Source: Ruficoccus sp. ZRK36
Lineage (GTDB): Bacteria; Verrucomicrobiota; Verrucomicrobiia; Opitutales; Cerasicoccaceae
DNA length: 64,000 nt
Assembly: GCF_019603315.1 (NCBI RefSeq)
Contig: NZ_CP080649.1
Location: forward strand, 3,420,176-3,484,175
Reading direction: 5' to 3'
Shown: in pieces, positions 1 to 64,000 of the stretch
Numbering within the stretch: position 1 is the first letter of the stretch
How the letters are laid out: the number at the start of each line of letters is the position of its first letter
Made by a program: the position numbers and the translations under genes
The notes under the pieces: generated by a model
What the model was told of the DNA's origin: nothing
Database searches by the model: none
The model's input: only the letters and a program-made list of their open reading frames with translations

Positions 1-1188
1 GCCCAGCGCTCCGCCGGTAAGGTACGCCCCTCGCTCGAAGCCTGGCTGCGCGCCTTCAAGGCAGAGAAGAGCAAACCGACCGTCACCGAGGCCGTTGAGC
101 TGGGTAACCTTTACTACGAGCTCGATAACAAGGCCCAGGCCGGGGATTGGTGGAACTACGCACTCAAGCTTCCCGACGAGGGCGATTCGCACGCTCAGGC
201 ACGTCTTGGCCTGCTCCGCCTGGCTCTCTCCCGCGAGCACTGGGATCAGGCCAACGAACTTGTCTCCCGGCTCGATGAGCAGTCCCCCACCCTCATCGAC
301 AGCAGCGACCTGGCCGGTATCCGCGAACAGCTTCAGCAGCTACAGGCCAGCACGGTGATCAAGACCCCCTCAGCCGAGCCTCCCGCAACTCCCACCGCGA
401 CACCACCCGCTTCCGCCAACGAGACCGCATCTACCTCCACCAGTGACAGCACGCCTGCCACGGGTACGATGACCACCAACGTGGCCGATCTGCCCGATGG
501 TGGCACCAAAGTCGTCGACAGCGAGGATGTCGTCCCCGCCGGTCAGGACATCGTGACGGAGGGCAATACAACCACCGGCGGCACGGACGAGCACGTCATC
601 ACGGCTACCTGGGGTCAGGGTGAAAATGCCGGATCAGCCACGGTCACAGTCGATGAGGCCGAGGGCTCCGTGGCCCCGACCCCGCTGGCCGCCCCTGAAA
701 CGGATAACCAGCCGGAAATGCCGCAAACCTCGAACGAGTACGAGCGCGGCATCATCGCCTACCAGGAGGGGAACTTCCCCGCCGCCGTCCGGCACTTCCA
801 GCTCTCACTCGCCAATGAGAACATCGAGAGTGCCCCGACCTACTACGAGCTTTCCCGCGCCTACTACGCGATCGGTCAGTGGCAACAGGCTGAGCTCTAC
901 GCCTCCGAGGCCATGCGCCGCCAGCCCCGTAACATCCAGTACCGGGCCCAGTACCTGCGCACGATTCAGAAGAGCCAGACCCGCCAGCGCCTGATGGAGG
1001 AGCTGGTCGCCGCCTACGAAGCCTTTCCCGATAGCCCGGACATCGCCCTGGCGCTGGCCCGCGGCTACGACAAGATCGAGGGCAACCCCCGCAACGCCCG
1101 CATCATGTACGAGACCTTCCTCGACATGGCCCCGCCTGACCACCCCAAGCGCGCTGAAATCGAGGAGCTGCTGGTTTACTATCCGTAG
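1..1188 (+). CDS. TPR-repeat protein, N-terminus outside window
   Basis: The frame is open from base 1 and stops at 1186-1188, so about 395 C-terminal residues are visible and the start is missing. The first ~115 residues are helical and repeat-like (YYELDNKAQAGDWWNYALKL). Residues ~116-240 are a Thr/Pro/Ala/Glu-rich low-complexity linker. From ~245 clear tetratricopeptide-type helices follow (IIAYQEGNFPAAV, then YYAIGQWQQAELY, ending ARIMYETFLDMAP). TPR proteins are protein-interaction scaffolds and no enzymatic motif is seen. The linker suggests an extended, possibly envelope-located protein, but its N-terminal signal cannot be seen. No specific function is assigned. Confidence 0.8.
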   Translation, partial: AQRSAGKVRPSLEAWLRAFKAEKSKPTVTEAVELGNLYYELDNKAQAGDWWNYALKLPDEGDSHAQARLGLLRLALSREHWDQANELVSRLDEQSPTLIDSSDLAGIREQLQQLQASTVIKTPSAEPPATPTATPPASANETASTSTSDSTPATGTMTTNVADLPDGGTKVVDSEDVVPAGQDIVTEGNTTTGGTDEHVITATWGQGENAGSATVTVDEAEGSVAPTPLAAPETDNQPEMPQTSNEYERGIIAYQEGNFPAAVRHFQLSLANENIESAPTYYELSRAYYAIGQWQQAELYASEAMRRQPRNIQYRAQYLRTIQKSQTRQRLMEELVAAYEAFPDSPDIALALARGYDKIEGNPRNARIMYETFLDMAPPDHPKRAEIEELLVYYP

Positions 1189-1255
1189 GCACTAAGCAGC
1201 GAGAGCTGCTCCGGCACGGCGGACATCTGCACTTTACGGCGCTCCAACAGGGAGC

Positions 1256-2188
1256 CTATGCCTGCCGACGACGCCACAGGCATAGCCCCAGCGCAGCCAG
1301 GCCGACCCAGGCAGCCCAGGTTTGCGGCTCGGGAACGACATTGATGCTGAACACTGTGTCAATGATCAGGTCCGTCTGCTCATCGTATTTGGTATGATCG
1401 TAAGGAAGATCGCCATAATATTGGTCATAGCGCATCTTCAGCACCCCACCCTCGGTATCGTAATAGAGGTGCCCCGAGGTCATCTTGGGGCCGGAGGATG
1501 GCTCCCCGGAGCTGTAGTAGGCCGGATCAAGCGGGTCCACAAAGCTCAAGGCAGCGTTTTCTGAAAACTGGATGATGCCGTCGTTATTGGAGTCATCCCA
1601 GACCAGGCCCGAAGCCAGCAGATAGTGCCCGCCACCACCCTCGCTGGAGGGGTACAGGATGGAAAACAGCGTTGCTGCGCCGTCTCCCAGCGAGTTCAGG
1701 AAAAACGAAGATGTGGGTGCGGAGTCCGTGATGTAGCCGGGATTGCTCCAGGTGGGCGGGTCCCAGTAGTCCGAGGATAGATACATGCCGCTGAAGAGCG
1801 TCTGCGTAAAGCCGTAGTCCGAGACGATGTATTTGTTCAGCGCATAGGGGACACGCTCGTAGGCTGTCCCTGAATTCGTCGTGTCCATATAGTCGCTCCC
1901 CATCAGCACCTCAGCAGTCGCCTCCCAGGAGCTGTACGTCGTACCTGTAAGCGTCGTACCGTAGTAGCCGGAGTAGGCATTTTGCAGGTAGGTCATGGCG
2001 TTGGTCGATGAGGTCGGCACGCAGGCCTCATTGCCAGGGAGGTCAAACGTATCGAGGCTGTATTGGTCTAGCCAGCCAAAGTACGAGCTGTTGAGGCTGA
2101 CACTGTAAGTCGTAGCATGAAGCGGAGCAGTCACCAGCGCGAGAGCGCCAGCCGCGAGAGTCAAACGGTTAAGGTATGGCACATTCAT
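1256..2188 (-). CDS. PEP-CTERM exported protein with C39-like cysteine peptidase domain
   Basis: This is a 310-residue protein with a Sec signal peptide (about residues 1-25, ending PLHA). Its C-terminal PEP-CTERM signal consists of VVPEP, a hydrophobic helix and the basic end WRRRQA. PEP-CTERM signals direct sorting and processing by exosortase in bacteria that make extracellular polysaccharide. The mature part has the layout of a papain-like C39-type peptidase: Cys56 in ACVPTSSTN, His188 in GGGGHYLLASG and Asp218 in FVDP. The residues between are rich in Tyr, Ser and Gly, as is common for exported proteins of this group. The peptidase assignment rests on motif order and spacing only. It is a single gene, divergent from dnaG. 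Confidence 0.72.
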   Translation of the reverse strand: MNVPYLNRLTLAAGALALVTAPLHATTYSVSLNSSYFGWLDQYSLDTFDLPGNEACVPTSSTNAMTYLQNAYSGYYGTTLTGTTYSSWEATAEVLMGSDYMDTTNSGTAYERVPYALNKYIVSDYGFTQTLFSGMYLSSDYWDPPTWSNPGYITDSAPTSSFFLNSLGDGAATLFSILYPSSEGGGGHYLLASGLVWDDSNNDGIIQFSENAALSFVDPLDPAYYSSGEPSSGPKMTSGHLYYDTEGGVLKMRYDQYYGDLPYDHTKYDEQTDLIIDTVFSINVVPEPQTWAAWVGLAALGLCLWRRRQA

Positions 2189-2345
2189 AGTATTAATACG
2201 TGAGAGTAGTTAAGCGAATACCGAAATGATGAGCACCTAGCGAGCCAAAATCTCCCCCGGAGCACCTTCTGATCATGAATGCTCATCAGGTACAGTGCAG
2301 ACTTGCATGGGAGGCGATAGTGGTTTCTTTTCCGGTAATAAGGGC

Positions 2346-4178
2346 ATGCCCAGGGTCAAACGTAGTAGCATCGAAAATCTCCGACAGCGGGTCAGCCTCC
2401 TGGATGTGGTTGCCCCGTACACGCAGATGAAGCGCGCCGGTGCCCAGTTTCGCGGATTGAGCCCTTTTAACGCGGAGAAGACCCCCTCGTTTTACGTCCA
2501 TCCGGAGAAAAATGTCTTCATGGACTACTCATCCGGTAACGCCGGGGACCTCTTCCGCTTCGTCCAGCTGAAGGAGAACCTGGAGTTCGGCGAAGCGGTC
2601 GAGCTGCTGGCCGAGCGCTTCAGCGTGCCGCTGGAGTACGAGGACGACGGCATGCCCCGCGAGCGCCTCTCCCTGCGCAAGGAGTTGCTCAGCCTGCACG
2701 AATTCGCCACCGACTACTACCATCGCTGCTTCCAGGCCGAGCACGCCGACTCCGCCGCCATGCGCGAGTATTGGACCGCCAACCGCCGCTTCCCCCTGGA
2801 GCTGGCGGACGAGTTCAAGATCGGCTTTGCGCCCGCTGGCGGCGGCAAGCTCCCCGACCTTTTACGGCAAAAGGGCTTCTCCGCCGAAGCCCTGCACCAG
2901 TGCGGCCTCTTTTACATCAACGACCACGACACGGAGGCCCGCAGCCCCCGGCCCCGGTTCCGCGGACGGCTCATGATCCCTATCCGCGACGTGCAGGGCC
3001 GCGTCATCGCCTTTACGGCCCGGCAGACGGACCTCACCCCGCAGGACGATCCTTCCCGCGAGGCCAAGTACATCAACTCGCCCGAGACTCCGCTCTTTAA
3101 GAAAAGCGATGTGCTCTTCGGGCTGGAGCGCGCACGCCAGCACCTCAGCGACGGGCAGAGCCTGATCCTCGTCGAGGGGCAGCTCGACTGCCTCCGCTGC
3201 GTGGAAAAAGGCATCCTCAACGCCGTGGCCCCACAGGGCACCGCCATTACCGAGCACCAGCTCGCCCTCCTGCGCCGCTACAGTAACCGCGCCGAAGTCC
3301 TTCTCGACGGCGACCGCGCCGGGCAAAAGGCCGCCCTGCGCATGCTTCCGCTCGCCCTCAAAACCGGGCTCGATGTGCGCTTCCTGTGCCTGCCCAACGG
3401 CAGCGACCCTGACGAGCTCCTGCGCGAAGGCGGCGCTGACGCCCTGGAGGCCCTTTACCGGGAGGCCCTCGGCTGGGTAGAGTTCGCCGTCTCGACCCTC
3501 CTGCCTGCAGGCACGGTCCCCGGCAGTCCAGAAGAACGCCGTGGGCTGGACGAGATCTTTAGCATCATCGCCCAGAGTGAGAGCGCCGTCATCCGCGAGC
3601 AGGCTCTCTCCGAGCTGGCCCTGCGTATGAGCCGGGTTGACCGGCTCGCCCTGCAGCGGGACTTCGAACGCTTCAGCAGCGGGCAGACCCGCCCGGCCCC
3701 ACAGGCCGAGCAACCCGCCCCGCAGAAAGTATCCGAGGCATTGACAAGCGCTGAGTCTCAGCTATTGTTAATCGCTTTGCATAGCGATAGACTGGCTCAT
3801 TCTATTTCTAATACTGTTGATCACCAGTGGGTTAACGGCAAATCAATAGAGGGCGGGCTATTGCGTAAACTGATAATAGAGTTCCAGAGTGAAAACTGGA
3901 ACGGCCTTGATGATTTTATTGAACTGCTTGAGTCCGACGAAGAAAGAAACTATCTTTATTCCCTGCTCAACCGGGATGTGGAGCTGGACGAGCCCGAGCA
4001 AACTGTGCTCGGACCCATTCAGGCGCTCTATCGCCGGCACGTTATGCAGCTACAAAAGGAGCTCGATCTCAAGCTCATGAATACGCCCGCTGACGACGCC
4101 GAGAGCATCCGCGCACTGCACCGCCAGCGGATCGAGCTTCGCAGTCAGCTAAGAAATCCCCCCGCGATCAGCCTTTAA
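2346..4178 (+). CDS. dnaG: DNA primase DnaG lacking the N-terminal zinc ligands
   Basis: DnaG makes RNA primers at the replication fork. The start at 2346 (MPRVKRSSIENLRQRV) gives 610 residues and matches the usual N-terminus; the longer frame from 2295 adds unrelated residues. The CHC2-type domain (about 35-75) keeps the EKTPSF core, but the four metal ligands are replaced: CPFH reads SPFN, and CFGC reads DYSS, giving Ser39, Asn42, Asp60 and Ser63. The TOPRIM domain is intact, with VEGQLD near 275 and DGDRAG near 319. The C-terminal helicase-binding part contains a short AT-rich stretch with rare codons (about 3735-3960). The gene lies 39 bp upstream of rpoD in the classical dnaG-rpoD order. 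Confidence 0.96.
   Translation: MPRVKRSSIENLRQRVSLLDVVAPYTQMKRAGAQFRGLSPFNAEKTPSFYVHPEKNVFMDYSSGNAGDLFRFVQLKENLEFGEAVELLAERFSVPLEYEDDGMPRERLSLRKELLSLHEFATDYYHRCFQAEHADSAAMREYWTANRRFPLELADEFKIGFAPAGGGKLPDLLRQKGFSAEALHQCGLFYINDHDTEARSPRPRFRGRLMIPIRDVQGRVIAFTARQTDLTPQDDPSREAKYINSPETPLFKKSDVLFGLERARQHLSDGQSLILVEGQLDCLRCVEKGILNAVAPQGTAITEHQLALLRRYSNRAEVLLDGDRAGQKAALRMLPLALKTGLDVRFLCLPNGSDPDELLREGGADALEALYREALGWVEFAVSTLLPAGTVPGSPEERRGLDEIFSIIAQSESAVIREQALSELALRMSRVDRLALQRDFERFSSGQTRPAPQAEQPAPQKVSEALTSAESQLLLIALHSDRLAHSISNTVDHQWVNGKSIEGGLLRKLIIEFQSENWNGLDDFIELLESDEERNYLYSLLNRDVELDEPEQTVLGPIQALYRRHVMQLQKELDLKLMNTPADDAESIRALHRQRIELRSQLRNPPAISL
3741..3768 (+). promoter_or_regulatory. Possible internal promoter for rpoD inside dnaG
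   Basis: Inside the 3' third of dnaG lie TTGACA (3741-3746) and TATTGT (3763-3768), separated by 16 bp. They sit at the start of the AT-rich stretch of this otherwise GC-rich gene. Internal rpoD promoters within dnaG are known from Escherichia coli. This one is suggested only by the hexamers and the local base composition. Confidence 0.3.
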
Positions 4179-4217
4179 TTCCCCTTTTTAATTCCTCCTG
4201 TAACCAGCCGTTCGAAC

Positions 4218-5942
<1,725 letters not shown>

Positions 5943-5976
5943 ATCTACGTCCGCACGGAGAACCCCCCTGATCACC

Positions 5977-6924
5977 ATGCGCGGGATTCGCACCGCCCTG
6001 CTTCTTTTGGCCGCCTTTTCCCTGGCGGGTACAAGCGGCTGGGCTGCTCCCCGCAAGGCTAAGCCACCGATCTCGCTGGAGCGTCAACCCGTCCAGCCGG
6101 ACAGTGATGAGGCAGAAACACCGGAGCCTGCCGATGCAGCGCCGACGCCTGCCACTTCTCCTGCTAAGCCCAGTCAGGCCTCTCCGGCAGCGACGACCGA
6201 CGTATCGACAGCGGGCATGCCCCCCGGCGCCAGCTTGACCCGAGGCTATGTGACCCAGATCAAGGGTGATGGTGTCGTTGCCCAGGATCGTACGCCCGGT
6301 CAGCCCGTGCGTAGCGGCCCCGCCCCCGACATCGTCGTGCAGGCGGTCCCGGTCGATGCAGACGGCAATCCCCTGTCCCCGGAGCCGACACCGGCGTTTG
6401 GACCATCCCCGGCTCAGCCAGAAACGGCCCTGAACGAAGCTGATTCAACTCCTGCCGAGTCCCCTCAAGAAGATGAAAAAGCCTCCGACGAGGGCGGCTT
6501 TTTCAGCTTTCTTTTCGGTTCTGACGATGATGAGGAGGAGCAGAAAGAAGAGGCTGCACAAGAGGAGACCATTCCCGTCCCGGACCTCTCCCCCGCCTCG
6601 CGTAACATGCGCATAGGCGAGCTGGTCACGATTGATAATGACCGCAGCCTGGGCGTCGTCTGGCTGGAGAGCCGCTACCTGGCGTTTTATGGACGTGAGC
6701 TGGTTCTCTCCCGCGCCGATGACCTCAGCGTGACCGGTGTGCTTCAGCTCACCACCCTGCGCAACGGCAAGGCCGTCGGCCTCAAGCGCCTCACCGGCAC
6801 TCCCCGGCGCGGAGACGAGATCATCCTGCCCGGCCCCCAGTACACCGACTACATCAACGAGCTCTACGACACCGGGCAGATCGCCCACACCCGCGACGAC
6901 CTGGACGCGGACAACGCCGAGTAG
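5977..6924 (+). CDS. Exported protein of unknown function
   Basis: Starting at ATG 5977 the protein has 315 residues and a clear signal peptide (MRGIRTALLLLAAFSLAG, then WAAP). The frame extends upstream into the end of rpoD, but that part would precede the signal peptide and is rejected. A long Pro/Ala/Glu-rich linker with an acidic run (DDDEEEQKEEAAQEE) occupies the middle. The conserved-looking part is C-terminal (~210-310), a beta-rich block with MRIGELVTIDNDRSLGVVWL and GDEIILPGPQYTDYI. I do not recognise the family. It begins 34 bp after rpoD and is followed by a terminator, so it may be the last gene of the dnaG-rpoD unit. Confidence 0.75.
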   Translation: MRGIRTALLLLAAFSLAGTSGWAAPRKAKPPISLERQPVQPDSDEAETPEPADAAPTPATSPAKPSQASPAATTDVSTAGMPPGASLTRGYVTQIKGDGVVAQDRTPGQPVRSGPAPDIVVQAVPVDADGNPLSPEPTPAFGPSPAQPETALNEADSTPAESPQEDEKASDEGGFFSFLFGSDDDEEEQKEEAAQEETIPVPDLSPASRNMRIGELVTIDNDRSLGVVWLESRYLAFYGRELVLSRADDLSVTGVLQLTTLRNGKAVGLKRLTGTPRRGDEIILPGPQYTDYINELYDTGQIAHTRDDLDADNAE

Positions 6925-6933
6925 ACCGTCCGG

Positions 6934-6969
6934 CAGCTCCCACCGCAAAGCGCATTTGGGAGTTGTTTT
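6934..6969 (+). terminator. Intrinsic terminator after the exported protein gene
   Basis: A 9-bp stem (CAGCTCCCA at 6934-6942 with TGGGAGTTG at 6957-6965, one G-T pair) is followed directly by TTTT. It lies 10 bp after the stop codon of the upstream gene. Confidence 0.6.
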
Positions 6970-7007
6970 AGCACCCTTTTGCGCGTAACTTAATCCTAAC
7001 AATTCCC

Positions 7008-7322
7008 ATGAACGCACTTAGCTCTCTCGCCTTTATTCAAAATCTGGGCTGGCAGGAAATCCTGCTTATCCTGATTATCATCCTGCTTTTGTTCGGCGCC
7101 AAGCGCCTACCGGAGCTGGCCAAGAGCCTGGGCAAGTCGATGAAGGAATTCAAGAAGGCCACCTCTGAGGCCGAGCAGACCTTTAAGAAGGCGCTCGACG
7201 ACGAAGACCAAAAGCAGCAGGCCCCCAAGCCGCAGCCCGCGCCCACTCAGCAGGCTGAAGCCGAAGCCTCCAAGGAAGCCGAGACACCCGCCTCCACCGA
7301 GACCACGACCAAGCAGTCGTAG
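7008..7322 (+). CDS. tatA: Sec-independent (twin-arginine) translocase protein TatA/TatE
   Basis: This 104-residue protein forms the pore-making component that moves folded twin-arginine proteins across the inner membrane. It has a short N-terminal periplasmic segment and one hydrophobic helix ([20 protein letters not shown]). The family FG hinge follows, then an amphipathic helix ([20 protein letters not shown]) and a charged Gln/Glu/Pro-rich tail. TatB has a longer tail and a different hinge, so TatA/E fits better. No tatB or tatC is in the window. The gene stands alone between a terminator and a repeat-rich intergenic region. Confidence 0.92.
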
Positions 7323-7351
7323 GCACAGAGGGGATATCTTTTTTTGGGGCA

Positions 7352-7612
7352 AACGCTCGGCGTTTGATCCGATCAAGGAGCTGAGCTCCTGGCGCATGAC
7401 CGAGTGGTGCAGTTTTGATGTTATCATCGTGTCAGCAATCGCTGAGCAGAGCATCAAAATTGGGCCGCACCATCTCGGGGAACCCTGCCAAGAGTCACGA
7501 CGTACCTTCATGGCATTTTCTCCTGAAAATGCCACAAGATGCTCACCCCTTCAAATACAGGGCTCTGTCCTGCGTAGGGGCAGCGCCTCTCAGTGCCAGC
7601 GGGGGCACCCCG
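7352..7612. repeat. Hairpin-mosaic repeat region A
   Basis: The 290-bp gap between tatA and the SUI1 gene holds no convincing gene but many short hairpins. They include CAAACGC-TCG-GCGTTTG (7352-7368), AGGAGC-TGA-GCTCCT (7376-7390), GGCATTTTC-TCCT-GAAAATGCC (7512-7533) and CGGGG-GCA-CCCCG (7600-7612). Between them, two inverted copies of a shared core word (7404-7420 plus, 7452-7473 minus) face each other across about 30 nt. The core and the GGCATTTTC hairpin recur, in the same order but inverted, at 32.5-32.6 kb. The CGGGG hairpin has relatives at 53.67 and 61.0 kb. Confidence 0.75.
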
Positions 7613-8008
7613 TTAGCCGCCGGCGAAGACCACGCGGTAACCGCGGCTCTCGAATTCGGCAGCGACAGCCTCGCGCATATCCCCCTGGATCTCGATCGAC
7701 TTCCCCTTGACTGCCCCACCGGTGCCGCAACGGGTTTTCAGCGTCTTGACCAGGGCGTCCAGCTCCTGCGGGCCGGTGTGCAGCAGCCCTTCGCCCTCGC
7801 AGAGGGTCACGGTCTTGCCACCGCGTCCGGCCTTGACGCGCTTGATGTCCACGCGACCCCGCTTTTTCTGCGGTTTGGCCACGGGGGCGGACTTCGGAGC
7901 GGGCACGGGCTTGCCCTCCGGTAAGCCGGATGATGAAAGCGCGCCAAAGGGATTGTCCGCGCTTAAATCCTGCCCGCCGTCGGTCGAAAGTTTATCTTTT
8001 TTGGCCAT
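7613..8008 (-). CDS. SUI1/YciH-family (eIF1-like) translation factor
   Basis: The 131-residue product starts at 8008 (MAKKDKLSTDG); a longer upstream frame is not supported. The N-terminal half is a Pro/Lys-rich linker (APKSAPVAKPQKKRGRV). The C-terminal half is the SUI1 fold: VTLCEGEGL, LVKTLKTRCGTGGAVKG (the conserved LKxxCGTGGxVKxG motif), IEIQGD and RGYRVVFAGG. Eukaryotic eIF1 monitors start-codon selection, and bacterial YciH has been linked to initiation fidelity. Its presence is interesting in a genome that apparently makes little use of Shine-Dalgarno pairing. The gene is monocistronic and faces tatA. Confidence 0.9.
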   Translation of the reverse strand: MAKKDKLSTDGGQDLSADNPFGALSSSGLPEGKPVPAPKSAPVAKPQKKRGRVDIKRVKAGRGGKTVTLCEGEGLLHTGPQELDALVKTLKTRCGTGGAVKGKSIEIQGDMREAVAAEFESRGYRVVFAGG

Positions 8009-8125
8009 GGAAAAATCGTTCGTTCTGTCTGCTTCAATCCTGCCACCCCAAACATAAATCTCAAGCGCAGCTTTAGACGGATCATAAAACCCCGGATGTA
8101 CCGAGCCCCTATCAAAACGCATTCA

Positions 8126-8143
8126 TGGGGGCGTAGCCCCATC
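8126..8143. repeat. ATGGGG-stem hairpin
   Basis: ATGGGG and CCCCAT flank a 6-nt loop in the gap between two minus-strand genes. The same stem with different loops is found at 53642-53659 and 61019-61035. Confidence 0.55.
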
Positions 8144-8169
8144 GGGATGCGAAGCCCCTTGGCCCTGCG

Positions 8170-8394
8170 TTACCCCTTAGGGGCGCACTTTCCACGCGCA
8201 GCCTGTTTCCCCTCGTTGAGCCACATCCAGGCTTTTTCGTAGCTGCGATTCTCTAAATAGTGAGCGAGGTCGCCCGGGATTTCTGCCTTATGGTCGCGGA
8301 CGAGCTCGTCGAGGGCTGCAACTGCCTCGGCCACATTTCGCTTATACACCACAACGGATTCGATAAGCTGATAAATACTATCTCTTAAGCTCAT
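8170..8394 (-). CDS. Small protein of unknown function
   Basis: Starting at ATG 8394 (MSLRDSIYQLIESVVVYKRN) this gives 74 residues; an ATG 9 nt upstream (8403) is possible. The protein is soluble and mostly helical: VAEAVAALDELVRDHKAEIP is followed by DLAHYLENRSYEKAWMWLNE and a basic tail. Codon use is normal for the region and the frame has no competing gene. It is divergent from sucA. I do not recognise a family. Confidence 0.6.
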   Translation of the reverse strand: MSLRDSIYQLIESVVVYKRNVAEAVAALDELVRDHKAEIPGDLAHYLENRSYEKAWMWLNEGKQAARGKCAPKG

Positions 8395-8471
8395 AGAAAA
8401 CATACGTAAATACTTGTCACAGAGGGCAGGTCAACGTATATCCTAACAATTGGCCTTATCCCCCAAACGCG

Positions 8472-11213
<2,742 letters not shown>

Positions 11214-11275
11214 TCCATATCGATTTAGCCTGACAGCTAACGCGCATGCGCCTAGCCTTATCTTAACCTTTTCTC

Positions 11276-12529
11276 ATGGCCACCGAAGTTAAAGTCCCCT
11301 CCCTGGGCGAGTCCATCACCAGCGGAATCCTCGCCTCCTGGCACGTCAACGACGGCGATTATGTCGCCAAGGACCAGCTCCTCTATGAGCTGGAGACCGA
11401 CAAAATCACCTCCGAGGGCTTAGCCGAAACCGCCGGCACCGTCTCCCTCAAGGTCGCCGAAGGCGACGAGGTCGAGATCGGCGCCATCGTCGCCGAGATC
11501 GACGAGTCCGCCAAGAAGCCGGCGGGCGGAGATGAGAAAAAGGAGGACGCACCTGCCGAGAAGAAGGACGCCGAGTCTGCCAAGGCCGAGGAAAAGCCTG
11601 CGAAGGAAGAACCGGCCCAGGAAGCGGCTTCGACCAAGAGCAAGGGCCTGCCCCCCTCCCCTGCCGTGCAGCGCATCGCCGAGGAGACCGGGATCGATCC
11701 CGCAACGATCGAGGGCACCGGCAAGGATGGTCGCGTGACCAAGGGTGACATGCTCAAGGCCGCTGAAAAGCCGGCCCCCGCCAAGAGCTCTGCTCCGGTT
11801 GCCGCGCCCGCTGCCTCCGCTGAGGACGACGGCCGCGTCACCCGCAAGAAGATGTCCCCCCTGCGCAAGAAGATTGCCCAGCGCCTCGTCGCCGCCACTC
11901 AGGAGGCCGCGCTGTTGACCACCTTTAACGAGGTGGACATGAGCCGCGTGATGGGCCTGCGCAAGAAGCATCAGGAGTCTTTCGTCGCACAGCACGGCAT
12001 CAAGCTCGGGTTCATGTCCTTCTTCGTCAAGGCCGTGGTCCACGCGCTGCAGGCCGTTCCGCAGATCAACTCACAGATCGACGGCGACACGCTGATCCAG
12101 AATCACTACTACGACGTCGGCGTGGCTGTCGGCACGGACAAGGGCCTCGTCGTCCCGGTCGTACGTGATTGCGATAAGAAGAGCTTCGCGCAGATCGAGC
12201 AGGACATCGCCGACTACGCCAAGGCTGCCCGCAACGGCAAGCTCACCATCGACGACCTCCAAGGTGGCGTCTTCACCATTTCCAACGGCGGCATCTACGG
12301 CTCCATGCTCTCGACGCCGATCCTCAATATGCCCCAGAGCGGCATCCTCGGCCTGCACAACATCCAGCAGCGTGCCGTGGTGGTGGACGGCGAGGTCGTC
12401 GCCCGCCCGATGATGTACCTCGCCATGAGCTACGACCACCGCGTCGTCGATGGCAAGGAAGCCGTCACCTTCCTCGTTAAAATCAAGGAAGCCATCGAAG
12501 ACCCCGACCGCCTGCTGTTCGGGATCTAA
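11276..12529 (+). CDS. sucB: Dihydrolipoyl succinyltransferase, E2 of 2-oxoglutarate dehydrogenase
   Basis: This 417-residue E2 core enzyme transfers succinyl groups to CoA. One N-terminal lipoyl domain carries the lipoylated lysine in [10 protein letters not shown] (Lys43). An Ala/Lys/Glu-rich hinge follows, then a peripheral subunit-binding domain ([20 protein letters not shown]). The catalytic domain ends with the active-site motif SYDHRVVDG (His388, Asp392). Its place between sucA and lpd makes the succinyl specificity likely. The 147 bp before lpd contain a repeat-like sequence, so lpd may be translated or transcribed somewhat independently. Confidence 0.97.
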
Positions 12530-12676
12530 TACGATCACGAAGGATACGAAGAGGCTTCATCCAGTTTCATCCTTTTGCCTGTTTCCAGAACCAGTAGAAT
12601 TTCTCATTAACCACCCATTGGCAGTTTGAGATAATCCTTTGTGCCTTTGCGTCTTTGTGGTTAAAAACTAAAAGTC
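12530..12676. repeat. Dispersed CACAAAG-type imperfect inverted repeat between sucB and lpd
   Basis: The gap opens with CACGAAGGATACGAAGAGG and closes with CCTTTGTGCCTTTGCGTCTT TGTGG. The closing part is roughly the reverse complement of the same CACRAAGG-type words. Similar words form longer inverted repeats at 58561-58713 and occur at 19787-19826, which marks this as a member of a dispersed family rather than a gene-specific leader. Confidence 0.5.
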
Positions 12677-14083
12677 ATGCCTGAAAACACTTACGACCTC
12701 ATCGTCATCGGCAGCGGCCCCGGCGGCTACGTCGCGGCCATCCGTGGAGCCCAGCTCGGCCTGAAGACCGCCCTGGTGGAGAAAGACCCCGTGCTCGGCG
12801 GCACCTGCCTGAATGTCGGCTGCATCCCCAGCAAGGCACTCCTGCACTCGACCGAGATTCTACACACGCTGGAGCACAATGCCGCCGCCAGCGGCATCAC
12901 CGCCAAGGACATCAAGACCGACATCGCCACCCTCATGAAGAAGAAGGAGGGCGTGGTCAAGCAGCTCAACGGTGGCGTCAAGACGCTCGTCACCAAGCGC
13001 AAGATCGACATCGTGCAGGGTAAGGCCCGACTCGGCGGAAACGACCACCAGGTCATCGTCGAGGGCGAAAAAGGCGGCCAGACTCTCAAGGGTAAGCACA
13101 TCCTCATCGCCACCGGTTCCGTGCCGGTTGAGCTGCCGTTTATGAAGTTCGACGGTGAGACCATCGTCAGCAGCACCGAGGCCATAGCCTTTGACAAGGT
13201 ACCGGAAAAGCTCGTCGTCATCGGCGCGGGCGCCATCGGGCTGGAGATCGGCTCGGTCTGGTCGCGCCTCGGCAGCGAGGTCACCGTGGTCGAGCTCCTC
13301 CCGCAGATTTCCCCCAACTACGACAAGGACGTCTCCAAGCTCGCCGAGCGCCTCCTCGCCAAGCAGGGGTTGAAGTTCGAGCTCGGGGCCAAGGTCACCG
13401 GCGTCAAGACCGAGAAGGGCAAGAGCGTCCTCACCGCTGAGCGCGACGGCAAGACCCTGGAATTTCCCGCTGACAAGATCCTCGTCGCCGTGGGCCGCAA
13501 GCCCTTCACAACCGGTCTCGACCTCGACAAAGCAGGCGTCCAGCTCGACGACAAGGGCCGGATCAAGACCGACGAGCACTTCCGCACCACCGCATCGGGT
13601 ATCTACGCCATCGGCGACGTGATCGCCGGCCCCATGCTCGCCCACAAGGCTGAGGAAGAAGGCGTGGCCTGCGTCGACCACATCGCCGGTAAGGCCGCCC
13701 ACGTCAACTACGACCTCGTCCCCGGTGTCGTCTACACCGAGCCGGAAATCGCCGGTGTCGGTCTGGGAGAAGACGCCGCCAAGGAAAAGGGCGTCAAGGT
13801 CAATGTCGGCAAGTTCCCCTTTATCGCGAACGGACGCGCCATCGCCACGGACGCCACGGACGGCTTCGTCAAGGTCATCGCCGATGCCGAGACCGACCGC
13901 CTCCTGGGCGTACAGATCATCGGCCACAATGCCTCTGAGATGATCGCCACCGCCGTCGCCCACATGGAGTACTCCGGCAGCGCCGAGGACTGGGCCCGCA
14001 CCATCCACGCACACCCCACCCTCTCCGAGTCCATGAAGGAAGCCGCCATGGCCGTATCGAAATCCTCGATACACTCGCTGTAG
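12677..14083 (+). CDS. lpdA: Dihydrolipoyl dehydrogenase (E3)
   Basis: This 468-residue FAD enzyme reoxidises dihydrolipoamide on E2 and passes electrons to NAD. The FAD-binding [17 protein letters not shown] motif is followed by the redox-active disulfide [13 protein letters not shown] (Cys44, Cys49). The NAD-binding [16 protein letters not shown], the second FAD motif [20 protein letters not shown] and the C-terminal active-site motif [14 protein letters not shown] with its catalytic His are all present. It completes the 2-oxoglutarate dehydrogenase set and may also serve other lipoyl complexes. Confidence 0.98.
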
Positions 14084-14098
14084 CAGAGTGTATGGGGA

Positions 14099-14272
14099 GA
14101 ACTGGGGGCTCCGCGCCCCCACACCCCGCGGCAGCCGAAGGCTGCACCCTCGGTCCAGCGTCCGTGCTGCGCACAAACCCTGGACCGACTTTGAGGTCTC
14201 CCTGACACGAGGCAGCCCCAATAGCTGCGTGTGACTTGCGGCGTATCCAATGGTGGCGACCCAGTTTTGATG
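14099..14272. repeat. Hairpin-mosaic repeat region D
   Basis: The convergent gap between lpd and plsY (14084-14321) holds no gene. It contains GGGGGC/GCCCCC-type and GCAGCC-GAA-GGCTGC hairpins just after the lpd stop. At 14250-14272 it holds a copy of the shared core word (ATGGTGGCGACCCAG followed by TTTTGATG) also found at 7.45, 32.6 and, degenerate, 47.3 kb. Confidence 0.65.
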
Positions 14273-14321
14273 CTCCCTCGGCTGCCGCGGGGTTCGGGGG
14301 CGCGCAGCTCCCGAAAAAAGC

Positions 14322-14930
14322 CTACTTCTTGGTGAAGCGGTTTTCGGTGCCGTTGAGCAGACGCTGGATATTCGAGCGGTGGCGCACGATGATCAGTACG
14401 GCCAAGGCGACGAGGAAGGCCATCAACCAGGCGTCTGCCACGAAGAACAGACCGCACACCGGCAGAGCCACCCCAAAGGCCAGGGACGCCAGCGACACGT
14501 AGCGCGTCGTGTAGAAGATAACAACCCAGGTCACGATGCCGATGAGCAGGACCAGCGGCGCAAGCGCGAGCAGACCGCCCATGGTGGTGGCGACGCCCTT
14601 GCCGCCCTTGAAGCCGAGGAAGAGCGAAAAGCTGTGCCCGAGGATAGCGGCAATGAGGCCGATGATCCCGAGGTGGACCGGCTCGCTCGCCCCGATAAAG
14701 GGCAGCATCGGCCAGCCCGCCGCCACCAGCCCCTTCAGGAAGTCTAACGCGAAGCACAGGTTCCCGGCACGCTTGCCGAGGACACGCTTCACATTCGTAG
14801 CGCCCGGATTACAGCTACCCTCTTTCAGGATATCGACGCCCATCCGCCGTGCGATGAGCACTGCGAAGGACACCGAGCCGATGAGGTAGCCGACGAGGGC
14901 AACTCCGATAACTTCGATCAGGTTGGGCAT
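14322..14930 (-). CDS. plsY: Glycerol-3-phosphate acyltransferase PlsY
   Basis: This 202-residue inner-membrane enzyme transfers the acyl group of acyl-phosphate to glycerol 3-phosphate, the first step of phospholipid synthesis. Family motifs are visible in order: GYLIGSVSFA near the N-terminus, SCNPGATNVKRVLGKRAG, the FKGGKGVATTMGGLLAL phosphate-binding loop, and a final RHRSNIQRLLNGTENR. About five membrane helices alternate with these loops, as is normal for the family. The gene is convergent with lpd and lies just downstream of serA on the same strand. Confidence 0.95.
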   Translation of the reverse strand: MPNLIEVIGVALVGYLIGSVSFAVLIARRMGVDILKEGSCNPGATNVKRVLGKRAGNLCFALDFLKGLVAAGWPMLPFIGASEPVHLGIIGLIAAILGHSFSLFLGFKGGKGVATTMGGLLALAPLVLLIGIVTWVVIFYTTRYVSLASLAFGVALPVCGLFFVADAWLMAFLVALAVLIIVRHRSNIQRLLNGTENRFTKK

Positions 14931-14963
14931 GGTGGATGCGGGGGCGCTGTAGCCGAAAATGGA

Positions 14964-16562
14964 CTACAGCTCGATAATGCGGAACTTGAGGATCGCCTCG
15001 TGCTTGATGATCTCGGCCTGCGCCTTTTCGGAGGGCACGCTGTCGAGCTCAAACACGCTGATCGCCCAGCCCTCGCCGCTATCGCGGCTCATGGACATAT
15101 TGGCGATGTTGACGCCGTCCTTGCCCAGCTCGGTGCCGAGGAAGCCGACGATACCGGGCACGTCCTTGTTCTTGAAGACGAGGAGAATACCCTTGGTGTT
15201 GACCTCCACGCGGTGGCCGTCGATGGCGACGATGCGCGGGCTCTTACCGATGAGGGTACCGGAGGCGGTGCGGGTCTTACCGTCAGCGCAGACAGCCTGG
15301 ACCTCGACCAGCTCGGTGTACTCGGCCTCCTGGTTGCTCTTGATGGTCTCCAGCTCGATGCCGAGTTCCTTGAGCTTCTTGGGCACGTTGACGTCGTTGA
15401 CGTGGTCGGAAATCTTGGCGAGGAACCCACGCAGCACGGCCCGGTCGAGCGGGAGCGTGTCGAGGGAGTTCATCTTACCGGTGTAGGTGACGCGAAGCTT
15501 GAGCACTTCGGGCGGAGCGAGCTGCTGCACAAAGCTGCCGAGGGCCTGACCGAGGTCGAGGTACGGCTTGAGCACTTCGAGGCTCTTGGCGTCCACGGAG
15601 GGCATGTTGATGGCGTTGCGGACCATCCCACCACTGAGGGCCTCAGCGATCTGGTGGGCGATCTCCACACCGACGCTTTCCTGCGCTTCCTTCGTGGAGG
15701 CACCGAGGTGCGGGGTGAGCACGACCTTGTCGAGGCTGCGCAGTTCGCTGTCCTCGGCGAGAGGTTCACCCTCATACACATCGAGTCCGGCTGCGGCGAC
15801 CTTACCGCTCTTGACGGCCTCAATCAGCGCCGACTCCTTGATGATGCCGCCACGGGCGACATTGAAGACGCGCACGCCGTCCTTCATCTTGGCGAAGGCG
15901 GCCTCGTCGATCATGTGCTTGGTGTCCGCGGTCAGCGGCATGTGCACCGTGATGTAGTCGGACTGGGTAAAGACTTCATCGAGCTCGACCTTTTTGATGC
16001 CCAGCGCGTCGGCGCGGGACTGCGTGAGGTACGGGTCAAAGGCCAGCACCGTCATGTTAAAGGCGATGGCGCGCTTGGCCACCTCTGCACCGATACGGCC
16101 GAGGCCGCAGACGCCGAGGGTCTTACCGTTGAGCTCGTAGCCGGAGTACAGCTTGCGGTCCCAGCGACCGGCCTTCATTGAGGCACAGGCCTGCGCGATC
16201 GGGCGCGTACCGCTGAGCATATGCGTAAAGGTCAGCTCCGCAGTGGCAATGGTGTTACCGCCGGGGGTGTTCATGACAATGATACCGCGCTCGGTGGCGG
16301 CCTCGATGTCGATATTGTCCACACCCACACCGGCACGGCCCACGACCTTGAGCTTCGGGGCGGCAGCGATGATTTCAGAGGAGATCTTGGTCTCAGATCG
16401 GACGGCGACCCCGTCCACATCCCCGATCAGGGACTTAACCTGCTCGGGCGCGGCCTTCCAGTCCGCGATGGCATCCCAGGCGACGACGACTTCGAAGCCA
16501 GGTTGTTGTTTCAAGAATTCGATCCCAATGGGCGATATTTTGTCAGCTACCAGAATTTTCAT
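14964..16562 (-). CDS. serA: D-3-phosphoglycerate dehydrogenase with ACT domain
   Basis: This 532-residue protein oxidises 3-phosphoglycerate to 3-phosphohydroxypyruvate, the first step of serine synthesis. It is the long form: a substrate/NAD-binding part (residues ~1-310, with TLGVCGLGRIGAEVAKRA and NVARGGIIKE, and the catalytic His in LTPHLGAS), then an intervening domain, then a C-terminal ACT domain (VPGIVGFLGTELGKDGVNIA) that usually confers serine feedback control. A terminator at 16632-16666 separates it from the gene upstream on the same strand. Confidence 0.97.
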   Translation of the reverse strand: MKILVADKISPIGIEFLKQQPGFEVVVAWDAIADWKAAPEQVKSLIGDVDGVAVRSETKISSEIIAAAPKLKVVGRAGVGVDNIDIEAATERGIIVMNTPGGNTIATAELTFTHMLSGTRPIAQACASMKAGRWDRKLYSGYELNGKTLGVCGLGRIGAEVAKRAIAFNMTVLAFDPYLTQSRADALGIKKVELDEVFTQSDYITVHMPLTADTKHMIDEAAFAKMKDGVRVFNVARGGIIKESALIEAVKSGKVAAAGLDVYEGEPLAEDSELRSLDKVVLTPHLGASTKEAQESVGVEIAHQIAEALSGGMVRNAINMPSVDAKSLEVLKPYLDLGQALGSFVQQLAPPEVLKLRVTYTGKMNSLDTLPLDRAVLRGFLAKISDHVNDVNVPKKLKELGIELETIKSNQEAEYTELVEVQAVCADGKTRTASGTLIGKSPRIVAIDGHRVEVNTKGILLVFKNKDVPGIVGFLGTELGKDGVNIANMSMSRDSGEGWAISVFELDSVPSEKAQAEIIKHEAILKFRIIEL

Positions 16563-16631
16563 GGCAAAGGGTGGGAGTTAATCGCCGCTACGAGAAATTG
16601 CAACCCTCCAGCGCAGCCATTGGCAAGATAG

Positions 16632-16666
16632 GAAAAAGAACCCCCTGACTGCGTGCCGTCAGGGGG
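16632..16666 (-). terminator. Intrinsic terminator between the 16.7-kb gene and serA
   Basis: A 9-bp GC-rich stem (CCCCCTGAC at 16641-16649 with GTCAGGGGG at 16658-16666) is followed, on the minus strand, by TTCTTTTTCC. It lies just downstream of the gene ending at 16720 and just upstream of serA. Confidence 0.85.
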
Positions 16667-16719
16667 TCTCAGGGCTACATCAGCTACGCTGAGAAGCCAG
16701 GTGGGGGAAAGAATCGGGC

Positions 16720-17292
16720 TCAGTACGGCAGTTTACCGTCATCGCTGTCCTGATCCGTGGAGGGCGGTCCGTCACCGCGCCCCTCAGGCGGGCCACGACG
16801 ACCGCGAGGGCCACCGTGCATACCGGCGAGCTCCCGCAGCTGCTCAGCGGTCGGCTCAAAAGCACCATCCGTCAGGTCGAGGTAAACCAGTGGCGGGAAG
16901 CCCTCGACATCGGCGAGGCGGACGACTCCGCGCATGCTCTTGGTCTCGACATCACGCCCCTGATGCTCAGGGGTGGTGCCATAGCGGCCGACGAGCTTGT
17001 CCTTGTCGTCCTTATTGGCGATCACGAGCATTTTGCCACCACGGGAGTTGTTCTCGTCGTCCCAGGTACCGGCCCCGAGCACCACGAAGCTCTCGTTAGT
17101 GGTAAAGGGGCGCATCAGGCGCACAGCGACAACATCGAGAGAAACGGTCTTGCCGTCGAGCGTATCGATGTGGGCCGTAACGTACGAGGCGGTGTTTTCG
17201 CTACCAGAGGCAGCACGCAGACAGAGGGGGCTTCCCAGCGCGACCAGCGCCAGAAAGGCAGGGAGGTATGACTTGAGGTGTAGGCAGATCAT
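16720..17292 (-). CDS. Exported protein of unknown function with Gly/Arg/Pro tail
   Basis: The start at 17292 (MICLHLKSYLPAFLALVALG) gives 190 residues with a signal peptide ending near LRAASG. The longer frame would run into the divergent ffh gene and is rejected. The body is a short beta-rich domain (YVTAHIDTLDGKTVSLDVVA, FVVLGAGTWDD, GGKMLVIANKDDKDKLVGRY). It ends in a low-complexity tail (GGPRGRRGPPEGRGDGPP). No known enzyme motif is visible and I do not recognise the family. It is divergent from ffh with ~95 bp between the starts and has its own terminator. Confidence 0.7.
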   Translation of the reverse strand: MICLHLKSYLPAFLALVALGSPLCLRAASGSENTASYVTAHIDTLDGKTVSLDVVAVRLMRPFTTNESFVVLGAGTWDDENNSRGGKMLVIANKDDKDKLVGRYGTTPEHQGRDVETKSMRGVVRLADVEGFPPLVYLDLTDGAFEPTAEQLRELAGMHGGPRGRRGPPEGRGDGPPSTDQDSDDGKLPY

Positions 17293-17386
17293 GTCACGGG
17301 TAAACCCGCCTCTGCGGAGAAAGTTTCGCCGGTGAGCGTATTTTACCCTTTGCACGAGCCTCAAGAACCCTACCCTGTAAAGGTTC

Positions 17387-18793
17387 ATGCTCGAGAACCT
17401 GACAGACCGCATGTCGAAGGCCCTGCGCAACCTGCGCGGCATCGGCAAACTGACCGAAGACAACATGGCCGAGGCCCTCAAAGAGGTCCGCACCGCCCTG
17501 CTTTCGGCCGACGTGCACTTCAAGGTGGCCCGGCAATTCGTCGAGGATGTCAAGGCAGCCGCGCTCGGTCAGGAGGTATTGGCAAGCGTCACCCCCGGTC
17601 AGCAGATCGTCAAAATCATCAATGACGAGCTGGAAAATCTGCTCGGTGAAGGTGCCGGCAAGCTCCTGGACAAGAAGCCCTTGCGCATCATGTTGGTCGG
17701 CCTCCACGGCTCCGGTAAGACCACCACCTCGGTCAAGCTCGCCAAGCGTCTGGCCAAGGAGGGCTACAAGCCCGCGCTCGTCGGCTGTGACGTGTATCGG
17801 CCCGCCGCCATCGACCAGCTGGAGACCCTTTGCCGTCAGGAAGACCTCCCCTGCTACACTGACCGCGACTCGAAAAACGTCCCCAAGATCGGCCGCGCCG
17901 GGATGGACTGGGCCAAGGACCAGGAGCGCAACCTCATTATTTTTGACACCGCCGGCCGCCTCCAGATCGACCACGACTTGATCGATGAGGTCAAAAAGCT
18001 GCGCGACAAGGTCATGCCCGACGAGGTGCTCCTCGTCGCCGACGCCGCTCTCGGCCAGGAGGCCGTTAACGTCGCCCAGCACTTTAACGAGGCCGTCAAT
18101 CTGACCGGTATCGTGCTGACCAAGCTCGACGGTGACGCCCGCGGCGGTGCCGCCCTGTCCATGAAGACCATCACCGGCGTGCCCATCAAGTTCATGGGTA
18201 CGGGCGAAAAGATGGACGACTTTGACATCTTCCACGCCGACCGCATGGCCCAGCGCATTCTCGGCATGGGCGACGTTGTCTCGCTGGTGGAAAAGGCCCA
18301 GGACAACATCGACGAAAAGGAAGCCCAGCGTCTGGCCGAAAAGATGCAGCGCGCCGAGTTCGACTTTGAGGACTTCCTCGCGCAGATGCGTCAGGTCAAA
18401 AAGATGGGCTCCATCGGCTCGCTGGTTAAAATGATGCCCGGCATGAGCGGTCTCGAGGTCGGCGACGCCGAGGAGAACAAGCTCAAACAGACCGAGGCCA
18501 TGATCCTCTCTATGACCGTGCAGGAGCGCCGCAAGCCCCTCATCCTGAACGCCAGCCGCCGCAAGCGTATCGCCGACGGCTCCGGCACCACCGTGCGCGA
18601 CGTCAACCAGCTCATCAAGCAATTCGGCCAGATGCGCAAGATGATGAAGATGATGCGCGGCTCCAAGGGCCGAAAGATGATGAAGAAAATGGGCGGTATG
18701 GCAGGACTCGGCGGCGGCAAGGGCGGCATGCCCGACCTCGGCAGCCTCGGTGGCGGCGGTAAAGGCGGCCTCCCCCCCGGTCTGGGGATGTAA
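17387..18793 (+). CDS. ffh: Signal recognition particle GTPase Ffh
   Basis: This 468-residue protein binds 4.5S RNA and hydrophobic signal sequences and delivers ribosomes to FtsY at the membrane. It has the N domain ([20 protein letters not shown] with [12 protein letters not shown]), then the G domain with [15 protein letters not shown], the DTAGR motif and [14 protein letters not shown]. The methionine-rich M domain with [13 protein letters not shown]-like RNA-binding residues ([20 protein letters not shown]) follows, ending in a Met/Gly tail. It has no Shine-Dalgarno sequence. The following gene is separated by 42 bp. Confidence 0.98.
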
Positions 18794-18835
18794 CCATCCT
18801 GCGGCTTTCTTTCTCATAACCTCACTCTCTCACCT

Positions 18836-19786
18836 ATGAAAAAGTCGATCCCGCTCCTGTGCATTCTCCTATCCACCTGCATCGGCCATGCTGCCGATAG
18901 TCTTCCCGAGGGTCTCCCCTCACTACCAGACACCAGCAGCTATCCCCAAGGCTTTAATCGCGCGCTCCAGGCCGTGCAGGCAGCCCCGGTGCAACACGTC
19001 GATGTAGAGGACATCACCATCGCCTACAAAACACTTGGTGAAGGTGAGCCGCTGTTCTGCATCACCGGCAACGGCGATACCATGGACCTGTGGAGTCCGA
19101 TATTCATCTACCGTCTGTCGTTGACCCACAAGGTCTACATCTTTGACAACCGCGGAGCCGGGCTGACCACCGAGGGCACGGCGCCCTTTACCATCGAGCA
19201 GTTTGCAAAGGATACCGCCGGGTTCATCCGCGCCATGGGCTACGAAAAGACCGATCTACTCGGCTTCTCCATGGGCTCACGTATCGCCGCCCAGCTCACC
19301 ATCGACCAGCCTGCGCTGATCAAAAAAGTCGTTCTCTATGGCTGCGCCCCCGGCGGTAAAGTCGAGATCAAGCGCTCCGCCGCCACCCAGAAGATATTCT
19401 CCGACACCTCCGGCACCGAGCAGCAGAAAGCCGAGCGGATGTTCAGCGTGCTGATCCCTGCGGATTGGCGAGCGGCCCACCCCGACACGTCCAGGTACTT
19501 CCCCAAGGTGACTGAAACCATCACCCCCGAGGTCCGCGCCAAGCAGATGAGTGCGGTGGCAAACTGGCCGGGCATTTACGATCAGCTCAAAACGATCCAA
19601 ACGCCCACCCTGATCATGGCCGGTACGGCGGACGAAGTCGTCCCCCCCGGTAATGCGCTCCTGCTGGTCGAGCAGATCCCGGCCTCGTGGCTGGTGCGCT
19701 TCCGTGACGGCGGCCACGGCATGATGTTCCAGTTCCCCTCCCAACTGGCACGCGCCGTCGATACCTTTCTGGCCACCTCGAACTAG
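18836..19786 (+). CDS. Exported alpha/beta hydrolase
   Basis: This 316-residue protein has a signal peptide (MKKSIPLLCILLSTCIGHAA). The alpha/beta-hydrolase fold shows the nucleophile elbow GFSMGS (Ser145), the acid in AGTADEVVP (Asp266) and the base in DGGHGMM (His294). An FDNRGAG motif near 103-109 is typical of the large epoxide-hydrolase/lipase-like group. The substrate cannot be inferred. The Cys at position 15 lies in the hydrophobic core and does not make a convincing lipobox. It follows ffh but is probably an independent unit, and is followed by dispersed repeats. Confidence 0.88.
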   Translation: MKKSIPLLCILLSTCIGHAADSLPEGLPSLPDTSSYPQGFNRALQAVQAAPVQHVDVEDITIAYKTLGEGEPLFCITGNGDTMDLWSPIFIYRLSLTHKVYIFDNRGAGLTTEGTAPFTIEQFAKDTAGFIRAMGYEKTDLLGFSMGSRIAAQLTIDQPALIKKVVLYGCAPGGKVEIKRSAATQKIFSDTSGTEQQKAERMFSVLIPADWRAAHPDTSRYFPKVTETITPEVRAKQMSAVANWPGIYDQLKTIQTPTLIMAGTADEVVPPGNALLLVEQIPASWLVRFRDGGHGMMFQFPSQLARAVDTFLATSN

Positions 19787-19955
19787 ATTTAACCACAGAG
19801 GACATAGAGAGCACAGAGATTAAAGAGAGAGAGCCCTGGCCGTGCTCATGCTTGAGGAGTAAATTCAGTTAACCACGGATGGCACGGATAACACAGATGA
19901 AAAGTTATCCGTGCTTATAATAAATCCTCGGCGTGCGCTGTGGTTAGTGCACTTT
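19787..19955. repeat. Dispersed ACCACAGAGG / ACCACGGATG repeats after the hydrolase gene
   Basis: The convergent gap to trpF has no gene. It begins with TTAACCACAGAGGACATAG followed by more CACAGAG words. A second block from 19870 contains GCACGGATAAC paired with GTTATCCGTGC (stem 19883-19893 with 19905-19915) and ends with CTGTGGTTA, complementary to the block's start. These words match the family at 35009-35074 (CCACAGATTACACAGATG). Confidence 0.55.
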
Positions 19956-19973
19956 CGTTAAGCGCTGTCAGCC

Positions 19974-20615
19974 CTACTCCTTTAGCGCAGCAAAGAGGTC
20001 GCGCAGCTTGGCGTGATCTTTGATACCGGGCTGGCTCTCGACGCCACTGTTGACGTCGATCATGGTCGCACCGCTCTTGCGGACAGCTTCAGCCACATTA
20101 TCCGGGCCCAGCCCACCAGCCAGCACCCAGCGCTTGTGCTGGTAGAGCGTGGAGAGCTCCGCGAAACGCTCCCAGTTGCCCGTTTTACCGGTACCGCCGT
20201 ACAGGCCCTTGCTCGGGCTATCGAGGACAACCGTATCCGCGAACTCCAGCACCGCCTGCGGGAACTCCTCCCCCTCGGGTAAACGCGGGGCCAGCCACAG
20301 CGACTGCGCCCCCACAATCCCGGACCAGGCAGCAACGGTGGCGAGTCCAAGATCCAGGTCAAAGTGCAGCTGAAAGGCATCGAAGCCGAGGTCGGCGAAG
20401 TTCTCCAGCTCGTCGGTGCCAGTGGCCACATCGACAAAGACGCGCTTGCCCGCCGGGATACGGTTACACAGGTCACGCGCCTGCTCCAGCGTCACAGATC
20501 GGGGCGACTTGGCGTAGCAGATCATGCCCACATAGTCCGCCCCCAGCTCCAGGGCGAGCTCGGCGTCGGCCATCCGGGTGATGCCGCATACTTTGACGGT
20601 GAGGTCGTTGATCAC
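19974..20615 (-). CDS. trpF: Phosphoribosylanthranilate isomerase TrpF
   Basis: This TIM-barrel enzyme of tryptophan synthesis performs the Amadori rearrangement of phosphoribosylanthranilate. The GTG at 20615 gives 213 residues starting just before the conserved LTVKVCGITR (catalytic Cys). An ATG at 20693 would add 26 residues absent from typical family members. The catalytic Asp lies in TMIDVNSGVESQPG, and the phosphate-binding AGGLGPDNV is present. No other trp gene is adjacent; a trpG/pabA-type gene lies 30 kb away, so the pathway genes are scattered. Confidence 0.93.
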   Translation of the reverse strand: MINDLTVKVCGITRMADAELALELGADYVGMICYAKSPRSVTLEQARDLCNRIPAGKRVFVDVATGTDELENFADLGFDAFQLHFDLDLGLATVAAWSGIVGAQSLWLAPRLPEGEEFPQAVLEFADTVVLDSPSKGLYGGTGKTGNWERFAELSTLYQHKRWVLAGGLGPDNVAEAVRKSGATMIDVNSGVESQPGIKDHAKLRDLFAALKE

Positions 20616-20730
20616 GCGCCCAAAGTGGACCAACTGCGAATCCCGCGCAAGCTTCAGATAAAAACAGAAACAGCGTCCACCGGCATGCCGCATATATACC
20701 CGCACGGAAGCTAGACCGTTCCATAACTAC

Positions 20731-20763
20731 AAAAAAAAGACCTGCGTGGAAATTCCACGCAGG
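20731..20763 (-). terminator. Intrinsic terminator of the RRM-protein gene
   Basis: A 23-nt near-perfect palindrome (CCTGCGTGG, AAATT centre, CCACGCAGG; 20741-20763) is followed, on the minus strand, by TCTTTTTTTT. It lies 40 bp after the stop codon of the RRM gene. Confidence 0.92.
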
Positions 20764-20802
20764 CCCGAAATCTGTAGATGAGGTTAGAGAGGTAGAACTG
20801 AA

Positions 20803-21231
20803 TCAGTCTCCGAAACCGTCCTGGTAGCCGCCACGACCGCCACGACGATCGCGACCTCCACGATGGCCACCGCCACCGCCGCCGCCGTAGCCGCCGCCAC
20901 CGCCGCGCTTAAAACCGCCCGGCTTGCGGAAGCCACCGCCACCACCGCCGCCGAAACCGCCGCCACCGAAATCACGGCGGGGACGTTCCTCACGGGGACG
21001 TGCTTCATTAACTTTCATGGGACGGCCATTGAGCTCAGCGCCGTTAAGTTCGGCGATAGCATTCTGGCCTGCTTCATTATCCGTCATGGTAACGAAAGCG
21101 AAGCCCTTGGAGCGGCCCGTTTCATGATCCATGATGATTTTTGCTTTTTCGACTTCACCGTAAGCGGCGAAGGCTTCCTGGAGCGTCTGCTCGTCTAGTT
21201 CATAGGGGAGGTTCCCCACGTAGATGTCCAT
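20803..21231 (-). CDS. Glycine-rich RNA-binding protein with one RRM
   Basis: Starting at ATG 21231 (MDIYVGNLPYELDEQTLQEA) the protein has 142 residues. An RRM fold occupies residues 1-80 with RNP2 (IYVGNLP) and RNP1 (KGFAFVTM) complete. A basic Gly/Arg tail follows (GGGFGGGGGGGF, then YGGGGGGGHRGGRDRRGG). Small RRM proteins of this type in cyanobacteria and Verrucomicrobia bind single-stranded RNA and are often cold induced; that regulation is not shown here. It is a single-gene unit with a strong terminator and a 264-bp upstream region. Confidence 0.92.
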   Translation of the reverse strand: MDIYVGNLPYELDEQTLQEAFAAYGEVEKAKIIMDHETGRSKGFAFVTMTDNEAGQNAIAELNGAELNGRPMKVNEARPREERPRRDFGGGGFGGGGGGGFRKPGGFKRGGGGGYGGGGGGGHRGGRDRRGGRGGYQDGFGD

Positions 21232-21495
21232 TGTATTCCTTTTGGCGTCTAGCCCTTGAGACATATCCGGCTTGAGGGATTCAATACCCGGACACATCCC
21301 AATAATTCATATGAGGGGCCATTCTGTTAAGGCCTCTGCATCAATTAGCAATAGCTAAATTACGAATGTGATGAAAGACCTCTGCGAGCAGGTGGCCCTA
21401 TCGGCAGGGCCATGGCGTGATTAAACCTGCTAGCACAAAGCATTTATAAACATAAAAGACAGGTAAAGAGCGATGGATAAGCCCCTTTTTCCGGC
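21232..21495. other. Intergenic region upstream of the RRM gene
   Basis: This 264-bp gap separates the RRM gene from the tail-specific protease gene, both on the minus strand. It is more AT-rich than its surroundings. It contains one clear hairpin (GGCCCT-ATCGGC-AGGGCC near 21393-21410). No ORF with coding character is seen. It probably holds the promoter and leader of the RRM gene. Confidence 0.4.
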
Positions 21496-24048
21496 CTAAC
21501 CATTTTTATCGGATTTCTCGGTGGCGGCGAGCGATGCGGACCGCTCAGCCTGCACGCCGATCTCGACCCAGTCCGCCATAATGCGGAGTGCCTCACGCAG
21601 ATGGATGTCGAAGTTTGGCAGGTCGTCTTCCTCTTCATCGACCTCGATCTGCACCGTTTCGGTGTCCCCTTCTTCGCTTTTGGTCACCGTGACGGATTCA
21701 CTCTCCTGCGCATCAGCATCCGGATCAAAAGATTCCTTGGGTGTGTATACGACCTCAGCCGCGGATTCGAGGCTGTCCACCTCGAGCTTCGACTTGGGCT
21801 TAAATTCGGCAGCCGTTGAGGCGGCATCTTCGGCCCCAACGGTATCGGGGCCAGCATCCGGGAGGATTTTGATCTCTTTCTCATCGGAGGCATCGCGCTC
21901 TGCCAGCTCCGCCAGGTAGGCTTCGTGTTCGGCGTTCTGCTCCTCGGTTACACGCAGGAGCACATCCTGCGAGGTGTAGTTGAGCGAGGCCAGCTCGCGG
22001 AGCCCTTCTTCCATTTTATCCTGGAAGATCTCGTCCTGCTTACGCAGGGCGAGGCGCTGGTTCAGGTTCAGCGAGTAGTCGGTCTGCTCACGACGCTTTT
22101 TCACCCAGTCGATATTCTCCTTGAGATAGATAAACTCTTCCAGCTTGTCCTGACGCTCGGCGCTGCGGCTGCGCAGGTCCTCAATCAGCGACTGGCTGAT
22201 CGGCTCACCGGTCGGCTCAAAGTCGACCCCGTAGGCCCAGGTCATCGGGTTGATCGAGTCCCAGGCCATGGCATTGGGCAGGTCGTCCTCCCCGATGGGC
22301 AGGAACATGTTTGCCGAGGGCAGGATAATGTCTGAATTCACACCCTTGATCTGGGTCGAGGTGCCGTCGGGCAGGTAGTACTTTTGGACGGTCACCTTGG
22401 CCGCGCCACGGCGGGGCTTGACAGAGGAGAGGAAGTTCGAGCGGTTCATCTCGAAGATCGCCTGCACGGTACCCTTACCGTGCGTTTCCTCGTCACCGAC
22501 GATGATGGCGCGGTTGTGGTTTTTCAGGGCACCAGCCACGATCTCGGAAGCCGAGGCGCTGAAGCGCGAGACGAGCACGATGAGCGGGCCATCCCAGGCC
22601 ACTCCCTCATCCTCATCTGCACGGCCCATGATCTGCCCCATGGCGTCACGCACCTGCACGACAGGCCCATCCGGGATAAAAAGTCCGGTCAGGCCGATAG
22701 CCTCCGTCAACAGGCCGCCACCATTGCGGCGCAGGTCCAGCACGAGGCCCTTGACGCCCATTTCCTTAAGCTTACCGATCAGCTCCTTCACATCGTGCGT
22801 GGTGCTGGGCTCGTCAGAGGCCGGATCGCCGGAGCCGTAAAAAGCGGGCAGCTCGATCACGCCGATGGGCACCGTGGTATTACCGGCCGGCACATCGAAG
22901 ACCTCCGCGCTGGCAAGGTTGGCGGTGAGCTTGATCTCATCACGCACGAGGTTGACGGTCTTGCGGTCGGAGGGGTCGCCCTTGGCGGGGCGCACAAGCA
23001 GGCGCACCAGAGTGCCTTCCTTGCCACGGATCATTTTGACGATCTTGGTCAGCTTCATCCCGACCACATCGACAAACTCACCGTTTTTGCCCTGGGCGAC
23101 GGCGAGGATCTTGTCCTCGGGGTCAAGCTCACGGCTGCGCTCAGCGGGACCGCCGGGGAGCAGTTCCTTCACGGTACAGTAGCCTTCCTCGTCCGAGAGG
23201 ACGGCGCCGATACCGACCAGCGAGTTACGCATGGCGATCGAAAACTCTTCCAGCGAGGCGGCGGAAAAATACGTCGAGTGCGGATCGTACATGTGCGTCA
23301 GCGCGGTGAGGAAAATCTCCTGCACTTCGCTGGCCTCCAGCTCAGTGACCGACTTCTCCATGCGGTCGTACTGCTTGGAAATCGCGTCACGGGCTTCGCT
23401 AAGCATCTCCGGGGTGATCTCGGGGACCTCCACCTGCTCGGCCACCACTTCCGTCACCTTGTCATCGGCGGACTTCTCGACCTCCTCGCTCACAGCGACC
23501 TCGTCGTTATCAATCTCGCTCAAAATCTGGTCGAGCACCTGGTACTCGATGCGCTTTTCCCAAAGGGCCTCCGCCTCGGCCTCGGTCGTGGGCCATTCGG
23601 TCTTCGAGCGATCCGGCGCAAAGGTATCCTCGCTCTCGAAGCTGAAGTCCTCCTTCAGACGCTCCTGAGCCCAGGCCACGCGCTTGATAACACGGTCCCG
23701 GTAATCCTCAAAAATCACAAATGCCGGGTAGAGTCGCCCGCGGTCCAGAAACAGGTGCAGGCTGGGACCAAAACGCGCCTCGTAGGCATCCACTTCGCTC
23801 TGGAGAAAAAACAAATGCTGCGGATCAAGGTCCTGGATGTACGACTCGATAAAACCGGAGCTGTCCAGCTCAGTCAGGGGCTGGTTCAGGTAGTGCTGGG
23901 TTTCCAGGCACTGGATCAGGTAGCGGGTCTCCTCCCGCATGGTGCCTGTCGTCTCGAATGGCACACTGCTGAGAGGCTCAGCCCGGAGGTTGACCCCGGC
24001 AGCACAGAGCAGAACGAGGGCAAGGGAGAGAGTTCTGGCAAATATCAT
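21496..24048 (-). CDS. prc: Tail-specific protease (Prc/Tsp, S41 family)
   Basis: This 850-residue exported protease has a signal peptide (MIFARTLSLALVLLCAAGVNLRA). The N-terminal Tsp domain (YLNQPLTELDSSGFIESYIQ, DLDPQHLFFLQSEVD) is followed by a PDZ domain (GIGAVLSDEEGYCTVKELLP). The S41 catalytic core has the Ser in VSRFSASASEIVAGAL (near 498) and the Lys in ETHGKGTVQ (near 522), and an RNGGG motif. The C-terminal DUF3340-type region is acidic and extended. The family degrades misfolded or tagged periplasmic proteins and processes lipoproteins. It is longer than the E. coli protein mainly through this acidic tail. It probably has its own promoter. Confidence 0.95.
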   Translation of the reverse strand: MIFARTLSLALVLLCAAGVNLRAEPLSSVPFETTGTMREETRYLIQCLETQHYLNQPLTELDSSGFIESYIQDLDPQHLFFLQSEVDAYEARFGPSLHLFLDRGRLYPAFVIFEDYRDRVIKRVAWAQERLKEDFSFESEDTFAPDRSKTEWPTTEAEAEALWEKRIEYQVLDQILSEIDNDEVAVSEEVEKSADDKVTEVVAEQVEVPEITPEMLSEARDAISKQYDRMEKSVTELEASEVQEIFLTALTHMYDPHSTYFSAASLEEFSIAMRNSLVGIGAVLSDEEGYCTVKELLPGGPAERSRELDPEDKILAVAQGKNGEFVDVVGMKLTKIVKMIRGKEGTLVRLLVRPAKGDPSDRKTVNLVRDEIKLTANLASAEVFDVPAGNTTVPIGVIELPAFYGSGDPASDEPSTTHDVKELIGKLKEMGVKGLVLDLRRNGGGLLTEAIGLTGLFIPDGPVVQVRDAMGQIMGRADEDEGVAWDGPLIVLVSRFSASASEIVAGALKNHNRAIIVGDEETHGKGTVQAIFEMNRSNFLSSVKPRRGAAKVTVQKYYLPDGTSTQIKGVNSDIILPSANMFLPIGEDDLPNAMAWDSINPMTWAYGVDFEPTGEPISQSLIEDLRSRSAERQDKLEEFIYLKENIDWVKKRREQTDYSLNLNQRLALRKQDEIFQDKMEEGLRELASLNYTSQDVLLRVTEEQNAEHEAYLAELAERDASDEKEIKILPDAGPDTVGAEDAASTAAEFKPKSKLEVDSLESAAEVVYTPKESFDPDADAQESESVTVTKSEEGDTETVQIEVDEEEDDLPNFDIHLREALRIMADWVEIGVQAERSASLAATEKSDKNG

Positions 24049-24121
24049 GGTAAAAAGGGAGAGGTTCAGCCGTGGCGCACGGAATTAAAAAGCATATTGG
24101 AGTCCCCGAATTTGTCGAACG

Positions 24122-26845
24122 CTATTTCGATTTCGTACCGGGGCTGCCGAGAAGGTTGAGAAAGTGCTCCCGCACGCGCTGGGTGTGCATTTCAAGGGCA
24201 TGACGAAGCGCTTCAAAATCACCATAGCCCATCCAGCGGGCCAGCGATCGGCGCGCGAGCGACGACTCCGGCAGGCGGGTAACCCCGGTAAAATCAACAC
24301 GTCTTAAATTCAGTTCCATCAGGCGCAAAAAGCTATGGGCATTGAGCAAGTCTTCAGCCACCTGTGCATCCAGACAGCCGATTCGGGCGGCGGTTCGGAG
24401 AATTTTTCGCGTTGAGGTGCCGCGGAGCGCCTTTTCAGAGCGCCCCAGGGTCATTTGCAGCCACTGAGCGGCGAAATCGATGTCCACCCGCCCACCGGGC
24501 CCGGACTTGAAGTCATCGGCCCCTGCCGCACGCTCGATTTTCGCCCGCATCCGGAGAAACTCATACGCCCTCGGCGACTCCCCCTCATAGAGCAGCCGCT
24601 CCCGCTGCGCCTCAAACGCCGCCTGCAAGCCGGGATTTCCGGCCACAGGACGACAACGGCACAGGAGCTGTCGCTCCCAGGACTGCGCGCCGCCCCCGGC
24701 GTGGTAATGCTCAAACGCCTCCGGTGTCACCACCAGCGGACCATCCTGCCCGTGCGGACGCAGCCGCTGGTCGACCTCAAAGATTTTCCCCAGCGGCGTA
24801 CCGTAGCCCAGTAGCTGAGCCAGCGCCCGCGCCTTATCCACGAGCTTGGGCAAACGCTGCCGGTGTCCCCATACCATGAGGTCCAGATCCGAGCCCGGTG
24901 TCAGGCCGCGCCCCCCCAACTTACCCGCCGCGATCACCGCGAGTTCGCCTTGCGGATCAACCTCGGCCAAACAGGTTTCCACCACGGCCTCGGCCAAATC
25001 CGTTAACGAGCGGACGGTTAACCCCGTCTCCACGCCATAGAGCAGCTCACCCATCGTCAGGCGCACCTGCTCGGCCTTGACGTATAGCCACAGCAACCTC
25101 GGAAAATCCTCCCCACGCGGCAGCAGATCGATCTCTTGGCGCATTTCCGCGCGGCTTTTACGGCGTCGCGGGGCCTCCACCATTAGCTCCTCCACCATCT
25201 CAGGATGGGCGCAAAAAAGCCGAAAGATGAAACTACTGCGGTCGAAGAGCGTGCAGAGGGTACGCACGCCGCCCGGATCGGCTCCAGTCTGGAAAAACTG
25301 GCGTCGGGAGCTGTAGCGATCAGCAAAGTCCCCCACCCGCTCCAGCGTTCGTAGCGGACGTGCCAGAGTCGGCAAAAGCTCCTCCCAGTGCACGGATACG
25401 TCCAGAAATGCCCGTACCTGATCTCGCGTAACGAGATGCCGCGCCTCCCCCAGTACAAATCCGCGTAAACGCTCAGCGGCATCATGCGCATCCGGGAACC
25501 ACCGCCGCAGGCATTCGCTCACCTCGGGCTCAGGCTCGGCCCCGGCAAAGAAAGCGCACCACCCCTGCAGGAGCGCTTCATCCCGACTGGCTGCAAAGTG
25601 CTGGGAAAAGCACGCCCGCACATAATCCCGATGGCGGGCGAGCTCGGACTCAAACGCCGCGGCATCTGGCATCCCCAGACTTTCGGCCAGTGCCGCGCGC
25701 TGGGCCGGGTCGGCGGGCAAGTGATGGCAGGGACTGTCGCCGCGCATTTGCAGGCGGTTCTCGACCGCCCGCAGGAAACGATACGCCTCGGCCAAATTCT
25801 CCGACTCTGCTGCGTCCATACAGCCATAGCGGGCCAGCCGCTCAAGCGCCTCCAGCGTCGAAACCGTTTGCAGGAAAGGGTTTTGCCCGCCTTCCAGCAG
25901 TTGCAGGGCCTGCACCCGGTACTCGATCTCGCGGATACCGCCGGGCCCGCTTTTGATATCGGCCTCCAGCCGCGTCTCGCCCACGACTTCGTGCTCGATG
26001 CGGGCTTTGAGGGCGGCGACTTCGTCCAGCAGGTTGCCGCTAAAGCTGCGTGGATAGCGAAACGGGTTGAGCTCATCGAGGATTTCGCCCCCCAGCGCAA
26101 AGTCTCCCGCCACGGGGCGGGCCTTCAGCCAGGCCAGACGCTCCCAGAGCTGACCCGTGCTCCAGTAGTAGCCACTGAGCGCCGTAAAGGTCCGCACCAG
26201 CGGACCGGAATCCCCCTCGGGGCGCAGGCGCAGGTCCAGCCGATAGAGCTGACCTGCGGGGGCACTCTGAGTCAGCCGGGCAGACAAATCCCGGAAAAAG
26301 CGCCCGTAAAAGCGCTGACTGTCCCAAGACCCCTCACGCCCATGCCGGAGGCAGGGCCCGTGACCATCGACCACGTAGATCAAATCCAGGTCGGAGCAGA
26401 AGTTCAGCTCCCCACCACCCAGTTTACCCAGTGCCAGGACACACCAACGCACCGGGCGGCCCGTCTCGTCATTCATCGGCTGGCCGTGGCGCTCAACGAG
26501 GGCCGGGTGCAGCCAATTCCCGAGCTTGCGCAGGCAAAACTCCGCGAGGAGCGTCATCTCGCGCAGAGAGGTTTCCACCGGGGCCAGACCACTGATCTCC
26601 CGGGCAGCGACCCTGAGCGAAACCTGCTGGCGAAATCCCTGAAGCGCCCCCAGCACCGCATCCGTGCAGGCCGTCGGCTCCTCCGGGCATAGCGCACGCC
26701 AATGTTTTTCCAAATCCGCCGTATCCCAGTCGCCTCCATGCGCCAGCTCTTCACACAGCCAGTCACGCTCCTGCGGGTAGCGATCCAGACGCTGCGCAAA
26801 ATGCGGGGACCCGGCCCGCAGCCGATCCAGTACCGACGCCACCAT
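24122..26845 (-). CDS. glnE: Bifunctional glutamine synthetase adenylyltransferase/deadenylase GlnE
   Basis: This 907-residue regulator attaches and removes AMP on glutamine synthetase in response to nitrogen status. It has the expected two nucleotidyltransferase domains: the deadenylylase with GGGELNFCSDLDLIYV (around residue 150) and the adenylylase with GGRGLTPGSDLDLMVWG (around 655). Each is followed by helical regions that include GPGGIREIEYRVQALQL and GPGGRVDIDFAAQWLQ. Full length for the family. No glnA or glnB is in the window. It stands alone between prc and the rhomboid gene. Confidence 0.96.
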   Translation of the reverse strand: MVASVLDRLRAGSPHFAQRLDRYPQERDWLCEELAHGGDWDTADLEKHWRALCPEEPTACTDAVLGALQGFRQQVSLRVAAREISGLAPVETSLREMTLLAEFCLRKLGNWLHPALVERHGQPMNDETGRPVRWCVLALGKLGGGELNFCSDLDLIYVVDGHGPCLRHGREGSWDSQRFYGRFFRDLSARLTQSAPAGQLYRLDLRLRPEGDSGPLVRTFTALSGYYWSTGQLWERLAWLKARPVAGDFALGGEILDELNPFRYPRSFSGNLLDEVAALKARIEHEVVGETRLEADIKSGPGGIREIEYRVQALQLLEGGQNPFLQTVSTLEALERLARYGCMDAAESENLAEAYRFLRAVENRLQMRGDSPCHHLPADPAQRAALAESLGMPDAAAFESELARHRDYVRACFSQHFAASRDEALLQGWCAFFAGAEPEPEVSECLRRWFPDAHDAAERLRGFVLGEARHLVTRDQVRAFLDVSVHWEELLPTLARPLRTLERVGDFADRYSSRRQFFQTGADPGGVRTLCTLFDRSSFIFRLFCAHPEMVEELMVEAPRRRKSRAEMRQEIDLLPRGEDFPRLLWLYVKAEQVRLTMGELLYGVETGLTVRSLTDLAEAVVETCLAEVDPQGELAVIAAGKLGGRGLTPGSDLDLMVWGHRQRLPKLVDKARALAQLLGYGTPLGKIFEVDQRLRPHGQDGPLVVTPEAFEHYHAGGGAQSWERQLLCRCRPVAGNPGLQAAFEAQRERLLYEGESPRAYEFLRMRAKIERAAGADDFKSGPGGRVDIDFAAQWLQMTLGRSEKALRGTSTRKILRTAARIGCLDAQVAEDLLNAHSFLRLMELNLRRVDFTGVTRLPESSLARRSLARWMGYGDFEALRHALEMHTQRVREHFLNLLGSPGTKSK

Positions 26846-26951
26846 TTTCCGTAAGCTAGTGCCCTACCTCACCCCACGCAACCCCAAGGTGGGGCGTTGT
26901 TTCGGGGGCCTATCCCCAGCATTATCCGGTGCGGCCTCGCAGGCAACCGGG

Positions 26952-27857
26952 CTATTTGTTCAGGATGTCCTTGGCCTGCTCCAGGATGTCGCGTTCCTCG
27001 GCATTGAGGGCGCCGAAGCCCTCGTGATTGATCTTATCGAGGATGCGGTCCACCTCCTTGCGCAAGGCACTGCGATTGCTGATATTAAGCTTAAAGGGAC
27101 GGGCTGAGCCAGCGGCGGCTTTTTTCCGGCGCATCCAGCTCGGCGGCTCGATTTTCACACTGCGGCGGGGCATCCACGGTGCGCTCACACCGCGCATCAC
27201 AAAGGCGTAGTAGAGGTATCCCACCAGCATACCACCCAGGTGCGCGGACCAGCCCACCGGCCCCATATCCAGCAAGGGCGGAGCGCCAAAGAGCATGGGG
27301 ATCTCATAAAAAAGGAAACCCGCACCGTTAATCGCAAGCGCTCCCCACAGCAGCCACTTGGGCTGGAGGCGCAGCGGCAGGATAAAAAACAGCAGCAGCG
27401 TAATCGTCTCGTCCGGATGCAGCAGGCAGAACAAAGTCAGCAGCCCGAGCGAGGCCGCCGAGGCCCCGATGAGGACGCTTCCCGGCGAGGTCAGGTGAAC
27501 CAGCGTCCAGAGCACTCCACCCGCTACGATCATGACCACACTCAGCTGCGTAAGGCGCTTATGCCCCACCTCGGGCAGCAGCGCGCGCCCCAAAAAGAAA
27601 ATCCCCAAGCCGTTGCCCAGCAGGTGCCAGAAGCCCCCGTGCAGCAACGCGTAGCTGGCCAGCGTCCAGACCTTAAAGGACATCAGGCCACTGGGGCTCA
27701 GGGCCACCCAGCTACTGAGGACGCCGCTCATGCGGAACCACGCCACCAACATCATCTGCAGCACAAAGCCGCCAACCAGTACCCCCAGGAACCAGTACAG
27801 ATACGGGGGATTCTTGCCCATCGGCTCCGCCCGCATATATGGTCGATCGTAAAGCAT
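26952..27857 (-). CDS. Rhomboid-family intramembrane serine protease
   Basis: The ATG at 27857 (MLYDRPYMRAEPMGKNPPYL) gives 301 residues and a typical rhomboid start. An ATG at 27944 would add 29 residues and would lie close to the divergent ferredoxin start. The membrane core has HGGFWHLLGNGLGIFFLGRAL (histidine/asparagine loop), the catalytic Ser133 in IGASAASLG and His206 in GWSAHLGGMLVGY. The usual GASGA is GASAA here. The C-terminal cytoplasmic tail is helical (VDRILDKINHEGFGALNAEE). Substrates are unknown. Confidence 0.88.
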   Translation of the reverse strand: MLYDRPYMRAEPMGKNPPYLYWFLGVLVGGFVLQMMLVAWFRMSGVLSSWVALSPSGLMSFKVWTLASYALLHGGFWHLLGNGLGIFFLGRALLPEVGHKRLTQLSVVMIVAGGVLWTLVHLTSPGSVLIGASAASLGLLTLFCLLHPDETITLLLFFILPLRLQPKWLLWGALAINGAGFLFYEIPMLFGAPPLLDMGPVGWSAHLGGMLVGYLYYAFVMRGVSAPWMPRRSVKIEPPSWMRRKKAAAGSARPFKLNISNRSALRKEVDRILDKINHEGFGALNAEERDILEQAKDILNK

Positions 27858-27986
27858 TTTTCTGTAAAACAGGTCCTTCCGTGCCCGTAAAAAGCGAAAC
27901 AGTGCCCAAAAGCCTTCTTCTGGCAAATATATATTCGAAAACATAACTTGACTACCCGCCCGCCTAGCAAGTATTGCATGCTTCTT

Positions 27987-28223
27987 ATGGCTGATATAGG
28001 AGACAAGTGGCCCGAAAACATCTCTGGGAAATTTTATGTCGATGAACAATGCATCGACTGCGACCTGTGCCGTGAAACGGCGCCGGATTATTTCGCTCGC
28101 AATGACGACGGTGGGTATTCCTACGTCTATAAGCAACCTGAGTCGCAGGACGGTATCGACCAGTGCACGGAAGCCCTCGAAGGCTGCCCGGTCGAAGCTA
28201 TCGGCGACGACGGCGACGACTAA
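27987..28223 (+). CDS. Single-cluster [4Fe-4S] ferredoxin
   Basis: From ATG 27987 (MADIGDKWPENISGKFYVDE) the protein has 78 residues. Cluster ligands are Cys22, Cys25 and Cys28 (CIDCDLC) and Cys67 (GCPVEAIG), with an additional Cys60 that could pair in a disulfide as in other single-cluster ferredoxins. The protein is acidic, ending GDDGDD. It transfers single electrons; the partner is not indicated by neighbours. It is divergent from the rhomboid gene. Confidence 0.93.
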   Translation: MADIGDKWPENISGKFYVDEQCIDCDLCRETAPDYFARNDDGGYSYVYKQPESQDGIDQCTEALEGCPVEAIGDDGDD

Positions 28224-28298
28224 GCCCCCTCCCCGCGCATTTCCCCTTTTCCCTCTCCTGAAACTTAAGTCTGCGGGTATTTAACCGTAGGTGTCCTA

Positions 28299-28457
28299 AT
28301 GCCGCGCTCTCACCGGCCCAGACATCGAGTCGTTAAGACAAACGTAAGACGCGTCGTAAAGTGGCGCGCCAAACGTAACTATGCGCCCTATATCATACTG
28401 GCGCTGCTCTTACTGATGGGCGTATTGGTCGTCCTCTTCTACGACTATCTGCGCTGA
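28299..28457 (+). CDS. Very short basic membrane protein (52 residues)
   Basis: ATG 28299 to TGA 28457 encodes 52 residues. The first 30 are strongly basic (MPRSHRPRHRVVKTNVRRVV, then KWRAKRNYAP). One hydrophobic helix follows (YIILALLLLMGVLVVLFYDY) and the end is LR. The inside-positive charge predicts a cytoplasmic N-terminus. A hairpin with T-run follows 12 bp after the stop. The basic tail and helix and the closely placed terminator argue for a true gene, but there is no Shine-Dalgarno sequence and no recognised family. It lies 75 bp after the ferredoxin gene. Confidence 0.55.
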   Translation: MPRSHRPRHRVVKTNVRRVVKWRAKRNYAPYIILALLLLMGVLVVLFYDYLR

Positions 28458-28469
28458 GGCGGCACCCTG

Positions 28470-28501
28470 GTGGCGAATCCAGTTCGCCACATCACTTTTT
28501 T
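28470..28501 (+). terminator. Intrinsic terminator after the short membrane protein
   Basis: An 8-bp stem (GTGGCGAA at 28470-28477, loop TCCAG, TTCGCCAC at 28483-28490) is followed after five bases by TTTTTT. It fits a plus-strand transcript ending just after 28457. Confidence 0.6.
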
Positions 28502-28519
28502 ACGCCCGATCTTGTCGGA

Positions 28520-29995
28520 TCAGGAGAACCGCTTCCACAGGGAGGGAGCGAACAGCACCAGTACGGCGTAGAGCTCCAGGCGCCCCATGATCATCAGCAG
28601 TGACAGGAACAGCTTGGCGGCCTCGGAAAAGTACGAGTAGTTCTGCGTCGGCCCCACTTCGTTAAAGCCCGGCCCCACATTGAAGAGGCAGGCCAGCATG
28701 GCCGAAAAAGCCCCCTCAAAGCTCAAGCGATGCTGGAAGAGCGACACGATGGGCACTGAGACCACGCACACGATCGTCAAGAGCACGATGTAGTTCATGA
28801 CGTTGTCCTGATCGTCCTTGTCGAGCACCCGGCCGTTCATGGTCAGAGGCCGAACCACCCGCGTGCGAAAGGCGTGCTCGATCTGCCGCCGGGCCATTTT
28901 CAGAGCCACCACCACGCGCACGACCTTGGTCCCGCCCCCGGTCGAGCCGGAGCAACCGCCCACGATCATCGCCGCCAGCAGGAGCGTGTGCACGGCGTTG
29001 GGCCACATCTGGAAGTCCGCCGTCGAGAACCCCGTACTGGTCATCAGCGAGACCGCCTGAAAGGTACTCAGCCGAAACGCCTCCTCAAAATCGCCATAGG
29101 TGCCCTCCGCCAGCAGGATCAGCGTAATAACGATACTGAAAGCGGCCATAATCACCAGATAGGAGATAAACTCGGTGTTCGAGCGAACATAGCGGACGTC
29201 CCCGCGGACCATGCGCAGCATGACGAAGAAGCTCGTCCCGCCCAGAGCCATAAAGAGCACCACCATCCACTCGATCAGGGGGCTGTTAAAGGCCGTCACG
29301 CTGCTGTTGTAAGTCCCAAATCCCCCCGTGGAGACCGTGGCAAACATATGGCAGAGCGCGTCAAACCAGTCCATCCCGCACAGGTGGTAAACCACCGCGC
29401 AGATGGTGGAGAGCCCCAGGTAAACATACATGATCTGCAGCACCCCGTGCTGCACCCGGCCCGACTCGATATCCGTCGAGTGTCCCGAGGATTCATTGGA
29501 GAAAAGGATCTTGGCCCCGGCCCCCAGTGAGGACAGCAGCGCGACGAAGAAAACAACGACCCCGAGACCACCGATCCACTGGCTCAGGCAGCGCCAGAAC
29601 AGCAGGCTGGTCGGGATGCTCTCCAGGTTCCCAAAGACGGAGGCCCCCGTCGTCGTCAGGCCGGAGGCCGTCTCGAAGATCGCGTCAGCCATCGAGGCCT
29701 CCTCCAGGATCAGGTAGTACGGCAGAGCTCCGACCACACTGGCCAGGATCCACCCCACCCCGATCACAGTCAGGGCCTCCTTGCGCAGGAGCTTTTTACC
29801 TGAGTGACGCCCCAGCATCACAAAGACCAGCGTCAGGACACACGCGATGGTTGAGCAGATGAGCCATTCGTCCAGAGTCCCGTCCTCGCGCACCGATTGG
29901 TCAAAGACTTGGCCCATGCCGAGGCAGATGAGAAAGGCGACAGCCAGCGTAGCGACGATGACGCTGAGCAGTTTGCTGATGATACGGTAGTTCAC
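28520..29995 (-). CDS. trkH: Trk-type potassium uptake membrane protein TrkH
   Basis: This 491-residue K+ translocating subunit has four pore-loop repeats with selectivity-filter segments in order: SGLTTTGASV, VSTGGFGTY, MTSTGFSTAD and NVGPGFNEVG. The membrane helices between match the Trk/Ktr family, and GGCSGSTGGGTKVVR is the conserved loop following the third filter. It lies 11 bp downstream of trkA, its cytoplasmic nucleotide-binding partner, so the two form one operon. Confidence 0.97.
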   Translation of the reverse strand: MNYRIISKLLSVIVATLAVAFLICLGMGQVFDQSVREDGTLDEWLICSTIACVLTLVFVMLGRHSGKKLLRKEALTVIGVGWILASVVGALPYYLILEEASMADAIFETASGLTTTGASVFGNLESIPTSLLFWRCLSQWIGGLGVVVFFVALLSSLGAGAKILFSNESSGHSTDIESGRVQHGVLQIMYVYLGLSTICAVVYHLCGMDWFDALCHMFATVSTGGFGTYNSSVTAFNSPLIEWMVVLFMALGGTSFFVMLRMVRGDVRYVRSNTEFISYLVIMAAFSIVITLILLAEGTYGDFEEAFRLSTFQAVSLMTSTGFSTADFQMWPNAVHTLLLAAMIVGGCSGSTGGGTKVVRVVVALKMARRQIEHAFRTRVVRPLTMNGRVLDKDDQDNVMNYIVLLTIVCVVSVPIVSLFQHRLSFEGAFSAMLACLFNVGPGFNEVGPTQNYSYFSEAAKLFLSLLMIMGRLELYAVLVLFAPSLWKRFS

Positions 29996-30006
29996 GGCAG
30001 AAGGAC

Positions 30007-31359
30007 CTATTCGGTCAGCATTTTCAGGAGCGGCTTGAGGCTATCCTCACGGACAATCGCCACCAGTCGGTCCCCCGGCAGGATCACATCATCAGGCCCC
30101 GGCATCTTAGCCTGAAACTTATGCAACAGCACGACAATGATCGCCCCCCGCGGCCAGGAGATATCGCGAATCTTCCGGGAAACGCAGGGGCTGTCCGAGC
30201 TGACGCGCAGCTCGATGATTTTCCCGCCCCGGTCCGGCAGCGTGGCCAGCTCGGTATAGCGGTCGAGCGTGAGGTAGCGCAGCAGCTCCTCCATGGTCGC
30301 CTTACGCGGAGCCACGGCCAGCTCGACCCCGAGGGTCTCCTTCAACTGGTCGAGCACATCCTCGTAGTCAGGCTTGTTGATCACGAGCTGCACATGGCGG
30401 GCGCCGAGCTTGTTGGCCTGCAGGCAGGTCATGATGTTGTCCTCGTCGTCCTTGGTGCAGGCCACAAAGTAGTCCACGCTGCCGATCTGCTCCTCCTCCA
30501 TCAGGCGGAGAGAGGTCGCCGAGCCGTTGATCACCGTGATGTGCGGGAAGCGTTCGGCCAGGGAGCGGCAGAGCTTGGGGTCGCTCTCGATGATGCGCAG
30601 CTTGAAGCGCGGGTTCTTCAGCAGGCGCACCAGCGCAACCGCTGTCTCCGACCCGCCAAACAGCACCACGCGGATATTGTCGGCCAGCTTCTCGGGCTCG
30701 AAGTACGGGCGCACCTTCATGAGCACGTCGGTCAGGCCAAAAAGTGTCAGCAAATCCCCCGTTTCAAGAACGGAGTCGGCATCGGGCACCTGGGTCTTCC
30801 CCTCACGCTGGACCATCCCGATACGCATCCCGGCGGGCAGGTGCAGCTCCTTCAGCGGCTTACCCGTAAAGCGGGACTTGCGGGCGATACGCAGCTGGTG
30901 CACCTCGATCTCGCCACGGGCGAAGTTCTCCACTGCCACACGACCGGGGTGGCGGATGCACTTGGCCAGCTCAACCGCGCTGAGTGCTTCCGGGTTGAGC
31001 AGAAAATCGATCCCGAAGTGCAGTTGGTAGTTAACCAGCGAGTTGTCGCTGTAGGTCTGGTCGTGGATGCGGGCGATGGTCGACATGGCTCCCAGCGCCT
31101 TGGCCAGCGAGCAGGCAATCAGGTTCGTGCGGTCGTCACTGGTCATGGCCAGGAAAAAGTCGCAGTCGCCCGCCCCGGCCTTTTGCAGCATCTGGGCCGA
31201 GGCACCATTGCCCTCGACCACTTTCACGTTCGCGGACTCGTCCACCTCCTGCGCCGTGGTCTCCGAAGTCTCAATCACCGTGACGTTGTGCCCTACGTCG
31301 CTCAGCGTCTGACTGAGAAACCGGCCCACATCGCCTGCCCCTACCACCAATATCTTCAT
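30007..31359 (-). CDS. trkA: Trk potassium transport regulatory protein TrkA
   Basis: This 450-residue cytoplasmic subunit gates TrkH in response to NAD(H) or ATP/ADP. It is the full double-length form: two RCK/TrkA-N Rossmann domains (MKILVVGAGDVGRFLSQTLS at 1-20 and IRVVLFGGSETAVALVRLL near 230), each followed by a TrkA-C domain (HQLRIARKSRFTGKPLKELH; IIELRVSSDSPCVSRKIRDI). It is the first gene of the trkA-trkH operon, divergent from the NUP-family gene with 115 bp between. Confidence 0.97.
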   Translation of the reverse strand: MKILVVGAGDVGRFLSQTLSDVGHNVTVIETSETTAQEVDESANVKVVEGNGASAQMLQKAGAGDCDFFLAMTSDDRTNLIACSLAKALGAMSTIARIHDQTYSDNSLVNYQLHFGIDFLLNPEALSAVELAKCIRHPGRVAVENFARGEIEVHQLRIARKSRFTGKPLKELHLPAGMRIGMVQREGKTQVPDADSVLETGDLLTLFGLTDVLMKVRPYFEPEKLADNIRVVLFGGSETAVALVRLLKNPRFKLRIIESDPKLCRSLAERFPHITVINGSATSLRLMEEEQIGSVDYFVACTKDDEDNIMTCLQANKLGARHVQLVINKPDYEDVLDQLKETLGVELAVAPRKATMEELLRYLTLDRYTELATLPDRGGKIIELRVSSDSPCVSRKIRDISWPRGAIIVVLLHKFQAKMPGPDDVILPGDRLVAIVREDSLKPLLKMLTE

Positions 31360-31474
31360 AAGCCTGCTGTGCTGATACGCCCGGTTTTGCCACAGCCACC
31401 GGAATACGGTCGCTTATGCAGGGGCGTAACCATCATTTGCATATTCGTGCTATCTTCTCGCATCCGGCGGCCCA

Positions 31475-32524
31475 ATGAAAGCCTTTTTTCGACCCCCGGA
31501 TGTGACAGATAGCATCGACAACAGTCCCAAAATGTTGCTCAATAAGGCCATGCCCGTTTGCCCCAAAGTCGTTCTGGTCACCATGTTTGAACCAGCCGGC
31601 CGCCCCGGCGAACTCTCTTTGTTCAAGGAGCGGCTCGATCTCACCCCCGTCGAGTTGGCCGAAACTGGCCTGCGCGAGGTCCACCTCGGCGCCGAGGGCG
31701 ACCTGCTCGCCCTGTGCACCGGCGTCGGCACTGCTAACACCGCCATATCCCTCACCTCACTGGGCTTATGTCCCGAAATCGACATCTCGGAGAGCTTTTT
31801 CATCATCGCCGGCATCGCCGGGGCCGACCCGACCGCGGCCACCCTCGGCAGCCCTGTCTGGGCGGACTGGTGCGTGGACGGTGACCTGGCCTTCGAGATC
31901 GACGCGCGGGAGATCCCTGCCGACTGGCCCACGGGCATCCTGCCCCTCGGGTCTACTCGCCCCTTTGGCCCCTCTGACAACCTCCCCCAAGACGACCTCG
32001 GCTCGTCCTATCAGGTCTTCGAGTTCAACCACGCGCTGGTCCAGGCAGCCTACGACCTGAGCGCCAAACTCGCTCTGGAAACCTCCCCGGCTCACGAGAC
32101 GTATTTAAAGAAATTCCCCGATAACTTTGCCGCCCGTCAGGCCCCGACCGTCCTGCGCGGAGACTGCCTGAGCGCCGCCCGGTACTTTCACGGTGAACGC
32201 GCCACCACCTGGGCCCGCGAATGGGTGAAACACTGGACCGGCGGCCAAGGGCGCTTTGCCACCTGCGGTATGGAGGACTCCGGCACCCTGCACGCCCTCA
32301 AGGTGCTCGGCACGACCGGCCACGCCAACCCCGCCCGCGCCCTGCTCCTGCGCACGGCCAGCAACTTTACCCAGCCCCCGCCCAGCGAACCGGCCACCGA
32401 GCACTTCACCGACGAGAATACCTTCCCGGCCTTCGACCTGGCCCTCGAAAACGGCAATCGCACTGCCACCGCCGTCATCGACGACATCCTCGAAAACTGG
32501 CCCGAGTGGAACAGCCGGTTTTAG
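31475..32524 (+). CDS. Purine nucleoside permease (NUP)-family protein
   Basis: The 349-residue frame carries the NUP-family signature VVLVTMFEPAGRPGELSLF near residues 32-50, followed by LCTGVGTANTAISLTSLG, FIIAGIAGADPTAATLGS and FATCGMEDSGTLHALKVLG. The family resembles nucleoside phosphorylases in fold and is named from a fungal nucleoside transport protein. Whether the bacterial members transport or cleave nucleosides is uncertain. Most bacterial homologues I know have a signal peptide; none is visible here. ATGs at 31532 and 31550 are alternative starts that remove a non-conserved leader. A hairpin-rich region follows. Confidence 0.82.
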   Translation: MKAFFRPPDVTDSIDNSPKMLLNKAMPVCPKVVLVTMFEPAGRPGELSLFKERLDLTPVELAETGLREVHLGAEGDLLALCTGVGTANTAISLTSLGLCPEIDISESFFIIAGIAGADPTAATLGSPVWADWCVDGDLAFEIDAREIPADWPTGILPLGSTRPFGPSDNLPQDDLGSSYQVFEFNHALVQAAYDLSAKLALETSPAHETYLKKFPDNFAARQAPTVLRGDCLSAARYFHGERATTWAREWVKHWTGGQGRFATCGMEDSGTLHALKVLGTTGHANPARALLLRTASNFTQPPPSEPATEHFTDENTFPAFDLALENGNRTATAVIDDILENWPEWNSRF

Positions 32525-32757
32525 CAGAACTCGTCCTGCACCTGTGATCCTCTGGATCACTCTGGCATTTTCAGGAGAAAATGCCATGAGCAGTTCGTCC
32601 CCATTATATGGCGACCAATATGGTGCAACCCAGTTTTGATGTTTGCCCCTCGGCGATTGCTTGAACCAGCAAAGCTGGTTCAAGCAATCGCCAACACGAT
32701 GCACAGCATCGAAAGTGCAGGCTCTGCCTGCTGCGGGTCTGGGCTGCATAAGCCCAG
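32525..32757. repeat. Hairpin-mosaic repeat region B
   Basis: This 303-bp gap before purE (32525-32827) has no gene. In order it holds GTGATCC-TCT-GGATCAC (32544-32560), GGCATTTTC-AGGA-GAAAATGCC (32564-32585) and the shared core word (32620-32641). A perfect 19-bp stem with loop AAA follows (32652-32692). A three-hairpin unit closes the block: CGATGC-ACA-GCATCG (32697-32711), GCAGGC-TCT-GCCTGC (32717-32731) and CTGGGCT-5 nt-AGCCCAG (32739-32757). The last unit and the first hairpin recur at 47.1-47.4 kb; the second hairpin and the core recur inverted at 7.4-7.5 kb. Confidence 0.85.
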
Positions 32758-32827
32758 GAAAAATCCCTCACCGGACTTCCCCAGCCTAGGCTTGATAAGT
32801 CCGGCCAACTCTCCACACTGAGCGTTT

Positions 32828-33343
32828 ATGGCGAAAAGTACGAAAAGCGCGGCGGCCAAGCCCGTCGTCGGCATTATCATGGGCAGCACCTCCGATTGGG
32901 AGACGATGCAGCACGCGGCCGAAACCCTGGCCACGCTCGGCGTGCCCTTTGAGAAAGAGGTCGTCAGCGCCCACCGCACCCCTGAGAAGCTTTACGACTA
33001 CGCCAAGACGGCCGAAAAGCGCGGCCTGAGCGTGATCATCGCCGGGGCTGGCGGTGCCGCCCACCTGCCTGGCATGACCGCCTCCATGACGACTTTGCCG
33101 GTCTTCGGCGTACCCGTGCAGTCCAAGGCCCTCAGCGGTATGGACTCGCTGCTGTCCATCGTGCAGATGCCCGCTGGTATCCCCGTGCCGACGCTGGCCA
33201 TCGGCCGCGCCGGTTCCATCAACGCCGCCCTCTCCGCCGCTGCCGTCATCGCCCTCTCCGATACCAAGGTACGCCGCAAGCTCAAGGCGTTCCGCGAGAA
33301 GCAGACCGCCACAGTAATGGAAGCCGAACTGCCCGCGTCATGA
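32828..33343 (+). CDS. purE: N5-carboxyaminoimidazole ribonucleotide mutase PurE
   Basis: This 171-residue class I PurE converts N5-CAIR to CAIR in purine synthesis. Conserved motifs are [52 protein letters not shown] and [21 protein letters not shown] class I enzyme needs PurK to make its substrate, and purK follows with a 4-bp ATGA overlap, which indicates translational coupling. The ten N-terminal residues are Lys/Ala/Ser-rich and not conserved. Confidence 0.97.
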
Positions 33344-34473
33344 TCCAGCCCGGAGCTACCATCGGTATCATGGGCGGAGGGCAACTCGGCCGCATGTCCA
33401 TCCTCGCAGGGCGCCAACTCGGCTACCGCTTTCGCGTTTTCGAGCCCAAGGCTGGCTGCGCCGCCGGCATGGTGGCCGACGAGGAGATCAACGCCGACTA
33501 CACCGACGAGGACGCGCTCATGCGCTTCACTCAGGGCCTCGGTGCCGTGACCTTTGAGTTTGAGAACGTGCCCGCCGAGCCGCTCGCCGTGCTCGCATCC
33601 GGCGCCCCTGTGCGCCCGCGACCCGAGGTACTTTACGTGTGCCAAAACCGCCGCCGCGAAAAGGAGTTCCTCCAAGGGCACGGTTTCCCCTGCGCTCCCT
33701 TCCGCGTCGTAGATAGTGCCGAGTCGCTCGCCGCTGCCGTCAGCGCGATCGGTCTGCCCTGCGTTCTGAAGACCGCGGACTTCGGCTACGACGGCAAGGG
33801 CCAGATCAAGCTCTCGGAGGAAAAAGACTGGGAGCAGGTTTGGAAGACTTTTGACGCACCGCTGGGTGTATTGGAAAGCTGGATACCGTTTGTGGCCGAG
33901 TGCTCGATCATCGCTGCACGCACCCCCGACGGGCGCATCCGCTGCTTCCCGCTGGCGGAAAACATCCACCGCAACCATATCCTGCACATGTCTATCGCGC
34001 CCGCGCGGCTAAGTGAGCAAGTGCACGAGCGCGCGGAGGAAATCGCGCGTGACATCGCCGAGGCGCTCGGCGTCGTCGGGCTGATCGCGGTGGAGCTGTT
34101 TGTAACCGACAAGGGTGACGTACTCGTCAACGAGCTGGCTCCACGCCCGCACAACAGCGGGCACCACACCATCGACGCCTGCATGACGAGCCAGTTCGAG
34201 CAGCACATCCGCGCCGTCTGCGGGCTCCCGCTGGGGGCGACAAATCTCCATACGCCCGCCGTGATGGTCAACCTGCTGGGCGACGTCTGGCCGCAAGGCA
34301 AAGATCCCGACTGGTCACACCTGCTGCGCAACCCGCGCCTCAAGCTCCACCTCTACGACAAGGGCGAGCCGCGCCCCGGCCGCAAGATGGGCCACTTCAC
34401 CCTGCTCTCCCGCGACGACAAGCCACCCGTGGACGAGGCCGCCCGCCTCTTCGACGAGTTCTTCCCGCGCTAA
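33340..34473 (+). CDS. purK: N5-carboxyaminoimidazole ribonucleotide synthase PurK
   Basis: This 377-residue ATP-grasp enzyme makes N5-CAIR from AIR, ATP and bicarbonate. It starts [20 protein letters not shown] with the characteristic GGGQLGRM loop, followed by VTFEFENVP, the ATP-grasp segment [17 protein letters not shown] and [18 protein letters not shown], which is diagnostic for PurK. The overlap with purE places both in one operon. Confidence 0.97.
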
Positions 34474-34480
34474 CAGCAGC

Positions 34481-34903
34481 GTGCATGGATCGGAGATATT
34501 GAAGACCATCCGAAACGTATTCCGGATATTTCTCATCCTGTTTCTGGCAGGGCTATGCGCTGTATTCTTTCTTAGGCTACCCTCGTGGCCGTTCGGTGGC
34601 GACATCGACAGGATCGACATCACCTACTCGTCGGCAGGGAAAGATAACGATACGCCTTATACCTTGACCCATGAAGCTGACATCGCCGCGATACGGGAGG
34701 CCGCCGGCATCGTCTGGTTCTCCCCTTTTACCCTGAATTCGCTCGGGGGTCTCGAGCGCTGGCGGATCGAAGTCCACCACCCGAATGACAGCTCTGAATG
34801 GTACTGGGTCACGCCAGACGAATTCGCTGACCGCGGCAGCACCCCACAGCGTCTGCGTGAGCTACTACAGCAAAAGTACCGGGAAAAGCCTCACGCTGAG
34901 TAG
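34481..34903 (+). CDS. Small membrane-anchored protein of unknown function
   Basis: The frame from GTG 34481 gives 140 residues; a TTG at 34499 preceded by GGAG would give a cleaner N-terminus (MKTIRNVFRIFLILF). One N-terminal membrane helix (FRIFLILFLAGLCAVFFLRL) is followed by a small soluble domain with IDRIDITYSSAGKDNDTPYT and WRIEVHHPNDSSEWYWVTPD. Base composition is lower in GC than purK and codon use differs, so it may be a younger acquisition. It lies 8 bp after purK but has no evident link to purine synthesis. I do not recognise the family. Confidence 0.65.
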   Translation: MHGSEILKTIRNVFRIFLILFLAGLCAVFFLRLPSWPFGGDIDRIDITYSSAGKDNDTPYTLTHEADIAAIREAAGIVWFSPFTLNSLGGLERWRIEVHHPNDSSEWYWVTPDEFADRGSTPQRLRELLQQKYREKPHAE

Positions 34904-35008
34904 TCTCCACGACTTCCTTCGCGCCAAGCACAGCGGCCAGACTGGTAAAGAATAACGTGTGGCAGTAGTCCCTCGTTCCACCGTAGGGTATGGTAAGAAA
35001 TAGTGCGT

Positions 35009-35074
35009 CCACAGATTACACAGATGGGCACAGATTATTTCAGACCTATCTGTGTGCATCTGTGTAATCTGTGG
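35009..35074. repeat. Long inverted repeat of the CACAGATTACACAGA family
   Basis: Two 27-nt arms (35009-35035 and 35048-35074) are inverted copies differing at only two positions and enclose a 12-nt loop. The arms begin CCACAGATTACACAGATG. The element sits in the 285-bp gap after the small membrane-protein gene, 36 bp from the terminator of the microcompartment operon. The rest of the gap (34904-35008) shows no gene. Confidence 0.8.
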
Positions 35075-35110
35075 ATATAGATCAAGCCATCGGTCGCTAC
35101 GAGCACGCTA

Positions 35111-35139
35111 ATAATAAAAAAGGGCCGGTTGCCCGGCCC
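35111..35139 (-). terminator. Intrinsic terminator of the microcompartment operon
   Basis: GGGCCGG (35122-35128), loop TTGC and CCGGCCC (35133-35139) form a strong stem followed on the minus strand by TTTTTTATTAT. It lies 50 bp after the aldolase stop codon and closes the operon. Confidence 0.92.
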
Positions 35140-35188
35140 CATGACGCAGTTACTTGGAAAAGCGTTTATCGATCAATAAAGCTGCGGC

Positions 35189-36271
35189 TCAGGAGCCGAG
35201 CTGCTTCATGATCATATCGGTGACTTTCTGCACGAGGGCTTCGGTCTCGTCCTTGCCACCGGGCTTGAAGCTCATCGGGTTGATCACGCCGGTATCAGCC
35301 TGGCAGACGACGCCGGGGCGGAACTCCACGTTGTCGCACAGTTCGCATTCCTTCCAGTCGGCACGCTTTTCGGGCATCCCGAGGCTGGTGCGGATGTTCA
35401 TCAGGTCCTTGAGCTTCTGCGGCCCGTAGGTCTTCATGCCACCGAGCTGCGAGGCCACGTAAACCGTCTGGCAGTACGACTCGGTGTTTTCCATCTTCCA
35501 GTAGGCGTCCTCGACGTCCTTACCCCAGACGATGACGCCGTGGTTTTCCATCAGGATCGACTGGTGGTCTGGAGCCATCGCGCCGACGGTCTTGGCCATC
35601 TCGGCAGAGCCGGGAGTCTCGTACGGAGCCAGGCCAATCTGGCCGAGGAACACCTCGGGCTCAGGGATCAGGCAGGTCGGCGGGACCATGCCGCAGACGG
35701 CAAAAGCGGTGGCGTAGATCGGGTGCGCGTGCACACAGGACTTGGCTTCGGGCGTGGCCTTCATGATGGCCAGGTGCGTGTTACACTCGCTGGTACGCTT
35801 GCGGCGACCGGCGACCTGGTTACCGTCCATGTCCACCAGGGCGATGTCATCGGGATTGATGTAGCCCTTGGAGATCAGGGTCGGTGTGCAAAGCACGAGG
35901 TTGTCACCGACGCGGATGGTGATGTTACCGCCGTTACCGTCGCAGAAGCTGCGGGCCCAGATGCGGCGGCCCATGTCGCACATGCGCTCCTTGAGGACGC
36001 GGATTTCGGGCGAATTAAAGAAAGCCTGAATCGCCTCCGGGGTCTTCGGGTCGGTGCCCGGCTTCCAGTGAAATTCGTAGTCGGGCACGATCGGCTCGTC
36101 GGACTTGGAAGACGGGGCGGCGGCCTTACCGGAGGCGGCACCCTTCTTCAGAGCTTCGCGGATCGCGTCGCGTGCCGAAGGCGTGATCACCGCGCCCTCG
36201 GGGATGGCGGTAACGTCGCCACCGGCGGCTACGATGTCGGCAATGTCTTTGGCTGTGTAAACCTTCTTCAT
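35189..36271 (-). CDS. Class II sugar-phosphate aldolase with N-terminal encapsulation peptide
   Basis: Starting at 36271 (MKKVYTAKDIADIVAAGGDV) the protein has 360 residues. Residues ~1-45 form a helical, alanine-rich extension and linker (ARDAIREALKKGAASGKAAA), of the kind that targets enzymes into microcompartments. The class II aldolase domain follows: GNGGNITIRVGDNLVLCTPT, the metal-binding VHAHPIYATAFA and ENHGVIVWGKD. By family and context it would cleave L-fuculose- or L-rhamnulose-1-phosphate to dihydroxyacetone phosphate and lactaldehyde. The C-terminal region has a Cys-containing stretch (WKECELCDNVEFRPGVVCQ) reminiscent of a metal site. It is the last gene of the operon. Confidence 0.9.
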   Translation of the reverse strand: MKKVYTAKDIADIVAAGGDVTAIPEGAVITPSARDAIREALKKGAASGKAAAPSSKSDEPIVPDYEFHWKPGTDPKTPEAIQAFFNSPEIRVLKERMCDMGRRIWARSFCDGNGGNITIRVGDNLVLCTPTLISKGYINPDDIALVDMDGNQVAGRRKRTSECNTHLAIMKATPEAKSCVHAHPIYATAFAVCGMVPPTCLIPEPEVFLGQIGLAPYETPGSAEMAKTVGAMAPDHQSILMENHGVIVWGKDVEDAYWKMENTESYCQTVYVASQLGGMKTYGPQKLKDLMNIRTSLGMPEKRADWKECELCDNVEFRPGVVCQADTGVINPMSFKPGGKDETEALVQKVTDMIMKQLGS

Positions 36272-36308
36272 GGTAAATGTCGGTGTTGGGTAAGGAAGGG
36301 TAAAGGAA

Positions 36309-36605
36309 TCAGCCCGCGGGCTGGTAGTTAAGATTTTCGATGATGGCGGCGTTATAGGCGTCGATGGGCGTGGGCTGCTCAAAGGGAGCGGTCGCCTCGG
36401 CACCCTCGACAAAGCCGATAATATCGCCACGGGTCGCGCCCATGTCGTCGTAGACAACGGTCGAGGGCGAAGCGGAAATAATCTCCTGGTCCGGCTGGCT
36501 CAGCTGCGGGCGGGACATCGGGCTGACCAGCAGCCAGCGCGCCCCGCGAAAGGCGGGGTCCTGACGGCTGAGGGTCACTCTGCCTATGACGCGTCCGAGT
36601 CTCAT
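36309..36605 (-). CDS. Pentameric microcompartment shell protein (BMC-P), divergent pore
   Basis: This 98-residue EutN/CcmL-type protein caps the vertices of the shell. The beta-barrel start MRLGRVIGRVTLSRQDPAFR and GARWLLVSP are typical. The pore-side loop usually reads GAGxGD but here is GATRGD (in DDMGATRGDIIGFVEG), placing an Arg at the pore. The C-terminus is extended (IDAYNAAIIENLNYQPAG). It begins 2 bp after the preceding BMC-P gene, indicating tight coupling. Confidence 0.9.
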   Translation of the reverse strand: MRLGRVIGRVTLSRQDPAFRGARWLLVSPMSRPQLSQPDQEIISASPSTVVYDDMGATRGDIIGFVEGAEATAPFEQPTPIDAYNAAIIENLNYQPAG

Positions 36606-36607
36606 GG

Positions 36608-36862
36608 CTAGTCAACAATCCCCATCACCATGTTGCGCAGCGGCGAGTGCTCATCGCCTACGTGCTCGCGGGCACAGCTGCCATCGGTGGTGTAAAACAC
36701 CCGGTCACCAATGCCCGCGCCCTGCTCGTCCATGGCAATGACGGGGTCGCCCTTTTCGCGACCCTCTTCGTCGATGCCCTGGAGGATGAGCAGACGCCAG
36801 CCCCTCAAGGTCTTGTGACAGACCGTCGAGGTGATGTTACCGTCTACTCGGGCTAGGATCAT
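36608..36862 (-). CDS. Pentameric microcompartment shell protein (BMC-P)
   Basis: This 84-residue EutN/CcmL-type vertex protein contains MILARVDGNITSTVCHKTLR, GWRLLILQG and the canonical pore segment DEQGAGIGDRVFYTTDGSCA. One of three BMC-P paralogues in the operon; each pentamer may have its own position or stoichiometry. It lies 52 bp after pduP and 2 bp before the next BMC-P gene. Confidence 0.93.
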   Translation of the reverse strand: MILARVDGNITSTVCHKTLRGWRLLILQGIDEEGREKGDPVIAMDEQGAGIGDRVFYTTDGSCAREHVGDEHSPLRNMVMGIVD

Positions 36863-36914
36863 GGTGACTGGATGGAGTTTGGGTTATGCAAAAAAAACGA
36901 AACCTCTACGACCT

Positions 36915-38375
36915 CTAGTACATCTGGAGGTTATCCACCATCACGCAGCGGCGGCGGCGGGTAAAGGTGTCCGGCGTAGTAATGCCCTCACCGGTGGTGG
37001 TGGCGATGGAGAAGCTGGAGTAGCCCTCGCCGCCGGTACCGAGCCCGGCCAGGCAGGAGCCGTTCTTGACAAACACGGTGGAGTCCAGCGCGCGGGCCAT
37101 CATGCCCATGTGCTCGACATTCAAAGAGTGGATCATGGAGGAGTGCTTGTATCCATGCTCGGATACACGGGCCAGCTCGATAGCCTCCTCGATGTCGCGC
37201 ACCCGCACGACGGGAACCATCGGCATCATCTGCTCCTCCATCACAAAGGGGTGGTCCGCATCGGTCTCGGCGAAGAGCAGCTCGGTGCTCGCCGGGCAGC
37301 TTGCGCCAGCAACTTCAGCCAGGCGGGTAGCGTCAGCGCCGACCAGGTCGCGATTCAGCACCGGGTGGGAGCAGCCGCCGCCATCCTTCTTATAGGTAAA
37401 AGCGGCCTCGGTCAGCTTGCCCAGCTGAGAGTCGTTGATCTGGATCGCACCGGCATCCTTGAAGGCTTGCAGGAACGCGCCGTAGACCTTGTCCAGGACG
37501 AATATCTGCTTCTCACCGACGCAGAGCAGGTTGTTATCAAAGGCGCCGCCGACGATGATGTCGCGCGCGGCTTTTTGCAGGTTGGCGGACTCGTCAACGA
37601 CGACCGGCGGGTTACCGGGGCCGGCGCAGATAGCGCGCTTGCCGCTTGCCATAGCGGCATTGACGACTCCGGGACCACCCGTCACACACAGCAGGTTGAC
37701 GTGTGGGGACTTGCAAAGGGCGTCAAAGGATTCGAGGGTCGGCTTCTCGATGATTGTCACGAGATTTTCGATACCGACTTCATCCTTGAAAAGGCGGTTG
37801 TAGTAGCGGATGGCCTCGGCCGCGCAGCGGGCGCCACCGGGGTGCGCATTGAAGACCACACCGTTACCGGCGGCTACCATGCTGACGATGTTGCAGCTGA
37901 TGGTCGGAATGGAGTGCGTCACCGGGGTGATCGCTCCGACAACACCGAAGGGCGTGTTTTCCTCCATGGTGATGCCGTGGTCGCCGCTCATGCCGCGCGG
38001 GGCGAGCCACTCGACACCGGGCAGACCGGGGATACCGGCGAGCTTGGCGACCTTGTGCTCCAGGCGGCCGATCTTCGTCTCGTCAAACTCGAGCTGGCCC
38101 CACTCCTGAGCCTTTTCGGCGCAGGTTTGCTTGACCAGGTTGACGATCTTGTTGCGACCGGCGATGCCGAGCTTGCGCAGTTGCTTCTGGGCGTGGGAAG
38201 CGGCCTCGGAGGCCTCACCAGCGTCCTGAAAAACACCGTCGCGGCCCTTGGCGGAAGCGGAGGGCTTAGAGCAGCCGCAATCCGAAGCGGCAGCGGGAGC
38301 TGCCTGCTGGCCGAGTTTTTTCAAAACATCTTCCACCACGGACTTTAGCGTGGCTTCATCAATATTCAGGCTCAT
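36915..38375 (-). CDS. pduP: CoA-acylating aldehyde dehydrogenase, PduP type, with encapsulation peptide
   Basis: This 486-residue enzyme oxidises the encapsulated aldehyde (here probably lactaldehyde) to acyl-CoA with NAD. The first ~22 residues form an amphipathic helix (LNIDEATLKSVVEDVLKKLG) that matches known encapsulation peptides, followed by a linker with a CGC motif (SDCGCSKPSAS). The dehydrogenase core has GVVGAITPVTHSIPTISCN, the NAD-site GAGPGNPP-like ICAGPGNPPVVVDESANLQ, and the catalytic Cys in FDNNLLCVGEKQIF. Unlike typical cytosolic ALDHs it lacks the general-base Glu, as is normal for acylating enzymes. It is flanked by BMC-P genes. Confidence 0.94.
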   Translation of the reverse strand: MSLNIDEATLKSVVEDVLKKLGQQAAPAAASDCGCSKPSASAKGRDGVFQDAGEASEAASHAQKQLRKLGIAGRNKIVNLVKQTCAEKAQEWGQLEFDETKIGRLEHKVAKLAGIPGLPGVEWLAPRGMSGDHGITMEENTPFGVVGAITPVTHSIPTISCNIVSMVAAGNGVVFNAHPGGARCAAEAIRYYNRLFKDEVGIENLVTIIEKPTLESFDALCKSPHVNLLCVTGGPGVVNAAMASGKRAICAGPGNPPVVVDESANLQKAARDIIVGGAFDNNLLCVGEKQIFVLDKVYGAFLQAFKDAGAIQINDSQLGKLTEAAFTYKKDGGGCSHPVLNRDLVGADATRLAEVAGASCPASTELLFAETDADHPFVMEEQMMPMVPVVRVRDIEEAIELARVSEHGYKHSSMIHSLNVEHMGMMARALDSTVFVKNGSCLAGLGTGGEGYSSFSIATTTGEGITTPDTFTRRRRCVMVDNLQMY

Positions 38376-38404
38376 GGGAGGGAGAGTTGTCGGTGGTGGG
38401 TTGC

Positions 38405-38716
38405 TCAGGGCTTATCCTTGTAGACCTGCTGGCCGAGGACGTCGACCGTGTCCACGATGCCGATCACGGCAGCGTCCACGGGGAGCGGTTTCATGCCTTC
38501 GGCCTGCCGGGCTGAGCTGCCCGAGCAGAACAGGACCATCTCGCCGACGCCGGCACCGAGCCGGTCCACCGCGATCACGGTACTGGAGCCATCGCGAAGC
38601 TCATCCGGGCTGTCTGCGCTGGCGACCTGAGGCCGCAGGATCAGCAGCCGCTGCCCGCGCATGGCGGGATCTTTTTTCGTCGAGACGACGTGGCCGATGA
38701 CTTTGGCGAGAAACAT
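38405..38716 (-). CDS. Pentameric microcompartment shell protein (BMC-P)
   Basis: Starting at 38716 (MFLAKVIGHVVSTKKDPAMR) the product has 103 residues; the longer open frame overlaps the preceding BMC-H gene and is rejected. It has the EutN/CcmL fold with GQRLLILRPQVA and the canonical pore segment VDRLGAGVGEMVLFCSGSSA. It is the most standard of the three vertex proteins here. It lies 29 bp upstream of pduP. Confidence 0.94.
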   Translation of the reverse strand: MFLAKVIGHVVSTKKDPAMRGQRLLILRPQVASADSPDELRDGSSTVIAVDRLGAGVGEMVLFCSGSSARQAEGMKPLPVDAAVIGIVDTVDVLGQQVYKDKP

Positions 38717-38810
38717 GGGTACTAAGTGAGGTCGGGCGCCCCTGCTCCGGCCCCGGCTCGTCCCCTGCTCGGGGAGGGCGCGGAGTCCGAAACCTGGCGC
38801 GTCCGCCGGG

Positions 38811-39101
38811 TTACTTCTTGGCGGCGGGAGCCTTGATGATGCTCTTGGCCAGCTCTTCAGCCGGGCGGGCAATGACGTGGGCGCTGACCACTTCGCCGAA
38901 GGCGGAAGCGGACTGGGCACCGGCGTCGATGGCAGCCTTGACGGCGGCGACATCGCCGACGATCGTGGCGCTAACCAGCGCGCTGCCGACGTTCTTCATC
39001 GGGCCGACCAGTTCGACATTGGCAGCCTTGAGCATGGCGTCGACGCCCTGCACGAGCGAGATGAGACCTTTGGTTTCGAGAAGTCCGAGTGCTTGGGACA
39101 T
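38811..39101 (-). CDS. Hexameric shell protein (BMC-H), third paralogue with altered pore loop
   Basis: This 96-residue Pfam BMC-domain protein begins [20 protein letters not shown] and keeps [20 protein letters not shown] and SAHVIARPAEELAK. The pore loop, IGSG or IGGG in its two paralogues, is NVGSA here and one residue longer (PMKNVGSALVSATIVGDV). A short Ala/Lys tail is added. It sits between ackA and a BMC-P gene, apart from the other two BMC-H genes. Confidence 0.93.
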   Translation of the reverse strand: MSQALGLLETKGLISLVQGVDAMLKAANVELVGPMKNVGSALVSATIVGDVAAVKAAIDAGAQSASAFGEVVSAHVIARPAEELAKSIIKAPAAKK

Positions 39102-39150
39102 GATTGCGTGAGTTAAGGTTTCTTTGGGTTGATTTTGAAAGTGGTGGTAA

Positions 39151-40341
39151 TCAGTTGGCCGGGGCGAGGCGCGCCTGCATGAAGCGGTAAACTTCGCGGG
39201 CGACGACCAGCTCTTCGTTGGCCGGAATGACGAGCGCCTTGATGGCGGCGTCGGGGGTGGAGAAAATCCCCTCGTCCTTGAGGGAATCGTTGGTAGCGGT
39301 GTCGAGTTTCAGCCCGAAGGGCTCCAGACCAGCGCAAACGGCGGCACGCAGGCAGGGATTGTTCTCGCCGATACCGCCGGTGAAGGCGATAGCGTCGATG
39401 CCACCCATCTGCCAGAATAAGCCGCCCGCCCACTGGCGAATGCTGTGGATCAGGACGTCCATGGCGAGCTTGGCGCGCTCATTGCCTTCTGCGGAAGCAT
39501 CCAGCAGGTCGCGCACATCGTTGCTCACGCCCGAGAGGCCGAGCAGCCCACCCTCCTTGGTCAGTTGGCGCTCGATCTCGTCGATCGAGAGTCCGCCGAC
39601 CTTGGCCATGTAGGGCACAGCCATGGAGTCGAGGTCGCCCACGCGGTTGTTCTGCGGGAGGCCACCCTGCGGGGAAAAGCCCATGCTGGAGCCAATTGCC
39701 ACGCCATTGCGGATACCTGTGACAGAGCTACTGCCACCGAGGTGGCAGGAGACGACGCGCAGCGGCTTTTCCACCGGCGTATCACCTTTCTGATACAGGC
39801 TCTGAACCTTGGCAGCGACATCGTCGCGACCCAGAAGTTGCGCCGAGCGCTCAGCCACAAACTTGTGACTCGCACCGTGGAAGCCGTAGCGGCGGACACC
39901 GAGCTCGAACCAGCTCTCCGGGACAGCGTAGCGGCAGGCCGCGGGGCTCATCCACTGGTAGAATGCCGTCTCAAACAGAGCCACACGCGTGACCTTTGGC
40001 ATGACCTTGGCGAACATTTTAATCCCGTTCGCGTAGGCCGGGTTATGAGCCGGGGCGATAGCCTCAAAGCCCGCCAGGGCCGCGAGGACTTTCTCGTCTG
40101 CCTCGACACAGCCGCTCAGATCCTTACCGAGCACGGTTTTGAAACCGACCGCGTCCAGATCGTCAGCGCCTGTGAGGTGGCCCTCAGCTTCGAGGTTCTT
40201 GATACAGTCCTCGATGACCGGGCCGAAGTCCTCAACGCGCTCGTACCCTCCCTTGGCAAGGAGAGTCTCTGCCACGCCGTCCAGCTCGAAGAGCCGGTAC
40301 TTGAACGAGGTCGAGCCGAGATTGGAGACGAGTATTTTCAC
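39151..40341 (-). CDS. ackA: Acetate-kinase-family enzyme of the microcompartment operon
   Basis: This 396-residue acyl-phosphate kinase would turn lactoyl- or acetyl-phosphate plus ADP into the acid plus ATP. The N-terminal ASKHA motif is NLGSTSFKY (Asn7, Ser10, Ser12 kept), and RYGFHGASHKF, NNRVGDLDS and VIPANEELVVARE are present. Two active-site positions differ from ordinary acetate kinases: the usual GHRVVHGG is GFKTVLGK (Arg replaced by Lys68) and the usual FDTAFH is FETAFY (Asp replaced by Glu124). No encapsulation peptide is visible, so it may act outside the shell. Confidence 0.93.
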   Translation of the reverse strand: MKILVSNLGSTSFKYRLFELDGVAETLLAKGGYERVEDFGPVIEDCIKNLEAEGHLTGADDLDAVGFKTVLGKDLSGCVEADEKVLAALAGFEAIAPAHNPAYANGIKMFAKVMPKVTRVALFETAFYQWMSPAACRYAVPESWFELGVRRYGFHGASHKFVAERSAQLLGRDDVAAKVQSLYQKGDTPVEKPLRVVSCHLGGSSSVTGIRNGVAIGSSMGFSPQGGLPQNNRVGDLDSMAVPYMAKVGGLSIDEIERQLTKEGGLLGLSGVSNDVRDLLDASAEGNERAKLAMDVLIHSIRQWAGGLFWQMGGIDAIAFTGGIGENNPCLRAAVCAGLEPFGLKLDTATNDSLKDEGIFSTPDAAIKALVIPANEELVVAREVYRFMQARLAPAN

Positions 40342-40447
40342 CGCTGCTTAGGTAAGTCTAAAGCTGAATGGCTGGGCTGTGCAGGAAGTGGCCGGATATG
40401 GCCAAGACTTCTTCCACACGCCAGCACTCAAGCCGTAAACGTCTGTC

Positions 40448-40726
40448 TTAGCCGATCCAGGGGCCGAGCTTGGAAAGGTCGTCGTGGGGGCGAGGGATCA
40501 CCTGCACACCGACCACCTGGCCGACTGCAGAGGCGGCCTCAGCACCGGCGTCAACGGCAGCCTTGACTGCAGCGACATCGCCGTGGAAGAACCCGGTGAC
40601 GATCCCGCTGCCGATTTTTTCCCAGCCAGCGAGGGTGACGTCAGCCGACTTGAGGGCGGCGTCCGTAGCTTCGAGCAGGCTGATCAGGCCCTTGGTTTCG
40701 ATCATACCGATAGCTTGTTTTGCCAT
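40448..40726 (-). CDS. Hexameric shell protein (BMC-H)
   Basis: This 92-residue BMC-domain protein has [20 protein letters not shown], the pore loop [17 protein letters not shown] and [15 protein letters not shown]. It forms hexagonal tiles that make the facets, with the KIGSG loop lining the pore. It follows the first BMC-H gene by 27 bp, and a 106-bp spacer separates it from ackA. Confidence 0.96.
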
Positions 40727-40753
40727 TTTCGGAAATGTGTTGGATGTTGGATT

Positions 40754-41023
40754 TTACAGTTCGAACTGCTTGATGAGGTCCGCGTGCGGACGGGGGATGA
40801 CGTGCGAGGAGACGAGCTCGCCCACGCGTGCAGCTGCTTCAGAGCCGGCGTCTACCGCCGCTTTGACGCTGCCGACGTCGCCCTTGACCATGACGGTAAT
40901 GAAACCGCCGCCGATCTGGACGCTGCGCGAGAGGGTGACTCCTGCCGCCTTGACCATAGCGTCGCTGGCTTCAATGCTGCCAACGTAGCCCTTGGTTTCG
41001 ACCATGCCTATTGAATCGCTCAT
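40754..41023 (-). CDS. Hexameric shell protein (BMC-H)
   Basis: This 89-residue BMC-domain protein has MSDSIGMVETKGYVGSIEAS, the pore loop VQIGGGFITVMVKGDV and SSHVIPRPHADLIKQFEL. It is the shortest and most standard BMC-H of the operon and probably the main facet protein. It lies 76 bp downstream of pduL. No BMC-T (double-domain) shell protein is encoded in the operon, in agreement with the Planctomycetes-Verrucomicrobia type. Confidence 0.96.
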   Translation of the reverse strand: MSDSIGMVETKGYVGSIEASDAMVKAAGVTLSRSVQIGGGFITVMVKGDVGSVKAAVDAGSEAAARVGELVSSHVIPRPHADLIKQFEL

Positions 41024-41099
41024 GTGATGTTGTTGGGTTGGTTTTAAGGAGGGTTCTTAAAGTTCGGGGTGTATTGAAAATTAAATACGCTGGGCGGAA

Positions 41100-41780
41100 C
41101 TACTTGATCAGCTCCACCTGGCTGTCCGGGCCGAGACGGCAGGCGTTGCCCTCGTCGGTGTCGATGTGGACCTCCAGCTTGAAGGACTTGTCCACGCGGA
41201 CGAAAATCTTGTCGAAGGTCATGCCCAGCTCGCCGCCGACACGCATCTTCATAAAGTCGCCCTGCTTGACGCCGTAGTGCGCGGCATCTTCGGGGGCCAT
41301 GTGCACGTGCGGGGCGGCGCGGATGACGCCCTTGTCCAGCTCCAGGAAGCCCTTGGGGCCCATCAGCATGCAGCCGGGGGTGCCCTCGATGTTACCGGAC
41401 TGGCGCACCGGGATGTCGTAGCCCAGTGCGATCGCATCCGTAAAGGACAGCTCCACCTGATTGAGCGGGCGGCACGGGCCGAGGATGCGCAGGTTAGAAA
41501 TAACACGGCTGCGCGGACCGACCAGTGTGACGGATTCCTGTGCGGCGTACTGCCCTTCCTGATAGAGCCACTTCATGGGCGTCAGCTGATGGCCGGGGCC
41601 AAAGAGCTTCTCAACGGCCTCGGGCGAGAGGTGGCAGTGGCGGGCGCTCACGTTGACCACGAGGGGGTTCGGAGCCTGGCTGGCAGCTGCCGGCGCGGAC
41701 TTGCCGAGCTGCTTGTAAATACTCTCACGCACCAGCCGCTCAATAGCGGTACGGGTCAGATCAGGAGTAGTTTGGGCCAT
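41100..41780 (-). CDS. pduL: PduL-type phosphate acyltransferase with encapsulation peptide
   Basis: This 226-residue enzyme exchanges CoA for phosphate on the acyl group, recycling CoA inside the shell. The N-terminal helix LTRTAIERLVRESIYKQLGK followed by an Ala/Pro linker is a likely encapsulation peptide. The two PduL barrels carry the zinc-binding motifs SARHCHLS and APHVHMAPEDA. Conserved GPRSRVISNLRILGPCR and MLMGPKGFLELDKGVI are also present. It is the first gene of the operon, with a 189-bp upstream region shared only with the lnt 3' end. Confidence 0.95.
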   Translation of the reverse strand: MAQTTPDLTRTAIERLVRESIYKQLGKSAPAAASQAPNPLVVNVSARHCHLSPEAVEKLFGPGHQLTPMKWLYQEGQYAAQESVTLVGPRSRVISNLRILGPCRPLNQVELSFTDAIALGYDIPVRQSGNIEGTPGCMLMGPKGFLELDKGVIRAAPHVHMAPEDAAHYGVKQGDFMKMRVGGELGMTFDKIFVRVDKSFKLEVHIDTDEGNACRLGPDSQVELIK

Positions 41781-41848
41781 GTAAAATGAAAGGGGCTTGA
41801 AAGGATTCTAGAAGATTATGCACGAAATCTCTCAAAATCTTCCAAACC

Positions 41849-41928
41849 TGTCAATAGCAATCCTCTCCCCTTTCGCACGGTTTTTCAAAATAATTCGGCC
41901 CCTGCTAGATGTTACCTTTCGGTAACAT
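41849..41928 (-). promoter_or_regulatory. Upstream region of the microcompartment operon with palindrome
   Basis: Upstream of pduL on the minus strand lies a perfect palindrome with 8-bp arms: ATGTTACC, GAAA centre, GGTAACAT (41909-41928), about 130 bp from the start codon. A TTGACA follows (41849-41854 complement), with a weak -10 candidate 17 bp further on. The palindrome resembles operators of LacI/GntR-type sugar regulators in form. It could also be a hairpin in the lnt 3' region, but no T-run follows it in that direction. Confidence 0.4.
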
Positions 41929-41969
41929 AAAAAGCATTCAGGCGTATCGGAGTGCCAGCGATACTTGGC

Positions 41970-43871
41970 TCACTCAGCCCGCCGAGTCCGTATAGCAGCC
42001 CAGGCAAAGAGCAGCGCACTGAGGCCGACGAACCAGTCCCCGTAGCGCACATAGGGGGTCAGACGGCCCTCCCAGCGCAGATCCCGCCCCACATCCAGCA
42101 CACCGGTGCCCTGAAAGTAGATCGACCCGTTCAGACCATGTAAAACATCGCGGACACGCCCCTGCTCGTCGATCCAGCCACTCCAGCCGTTATTACCGCA
42201 GCGGACGACGGGGCGCCGTGTCTCCACCGCGCGCAGAACCGAGTGGGCAGCGTGCTGGATCGCTCCGGCCTCCTGGCCGTACCAGGCGTCATTTGTCACC
42301 ACCAGGAGAAAATCCGCCCCTCCGGCCACCATCTGGCGAGCCAGCTTCGGAAAGATATCCTCGTAGCACACCAGCGGACCAGCGGTGACAGTGCCATCCG
42401 GCAGGTCAACCGGGAGCACGACCGGACCCGGTCCCTGGGCGATATCCTCCGTGGGCACGAACTTCCCGAGGAAGGGCAGGAACTTGCGAAACGGCACGAA
42501 CTCGCCATAGGGCACGCGCTTCTGTTTGGCGTACCAGTCCACATAGGTACCGGTGGCCGGGTAGATGAGAAAGACGCCGTTATACCAGCGCCCGTCCGAG
42601 ATGGCGAGATTACCCGAGAGCAGCGGGCAACCGGCGGAGTTGACCACCTGCTCCACCCAGGCCTGCATACGCGGGTCGCGCGGATCGAGCAGCGGGCCGG
42701 GCGTAGCCGCCTCGGGCCAGATAATCAGATCCGGATCGGAGACCACCACGCGCTCGGTCAGCGAGCTGAGCGTCATGAGGTTTTCCCGGAAGTACTGGGA
42801 ATCCCATTTTTTGTTCGGGTCCGTCCAGGGCTGCACGACCCCGGCCTTGAAGAGCGGAGCCATCTCCCCGGCGTGAGGCAGGGTCTTGAAAAAGAGCCAC
42901 AGACTGCCTAAAAGCATGGCCAGCGCGAGCATCAGCTCCGGGCTCAACCGTAAAAACCGCGCGAAGCCGCCTCCCGGTGAGCGTGCCAGCGAAAACGCCC
43001 CACTCAGCGAAAGCGCATTCGTAATCGGGCGTTGAGGCCGGGAATGCAAAAGCGAGCGCCCCAGACTGCGATACGGGCGTCCGTCTTCATCCAGCTCATC
43101 TTCGTCGTCCTCATTATCGGTAGGACGGGGTGGAGACTCAGCTGCGACCGAGGCGGGGTCCTTTTGCGCGGATGCTCCCCCGCCCGCTTGAGCCAACTCC
43201 TCCCGAGGGGTGGTTTCCTCTGCCTCATCACCAGCAGCGTCTTCTTCGTCGTCTTCCGTCTCGCGGACAGGATGGCCGAGACGCCAGGCATAGGCTGCGA
43301 GCGCTAGGTTAAAAAAGATCAGGATAAACGACACCCCATAGGCTCCGGTCCAGGCAGCCACCGTCAAGACGGGCGGACGTTGCCACTGACTGGCGGCCAG
43401 CGTCGCCCAAGGGAAGCCAAAAAACATCCAGCTGCGGACCCACTCCATCACTACCCAGCCTCCGGCCAGCCCCAGCAGTGCAATCACTCGCGGGCGTGTA
43501 GAGAGGGCTACCGCGCGGGGGAATAACCAGCGTGCTGCCGCGTACCATACGAGATTAAAGCCCGACATGATGCCCGAGAGGATCACGAGCGCCACCCACC
43601 CCATGGGAGGCTCCATGTGCCGCAGCCAAATGAGCAGGATAAACCAGCTCACCACACCTGCACCCCAGGCGCCGAGCAGATACGTCCGCCAGCGCGGGCG
43701 GGACGATGCCCACAGCAGCAGCGGCACAGCCAGCACGTAGGCCGCCTCCGCCACATCGAAGGGCGGGAAGGCGATCACAGCCAGCAACACCGTAAACAGC
43801 AACGCCGCCCCCATGCAAAAGAGGCGCAGAAGCTTGTTTCTGTCGGGCTCGGCCCCCTCAGAGTGGTTCAT
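41970..43871 (-). CDS. lnt: Apolipoprotein N-acyltransferase Lnt with acidic insertion
   Basis: This 633-residue inner-membrane enzyme adds the third acyl chain to lipoproteins. Membrane helices (residues ~15-195 and 310-330) surround a periplasmic nitrilase-like domain with the catalytic triad Glu387 (IIWPEAATPG), Lys451 (YAKQKRVPYGEFVP) and Cys502 (VCYEDIFP). The family is usually about 500-550 residues. The excess is an insertion at ~200-308, strongly acidic in its first half (TEDDEEDAAGDEAEE, DNEDDEDELDEDG) and Ser/Arg-rich in its second. It starts 36 bp after secA, so the two are probably one operon. Confidence 0.95.
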   Translation of the reverse strand: MNHSEGAEPDRNKLLRLFCMGAALLFTVLLAVIAFPPFDVAEAAYVLAVPLLLWASSRPRWRTYLLGAWGAGVVSWFILLIWLRHMEPPMGWVALVILSGIMSGFNLVWYAAARWLFPRAVALSTRPRVIALLGLAGGWVVMEWVRSWMFFGFPWATLAASQWQRPPVLTVAAWTGAYGVSFILIFFNLALAAYAWRLGHPVRETEDDEEDAAGDEAEETTPREELAQAGGGASAQKDPASVAAESPPRPTDNEDDEDELDEDGRPYRSLGRSLLHSRPQRPITNALSLSGAFSLARSPGGGFARFLRLSPELMLALAMLLGSLWLFFKTLPHAGEMAPLFKAGVVQPWTDPNKKWDSQYFRENLMTLSSLTERVVVSDPDLIIWPEAATPGPLLDPRDPRMQAWVEQVVNSAGCPLLSGNLAISDGRWYNGVFLIYPATGTYVDWYAKQKRVPYGEFVPFRKFLPFLGKFVPTEDIAQGPGPVVLPVDLPDGTVTAGPLVCYEDIFPKLARQMVAGGADFLLVVTNDAWYGQEAGAIQHAAHSVLRAVETRRPVVRCGNNGWSGWIDEQGRVRDVLHGLNGSIYFQGTGVLDVGRDLRWEGRLTPYVRYGDWFVGLSALLFAWAAIRTRRAE

Positions 43872-43907
43872 GGTGCGGGCTCGGCTGACAGCATGCGGGC
43901 AGGCCGG

Positions 43908-47033
<3,126 letters not shown>

Positions 47034-47399
47034 GATCGGACCTATCCGTCTCGGAAAAGGAAAAGTGGAAAAGGTTGCCAACAAATCTTCCCCTTGGCAA
47101 GGCAGGACATAGTCCTGCACCTGTGATCCTCCGGATCACAAATGCCTTTGCCTGAAGCAAAGGCAGGAAGGGCCTCCCCCTCTTGGCAAGCTCCGGCTGG
47201 AGCAGCATTTAGGGACTGTGCTCCTACGCGGCCAGAAAGGCCGCTACACCGGCAACTCACCATCTATCCTCCCCCAATGGTAGCGACCCCGTTTCACTAA
47301 ACGCTGAAGCGATGCGCAGCATCGAAGGTGCAGGCTGTGCCTGCCGCGGGTCTGGGCTGTGCAAGCCCAGCCAGTCTCTCCAGACTCCCCTGCCCGGGA
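47034..47399. repeat. Hairpin-mosaic repeat region C
   Basis: This 366-bp gap between secA and the decarboxylase gene has no gene. Hairpins in order are GCAGGAC-ATA-GTCCTGC (47102-47118), GTGATCC-TCC-GGATCAC (47123-47139), TGCCTTTGC-5 nt-GCAAAGGCA (47143-47165) and GCGGCC-AGAAA-GGCCGC (47228-47244). A degenerate copy of the core word follows (from 47277) with CGTTT-CACT-AAACG (47290-47303). It ends in the three-hairpin unit 47310-47370, which is 54/61 identical to 32697-32757. Confidence 0.85.
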
Positions 47400-48374
47400 T
47401 CAGTCCTCGGTACGCTCGGGATCGGCGTAGCCGGTGTCGCCGGACTTGAGCAGATCGTCGAAGTACGCGATGGTCTTCTTCAGACCCTCTTCCAGTGCCA
47501 CTGTGGGCTCCCAGCCGAGCTTTTCGCGGGCCAGAGTGATGTCGGGCTTACGTTGCTTGGGGTCATCGGAGGGAAGCGGCTCAAAGACGAGCTTCGAGCT
47601 GCTACCGGTCAGTTCGATGACCTTTTCGGCCAGTTCGCGGATAGTAAACTCGCCGGGGTTGCCGATATTGCACGGGCCCGTGAAGTCCTGATCGTTGTTC
47701 ATCAGGCGAATCATCCCCTCGATCAGGTCGTCGCGGTAGCAGAAGGAGCGCGTCTGCTGGCCCTCACCATAGATGGTGATCGGGTCGCCCTTGAGGGCCT
47801 GGACGATGAAGTTGGAAACCACGCGCCCGTCCTTGGGGTGCATGCGCGGGCCGTAGGTGTTGAAAATGCGGATGACGCGGATCTCGATAGCGTGCTGGCG
47901 GTGGTAGTCGAAGAACAGTGTCTCGGCCACGCGCTTACCCTCGTCATAGCAGGAGCGGATGCCGATGGTGTTGACGTTGCCCCAGTAGCTCTCGGTCTGC
48001 GGATGGACGCTCGGGTCACCATAGACCTCGGAGGTCGAAGCCTGCAGGACGCGGGCCTTTACGCGCTTGGCCAGCCCGAGGACGTTGATAGCGCCCATGA
48101 CGGAGGTTTTCACCGTCTTGATCGGGTTAAACTGGTAGTGCACGGGCGAGGCCGGACAGGCGAGGTTGTAGATCTGATCCACCTCGGCCTTGAAGCCGTC
48201 CACCACGTCGTGACGCACGAACTCGAAGTTGTGGTCATCCATCATATGGATGACGTTGGCTTTGCGCCCCGTAAAGAGGTTGTCGAGACAGATGACCTCA
48301 TGCCCCTGAGCAAGAAGCCGTTCGCAAAGGTGACTCCCAAGGAAGCCTGCACCACCAGTTACAAGGATACGCAT
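47400..48374 (-). CDS. UDP-glucuronate decarboxylase (UDP-xylose synthase) type SDR
   Basis: This 324-residue extended short-chain dehydrogenase has the NAD motif [11 protein letters not shown] (6-16) and the catalytic Tyr143/Lys147 in SCYDEGKR. The features [34 protein letters not shown] and [15 protein letters not shown] are characteristic of UDP-xylose synthases, which convert UDP-glucuronate to UDP-xylose for polysaccharides. A related dTDP-glucose dehydratase function is less likely given these motifs. It lies 65 bp downstream of tgt on the same strand. Confidence 0.9.
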
Positions 48375-48439
48375 AGGGTCTTTAGTAGAGGAGAACTCCG
48401 TTGGGGGAAAAGCCTAAAGTGAGCGAAGTGACAGACTTG

Positions 48440-49579
48440 TCACGCGTCCTCAGCCTCCCCGGCCTCGTAGCGTGCGATCCAGGCTGCGGACCAGCTCTCG
48501 TAGTCGCCGGCCTCGATGTGCTCGCGGGCCTGCCGCATCAGGTCGAGGAAGAAGTGGGTATTGTGCAGGCTCAGCAGGGTGTGGCCGGTGATCTCGTTGG
48601 CCATGTTGAGGTGGCGCAGATAGGCGCGGCTAAACTTGCGGCAGGTGTAGTTATCCAAGCCCTCAACCAGCGGCGCGGGATCTTCCTTAAAGCGGTTGTT
48701 ACGCAGGTTGATCAGGCCGTCCGGGGTGAAGGCGCTGCCGTGCCGCGCCAGGCGGGTCGGCATCACGCAGTCAAACATGTCCGCCCCCAGCCCGATCATT
48801 TTCAAAAGCTGTGGCGGCGTGCCCACCCCCATGACGTAGCGGGGCTTGTCAGCGGGCAGATGCGGGATGGCCGCGGCCACCTGCTTGAGCATTTCCGGCT
48901 CAGGCTCACCCACGCTGACACCGCCGATGGCGTAGCCGGGGAAGTCCATCTGCGCCAGCGCCTGGGCGCACTCGGCGCGCTGGTCCTCAAAAACCGAGCC
49001 CTGCACGATCCCGAAGGCATGGTGCCCGCGCTCGAAAAAGCCGTCCGCCGCCGCGATATCCCGGAACTGCTGCGCCCAGCGGATGGTACGCTCCAGAGCC
49101 TTGCGGCTGTCCTCCTCCGAGCAGGGAAACGGCGGGCACTCGTCGAGCACCATGGCGATATCGCTGCCGAGTGATCTCTGGATGCGGAAGCAGCTCTCCG
49201 GGTTGAGAAAAATCTTTGTCCCGTCGATGTGGGACTGGAAGCGGATGCCGTCCTCGGTAATCTTGCGGATCTTGGCCAGGCTGAAGACCTGAAAGCCGCC
49301 ACTGTCGGTCAGGATCGGTCCATCCCAGCCCATAAAGTTGTGCAGGCCGCCAAACTTCTCGATCAGCTCCGGGCCGGGCCGGAGATTCAGGTGGTAAGTA
49401 TTACCGAGGATGATCTGTGCGCCGACCTCTTCAAGCTGGTTGCAGGTCATGGCCTTGACCGTGCCCTGTGTGCCCACCGGCATAAAGATCGGCGTCTGGA
49501 TCTCGCCATGACGGGTCTTGAGCACGCCACGACGCGGGCCATTAGAGGCAGGGACTTTTAACTGGAAACTCGACTCCAC
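48440..49579 (-). CDS. tgt: tRNA-guanine transglycosylase with incomplete zinc site
   Basis: This 379-residue enzyme inserts the queuosine precursor into the anticodon of tRNAs for Tyr, His, Asn and Asp. The start is GTG 49579 (residues ESSFQLKVPAS follow). Catalytic motifs TDSGGFQVFSL (Asp92) and GADMFDCVMPTRLARHG (nucleophile Asp270) are intact. The zinc site is normally CxCxxC plus His; here CDCYTC reads LDNYTC, so Leu308 and Asn310 replace two Cys, while Cys313 and His339 remain. The fold elements around it (FSRAYLRHL) are conserved. Confidence 0.96.
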   Translation of the reverse strand: MESSFQLKVPASNGPRRGVLKTRHGEIQTPIFMPVGTQGTVKAMTCNQLEEVGAQIILGNTYHLNLRPGPELIEKFGGLHNFMGWDGPILTDSGGFQVFSLAKIRKITEDGIRFQSHIDGTKIFLNPESCFRIQRSLGSDIAMVLDECPPFPCSEEDSRKALERTIRWAQQFRDIAAADGFFERGHHAFGIVQGSVFEDQRAECAQALAQMDFPGYAIGGVSVGEPEPEMLKQVAAAIPHLPADKPRYVMGVGTPPQLLKMIGLGADMFDCVMPTRLARHGSAFTPDGLINLRNNRFKEDPAPLVEGLDNYTCRKFSRAYLRHLNMANEITGHTLLSLHNTHFFLDLMRQAREHIEAGDYESWSAAWIARYEAGEAEDA

Positions 49580-49896
49580 CCGGCCAGCGTGAAAGCTCCG
49601 TGCGCGGGCGCAACGCTATTTTCAGTTTCCCGCAAGGACTTACCGCTGCTGTCGCCAGCCCAAGAGTCCGAGCGGATGCCTGCGGCTGGACGGCGCAGAG
49701 GTGAGAGAGTCCATAGCGTGAGTGGATACGGGTGAGAGGACCGTACCCCAGCACCTTGCTGGCCACTTTAGCGAGGTCAACGGGAAGGCCCTCAGCCCTC
49801 GCTAAAGGGTGAATATGAGCGATTGAACCCATATCTAGTAAGGGCAAGGGGGCGCTTGACTATTTGTGGGGGAGCCCCCAGATTGATTCTTTACTG
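49580..49896. other. Gene-free region with an 11-bp stem upstream of trpG
   Basis: This 317-bp divergent gap between tgt and the amidotransferase gene has no convincing gene; a 101-codon minus frame overlaps the tgt start and lacks coding character. It contains a perfect 11-bp stem (CTTTAGCGAGG at 49766-49776 with CCTCGCTAAAG at 49797-49807, 20-nt loop) and shorter complementary segments at 49730-49750. A GGGGGAGCCCCC-like palindrome sits at 49868-49879, near the trpG start. It could be a structured leader RNA; no known riboswitch or attenuator is recognised. Confidence 0.4.
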
Positions 49897-50460
49897 ATGA
49901 TACTGGTCATCGACAACTACGACTCTTTTACCTACAATCTGGTCCAGTACCTGGGCCAGTTGGGGGCCGAACAGCGCGTCTGCCGCAATAACGAGATCAC
50001 GGTCGAGGAAGCTCTCGCCCTCAAGCCTGAGCGTGTCCTGCTTTCGCCGGGTCCGTGTACGCCTGATGACGCGGGCGTTAGCCTGGACATGATCAAGGCC
50101 TTTGCCGGTAAGGTGCCGCTCTTCGGCGTGTGCCTCGGCCACCAGTGCATCGGCCAGTACTTCGGCGGCAAGGTGATCCGTGCCCCGCGCCTGATGCACG
50201 GTAAGACCTCCCCCATCCGCCACAAGGACACGGATGTTTTTAAGGGCATGCCGCAGGATTTCGAGGCGACCCGCTACCACTCGCTGCTGGTCGAGCGTGA
50301 GACGCTCCCCGAGTGCCTGGAGGTGACCGCGGAAACGACCGAAGGCGAGATCATGGGCCTGGCCCACAAGGATCTGCCCGTGTGGGGGGTACAGTTCCAC
50401 CCCGAGTCCTACGCCACCGACGGTGGCCTCAAAATGCTGGAGAACTTCTTAAAGCTGTAA
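49897..50460 (+). CDS. trpG: Glutamine amidotransferase, anthranilate/aminodeoxychorismate synthase component II
   Basis: Starting at ATG 49897 ([20 protein letters not shown]) the protein has 187 residues. It supplies ammonia from glutamine to a TrpE or PabB partner. The catalytic Cys is in [16 protein letters not shown] and the His/Glu pair in [12 protein letters not shown]; the [12 protein letters not shown] motif is typical of TrpG/PabA. TrpG and PabA cannot be told apart from sequence alone and many bacteria use one protein for both. The partner gene is not in the window. Confidence 0.93.
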
Positions 50461-50567
50461 AAGCCCCTGCGTTTTACCTTCACAGGCTGATATTTCCAGG
50501 AAGCTTTCGCCTTCACGAGACTCTAACCCGATAACGACCTACTTCCTACCAGACGGAGCCTTCTCTT

Positions 50568-51026
50568 ATGTATTGCCCCAAATGTGGACATAAAGACACC
50601 AAGGTGCTCGACACCCGGATTGGTAAAAGCAAGCTCTCCATCCGCCGCCGACGCGAGTGCCTGGACTGCGGCTATCGCTTCACCACGGTGGAGGAAATCC
50701 TCCGCGAAGGCCTCGTCGTCATCAAGCGTGACGGACGCCGGGAGGACTTTGACCGCATGAAGATCCTCGATGGTCTGCGCAAGGCCACGGAAAAGCGCCC
50801 CATCCAGGCTGAGCAGATCGAGATGATGGTCGCCGAGATGATGGAAGCGCTCGATAGCGAGTTTGACACGGAGATCCCGACCAAGGCTATCGGCGAGCAC
50901 ATCATGAACCGCCTCAAGGCCATCGACTCTATCGCCTTCGTCCGCTACGCCAGCGTGTACAAGGACTTCCGCGACATCAACGAGTTCGCCAAGGAAATCA
51001 GCGCGCTCAAGAAGACCGCGCGCTAG
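50568..51026 (+). CDS. nrdR: Transcriptional repressor NrdR
   Basis: This 152-residue repressor of ribonucleotide reductase genes senses dATP/ATP. It has an intact zinc ribbon (Cys3, Cys6, Cys31, Cys34; [10 protein letters not shown] and [15 protein letters not shown]) and then the ATP-cone domain ([37 protein letters not shown]). The intact zinc site contrasts with the lost ones in DnaG, TGT and SecA. Target NrdR boxes upstream of nrd genes are not in the window. It lies 107 bp after trpG. Confidence 0.97.
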
Positions 51027-51059
51027 CGCGCCTGCGGGAGACACCTAAAAGAGCACGCC

Positions 51060-52043
51060 TCAAGACGGGTGTGTAAACACCATCTCTTTCTTCGCCGGGA
51101 ATGCCTGCGGGGTTTTGCTCTCCAGCAGCATCTCCGTGAGGACCACGCGCAGGACTTCATTCGTCCCGTAGTTGTTAAAGTAGTACGCGCGCTCGCTCAG
51201 GCTCATGACGCTGCGATACTGCGTATAGTCCGGGACGCCCCCGGGCTTGAGGTTCACCCCCTTGGGGATGGTGACAGGGTTGAGAATGCCCAGGATGGCC
51301 GCCACACCGGCTTCCGCGCCTGCGGGCCGCTCTGTGTACTCACGCAGAAAGGCCGTGCGCAGAAAACGCTCCGGGGGCGTATAACCACCGGGCAGGCCGA
51401 GCGTACCCGCCCCCTGCCCGAAGGGCTTCAAGGTAAGCGTACCGAGCGGGGTCTCAGGGGGATTCTCCGGGCGCAGGCCCAGCAGGTTATTGAGGTTTTT
51501 TAAATGCCACTCCAGCTCGGGACTGTTTGTCATGACGCCCGCCGGGTTTTCCTTGAGCTTGAGGCCGTCGGCAGTCGGCTCAATCACCACGCAGGCCCCG
51601 GTCGAGTCGCTGACGATAAAGTGCAGCGGCAGCACGGTGCCGAGAAGTTTGAACTCGTAGGAAACCAGCGCCAGCGCCTCGAAGCGCGCGCGCAGCTCCT
51701 GCACACTGCCAATCTCGCTCAGCAGCCACGTCACCAGCTCGTGAGGGGCGAGGTTGACCTTTCCAGCCACCAGCTCGGGCGCATAGCTCGCCTCATCGGG
51801 GAAGTATAGTTCGCACACGGCGAGACCCTTTTCATTTACGCCGTCGGCGAAAAAAAACTGCTCCAGCTCGCGCCCCGCACCGACAAACCCGTAGCGCCCC
51901 CGGTGCTCCTCCCCACTCTGGCTGCGCCAGCCGAAACGCCTCGGGTGCACGTGCGGCGTCCCCTCCAAAACGAAGGCAAAGTCCATGGTCCGGGCCAGGA
52001 AATGGAAACCGTCCCGGGTGGCGTAGGTCAGGCTCGTACACAT
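51060..52043 (-). CDS. Ntn-family linear amide C-N hydrolase (choloylglycine hydrolase family)
   Basis: Starting at 52043 (MCTSLTYATRDGFHFLARTM) the protein has 327 residues. Removal of Met would leave Cys2 as the N-terminal nucleophile, the hallmark of this Ntn family of bile-salt hydrolases and penicillin V acylases. LARTMDFAF carries the conserved Arg and Asp. N-terminal neighbours continue with VNEKGLAVCELYFPD and VIEPTADGLKLKENPAGVMT and the conserved Asn in MTNSP. The substrate is not predictable; in environmental bacteria these enzymes often act on N-acyl compounds such as quorum signals. It is convergent with nrdR. Confidence 0.9.
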   Translation of the reverse strand: MCTSLTYATRDGFHFLARTMDFAFVLEGTPHVHPRRFGWRSQSGEEHRGRYGFVGAGRELEQFFFADGVNEKGLAVCELYFPDEASYAPELVAGKVNLAPHELVTWLLSEIGSVQELRARFEALALVSYEFKLLGTVLPLHFIVSDSTGACVVIEPTADGLKLKENPAGVMTNSPELEWHLKNLNNLLGLRPENPPETPLGTLTLKPFGQGAGTLGLPGGYTPPERFLRTAFLREYTERPAGAEAGVAAILGILNPVTIPKGVNLKPGGVPDYTQYRSVMSLSERAYYFNNYGTNEVLRVVLTEMLLESKTPQAFPAKKEMVFTHPS

Positions 52044-52177
52044 GGGGCCAACATGGCGGGCTTTGTCCGCTTTGCCAAAAATATAAATCAAATCGCACAA
52101 AAACAGCCGTCCACAGCCCATCGTGAATAACTTTTACTTGTCGCCACGCGCGACCTGCGCAGTTGTTACACAGACAC

Positions 52178-52645
52178 ATGCCTACGGATAGCCTCAGTCA
52201 GCTTCGCACGCTCAATACCCTGTTGAGCGTCGCCACCGGCTCCGATCAGGAACTGGCCCGCCACATCGAGCAGGCGATCGAGTTCAGCCGGGAGCAGGTC
52301 GGCGAGTCCCACCCCTCTCACGAGATGCTTGCCCGCTCCGCCCGCCGCCTACTGGAGCTCCACCTCGACAACCGCGCCACCTGCGGCTTCCAGCACTGCG
52401 ACCTGCACGGACACCCCAACGACCCGCTGTGGATTCGCGCGCACATCCTCAAGGCCCTCCGCAAGCTGGCTGGCTCGCGCGAAGCCATCCTGCTCGTCTC
52501 GGGGCTGCCCACACTCATCCGCCCGCAAGGCCGCCGCTGGTCCCCCAGCCGCCGCAAGTCCTACCAGGACCTCATCAACTACGTCCAGCACCTCGCCGCC
52601 GCCCACTGCTCCCCCCGCACACGCCTGCAGTTGCTTTTTCTGTGA
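52178..52645 (+). CDS. Conserved-looking protein of unknown function
   Basis: From ATG 52178 (MPTDSLSQLRTLNTLLSVAT) the protein has 155 residues; a start 15 nt upstream is possible. It is helical and basic, with ELARHIEQAIEFSREQVGES, ARRLLELHLDNRATCGFQHC and a C-terminal RRWSPSRRKSYQDLINYVQH. No signal peptide or membrane helix is seen. Base composition matches the neighbouring genes. It is divergent from the Ntn hydrolase. I do not recognise the family. Confidence 0.6.
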   Translation: MPTDSLSQLRTLNTLLSVATGSDQELARHIEQAIEFSREQVGESHPSHEMLARSARRLLELHLDNRATCGFQHCDLHGHPNDPLWIRAHILKALRKLAGSREAILLVSGLPTLIRPQGRRWSPSRRKSYQDLINYVQHLAAAHCSPRTRLQLLFL

Positions 52646-52744
52646 AGAACAAGCGTTTGGGAAGGCTTGAATTGAGCCTTTTTTAATGCGTCCTGCACTG
52701 ATTTGTTTTTGCGGCATGGGATGATATCGCATATACAAATTTTC

Positions 52745-53146
52745 ATGAAAACGTTGCTGCTATCTCTGTTGTTTGTCGCAGGGCTCATTTCGTCCTCATC
52801 CGCCGACATTACTGAAGTAAAGCCGCGCCTGCTCTCCGCTTTTGGTAAAGTTTCGAAGATTGAGGCGTATTTTGTTGAAAAGCCTGATAGCTATTACGCT
52901 CAAAATATCGTCAACGAACCCTTCTTCCTGAAAGTCGTCGCCATTGATGGTCAGCAGCTTGCCGAACCTGTAGTCATAGAGTACTTGGGAGCACTTCCAT
53001 TAGATATCCAGATGTCGAAGCGTTATCCATTGAGAGCTTACGAAACGTTAAGACCCCTTGGGGCTCCTCGTGGTTGGGAAGAGTATCCCTCGCAAATAGA
53101 TTATGGCGTTTCGACCTACCTAATTATTCAGCTACTAAACAGATAA
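52745..53146 (+). CDS. Exported protein of unknown function, low GC
   Basis: From ATG 52745 (MKTLLLSLLFVAGLISSSSA) the protein has 133 residues with a signal peptide. The mature part is a small domain (FGKVSKIEAYFVEKPDSYYA, FFLKVVAIDGQQLAEPVVIE, EYLGALPLDIQ). The gene and its upstream region (from ~52670) have clearly lower GC and different codon use than the flanking genes, suggesting recent acquisition. It ends 5 bp before the HIT gene start, so the two may be co-transcribed. I do not recognise the family. Confidence 0.7.
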   Translation: MKTLLLSLLFVAGLISSSSADITEVKPRLLSAFGKVSKIEAYFVEKPDSYYAQNIVNEPFFLKVVAIDGQQLAEPVVIEYLGALPLDIQMSKRYPLRAYETLRPLGAPRGWEEYPSQIDYGVSTYLIIQLLNR

Positions 53147-53151
53147 AAGCC

Positions 53152-53493
53152 ATGTCCGAGAAAACCCTCTTTGAAAAGATCATCGACCGGGAGATTCCGG
53201 CCAAGATCGCCTACGAGGACGATAAGTGCATCGCCATTCACGACATCGATCCGAAGGCGCCGACGCACCTCCTCGTCATCCCCAAGCGCGTCATCCCGCG
53301 CATCGCCGAGGCCACCGCGAGCGACGCCGAACTGCTCGGCCACCTGCTGCTAACCGCGCAAAAGCTCGGCTCCGAGCACGGCCCGGAGGGCTTCCGCATC
53401 GTGATCAACAACGGCCCCCATGGCGGCGAAACCGTCCCCCACCTGCACGTGCATCTACTCGCGGGTCGTCCCCTCGAGTGGCCCCCCGGCTGA
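53152..53493 (+). CDS. hinT: HIT-family nucleotide hydrolase (HinT-like)
   Basis: From ATG 53152 (MSEKTLFEKIIDREIPAKIA) the protein has 113 residues. HinT-type enzymes hydrolyse AMP-lysine-like phosphoramidates. The family pattern is complete: YEDDKCIAIHDIDPKAPTHL, VIPKRVIPRIAEA, FRIVINNGPHGGETVPHLHV and the histidine triad HLHVHLLAGRPL near residues 97-108. The start follows the stop of the low-GC exported protein by 5 bp. A hairpin region follows. Confidence 0.95.
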   Translation: MSEKTLFEKIIDREIPAKIAYEDDKCIAIHDIDPKAPTHLLVIPKRVIPRIAEATASDAELLGHLLLTAQKLGSEHGPEGFRIVINNGPHGGETVPHLHVHLLAGRPLEWPPG

Positions 53494-53681
53494 GGCAGGG
53501 CCGGGTTGCGCCCGGTGGCGCTCCGGCAGGAGCCGCATTCATACCTCCGCGAAGGCGTAGACCTGGACAAGGGCGGTTGACGCCGACTCAAACGAACTCC
53601 GCTTTAGCAACCGCAAGTGAAAGGGGCAGGCACGCAGTGCCGATGGGGATATCCCCATCATTGGCAGCGGGTGTAACCCGT
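53494..53681. repeat. Hairpin-mosaic repeat region E
   Basis: The convergent gap between hinT and dprA holds no gene. Hairpins are CCGGG-TTGCG-CCCGG (53501-53515), GCTCC-GGCA-GGAGC (53520-53533), the 18-nt perfect palindrome GATGGGGATATCCCCATC (53642-53659) and CGGGT-GTA-ACCCG (53668-53680). The last two with their spacer are nearly repeated, inverted, at 60997-61035. Confidence 0.75.
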
Positions 53682-54827
53682 CTATCCCCGCGCCTCGAAG
53701 GTGCCGTCAGCGCGTTTGACGACGCACTTTTTGAGTTCGAGCATCATGAGGGTGGCGGCGACGGAGGGCATCGGCAGGTCGAGACTTTCGGCGATAGTGT
53801 CGGGAGCGCACAGTCCCCCTTCACGCAAGTAGCCATAAATCCGGGCTTCGTCCCCGCTGAGGTCAACCGGTGGCCCGGAGGATGCAGCTGTTTTTTGCCC
53901 GGCACTCCCCTCCCCGTCCAGACCGGGGATGGAAAGCTGCTCGCCGGAGAACTGCAGCTCCTCCAGCAAATCCTCGACGCACGTCAACAGGGTCGCCCCG
54001 TCGCGGATGAGCTGGTGGCACCCCCGGCTGGAGGGCTGGTCGATGCGCCCCGGCACGGCGAAGACCTGGCGGTTCTGCTCGGCGGCCATGCGCGCGGTGA
54101 TCATGCTGCCGCCATGCTCGTCACTCTCGACCACGATGACGGCGAGACTCATGCCCGAGAGCAAGCGGTTGCGCATGGGGAAAGTGTTCTTCGTCGCACG
54201 CGTGCCGAGTCGGAACTCCGAGAGAATGGCCCCGCTGTTTTCCAGACGGCGGTAGAGCTCGATATTTTCCGGCGGATAAATGATGTCCAGCCCGCAGCCA
54301 AGCACGGCCACCGTCGGCCCGCCCGCCTCCAACGCCCCCTCGTGGGCGGCGGTGTCGATACCTCTGGCCAGTCCACTGGCCACGCAGATCCCCAGACGCG
54401 CGAGGTCTCCGGCCAGACGCCGCGCGACCCCCTGCCCATAAAGCGTGGTGTGCCGGCTACCCACGATCGCCACCGTCTTACGCGAAAACTCCAGCGGCCC
54501 TTTTTTATATAAACCAATGGGCGGGTCGTAAATCTCCCGCAGCAGCGGCGGGTACTCCGCACTCTCGGCCGGGATGAAGCTCACCCCACCCTTGGCGAGT
54601 TTTTCCTCCTCTTTACCCAGGTCAAAGTGCTCGCTCCAGTTGGCCAGCAGACGGGCTGTCTCCGGGCCGACACCGGGCACCTGCCTCAGTGCGCTCACGC
54701 CAGCACCGAGGATGACGCGCGGGTCGTCCCCAAAGCAGTCAAATAGCCGCCGCAGCGTGACCGGGCCAATACCGGAGAGGCCGTTGAGCACGAGCGTAGC
54801 CTGAGCGCGGGTGAGTTCGGTAGTCAT
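53682..54827 (-). CDS. dprA: DNA processing protein DprA
   Basis: Starting at 54827 (MTTELTRAQATLVLNGLSGI) the protein has 381 residues. DprA protects incoming single-stranded DNA and loads RecA during natural transformation. It has the N-terminal helix-hairpin-helix-like part (GIGPVTLRRLFDCFG, VPGVGPETARLL), the Rossmann core (TVAIVGSRHTTLYGQGVARR, SGLARGIDTAAHEGAL, GCGLDIIYPPEN, FPMRNRLLSGMS, GSMITARMAAEQNRQVFAVP) and a C-terminal winged-helix domain (CAPDTIAESLDLPMPSVAAT). It follows nnrD by 5 bp in a four-gene operon. Confidence 0.97.
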   Translation of the reverse strand: MTTELTRAQATLVLNGLSGIGPVTLRRLFDCFGDDPRVILGAGVSALRQVPGVGPETARLLANWSEHFDLGKEEEKLAKGGVSFIPAESAEYPPLLREIYDPPIGLYKKGPLEFSRKTVAIVGSRHTTLYGQGVARRLAGDLARLGICVASGLARGIDTAAHEGALEAGGPTVAVLGCGLDIIYPPENIELYRRLENSGAILSEFRLGTRATKNTFPMRNRLLSGMSLAVIVVESDEHGGSMITARMAAEQNRQVFAVPGRIDQPSSRGCHQLIRDGATLLTCVEDLLEELQFSGEQLSIPGLDGEGSAGQKTAASSGPPVDLSGDEARIYGYLREGGLCAPDTIAESLDLPMPSVAATLMMLELKKCVVKRADGTFEARG

Positions 54828-54832
54828 CGTCG

Positions 54833-56371
54833 CTAAAAAATCTCCCGCAGGACCGGCCCGAGGTGGTCGAGCAGGTCGGTGGTGTGGACACTGATCTGCC
54901 CCTTTGTCCGTGCCAGCCGGTCCGCCGCAGCCCCATGCCACAGAGGTGCCCGACAGGCTGTCTCAAAAGGCTCACCGGGGCGCTGTGCGAGCAGTCCGCC
55001 CGTAATCCCGGCAAGGATATCGCCACTGCCACCACGAGCCAGCACTGGCCCACCACGGGGGCTGAGCGCGACCTGCGCGCCGTCGCAAATGTGCGTGTGC
55101 GGCCCCTTCAGGATCGTGACGACGCGGTGTATTTTTGAAAAATCCATCAACGCCTCATGCGAATACTCGGCGCTCTCACGCCCGGCCAACCGCATAAACT
55201 CGCCCATGTGCGGCGTGAGGATGACCGACCCGGCGTTGGCGGGACGGGCAGCAGCGGCGTGCGCCATCTCCGGTTGCAGCGCGTCGGCGTCGAGCACCAG
55301 CGGCAGCTCGGTGCGCTCGACGAGGTCCTTGACCAGTTGCAGGGTCTCCGGCTCACGCCCGATACCCGAGCCGCACAGGATAGCGTCGGCGCGGGGCAGC
55401 CTCTCCTGCAGCAGATGCCAGCCCTCCAGTGCAAGTCCGCCCTCCGGAGTTTCCGGCCAGGGCACCCACATAGCCTCGGGTACGGCGGCAGCGTACTGGG
55501 CGCAGAGCGACTCCGGCGCAAAGGCGGTCAACAGACCCACCCCGGAGCTGAGCGCGGCCTTGACGCTCATCAGCAGGGCCCCCGGATACGAGCGCGAGCC
55601 ACTGAGCACGAAAAGATGCCCGTAGGTGCGCTTGTCGCAGAGCGGTGAGCGCAGCCCCGCCAGCTCGGCCAGGGCACCGTCCGGCAGAATATTCTCCGCG
55701 CAGCAACGCTTCCCCTCGTAGGGAAGCTGAAAGAAACCGATATCGAGATAGCGCAAACGGCCGATCTTGGCGGCGTTGGCCGGGTCAAAGAGCGGGGTTT
55801 TCGCAATCCCGGTCGCGTAGGTAAAGTCCGCCTGAAACGCCTCCGGGTCCCCCAGCCCGCTGGGCAAGTCCACCGCAGCACGGAAGCGGATACCCGTGCG
55901 GGCATTGACCTCGGACAGGAGCGTGGCGAGGTCTTCGCGCAGGGGTGGTCGGAACTGCATCCCGAGCAGCCCGTCGATCACGATGTCAAAGGCTTCCTGC
56001 CGGTAGCTGAGCTCGTTACACAGACTCGCGCGCGAGCTTTTTAACAGATCGTCCAGCGGACGCAGCGTGAGGCTGCGCAGTTCTTTTTTATCCGAGCGCA
56101 ACAGCACCTGCACCTCAGCCCCGCCGTGACGCTTGAGGATCTCATCAGCAGCCAGCAGCGCGTCCCCGCCGTTATGCCCCTTGCCCACCAGCACCAGCAA
56201 CCGCAGACGCGAGGGCATCGCCGTCAACTCGCCAAAGTCCTCCAAAATCACCCGCCCGACGGCACGCCCGGCGTGGTTCATCGCAGTCCACTGCAGCTCA
56301 CGGCTGGGCAGGAGCACCCGCTCCAGCTCCAGGGATTCGTCGGTCGAGAGAATGGGATGGGCAATCGGCAT
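54833..56371 (-). CDS. nnrD: Bifunctional NAD(P)HX epimerase/dehydratase
   Basis: Starting at 56371 (MPIAHPILSTDESLELERVL) the protein has 512 residues and two domains. The N-terminal epimerase (residues ~1-215) has LVLVGKGHNGGDALLAADEI and AVDLPSGLGD. The C-terminal ATP/ADP-dependent dehydratase (~230-510) has GHLFVLSGSRSYPGALLMSV, GSGIGREPE, LVLDADALQ, LTPHMGEFMRL and LARGGSGDILAGITGGLLAQ. It repairs the damaged hydrated forms of NADH and NADPH. It sits in the pdxJ-acpS-nnrD-dprA order. Confidence 0.95.
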   Translation of the reverse strand: MPIAHPILSTDESLELERVLLPSRELQWTAMNHAGRAVGRVILEDFGELTAMPSRLRLLVLVGKGHNGGDALLAADEILKRHGGAEVQVLLRSDKKELRSLTLRPLDDLLKSSRASLCNELSYRQEAFDIVIDGLLGMQFRPPLREDLATLLSEVNARTGIRFRAAVDLPSGLGDPEAFQADFTYATGIAKTPLFDPANAAKIGRLRYLDIGFFQLPYEGKRCCAENILPDGALAELAGLRSPLCDKRTYGHLFVLSGSRSYPGALLMSVKAALSSGVGLLTAFAPESLCAQYAAAVPEAMWVPWPETPEGGLALEGWHLLQERLPRADAILCGSGIGREPETLQLVKDLVERTELPLVLDADALQPEMAHAAAARPANAGSVILTPHMGEFMRLAGRESAEYSHEALMDFSKIHRVVTILKGPHTHICDGAQVALSPRGGPVLARGGSGDILAGITGGLLAQRPGEPFETACRAPLWHGAAADRLARTKGQISVHTTDLLDHLGPVLREIF

Positions 56372-56502
56372 GGCGGTGAGTATTTGAGATATAATAAAGG
56401 GCGACTCTGCCACTTAAAGCCATTTCCCACCCGAAGTCACCCAGCTTTTTGTGGAGCACTACGCCCCGCCCCTCAATTCCTTGTGCGGTCACGCACCAGG
56501 GC

Positions 56503-56916
56503 TTAGTCCTGGCGGCGGACGATGAGGGCGACAGCGTGCCCGATGGTGGCGGTGTGCGAGAGCGAGAGTAGGACATTAGTCCCGCCGACAGCCTCCAGCA
56601 GTGCGCGAGCTTTATCATCGAGGACAGCAATCGGCTGCATGCGCGAGCCGTGCTCCACGCTGACCGAGGTCCACGCGAACTCTGCCCCGATGCCGGTCGA
56701 GAAGGCTTTGGAGACGGCTTCCTTGGCGGCGAAACGTGCGGCCAGATGCGGGTACGGGTTGCTCTGCGAGAGGCAGTACTCCTGTTCGACTGCGGTGTAC
56801 AGGCGCTTGAGGAAACGCTCCCCATGGCGCTCGTGCGAACGCTGGATGCGCTCCACATCGACCAGATCGGTGCCGAGCCCGAGTACGATGCCGCCTTCTT
56901 CGAGTTCGATCTTCAT
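56503..56916 (-). CDS. acpS: Holo-[acyl-carrier-protein] synthase
   Basis: Starting at 56916 (MKIELEEGGIVLGLGTDLVD) the protein has 137 residues. It transfers phosphopantetheine from CoA to apo-ACP. The motifs GLGTDLVDVERI, AARFAAKEAVSKAFSTGIGA (metal and CoA binding) and VLLSLSHTATIGHAVALIV are complete. Its start overlaps the pdxJ stop by 4 bp, as commonly seen for this pair. A 131-bp gap follows before nnrD. Confidence 0.96.
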   Translation of the reverse strand: MKIELEEGGIVLGLGTDLVDVERIQRSHERHGERFLKRLYTAVEQEYCLSQSNPYPHLAARFAAKEAVSKAFSTGIGAEFAWTSVSVEHGSRMQPIAVLDDKARALLEAVGGTNVLLSLSHTATIGHAVALIVRRQD

Positions 56917-57683
56917 CGCAGTTTCCCGTTCATCAGGGCCTTCATCTCGCGCACAGCCTCGGTGATGCCGGTGACGAGTGCGCGGCACATGATGCTGTGC
57001 CCGATATTCATCTCGTGCAGGTGCGGAAGCTCGCGTGCGAGCCGGATGTTGACGTAGTTGATGCCGTGCCCGGCATTGACCTTGAGCCCGCCCTCGTGAG
57101 CACGTACCGCACCGTGGCGCAGGCGCTCAAGCTCAGCCTTGGCCTGCTCGGGCGTTTCGTAAAAAGCATGGGCAAAGGCGCCGGTGTGCAGCTCAACATA
57201 AGCACAACCCGTCTCGACCGAGGCCTGAATCTGCGCAGAGTCCGGGTCGATAAAAAGACTGGTGGCGATACCGGCGTCTGAGAAGCGCTTCACCGCATCG
57301 GTGATCGCAGCCTGATTAGCGGCAACGTCCAGCCCACCCTCGGTCGTGACCTCATTACGGCCCTCGGGCACGAGCAGCACGACCTCCGGCTTCACCTGCA
57401 GGGCGATCTCGATCATCTCCGTCGTGCAGGCCATTTCGAGATTGAGCGGCACCTGGATCATCTTGCGCATCAGGTGCAGGTCACTGTCCTGGATGTGGCG
57501 GCGATCTTCGCGCAGGTGCATGGTGATGGCGTCGGCCCCGGCGCGCTGGGCGTGCAGGGCGATCTCGACCGGGTCCGGCTCGACCATCTTGCCGCGGTCG
57601 AGCGCATTGTCCCGATAGCGCGCCTGGCGGAGAGTAGCGCTGTGGTCGATATTGACGCCGAGAAGAATGTCTGGGGATTGCAT
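56913..57683 (-). CDS. pdxJ: Pyridoxine 5'-phosphate synthase PdxJ
   Basis: This 256-residue TIM-barrel enzyme closes the pyridoxine ring in the DXP-dependent vitamin B6 pathway. It begins MQSPDILLGVNIDHSATLRQ with the characteristic GVNIDHxATLRxAR, followed by GADAITMHLREDRRHIQDSD, PLNLEMACTTEM, PEVVLVPEGRNEVTTEGGLD-like text and the end NIGHSIMCRALVTGITEAVR. It is the first gene of the pdxJ-acpS-nnrD-dprA group, with no Shine-Dalgarno sequence. Confidence 0.97.
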   Translation of the reverse strand: MQSPDILLGVNIDHSATLRQARYRDNALDRGKMVEPDPVEIALHAQRAGADAITMHLREDRRHIQDSDLHLMRKMIQVPLNLEMACTTEMIEIALQVKPEVVLLVPEGRNEVTTEGGLDVAANQAAITDAVKRFSDAGIATSLFIDPDSAQIQASVETGCAYVELHTGAFAHAFYETPEQAKAELERLRHGAVRAHEGGLKVNAGHGINYVNIRLARELPHLHEMNIGHSIMCRALVTGITEAVREMKALMNGKLR

Positions 57684-57848
57684 GGTTGCGAAAAAGGGAC
57701 CTATTCCACCGCTTTGTTGCGGTTTTGTGAAGGCTAATTTCCCGCGTGAGGATGAAAGGCAAAAGAGATAAATATCTTCAAAATCAGCTCCGATTCAGAG
57801 ACGACTATCAAAGAGAAAACTCCGTGACCCTGTACCTCCGTGTGAGTT

Positions 57849-58550
57849 CTATTTTAGCACCTTACGCAGAAAAAGCGCCCGGTGGTGCGGACTGGGGCCG
57901 TACTGGCGAAGCGCCTCGCAGTGTGCGGGGGTCCCGTAGCCCTTATGCCCGGCGAAGCCGTAGGCCGGGAACGCCGCGTCCAGCTCGACCATGAGCCGGT
58001 CGCGCGTCACCTTGGCGACGATGGAGGCCGCCGCAATGCACAAGCTGCGGCTGTCCCCCTTGACCAGTGCGGCGTGCGCGTAGGGAAACTTTTTCAGGGG
58101 CTTACCGTCGATCAGGATGTGTAGGCGGGCAGCAGGTGCGACCTGCTCAAAGAGCGGCATCGCCTCGGACTCGGCGCGGGGGAGCTCGCGCCGGAGTGAC
58201 TCCAGTGCCCGCGTCATGGCCAGCCGGGTCGCCCCGAGGATGTTCAGCTCGTCAATCTCCTGCACCGTTCCTGCGGCCGCGGCAAAGGCCACCCGCCCCT
58301 CGTTGCGCCAGCCTTCCAGTCGGGCCAAAATCTCCTCCCGGTGCGCAGGCTTGAGCAGTTTAGAGTCGGTGATGTCGGAGCAAAGCTCGCCCAGCCCGCT
58401 GTCTTCGAAAAAGCCTTCTCCGGGGCAAAACGCCGCCGCCACCACCGGCCCGGCCAAAGCGCCGCGCCCGGCCTCGTCCACCCCGGCCAGCGCCCCCTGC
58501 GCCGCTATCAACGCGCAGTCGTGCTCCCACAGGTGGCGGTTATTTTTCAT
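57849..58550 (-). CDS. rnhB: Ribonuclease HII
   Basis: This 233-residue enzyme removes ribonucleotides from DNA and RNA-DNA hybrids. Catalytic acidic residues lie in LAGVDEAGRGALAGPVVAAA (Asp-Glu), ITDSKLL, LIDGKPLK and SIVAKVTRDRLMVELD; the GRG motif is complete. The C-terminus ends with GYGTPAHCEALRQYGPSPHH. A second RNase H (type HIII) is encoded just upstream on the same strand, separated by a 39-bp-arm inverted repeat. Confidence 0.96.
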   Translation of the reverse strand: MKNNRHLWEHDCALIAAQGALAGVDEAGRGALAGPVVAAAFCPGEGFFEDSGLGELCSDITDSKLLKPAHREEILARLEGWRNEGRVAFAAAAGTVQEIDELNILGATRLAMTRALESLRRELPRAESEAMPLFEQVAPAARLHILIDGKPLKKFPYAHAALVKGDSRSLCIAAASIVAKVTRDRLMVELDAAFPAYGFAGHKGYGTPAHCEALRQYGPSPHHRALFLRKVLK

Positions 58551-58560
58551 TTTATGAATG

Positions 58561-58713
58561 GGTCACAAAGTATACGAAGGAGACACAAAGAGGGCAAAGG
58601 TTAATGTATTCAATATTCCAATACAAAGAGCCGTTTCTAAATCAATCTATCGACATTTTTTTTCAATCTTTCTTCTTCGTGCTCTTTGTGTCTCCCTCGT
58701 GGACTTCGTGACC
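58561..58713. repeat. Long inverted repeat (39-nt arms) between rnhB and rnhC
   Basis: The left arm 58561-58599 (GGTCACAAAGTATACGAAGG, then AGACACAAAGAG) and right arm 58675-58713 are inverted copies with about seven mismatches. They enclose a 75-nt AT-rich loop containing T8. The words match the dispersed CACAAAG/CACGAAGG family seen before lpd (12530-12676). The whole 172-bp gap between the RNase H genes is taken up by this element. Confidence 0.8.
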
Positions 58714-58722
58714 GTATTTAAA

Positions 58723-59688
58723 CTAGTACCGCTGCCAGGGCTGTTTCTCGGGGACGGGCAGGCCGAGCACCTCGTAGGCAGTGCGGAAGTGCAGCTTGGC
58801 GTAGTCGCCGAGGCAGTCGGGGCCGAACTTTTCCACCAGTTGCTTGCCCTGCTTTTTAACGGTGGCGCTGGCCCCCTTGCTGAGCTTGAACCCGGCCTGA
58901 TCGGAGAGCTTCTCCATCTGCCGCACGTACTCGGCACGGGCGATGACGGAGGCCGCCGCGACCACGGGGTCCGACTCGGCCTTGGTCCGCATGCGCAGCT
59001 CGAAGTCCTCGACCTTGAGCTGGCGCTGCACCAGCGGCTGCTTGCTGAACTGGTCGAGCAGCCCCCACGGCACATGGCGCTTGGCCAGGGCGTTCTCGCA
59101 GGACTTGGCGTGCATCCAGGCCAACAGCTTGTTCAGATTGTTGCCAAATTTCTTATAAAGCTGGTTGTATTTGGCCATGCCGGCCCAGGTCGTCTCGATG
59201 ACCACGCCCTTGGTCTGGCGGATGAGTTTCTCCAGCCGGTAGATGGCGGCGTCCGAGGTGATCTTTTTGGAGTCCTGCAGGCCCGCCTCGCGCCACTTCT
59301 CGATCATGGCCTTGTCAGCGATGACACAGGCCGAGATGAGCGGGCCGAAGAGGTCGCCCTTACCGCTTTCGTCGAGCCCGGCGTGGGTCTCGAACCATTC
59401 GGGGTTGAGCACCTCGTCGTAGCCGAGCTTCGGATCGTGGGTGATCTCACCCTCCAGCACATAGGTCACCCAATCCTCGGTCTTCTTGCCCTGCACCACG
59501 AGCTTTCCGCTGGCGTAGCCGACGATGTTCACGCCGTCGCCCTTGAAGGCGAAGCGCGCGTAATCGACCTCGTAAAAGCTCCACAGGCGCTTGTCGCACC
59601 AGGCCTTCACCTGGTCCATCTGCGCGTCATCGAGCTTGATCGTGTAGAGGGTCTTTTTCTTCGGTTCGCTGTCGTCGGTCTTCGCCAT
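58723..59688 (-). CDS. rnhC: Ribonuclease HIII
   Basis: This 321-residue protein has the N-terminal TBP-like substrate-binding domain (residues ~10-90, TLYTIKLDDAQMDQVKAWCD, SGKLVVQGKKTEDWV) that separates RNase HIII from HII. The catalytic domain contains HAGLDESGKGDLFGPLISAC (Asp-Glu with GKG instead of GRG), LQDSKKITSD and KAESDPVVAAASVIARAEYV. RNase HIII cleaves RNA-DNA hybrids and in some species substitutes for RNase HI. It is divergent from mutY with a 238-bp gap that shows no gene. Confidence 0.95.
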   Translation of the reverse strand: MAKTDDSEPKKKTLYTIKLDDAQMDQVKAWCDKRLWSFYEVDYARFAFKGDGVNIVGYASGKLVVQGKKTEDWVTYVLEGEITHDPKLGYDEVLNPEWFETHAGLDESGKGDLFGPLISACVIADKAMIEKWREAGLQDSKKITSDAAIYRLEKLIRQTKGVVIETTWAGMAKYNQLYKKFGNNLNKLLAWMHAKSCENALAKRHVPWGLLDQFSKQPLVQRQLKVEDFELRMRTKAESDPVVAAASVIARAEYVRQMEKLSDQAGFKLSKGASATVKKQGKQLVEKFGPDCLGDYAKLHFRTAYEVLGLPVPEKQPWQRY

Positions 59689-59926
59689 AATTGAAAGGCC
59701 CTAGCACACCGGCTGCCGGGGCGCTTGACAATGACTTTTCCCGCAAAATCCACCCCACCCTCCGCAGGCCGACCTACCGACAATTACCGGGCCTCATGCA
59801 GGAATACACCCAATCCGCGCACGCGGTACCCCCCGAAAAACCGCGCCCCTGCCCCCGCCTGGTGCCAACGCAAAAAAGCGAGTGGCGCGTTGACCCAGTG
59901 ACAATCCCCGGCGAAGTTATCCCACC

Positions 59927-60979
59927 GTGAGCGCCCCCGATGTCATCCGCAATCACCGGGCCTTCCAGGCAGCCCTTGGGCGTTGGTACGAGCAGAACCA
60001 CCGCAAGCTGCCATGGCGTACGCAGCCGAGCCTCTACCGGACCGTGGTCTCGGAGTTCATGCTCCAGCAGACGCAGGTAAACACCGTGCTGCCGTACTTC
60101 GATGCGTGGATGAAGCAGTTCCCGGACTTTGAAGCGCTGGCCGCCGCCGACGAGGATACCGTGGTCAAGGCCTGGGAAGGACTCGGGTACTACCGGCGCG
60201 CCCGTAATCTGCTGGCGCTCGCCCGCGCCTACGTAGACGCCGACCCCAAGCCCGTGACCGCCAGTGAGTGGCAGGCGCTGCCCGGCGTCGGCCCGTACAC
60301 CGCAGCGGCCATTGCCAGCATCAGCCACCACGAGGAGATAGCCGTCATCGACGGTAATGTCGTACGCATCCTCACCCGTATCCTTGACGACCGCACCGCC
60401 TACAAGGACGCCTCACAGGCGGCCCGGCAGCTTGTCGGTCAGGCGAACCAGCTCATCAAGGGAGCGTCCAGTCCCGGCGACCACAACCAGGCCATGATGG
60501 AGCTCGGAGCAACCGTCTGCACCCGGGGTAATCCCCTGTGCCCGCTCTGCCCTGTGCAGGCCTACTGCCGCAGCCACCTCACCGGCGAGGCCGAGCTGCT
60601 CCCCATCTTCGCCAAACGCAATACCGTCTACCGCCAGATCAACCGCTGCTGGCTGGAGCGCGACGGCAAGCTCCTGCTGCAAAAGGCCCCCAGCGACTCC
60701 GCCCGCCTGGCCGGGATGCATGAGCTGCCCGAGGGACGCCTGCTCAAGTGCGACTACGACAAGGCACCCCTGATTTTAAGTAAAAAGCGCGGCATCGCCA
60801 ACGAACTCATCGAGGAGCGCATCTATGCCCTCGCCGGCGATACCCCCGTCCCCGACTCCCCGCACCTGCTCTGGGCCGACATCGACGAGCTCGACCAGCT
60901 CACCCTCTCAGGCCCCCACCGCCGCTGGGTCAGCGAGATCCTCGGTACCCGCAAGCAGGAACTCTTTCCCGGTGCCTGA
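59927..60979 (+). CDS. mutY: A/G-specific adenine glycosylase MutY
   Basis: The start is GTG 59927 (residues SAPDVIRNHRAF follow) and the length 350 residues. It removes adenine mispaired with 8-oxoguanine. The catalytic Glu43 is in SEFMLQQTQV, the helix-hairpin-helix is LPGVGPYTAAAIASI with Asp142 in AVIDGNVVR, and the [4Fe-4S] site is complete (Cys198, Cys205, Cys208, Cys214 in CTRGNPLCPLCPVQAYC). The C-terminal NUDIX-like 8-oxoG-recognition domain (ERDGKLLLQKAPSDSARLAG) follows. The gene is convergent with rpsU. Confidence 0.96.
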   Translation: MSAPDVIRNHRAFQAALGRWYEQNHRKLPWRTQPSLYRTVVSEFMLQQTQVNTVLPYFDAWMKQFPDFEALAAADEDTVVKAWEGLGYYRRARNLLALARAYVDADPKPVTASEWQALPGVGPYTAAAIASISHHEEIAVIDGNVVRILTRILDDRTAYKDASQAARQLVGQANQLIKGASSPGDHNQAMMELGATVCTRGNPLCPLCPVQAYCRSHLTGEAELLPIFAKRNTVYRQINRCWLERDGKLLLQKAPSDSARLAGMHELPEGRLLKCDYDKAPLILSKKRGIANELIEERIYALAGDTPVPDSPHLLWADIDELDQLTLSGPHRRWVSEILGTRKQELFPGA

Positions 60980-61197
60980 CGTGGGCTTACGCAGCACGGG
61001 TTGCACCCGCTGGCATTGATGGGGCTCTGCCCCATTGCTCACAGTCAATGGTAATTCGCCTACAGGTTTCGTATCCTGCCTTTGTGGGGCGTGGGGCGTT
61101 CATTTAGGTTGGCGACAATGGCCGTTGTTCAGGCCGACGCTCCAAGCGGAGGCCTCAGAGCCCCCGGGTGCAACCCGGCAGGCTGTGCCCTGCCTGC
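60980..61197. repeat. Hairpin-mosaic repeat region F
   Basis: The convergent gap between mutY and rpsU has no gene. Hairpins are CGGGT-TGC-ACCCG (60997-61009), ATGGGGC-TCT-GCCCCAT (61019-61035) and CCGGGT-GCA-ACCCGG (61164-61178), followed by GCAGG/CCTGC (61178-61193). The first two and their spacer are the inverted relative of 53642-53680. The stretch 61036-61160 shows nothing recognisable. Confidence 0.7.
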
Positions 61198-61227
61198 AAA
61201 AAACCCGGTCCGCGAACGGGCCGGGTT
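61198..61227 (-). terminator. Intrinsic terminator of rpsU
   Basis: A 10-bp stem (AACCCGGTCC at 61202-61211 with GGGCCGGGTT at 61218-61227, one T-G pair, loop GCGAAC) is followed on the minus strand by a run of T. It lies 45 bp downstream of the rpsU stop. Confidence 0.85.
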
Positions 61228-61272
61228 CAAACTCTCAACCGACAAGGCGTCGGTCAAACGGAAGAAAGGGGC

Positions 61273-61473
61273 TTACTGATTCTCGTAGCGCTGGCGCAGC
61301 ATATTGCTGAACGCGGAAGCCTTGTTCTTACGGCGCTTTACTTCCGAGGGCTTCTCGAAATAGCGGTTGGCACGGACGTCGCGGATGATACCTTCGCGGT
61401 CCAGCTTCTTCTTGAGGCGGCGGAGAGCCTTCTCCATGGTCTCGCCTTTGCGGATTCTGACTTCTACGGGCAT
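61273..61473 (-). CDS. rpsU: Ribosomal protein bS21
   Basis: This 66-residue basic protein of the small subunit contacts the 3' end of 16S rRNA near the anti-Shine-Dalgarno region. MPVEVRIRKGETMEKALRRL, KKKLDREGIIRDVRANRYFE and PSEVKRRKNKASA are the standard sequence. In many bacteria it precedes dnaG-rpoD; here those genes are 55 kb away. An upstream TTGACG with a weak -10 is seen on the minus strand near 61530. It has its own terminator. Confidence 0.98.
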   Translation of the reverse strand: MPVEVRIRKGETMEKALRRLKKKLDREGIIRDVRANRYFEKPSEVKRRKNKASAFSNMLRQRYENQ

Positions 61474-61608
61474 GTGGATTGATTAAAATTCAGTTGCGGG
61501 AAAAGCGGAGATAAAGACGCGTTTTCCACAGCCCGTCAAGGCTTTTTAGCAGCACCCAACTAAAATACCACAGCAAGAATTTATTATTATATTATACAAC
61601 ACTATGAA

Positions 61609-61637
61609 TTGACAATATCCATAGAAATAAACATAAT
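61609..61637 (+). promoter_or_regulatory. Sigma-70 promoter for the short Cys/His protein
   Basis: A consensus TTGACA (61609-61614), an exact 17-bp spacer and CATAAT (61632-61637) lie in an AT-rich stretch, 35 bp upstream of the ATG at 61672. It is the best consensus promoter I find in the window. Confidence 0.75.
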
Positions 61638-61671
61638 TTCAATTTCAACCCTGTAACCACGGAGTAATAGC

Positions 61672-61821
61672 ATGCCAGTAAAACATACACCCACGCAAGA
61701 AGTACATAAAGGCACTAAAGGTGGACATACCGGATGTGGCTTCGACACCAAAGAAAACCCTACACATTGGGTAAATACATCCGAGAAAATTACATGCAAA
61801 AAAAACGGTTGTAAAAACTAG
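61672..61821 (+). CDS. Very short Cys/His protein (49 residues), possible metal-binding
   Basis: ATG 61672 to TAG 61821 encodes 49 residues. It is one of very few genes here with a good Shine-Dalgarno sequence (GGAG, 7 bp before the ATG), and it has a consensus promoter and a strong terminator. Possible metal ligands are His19/Cys22 (GGHTGCGFD) and Cys42/Cys47 (ITCKKNGCKN), with His32-Trp33 between. Composition is AT-rich and Lys/Thr/Asn-rich, unlike the neighbours, which suggests transfer. The C-terminal pattern looks conserved to me from small bacterial proteins of unknown role, but I cannot name a family. Confidence 0.75.
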   Translation: MPVKHTPTQEVHKGTKGGHTGCGFDTKENPTHWVNTSEKITCKKNGCKN

Positions 61822-61912
61822 CGAATACTAGACTGCCCGCTCAAGGCGAATCGCTATGCCACTTCTAGAGCATACGCGTTTACAATCATTACATTGTTAG
61901 TTTCTCGTGCTT

Positions 61913-61949
61913 GAAGCTACCGCGTTAACGCGGTAGCTTCTTTTCTTTT
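61913..61949 (+). terminator. Intrinsic terminator before dnaE
   Basis: A perfect 12-bp stem (GAAGCTACCGCG at 61913-61924, loop TTAA, CGCGGTAGCTTC at 61929-61940) is followed by TTTTCTTTT. It ends the transcript of the short Cys/His gene only 10 bp before the dnaE start, so the dnaE promoter must lie very close to or within this element, or dnaE depends on readthrough. Confidence 0.93.
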
Positions 61950-61958
61950 CTGCCGCCC

Positions 61959-64000
61959 ATGTCCAAAGACAAAGAATTCGTCCACCTGCACGTCCACACC
62001 GATTACAGCCTGCTCGACGGGTGCAGCCGCGTGGACCGGCTCTGCAAGCGGGCGGAAGAGCTGGGCATGAAGGCCCTCTCGGTCACGGACCACGGGGTGC
62101 TCTTTGGGCTGGCGAGCTTCTTTAAGACTGCGAAAAAGTACGGCATCAAGCCTCTGCTGGGCTGCGAAATCTACCTCGTCTACGACGACCACCTCGGCGC
62201 CACCAACGAGGAACGCGCCAAGCAGAAGAGCTACCATATGGGCTTGCTGGCGAGGAACTTCCAGGGCTACCAGAACCTGACCCGCCTCGTCTCCAAGGGC
62301 CACACCGAGGGCTTTTACCGTAACCCGCGGGTATCCCTGACCGATCTGGCCGAGCATAAGGAGGGGTTGATCGGGTTCAGCGGCTGTCTGGCCGCCGTCA
62401 TCCCTCAGATGCTGATGAAGGGCGACTACGAGGCCGCGCGCGAGGCCTGCGGCACGTTCGTGGACATGTTCGGCAAGGATTATTTCATCGTCGAGCTGAT
62501 GGACCACGGGCTCAAGGAGCAGCAGTCGATCATCCCCGACCTGCTCAAGCTGGCCGGGGAATTTGACCTTAAGGTCGTGTGCACCAACGACGTGCACTAC
62601 GTCAACGCCACCGACCACCGCCCGCACGACTCGCTCCTGTGCATCCAGACCGGCGCCCGCGTCTCCGAGGAGAACCGCCTGCGCTACGGCTCCCAGCAGT
62701 TTTACCTGAAAAGCCGCGAGGAGATGGAGAAGGTCTTCCGGGAGCGGCCCGACTCGCTGATCAACACCTCGGCCGTGGCCGAGATGTGCGACGTCAAGCT
62801 GCCCTTTGGCGAAGACCACTACCCGGTTTTCGAGCGGCCGATCGAGACCGTTTACCAGCCCGACGCGAAGAACTTTGACCGCGTGCTGGACATCTATGTC
62901 GAGCGCAAGAACACTGTCCTCACCCGCGAGGGGGACGACCCGATCAGCCTCGACGAGGAGGCCCGGGAAAAGTTTCGCGCCAACGGCCTCTACCTCTTTG
63001 ACCTCTGCAAAAAGGGCCTGAAGGAGCGCTACGGCGTCAACTACGACGAAGTCCGCCAGCTGGTCGAGAACGGTAAGCTCCTCGACGGCGACGAGGAAAA
63101 GCATAAGCAGGCGCTCAGGCTCTGCGAGCAGCTTGAGTACGAGCTGGCCATCATCACGGGCACGGGCTTCGTGGACTACTTCCTGATCGTTTGGGACTTT
63201 ATCAAGTGGGCGCGCGACCGGGGTATCCCGGTCGGGCCAGGCCGTGGCTCGGGCGCGGGCTGCATGGTCGCCTACGTTCTCAAGATCACCGACATCGACC
63301 CCTTCCGCTTCGGGCTGCTCTTCGAGCGTATGCTGAACCTCGAGCGCGTCTCCCCACCGGACTTCGACGTGGACTTCTGCATGCGCCGCCGCGACGACGT
63401 GGTCAACTACGTGCGCGACAAGTACGGGCGCGACCGCGTGGCCAACATCATCACCTTCGGCACCTTCGGGGCGAAAATGATCGTGCGCGATCTGGCGCGC
63501 GTCAACGACCTGCCCTTCGCCGAGGGTGACAAGCTCGCCAAGATGATCCCCGACGAGCTGAATATCTCTCTCGACGACGCCGTGGCCAAGTCCGGCGAGC
63601 TCCAGAGCGAGATCAAGCACAACCCGATCGCCAAGACGATCATCGAGGAGGGCAAGGTCATCGAGGGCATGGTCCGCAACACCGGTAAGCACGCCTGCGG
63701 CGTCATCATCGCCGACCAGCCGATCACCAACCTCATCCCCGTCACCCTGCAGGAAGGCGACCTCACCACCCAGTACCCGAAGGGGCCGAGCGAGGACCTG
63801 GGCCTGCTGAAGATGGACTTCCTCGGGCTGAAGACGCTGACCGTCATCGCCGACGCGCAGGAAAACGTCCGCCAGCTACCGGGGCAGGAAAACTTTGACA
63901 TCGAAAAGGTCAGCCTGGAGGACCCCGCTACCTTCCAGCTTCTGAAGGACGCCAAGACCGTTGGCGTGTTTCAGCTGGAGTCCGGCGGCATGCAGGCACT
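61959..64000 (+). CDS. dnaE: DNA polymerase III alpha subunit, C-terminus outside window
   Basis: The frame opens at ATG 61959 ([20 protein letters not shown]) and is still open at the right edge, so 680 residues are visible. DnaE is the replicative polymerase. The PHP domain carries the metal-type motifs [14 protein letters not shown] and NDVHYVN. The polymerase part begins with [20 protein letters not shown] and [20 protein letters not shown]. Catalytic Asp residues are in [19 protein letters not shown], followed by [39 protein letters not shown] and [11 protein letters not shown]. No other replication gene is adjacent. Confidence 0.97.

What the first reader, a model, noticed from the sequence alone, without database searches (positions are those of the whole stretch)
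48440..49579. TGT with two of four zinc ligands missing
The usual CDCxxC reads LDNYTC, leaving only Cys313 and His339. Both catalytic Asp residues are kept. Together with DnaG and SecA, three unrelated housekeeping proteins in one 64-kb window have lost zinc sites, whereas NrdR, PduL and the MutY Fe-S site are intact. This suggests selection for lower zinc demand in the lineage, for example in zinc-poor sea water.
Basis: partly seen in the sequence, partly recalled or inferred. Interest (0 to 1): 0.58.

Follow-up and report, generated by a model that had tools for sequence, protein, structure and literature searches.

The report
Bacterial lineage shedding structural zinc sites
The tRNA-modifying enzyme TGT of this bacterium, like that of every relative read from its order, has lost two or more of its four zinc-holding residues, and this bacterium's RNA polymerase, primase, clamp loader, ribosome and other core proteins have lost zinc sites too, so the lineage seems to have trimmed its need for zinc step by step.

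Summary
It is not local: 89 of 89 TGT rows of the Opitutales clade keep at most one of three Cys; 42 of 42 rows from other families of the class have all four ligands, except two families that lost the site separately.

In this genome ligands are also lost in RNA polymerase β′ site 2 (0 of 4; lost in 20 of 20 readable Opitutales, intact in 16 of 16 outgroup rows), DnaG (0/4), DnaX (0/4), AccD (1/4), RecR (2/4), IleS (1/4), L31, L32 and L36; SecA has a zinc-less tail instead of SEC-C. β′ site 1, DnaJ, UvrA and NrdR keep theirs. TGT and β′ losses are order-wide; DnaG, SecA and IleS losses look younger.

Best reading: stepwise dismantling of structural zinc sites, most likely zinc sparing. Sea water as cause is unproven; gut relatives share losses. 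Zinc-less ribosomal proteins of this class are published (PMC3087516); for the rest, searches listed nothing.

The parts
48440..49579 (-). tgt: queuine/preQ1 tRNA-ribosyltransferase, 379 aa, zinc-less variant
   Evidence: ORF; Pfam PF01702 E=5e-154; one match in the genome; model pLDDT 92, Z 54 to a solved TGT
48641..48658 (-). degenerate zinc knuckle L308-D-N310-Y-T-C313 (ancestral C-x-C-x-x-C)
   Evidence: alignment; tree
48563..48565 (-). retained His339 (fourth zinc ligand; kept in 88 of 89 Opitutales rows, the other row being cut off)
2295..4178 (+). dnaG primase that still matches the CHC2 zinc finger profile but has 0 of 4 ligands (S56, N59, D77, S80)
2460..2534 (+). DnaG former zinc-ligand segment (residues 56-80)
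43908..47120 (-). secA without the SEC-C zinc finger
43911..44048 (-). conserved zinc-less SecA C-terminal tail (predicted strand-strand-helix-strand, moderate confidence)
   Evidence: no Pfam family at E<=1 for the last 70 aa; alignment; model pLDDT 77, pTM 0.50
50568..51026 (+). nrdR with intact zinc ribbon (control in the window)

Best explanation
The gene is a working tRNA-guanine transglycosylase that no longer uses its structural zinc. Loss of the four-ligand site (C-x-C-x-x-C...H) began in or near the ancestor of the order Opitutales; the fold is held without the metal, apparently by local packing around a mostly conserved Asn and the kept His (inferred). It is one of at least ten structural zinc sites that this lineage has dismantled step by step in replication (DnaG, DnaX), repair (RecR), transcription (RNA polymerase beta-prime site 2), translation (IleS, L31, L32, L36, TGT), secretion (SecA) and lipid synthesis (AccD), while keeping some zinc sites (beta-prime site 1, DnaJ, UvrA, NrdR) and zinc import genes. 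Shown: the ligand losses, their rough order on the tree, and, for TGT, that fold and catalytic residues persist. Inferred: that the proteins are active without zinc, and that the driver was selection for a smaller zinc quota.
For: TGT: 89 of 89 rows of the Opitutales clade keep at most one of three Cys; 84 of them were put in a tree built without the ligand columns and form one clade. Predicted fold intact, former zinc subdomain pLDDT 94-97, Z 54.1, rmsd 1.5 over 374 residues to 1q2r. RpoC site 2: own 0 of 4 Cys; 20 of 20 readable Opitutales rows have at most one, 16 of 16 outgroup rows have four; own differs at 21 of 460 outgroup-invariant columns, including all four ligands (P about 3e-6), outgroups chosen by taxonomy; one change on the RpoC tree. 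DnaG 0/4, one change. L32 zinc-less in 8 of 8 Opitutales genomes searched, C4 in 4 of 4 outgroups. L31 and L36: single matches, zinc-less, in 8 of 8 Opitutales; f41 has the Cys forms. IleS lost in four of six Opitutales genomes. AccD, RecR, DnaX against solved structures. Not general Cys loss: non-ligand Cys per TGT 6.6 in Opitutales against 5.5 in zinc-type rows; the seven other invariant RpoC Cys are kept in own.
Against: No measurement of zinc or activity. TGT (in f8, f31), L31, L33, L36, S14 and S18 lack zinc in other bacteria too, so each alone is weak. The nesting is not clean: the marine subclade keeps SecA SEC-C although the RpoC tree puts it, weakly, among losers (two changes); IleS is intact in f5; one f3 and one f8 SecA row end without SEC-C or tail. 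UvrA, DnaJ, NrdR and, by motif, two alcohol-dehydrogenase-like proteins keep zinc motifs; a relative (f6) keeps the ClpX zinc domain. Mean total Cys per RpoC row falls from 17.9 to 11.3 (two incomplete Opitutales rows included), more than the ligands alone explain, so pressure on Cys itself is possible. At most about 39% of the genome was read, and zinc proteins in it were found by motif searches, not exhaustively. AccD and RecR were read in own alone among Opitutales.
Confidence: 0.7

Rival explanations
1. Pressure against zinc-thiolate clusters or reactive Cys (oxidants, copper or other soft metals that displace zinc), not zinc shortage, removed the sites.
For: The lost sites are Cys-rich; mean total Cys in RpoC is lower in Opitutales than in outgroup rows (11.3 against 17.9).
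Against: Non-ligand Cys in TGT is not reduced; the eight-Cys DnaJ, UvrA, RpoC site 1 and proteins with Fe-S-type Cys motifs are kept.
Confidence: 0.15
2. Neutral decay: structural zinc is often dispensable, and once stabilising changes arose the ligands drifted away without selection on zinc use.
For: Stepwise, partial loss patterns (L-N-C-H, T-C-S-H, I-N-T-H in TGT; C-S-D-S in f3 RpoC) and independent TGT losses in f8 and f31.
Against: Many unrelated sites lost in one lineage, one of them (RpoC site 2) intact in 16 of 16 outgroup rows; in RpoC all four ligand columns are among only 21 of 460 changed.
Confidence: 0.15
3. The sites still bind a metal, with the remaining Cys/His plus new ligands.
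For: C313 and H339 remain in own TGT, and His is kept in 88 of 89 rows.
Against: C313 is Thr, Ser or Ala in many Opitutales rows, the second position is mostly Asn, and 17 of 18 f8 rows lost all four; RpoC site 2 reads D-H-P-A; DnaX has no ligand left.
Confidence: 0.05
4. TGT alone is degenerating or has changed function and the other losses are unrelated.
For: E. coli TGT is described as a zinc enzyme needing its ligands (recalled, not tested here); one order member, G113, has no TGT match.
Against: Both catalytic Asp are kept in the rows read and the predicted fold is intact; parallel losses elsewhere.
Confidence: 0.04

Closest known systems
Bacterial tRNA-guanine transglycosylase (Z. mobilis TGT structures, PF01702)
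   Same: Full-length homology, same fold, both catalytic Asp, 47-48% identity in the structural alignments
   Different: Zinc knuckle C-x-C-x-x-C is L-x-N-x-x-C; in some relatives no Cys is left
Zinc (C+) and non-zinc (C-) ribosomal proteins (Makarova et al. as cited in PMC3087516; PMC3087516 itself)
   Same: The copies found here are C- forms; PMC3087516 Table 2 already gives C- for all eight proteins in Verrucomicrobiae (passages and section 13 read)
   Different: Here the same happens in non-ribosomal core proteins by ligand substitution; and four other families of the class do have a C4 L32, unlike the table
Zur-controlled zinc-sparing paralogs (B. subtilis, mycobacteria; search listing and passages of PMC3087516)
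   Same: Replacement of zinc-binding by zinc-free versions lowers zinc demand
   Different: Only one match each for TGT, RpoC, L31, L32, L36 and S14 in the own genome, so no zinc-binding partner was found: constitutive, not a switch
SecA C-terminal tails lacking the metal-binding domain (PMC6620043, passages read)
   Same: 26 of the 143 tail-bearing SecA proteins in that survey have no MBD (143 minus 117)
   Different: A specific conserved tail module replaces it in this lineage; a word search found no 'Verrucomicrobi' in the paper's main text

Membership tests
Bacterial TGT (PF01702, broad sense) | Full-length match to the TGT profile | tested here: met
   513 bits, positions 3-356 of 357
Bacterial TGT (PF01702, broad sense) | TGT fold | tested here: met
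   AlphaFold model pLDDT 92.4; Z 54.1 to 1q2r
Bacterial TGT (PF01702, broad sense) | The two catalytic Asp | tested here: met
   DSGGFQ and FDCVMP Asp columns; their roles are recalled
Bacterial TGT (PF01702, broad sense) | Base-exchange activity on tRNA | not testable with these tools
   needs enzyme assay or tRNA analysis
Canonical zinc-binding TGT | C-x-C-x-x-C...H zinc site | tested here: not met
   L, N, C, H; so filed as a zinc-less variant, not as a zinc TGT
Zur-type zinc-sparing paralog system | Zinc-free copy beside a zinc-binding copy | tested here: not met
   one match each for TGT, L36, L31, S14, L32, RpoC in the own genome
Zur-type zinc-sparing paralog system | Control by Zur | not tested
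   a Fur-family gene precedes znuA; no binding sites searched
C- ribosomal protein set | Copies lack the four Cys/His ligands | tested here: met
   L31, L32, L36, S14 as single matches of genome searches; S18, L28, L33 seen as zinc-less copies in the sampled stretches only; S4 not read in own

The most novel reading that the evidence does not exclude
Opitutales is a bacterial order whose information-processing machinery has been rebuilt to run with little structural zinc: an RNA polymerase with one instead of two zinc ions in beta-prime, zinc-free primase, clamp loader, RecR, IleRS, AccD, TGT and ribosome, and a SecA with a new zinc-less tail. The sites were lost in a readable order, leaving zinc mainly for catalysis, regulation and a few chaperone and repair proteins, so that these cells have an unusually low zinc quota.
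Probability: 0.5. Interest if true: 0.8.

Novelty: new variant of a known kind. Interest (0 to 1): 0.66.

Why it matters
Structural zinc sites in RNA polymerase, primase, clamp loader and TGT are treated as near-universal parts of these machines. A lineage that has removed many of them in turn, with close relatives that still have zinc, is a natural experiment: it shows which zinc ions are dispensable, in which order, and which residue changes take over. It makes the question of why cells put zinc in these proteins testable, and offers metal-free versions for structural and protein-engineering work. It also extends published zinc economy from ribosomal proteins to transcription, replication and secretion.

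Tried and rejected
ClpX: an own-genome ClpX-like ORF without a zinc domain (L399) looked like another loss, but the f6 relative has a ClpX with an intact zinc domain, only 36% identical to it; the own ORF is probably a paralog, so ClpX is not counted.

RpoC site 2: my first reading took a wrong column for the first ligand; the invariant-column analysis showed the right one and one search gives the corrected table. E. coli residue numbers for this site are recalled. The L063 and L086 rows are not readable at site 1 (broken frame; unknown bases) and are no evidence of loss there.

MetG, L28, L33, S14 and S18 are zinc-less here, but such forms are common elsewhere, shared with outgroups or without an outgroup read here, so they are not used as evidence. 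LeuS, ValS and CysS were left unjudged.

General Cys avoidance as the cause was tested and only partly fits.

Literature searches that ran. Apart from PMC3087516 their listings showed nothing on zinc-site loss in Verrucomicrobia; the library holds open-licence papers only.

A motif-density comparison with outgroup genomes could not be run. The 50 fold-search rows shown for the TGT model are TGT entries; no fold search was run for the SecA tail, whose model is too weak.

Full report
OBSERVATION. The interval holds a 379-residue TGT on the minus strand (Pfam E=5e-154), the only TGT match in the genome. The ligand columns read L308, N310, C313, H339, and both catalytic Asp are present.

HOW WIDE IS THE TGT LOSS. 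A class-wide sample had TGT matches in 134 of 141 genomes. I read the main TGT of 85 of those 134 (30 loci, stretches), mostly one or two per family outside the order except in f8, plus 80 named loci. 'Opitutales rows' means 20 genomes that the tool calls the window's order (L003-L022), own, and named loci that fall with them in the tree. Of these 89 rows (two identical, L015 and L058), all keep at most one of the three Cys and 88 keep the His, the other (L079) being cut off. Patterns differ: L-N-C-H and kin in most, I/V/L/A-N-T/S-H in several f3 rows, T/S-C-S-H in a subclade of records named mostly Opitutia or Opitutales, many from sea water by my reading of the titles. One more order member, G122, has a divergent TGT, L-A-S-H. 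Outside the order, 42 rows of other Verrucomicrobiae families are C-C-C-H. Two families differ: f31 (4 of 4 T-P-C-H) and f8 (18 of 18 read, of 19 in the sample, without any Cys; 17 of them also without His). On a tree of 165 rows built without the ligand columns (five rows left out beforehand: L040, L041, L044, L077, L079), 84 Opitutales rows form one clade (SH-aLRT 94) with no C-C-C-H row in it, and f8 with f31 form another of 22 (91), set inside zinc-type families; G122's long branch falls elsewhere, with the second TGT copies. So the site was lost at least twice.

IS THE PROTEIN STILL A TGT. An AlphaFold model from 45 aligned sequences has pLDDT 92, with 94-97 over residues 301-350, the former zinc subdomain. 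It aligns to 1q2r, a TGT covalent intermediate, with Z 54.1 and 1.5 A over 374 residues. Position 310 is Asn in 56 of 89 Opitutales rows, and His339 is kept; I infer that packing or hydrogen bonding there takes over from the metal. PMC6165067 (passages read) calls the zinc domain one of two hallmarks of TGTs and part of the scaffold for tRNA binding.

DnaG AND SecA. DnaG was sought in 30 genomes. Own keeps none of the four ligands; seven other readable Opitutales rows outside f3 keep one (third position); 13 f3 rows and 6 outgroup rows are intact (L157, L174 and L181 were not readable there). SecA: 30 loci end in SEC-C (12 of the marine subclade, 13 f3, 5 outgroup). Seventeen, own included, end in a zinc-less tail (15 by pattern, L063 and L076 by eye; L058 and L201 look identical). 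Nine aligned tails share R-N, V-x-I, K-x-K-x-A-E and G-W. Eight other loci are fragments or have neither, among them one f3 (L200) and one f8 row (L207). So the three losses in the window differ in age: TGT is order-wide, DnaG and SecA are younger.

SURVEY OF OTHER ZINC SITES. RpoC: site 1 (C-x-C…C-x-x-C) is kept in every row readable there. Site 2 has four Cys in 16 of 16 outgroup rows from 14 families. It reads D-H-P-A in own and f5, D-S/T-T-E in f2, f6 and the marine subclade, A-H-P-S in f4 and C-S-D-S in f3: 20 of 20 readable Opitutales rows have at most one Cys (19, and f3 G137 by eye; L457 does not cover it). L32: no ligands in 8 of 8 Opitutales, C4 in 4 of 4 outgroups. L31 and L36: zinc-less single matches in 8 of 8 Opitutales and in f8, Cys forms in f41. 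IleS C-terminal C4, one genome each: lost in f1, f2, f4, f6, kept in f3, f5, f41. From sampled stretches of the own genome (1.45 Mb with the window and overlaps): AccD 1 of 4 (against 8uxz; outgroup f22 has four), RecR 2 of 4 (against 5zvq), DnaX 0 of 4 (against 3glh). Kept: DnaJ, UvrA, NrdR, two alcohol-dehydrogenase-like proteins (named by motif only) and Fur-family proteins. Of 865 putative genes in the sample 23 hold paired Cys/His motifs, several of them Fe-S by look. A Fur-family gene, znuA with a His-rich loop and an ABC ATPase lie together, followed by an unscanned ORF that fits a permease by position.

CHANCE AND CONTROLS. In RpoC own differs at 21 of 460 outgroup-invariant columns, among them all four site-2 ligands (P 3e-6), with outgroups chosen by taxonomy. 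The DnaG and TGT figures use relatives chosen for having the site and are only illustrative. General Cys loss does not explain it: non-ligand Cys in TGT is 6.6 per protein in Opitutales against 5.5 in zinc-type rows, and the seven other invariant RpoC Cys are kept in own; yet mean total RpoC Cys does fall, from 17.9 to 11.3.

ORDER OF LOSSES. On a RpoC tree without the ligand columns the 19 Opitutales rows are one clade (100) with f3 sister to the rest (99). Site-2 loss and DnaG loss each need one change; SecA loss needs two, because the marine subclade falls, weakly, among the losers. This suggests: RpoC site 2 and TGT first (L31, L32 and L36 are also shared with f3), then DnaG, SecA and, in part, IleS. 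Among Opitutales, AccD and RecR were read in own alone, DnaX in own and f4 (which keeps two of four by eye), so their age is open.

WHAT IT MEANS. The most economical reading is lineage-wide zinc sparing. PMC3087516 (section 13 read) already lists all eight zinc/non-zinc ribosomal proteins as non-zinc in Verrucomicrobiae and leaves the cause open. The extension to RNA polymerase, primase, clamp loader, RecR, AccD, IleS, TGT and SecA did not turn up in my searches. Zinc-poor sea water as the cause is a guess: Cerasicoccus is marine (recalled), but Spyradosoma (a poultry-gut MAG by its name) shares the TGT and RpoC losses, and MAGs from buffalo, deer, goat and sheep gut share the TGT loss. An ancestral low-zinc habitat remains possible.

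Noticed in passing
L147-L151, e.g. L148:264-2327 (minus): Several Opitutales genomes carry a second TGT with an intact zinc site; the one scanned is fused to a Methyltransf_30 domain in a 688-aa ORF.
   Followed up: partly
window 43911-44048 (minus) and 16 further SecA loci: A conserved zinc-less SecA tail (about GRN[DE]xVxIRKGxExxxMKWKKAExLVxxEGWELV) stands where SEC-C is lost; no Pfam family matched the last 70 residues of the own SecA.
   Followed up: partly
L114, L212-L228 (family f8), L133, L229-L231 (family f31): Independent loss of the TGT zinc site in two further families; f8 has no Cys ligand left, though RpoC site 2 and L32 are intact in the f8 genomes read.
   Followed up: partly
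L328 (own genome, C1 about 408.4-411.5 kb): Fur-family gene, znuA with a His-rich loop, an ABC ATPase and a further ORF in a row: probable zur-znu zinc uptake locus.
   Followed up: partly
L399 (own genome, minus strand): A ClpX-like ORF without the N-terminal zinc domain, only 36% identical to a ClpX of a relative; probably a paralog.
   Followed up: partly
L112 (genome G122): A very divergent TGT (41% identity, long branch) is the only TGT match in this order member; genome G113 of the same order has none.
   Followed up: no
window about 35200-41800 (minus): By eye, a cluster with class II aldolase, aldehyde dehydrogenase, acetate kinase-like and PduL-like genes, which looks like a bacterial microcompartment locus; not scanned.
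   Followed up: no
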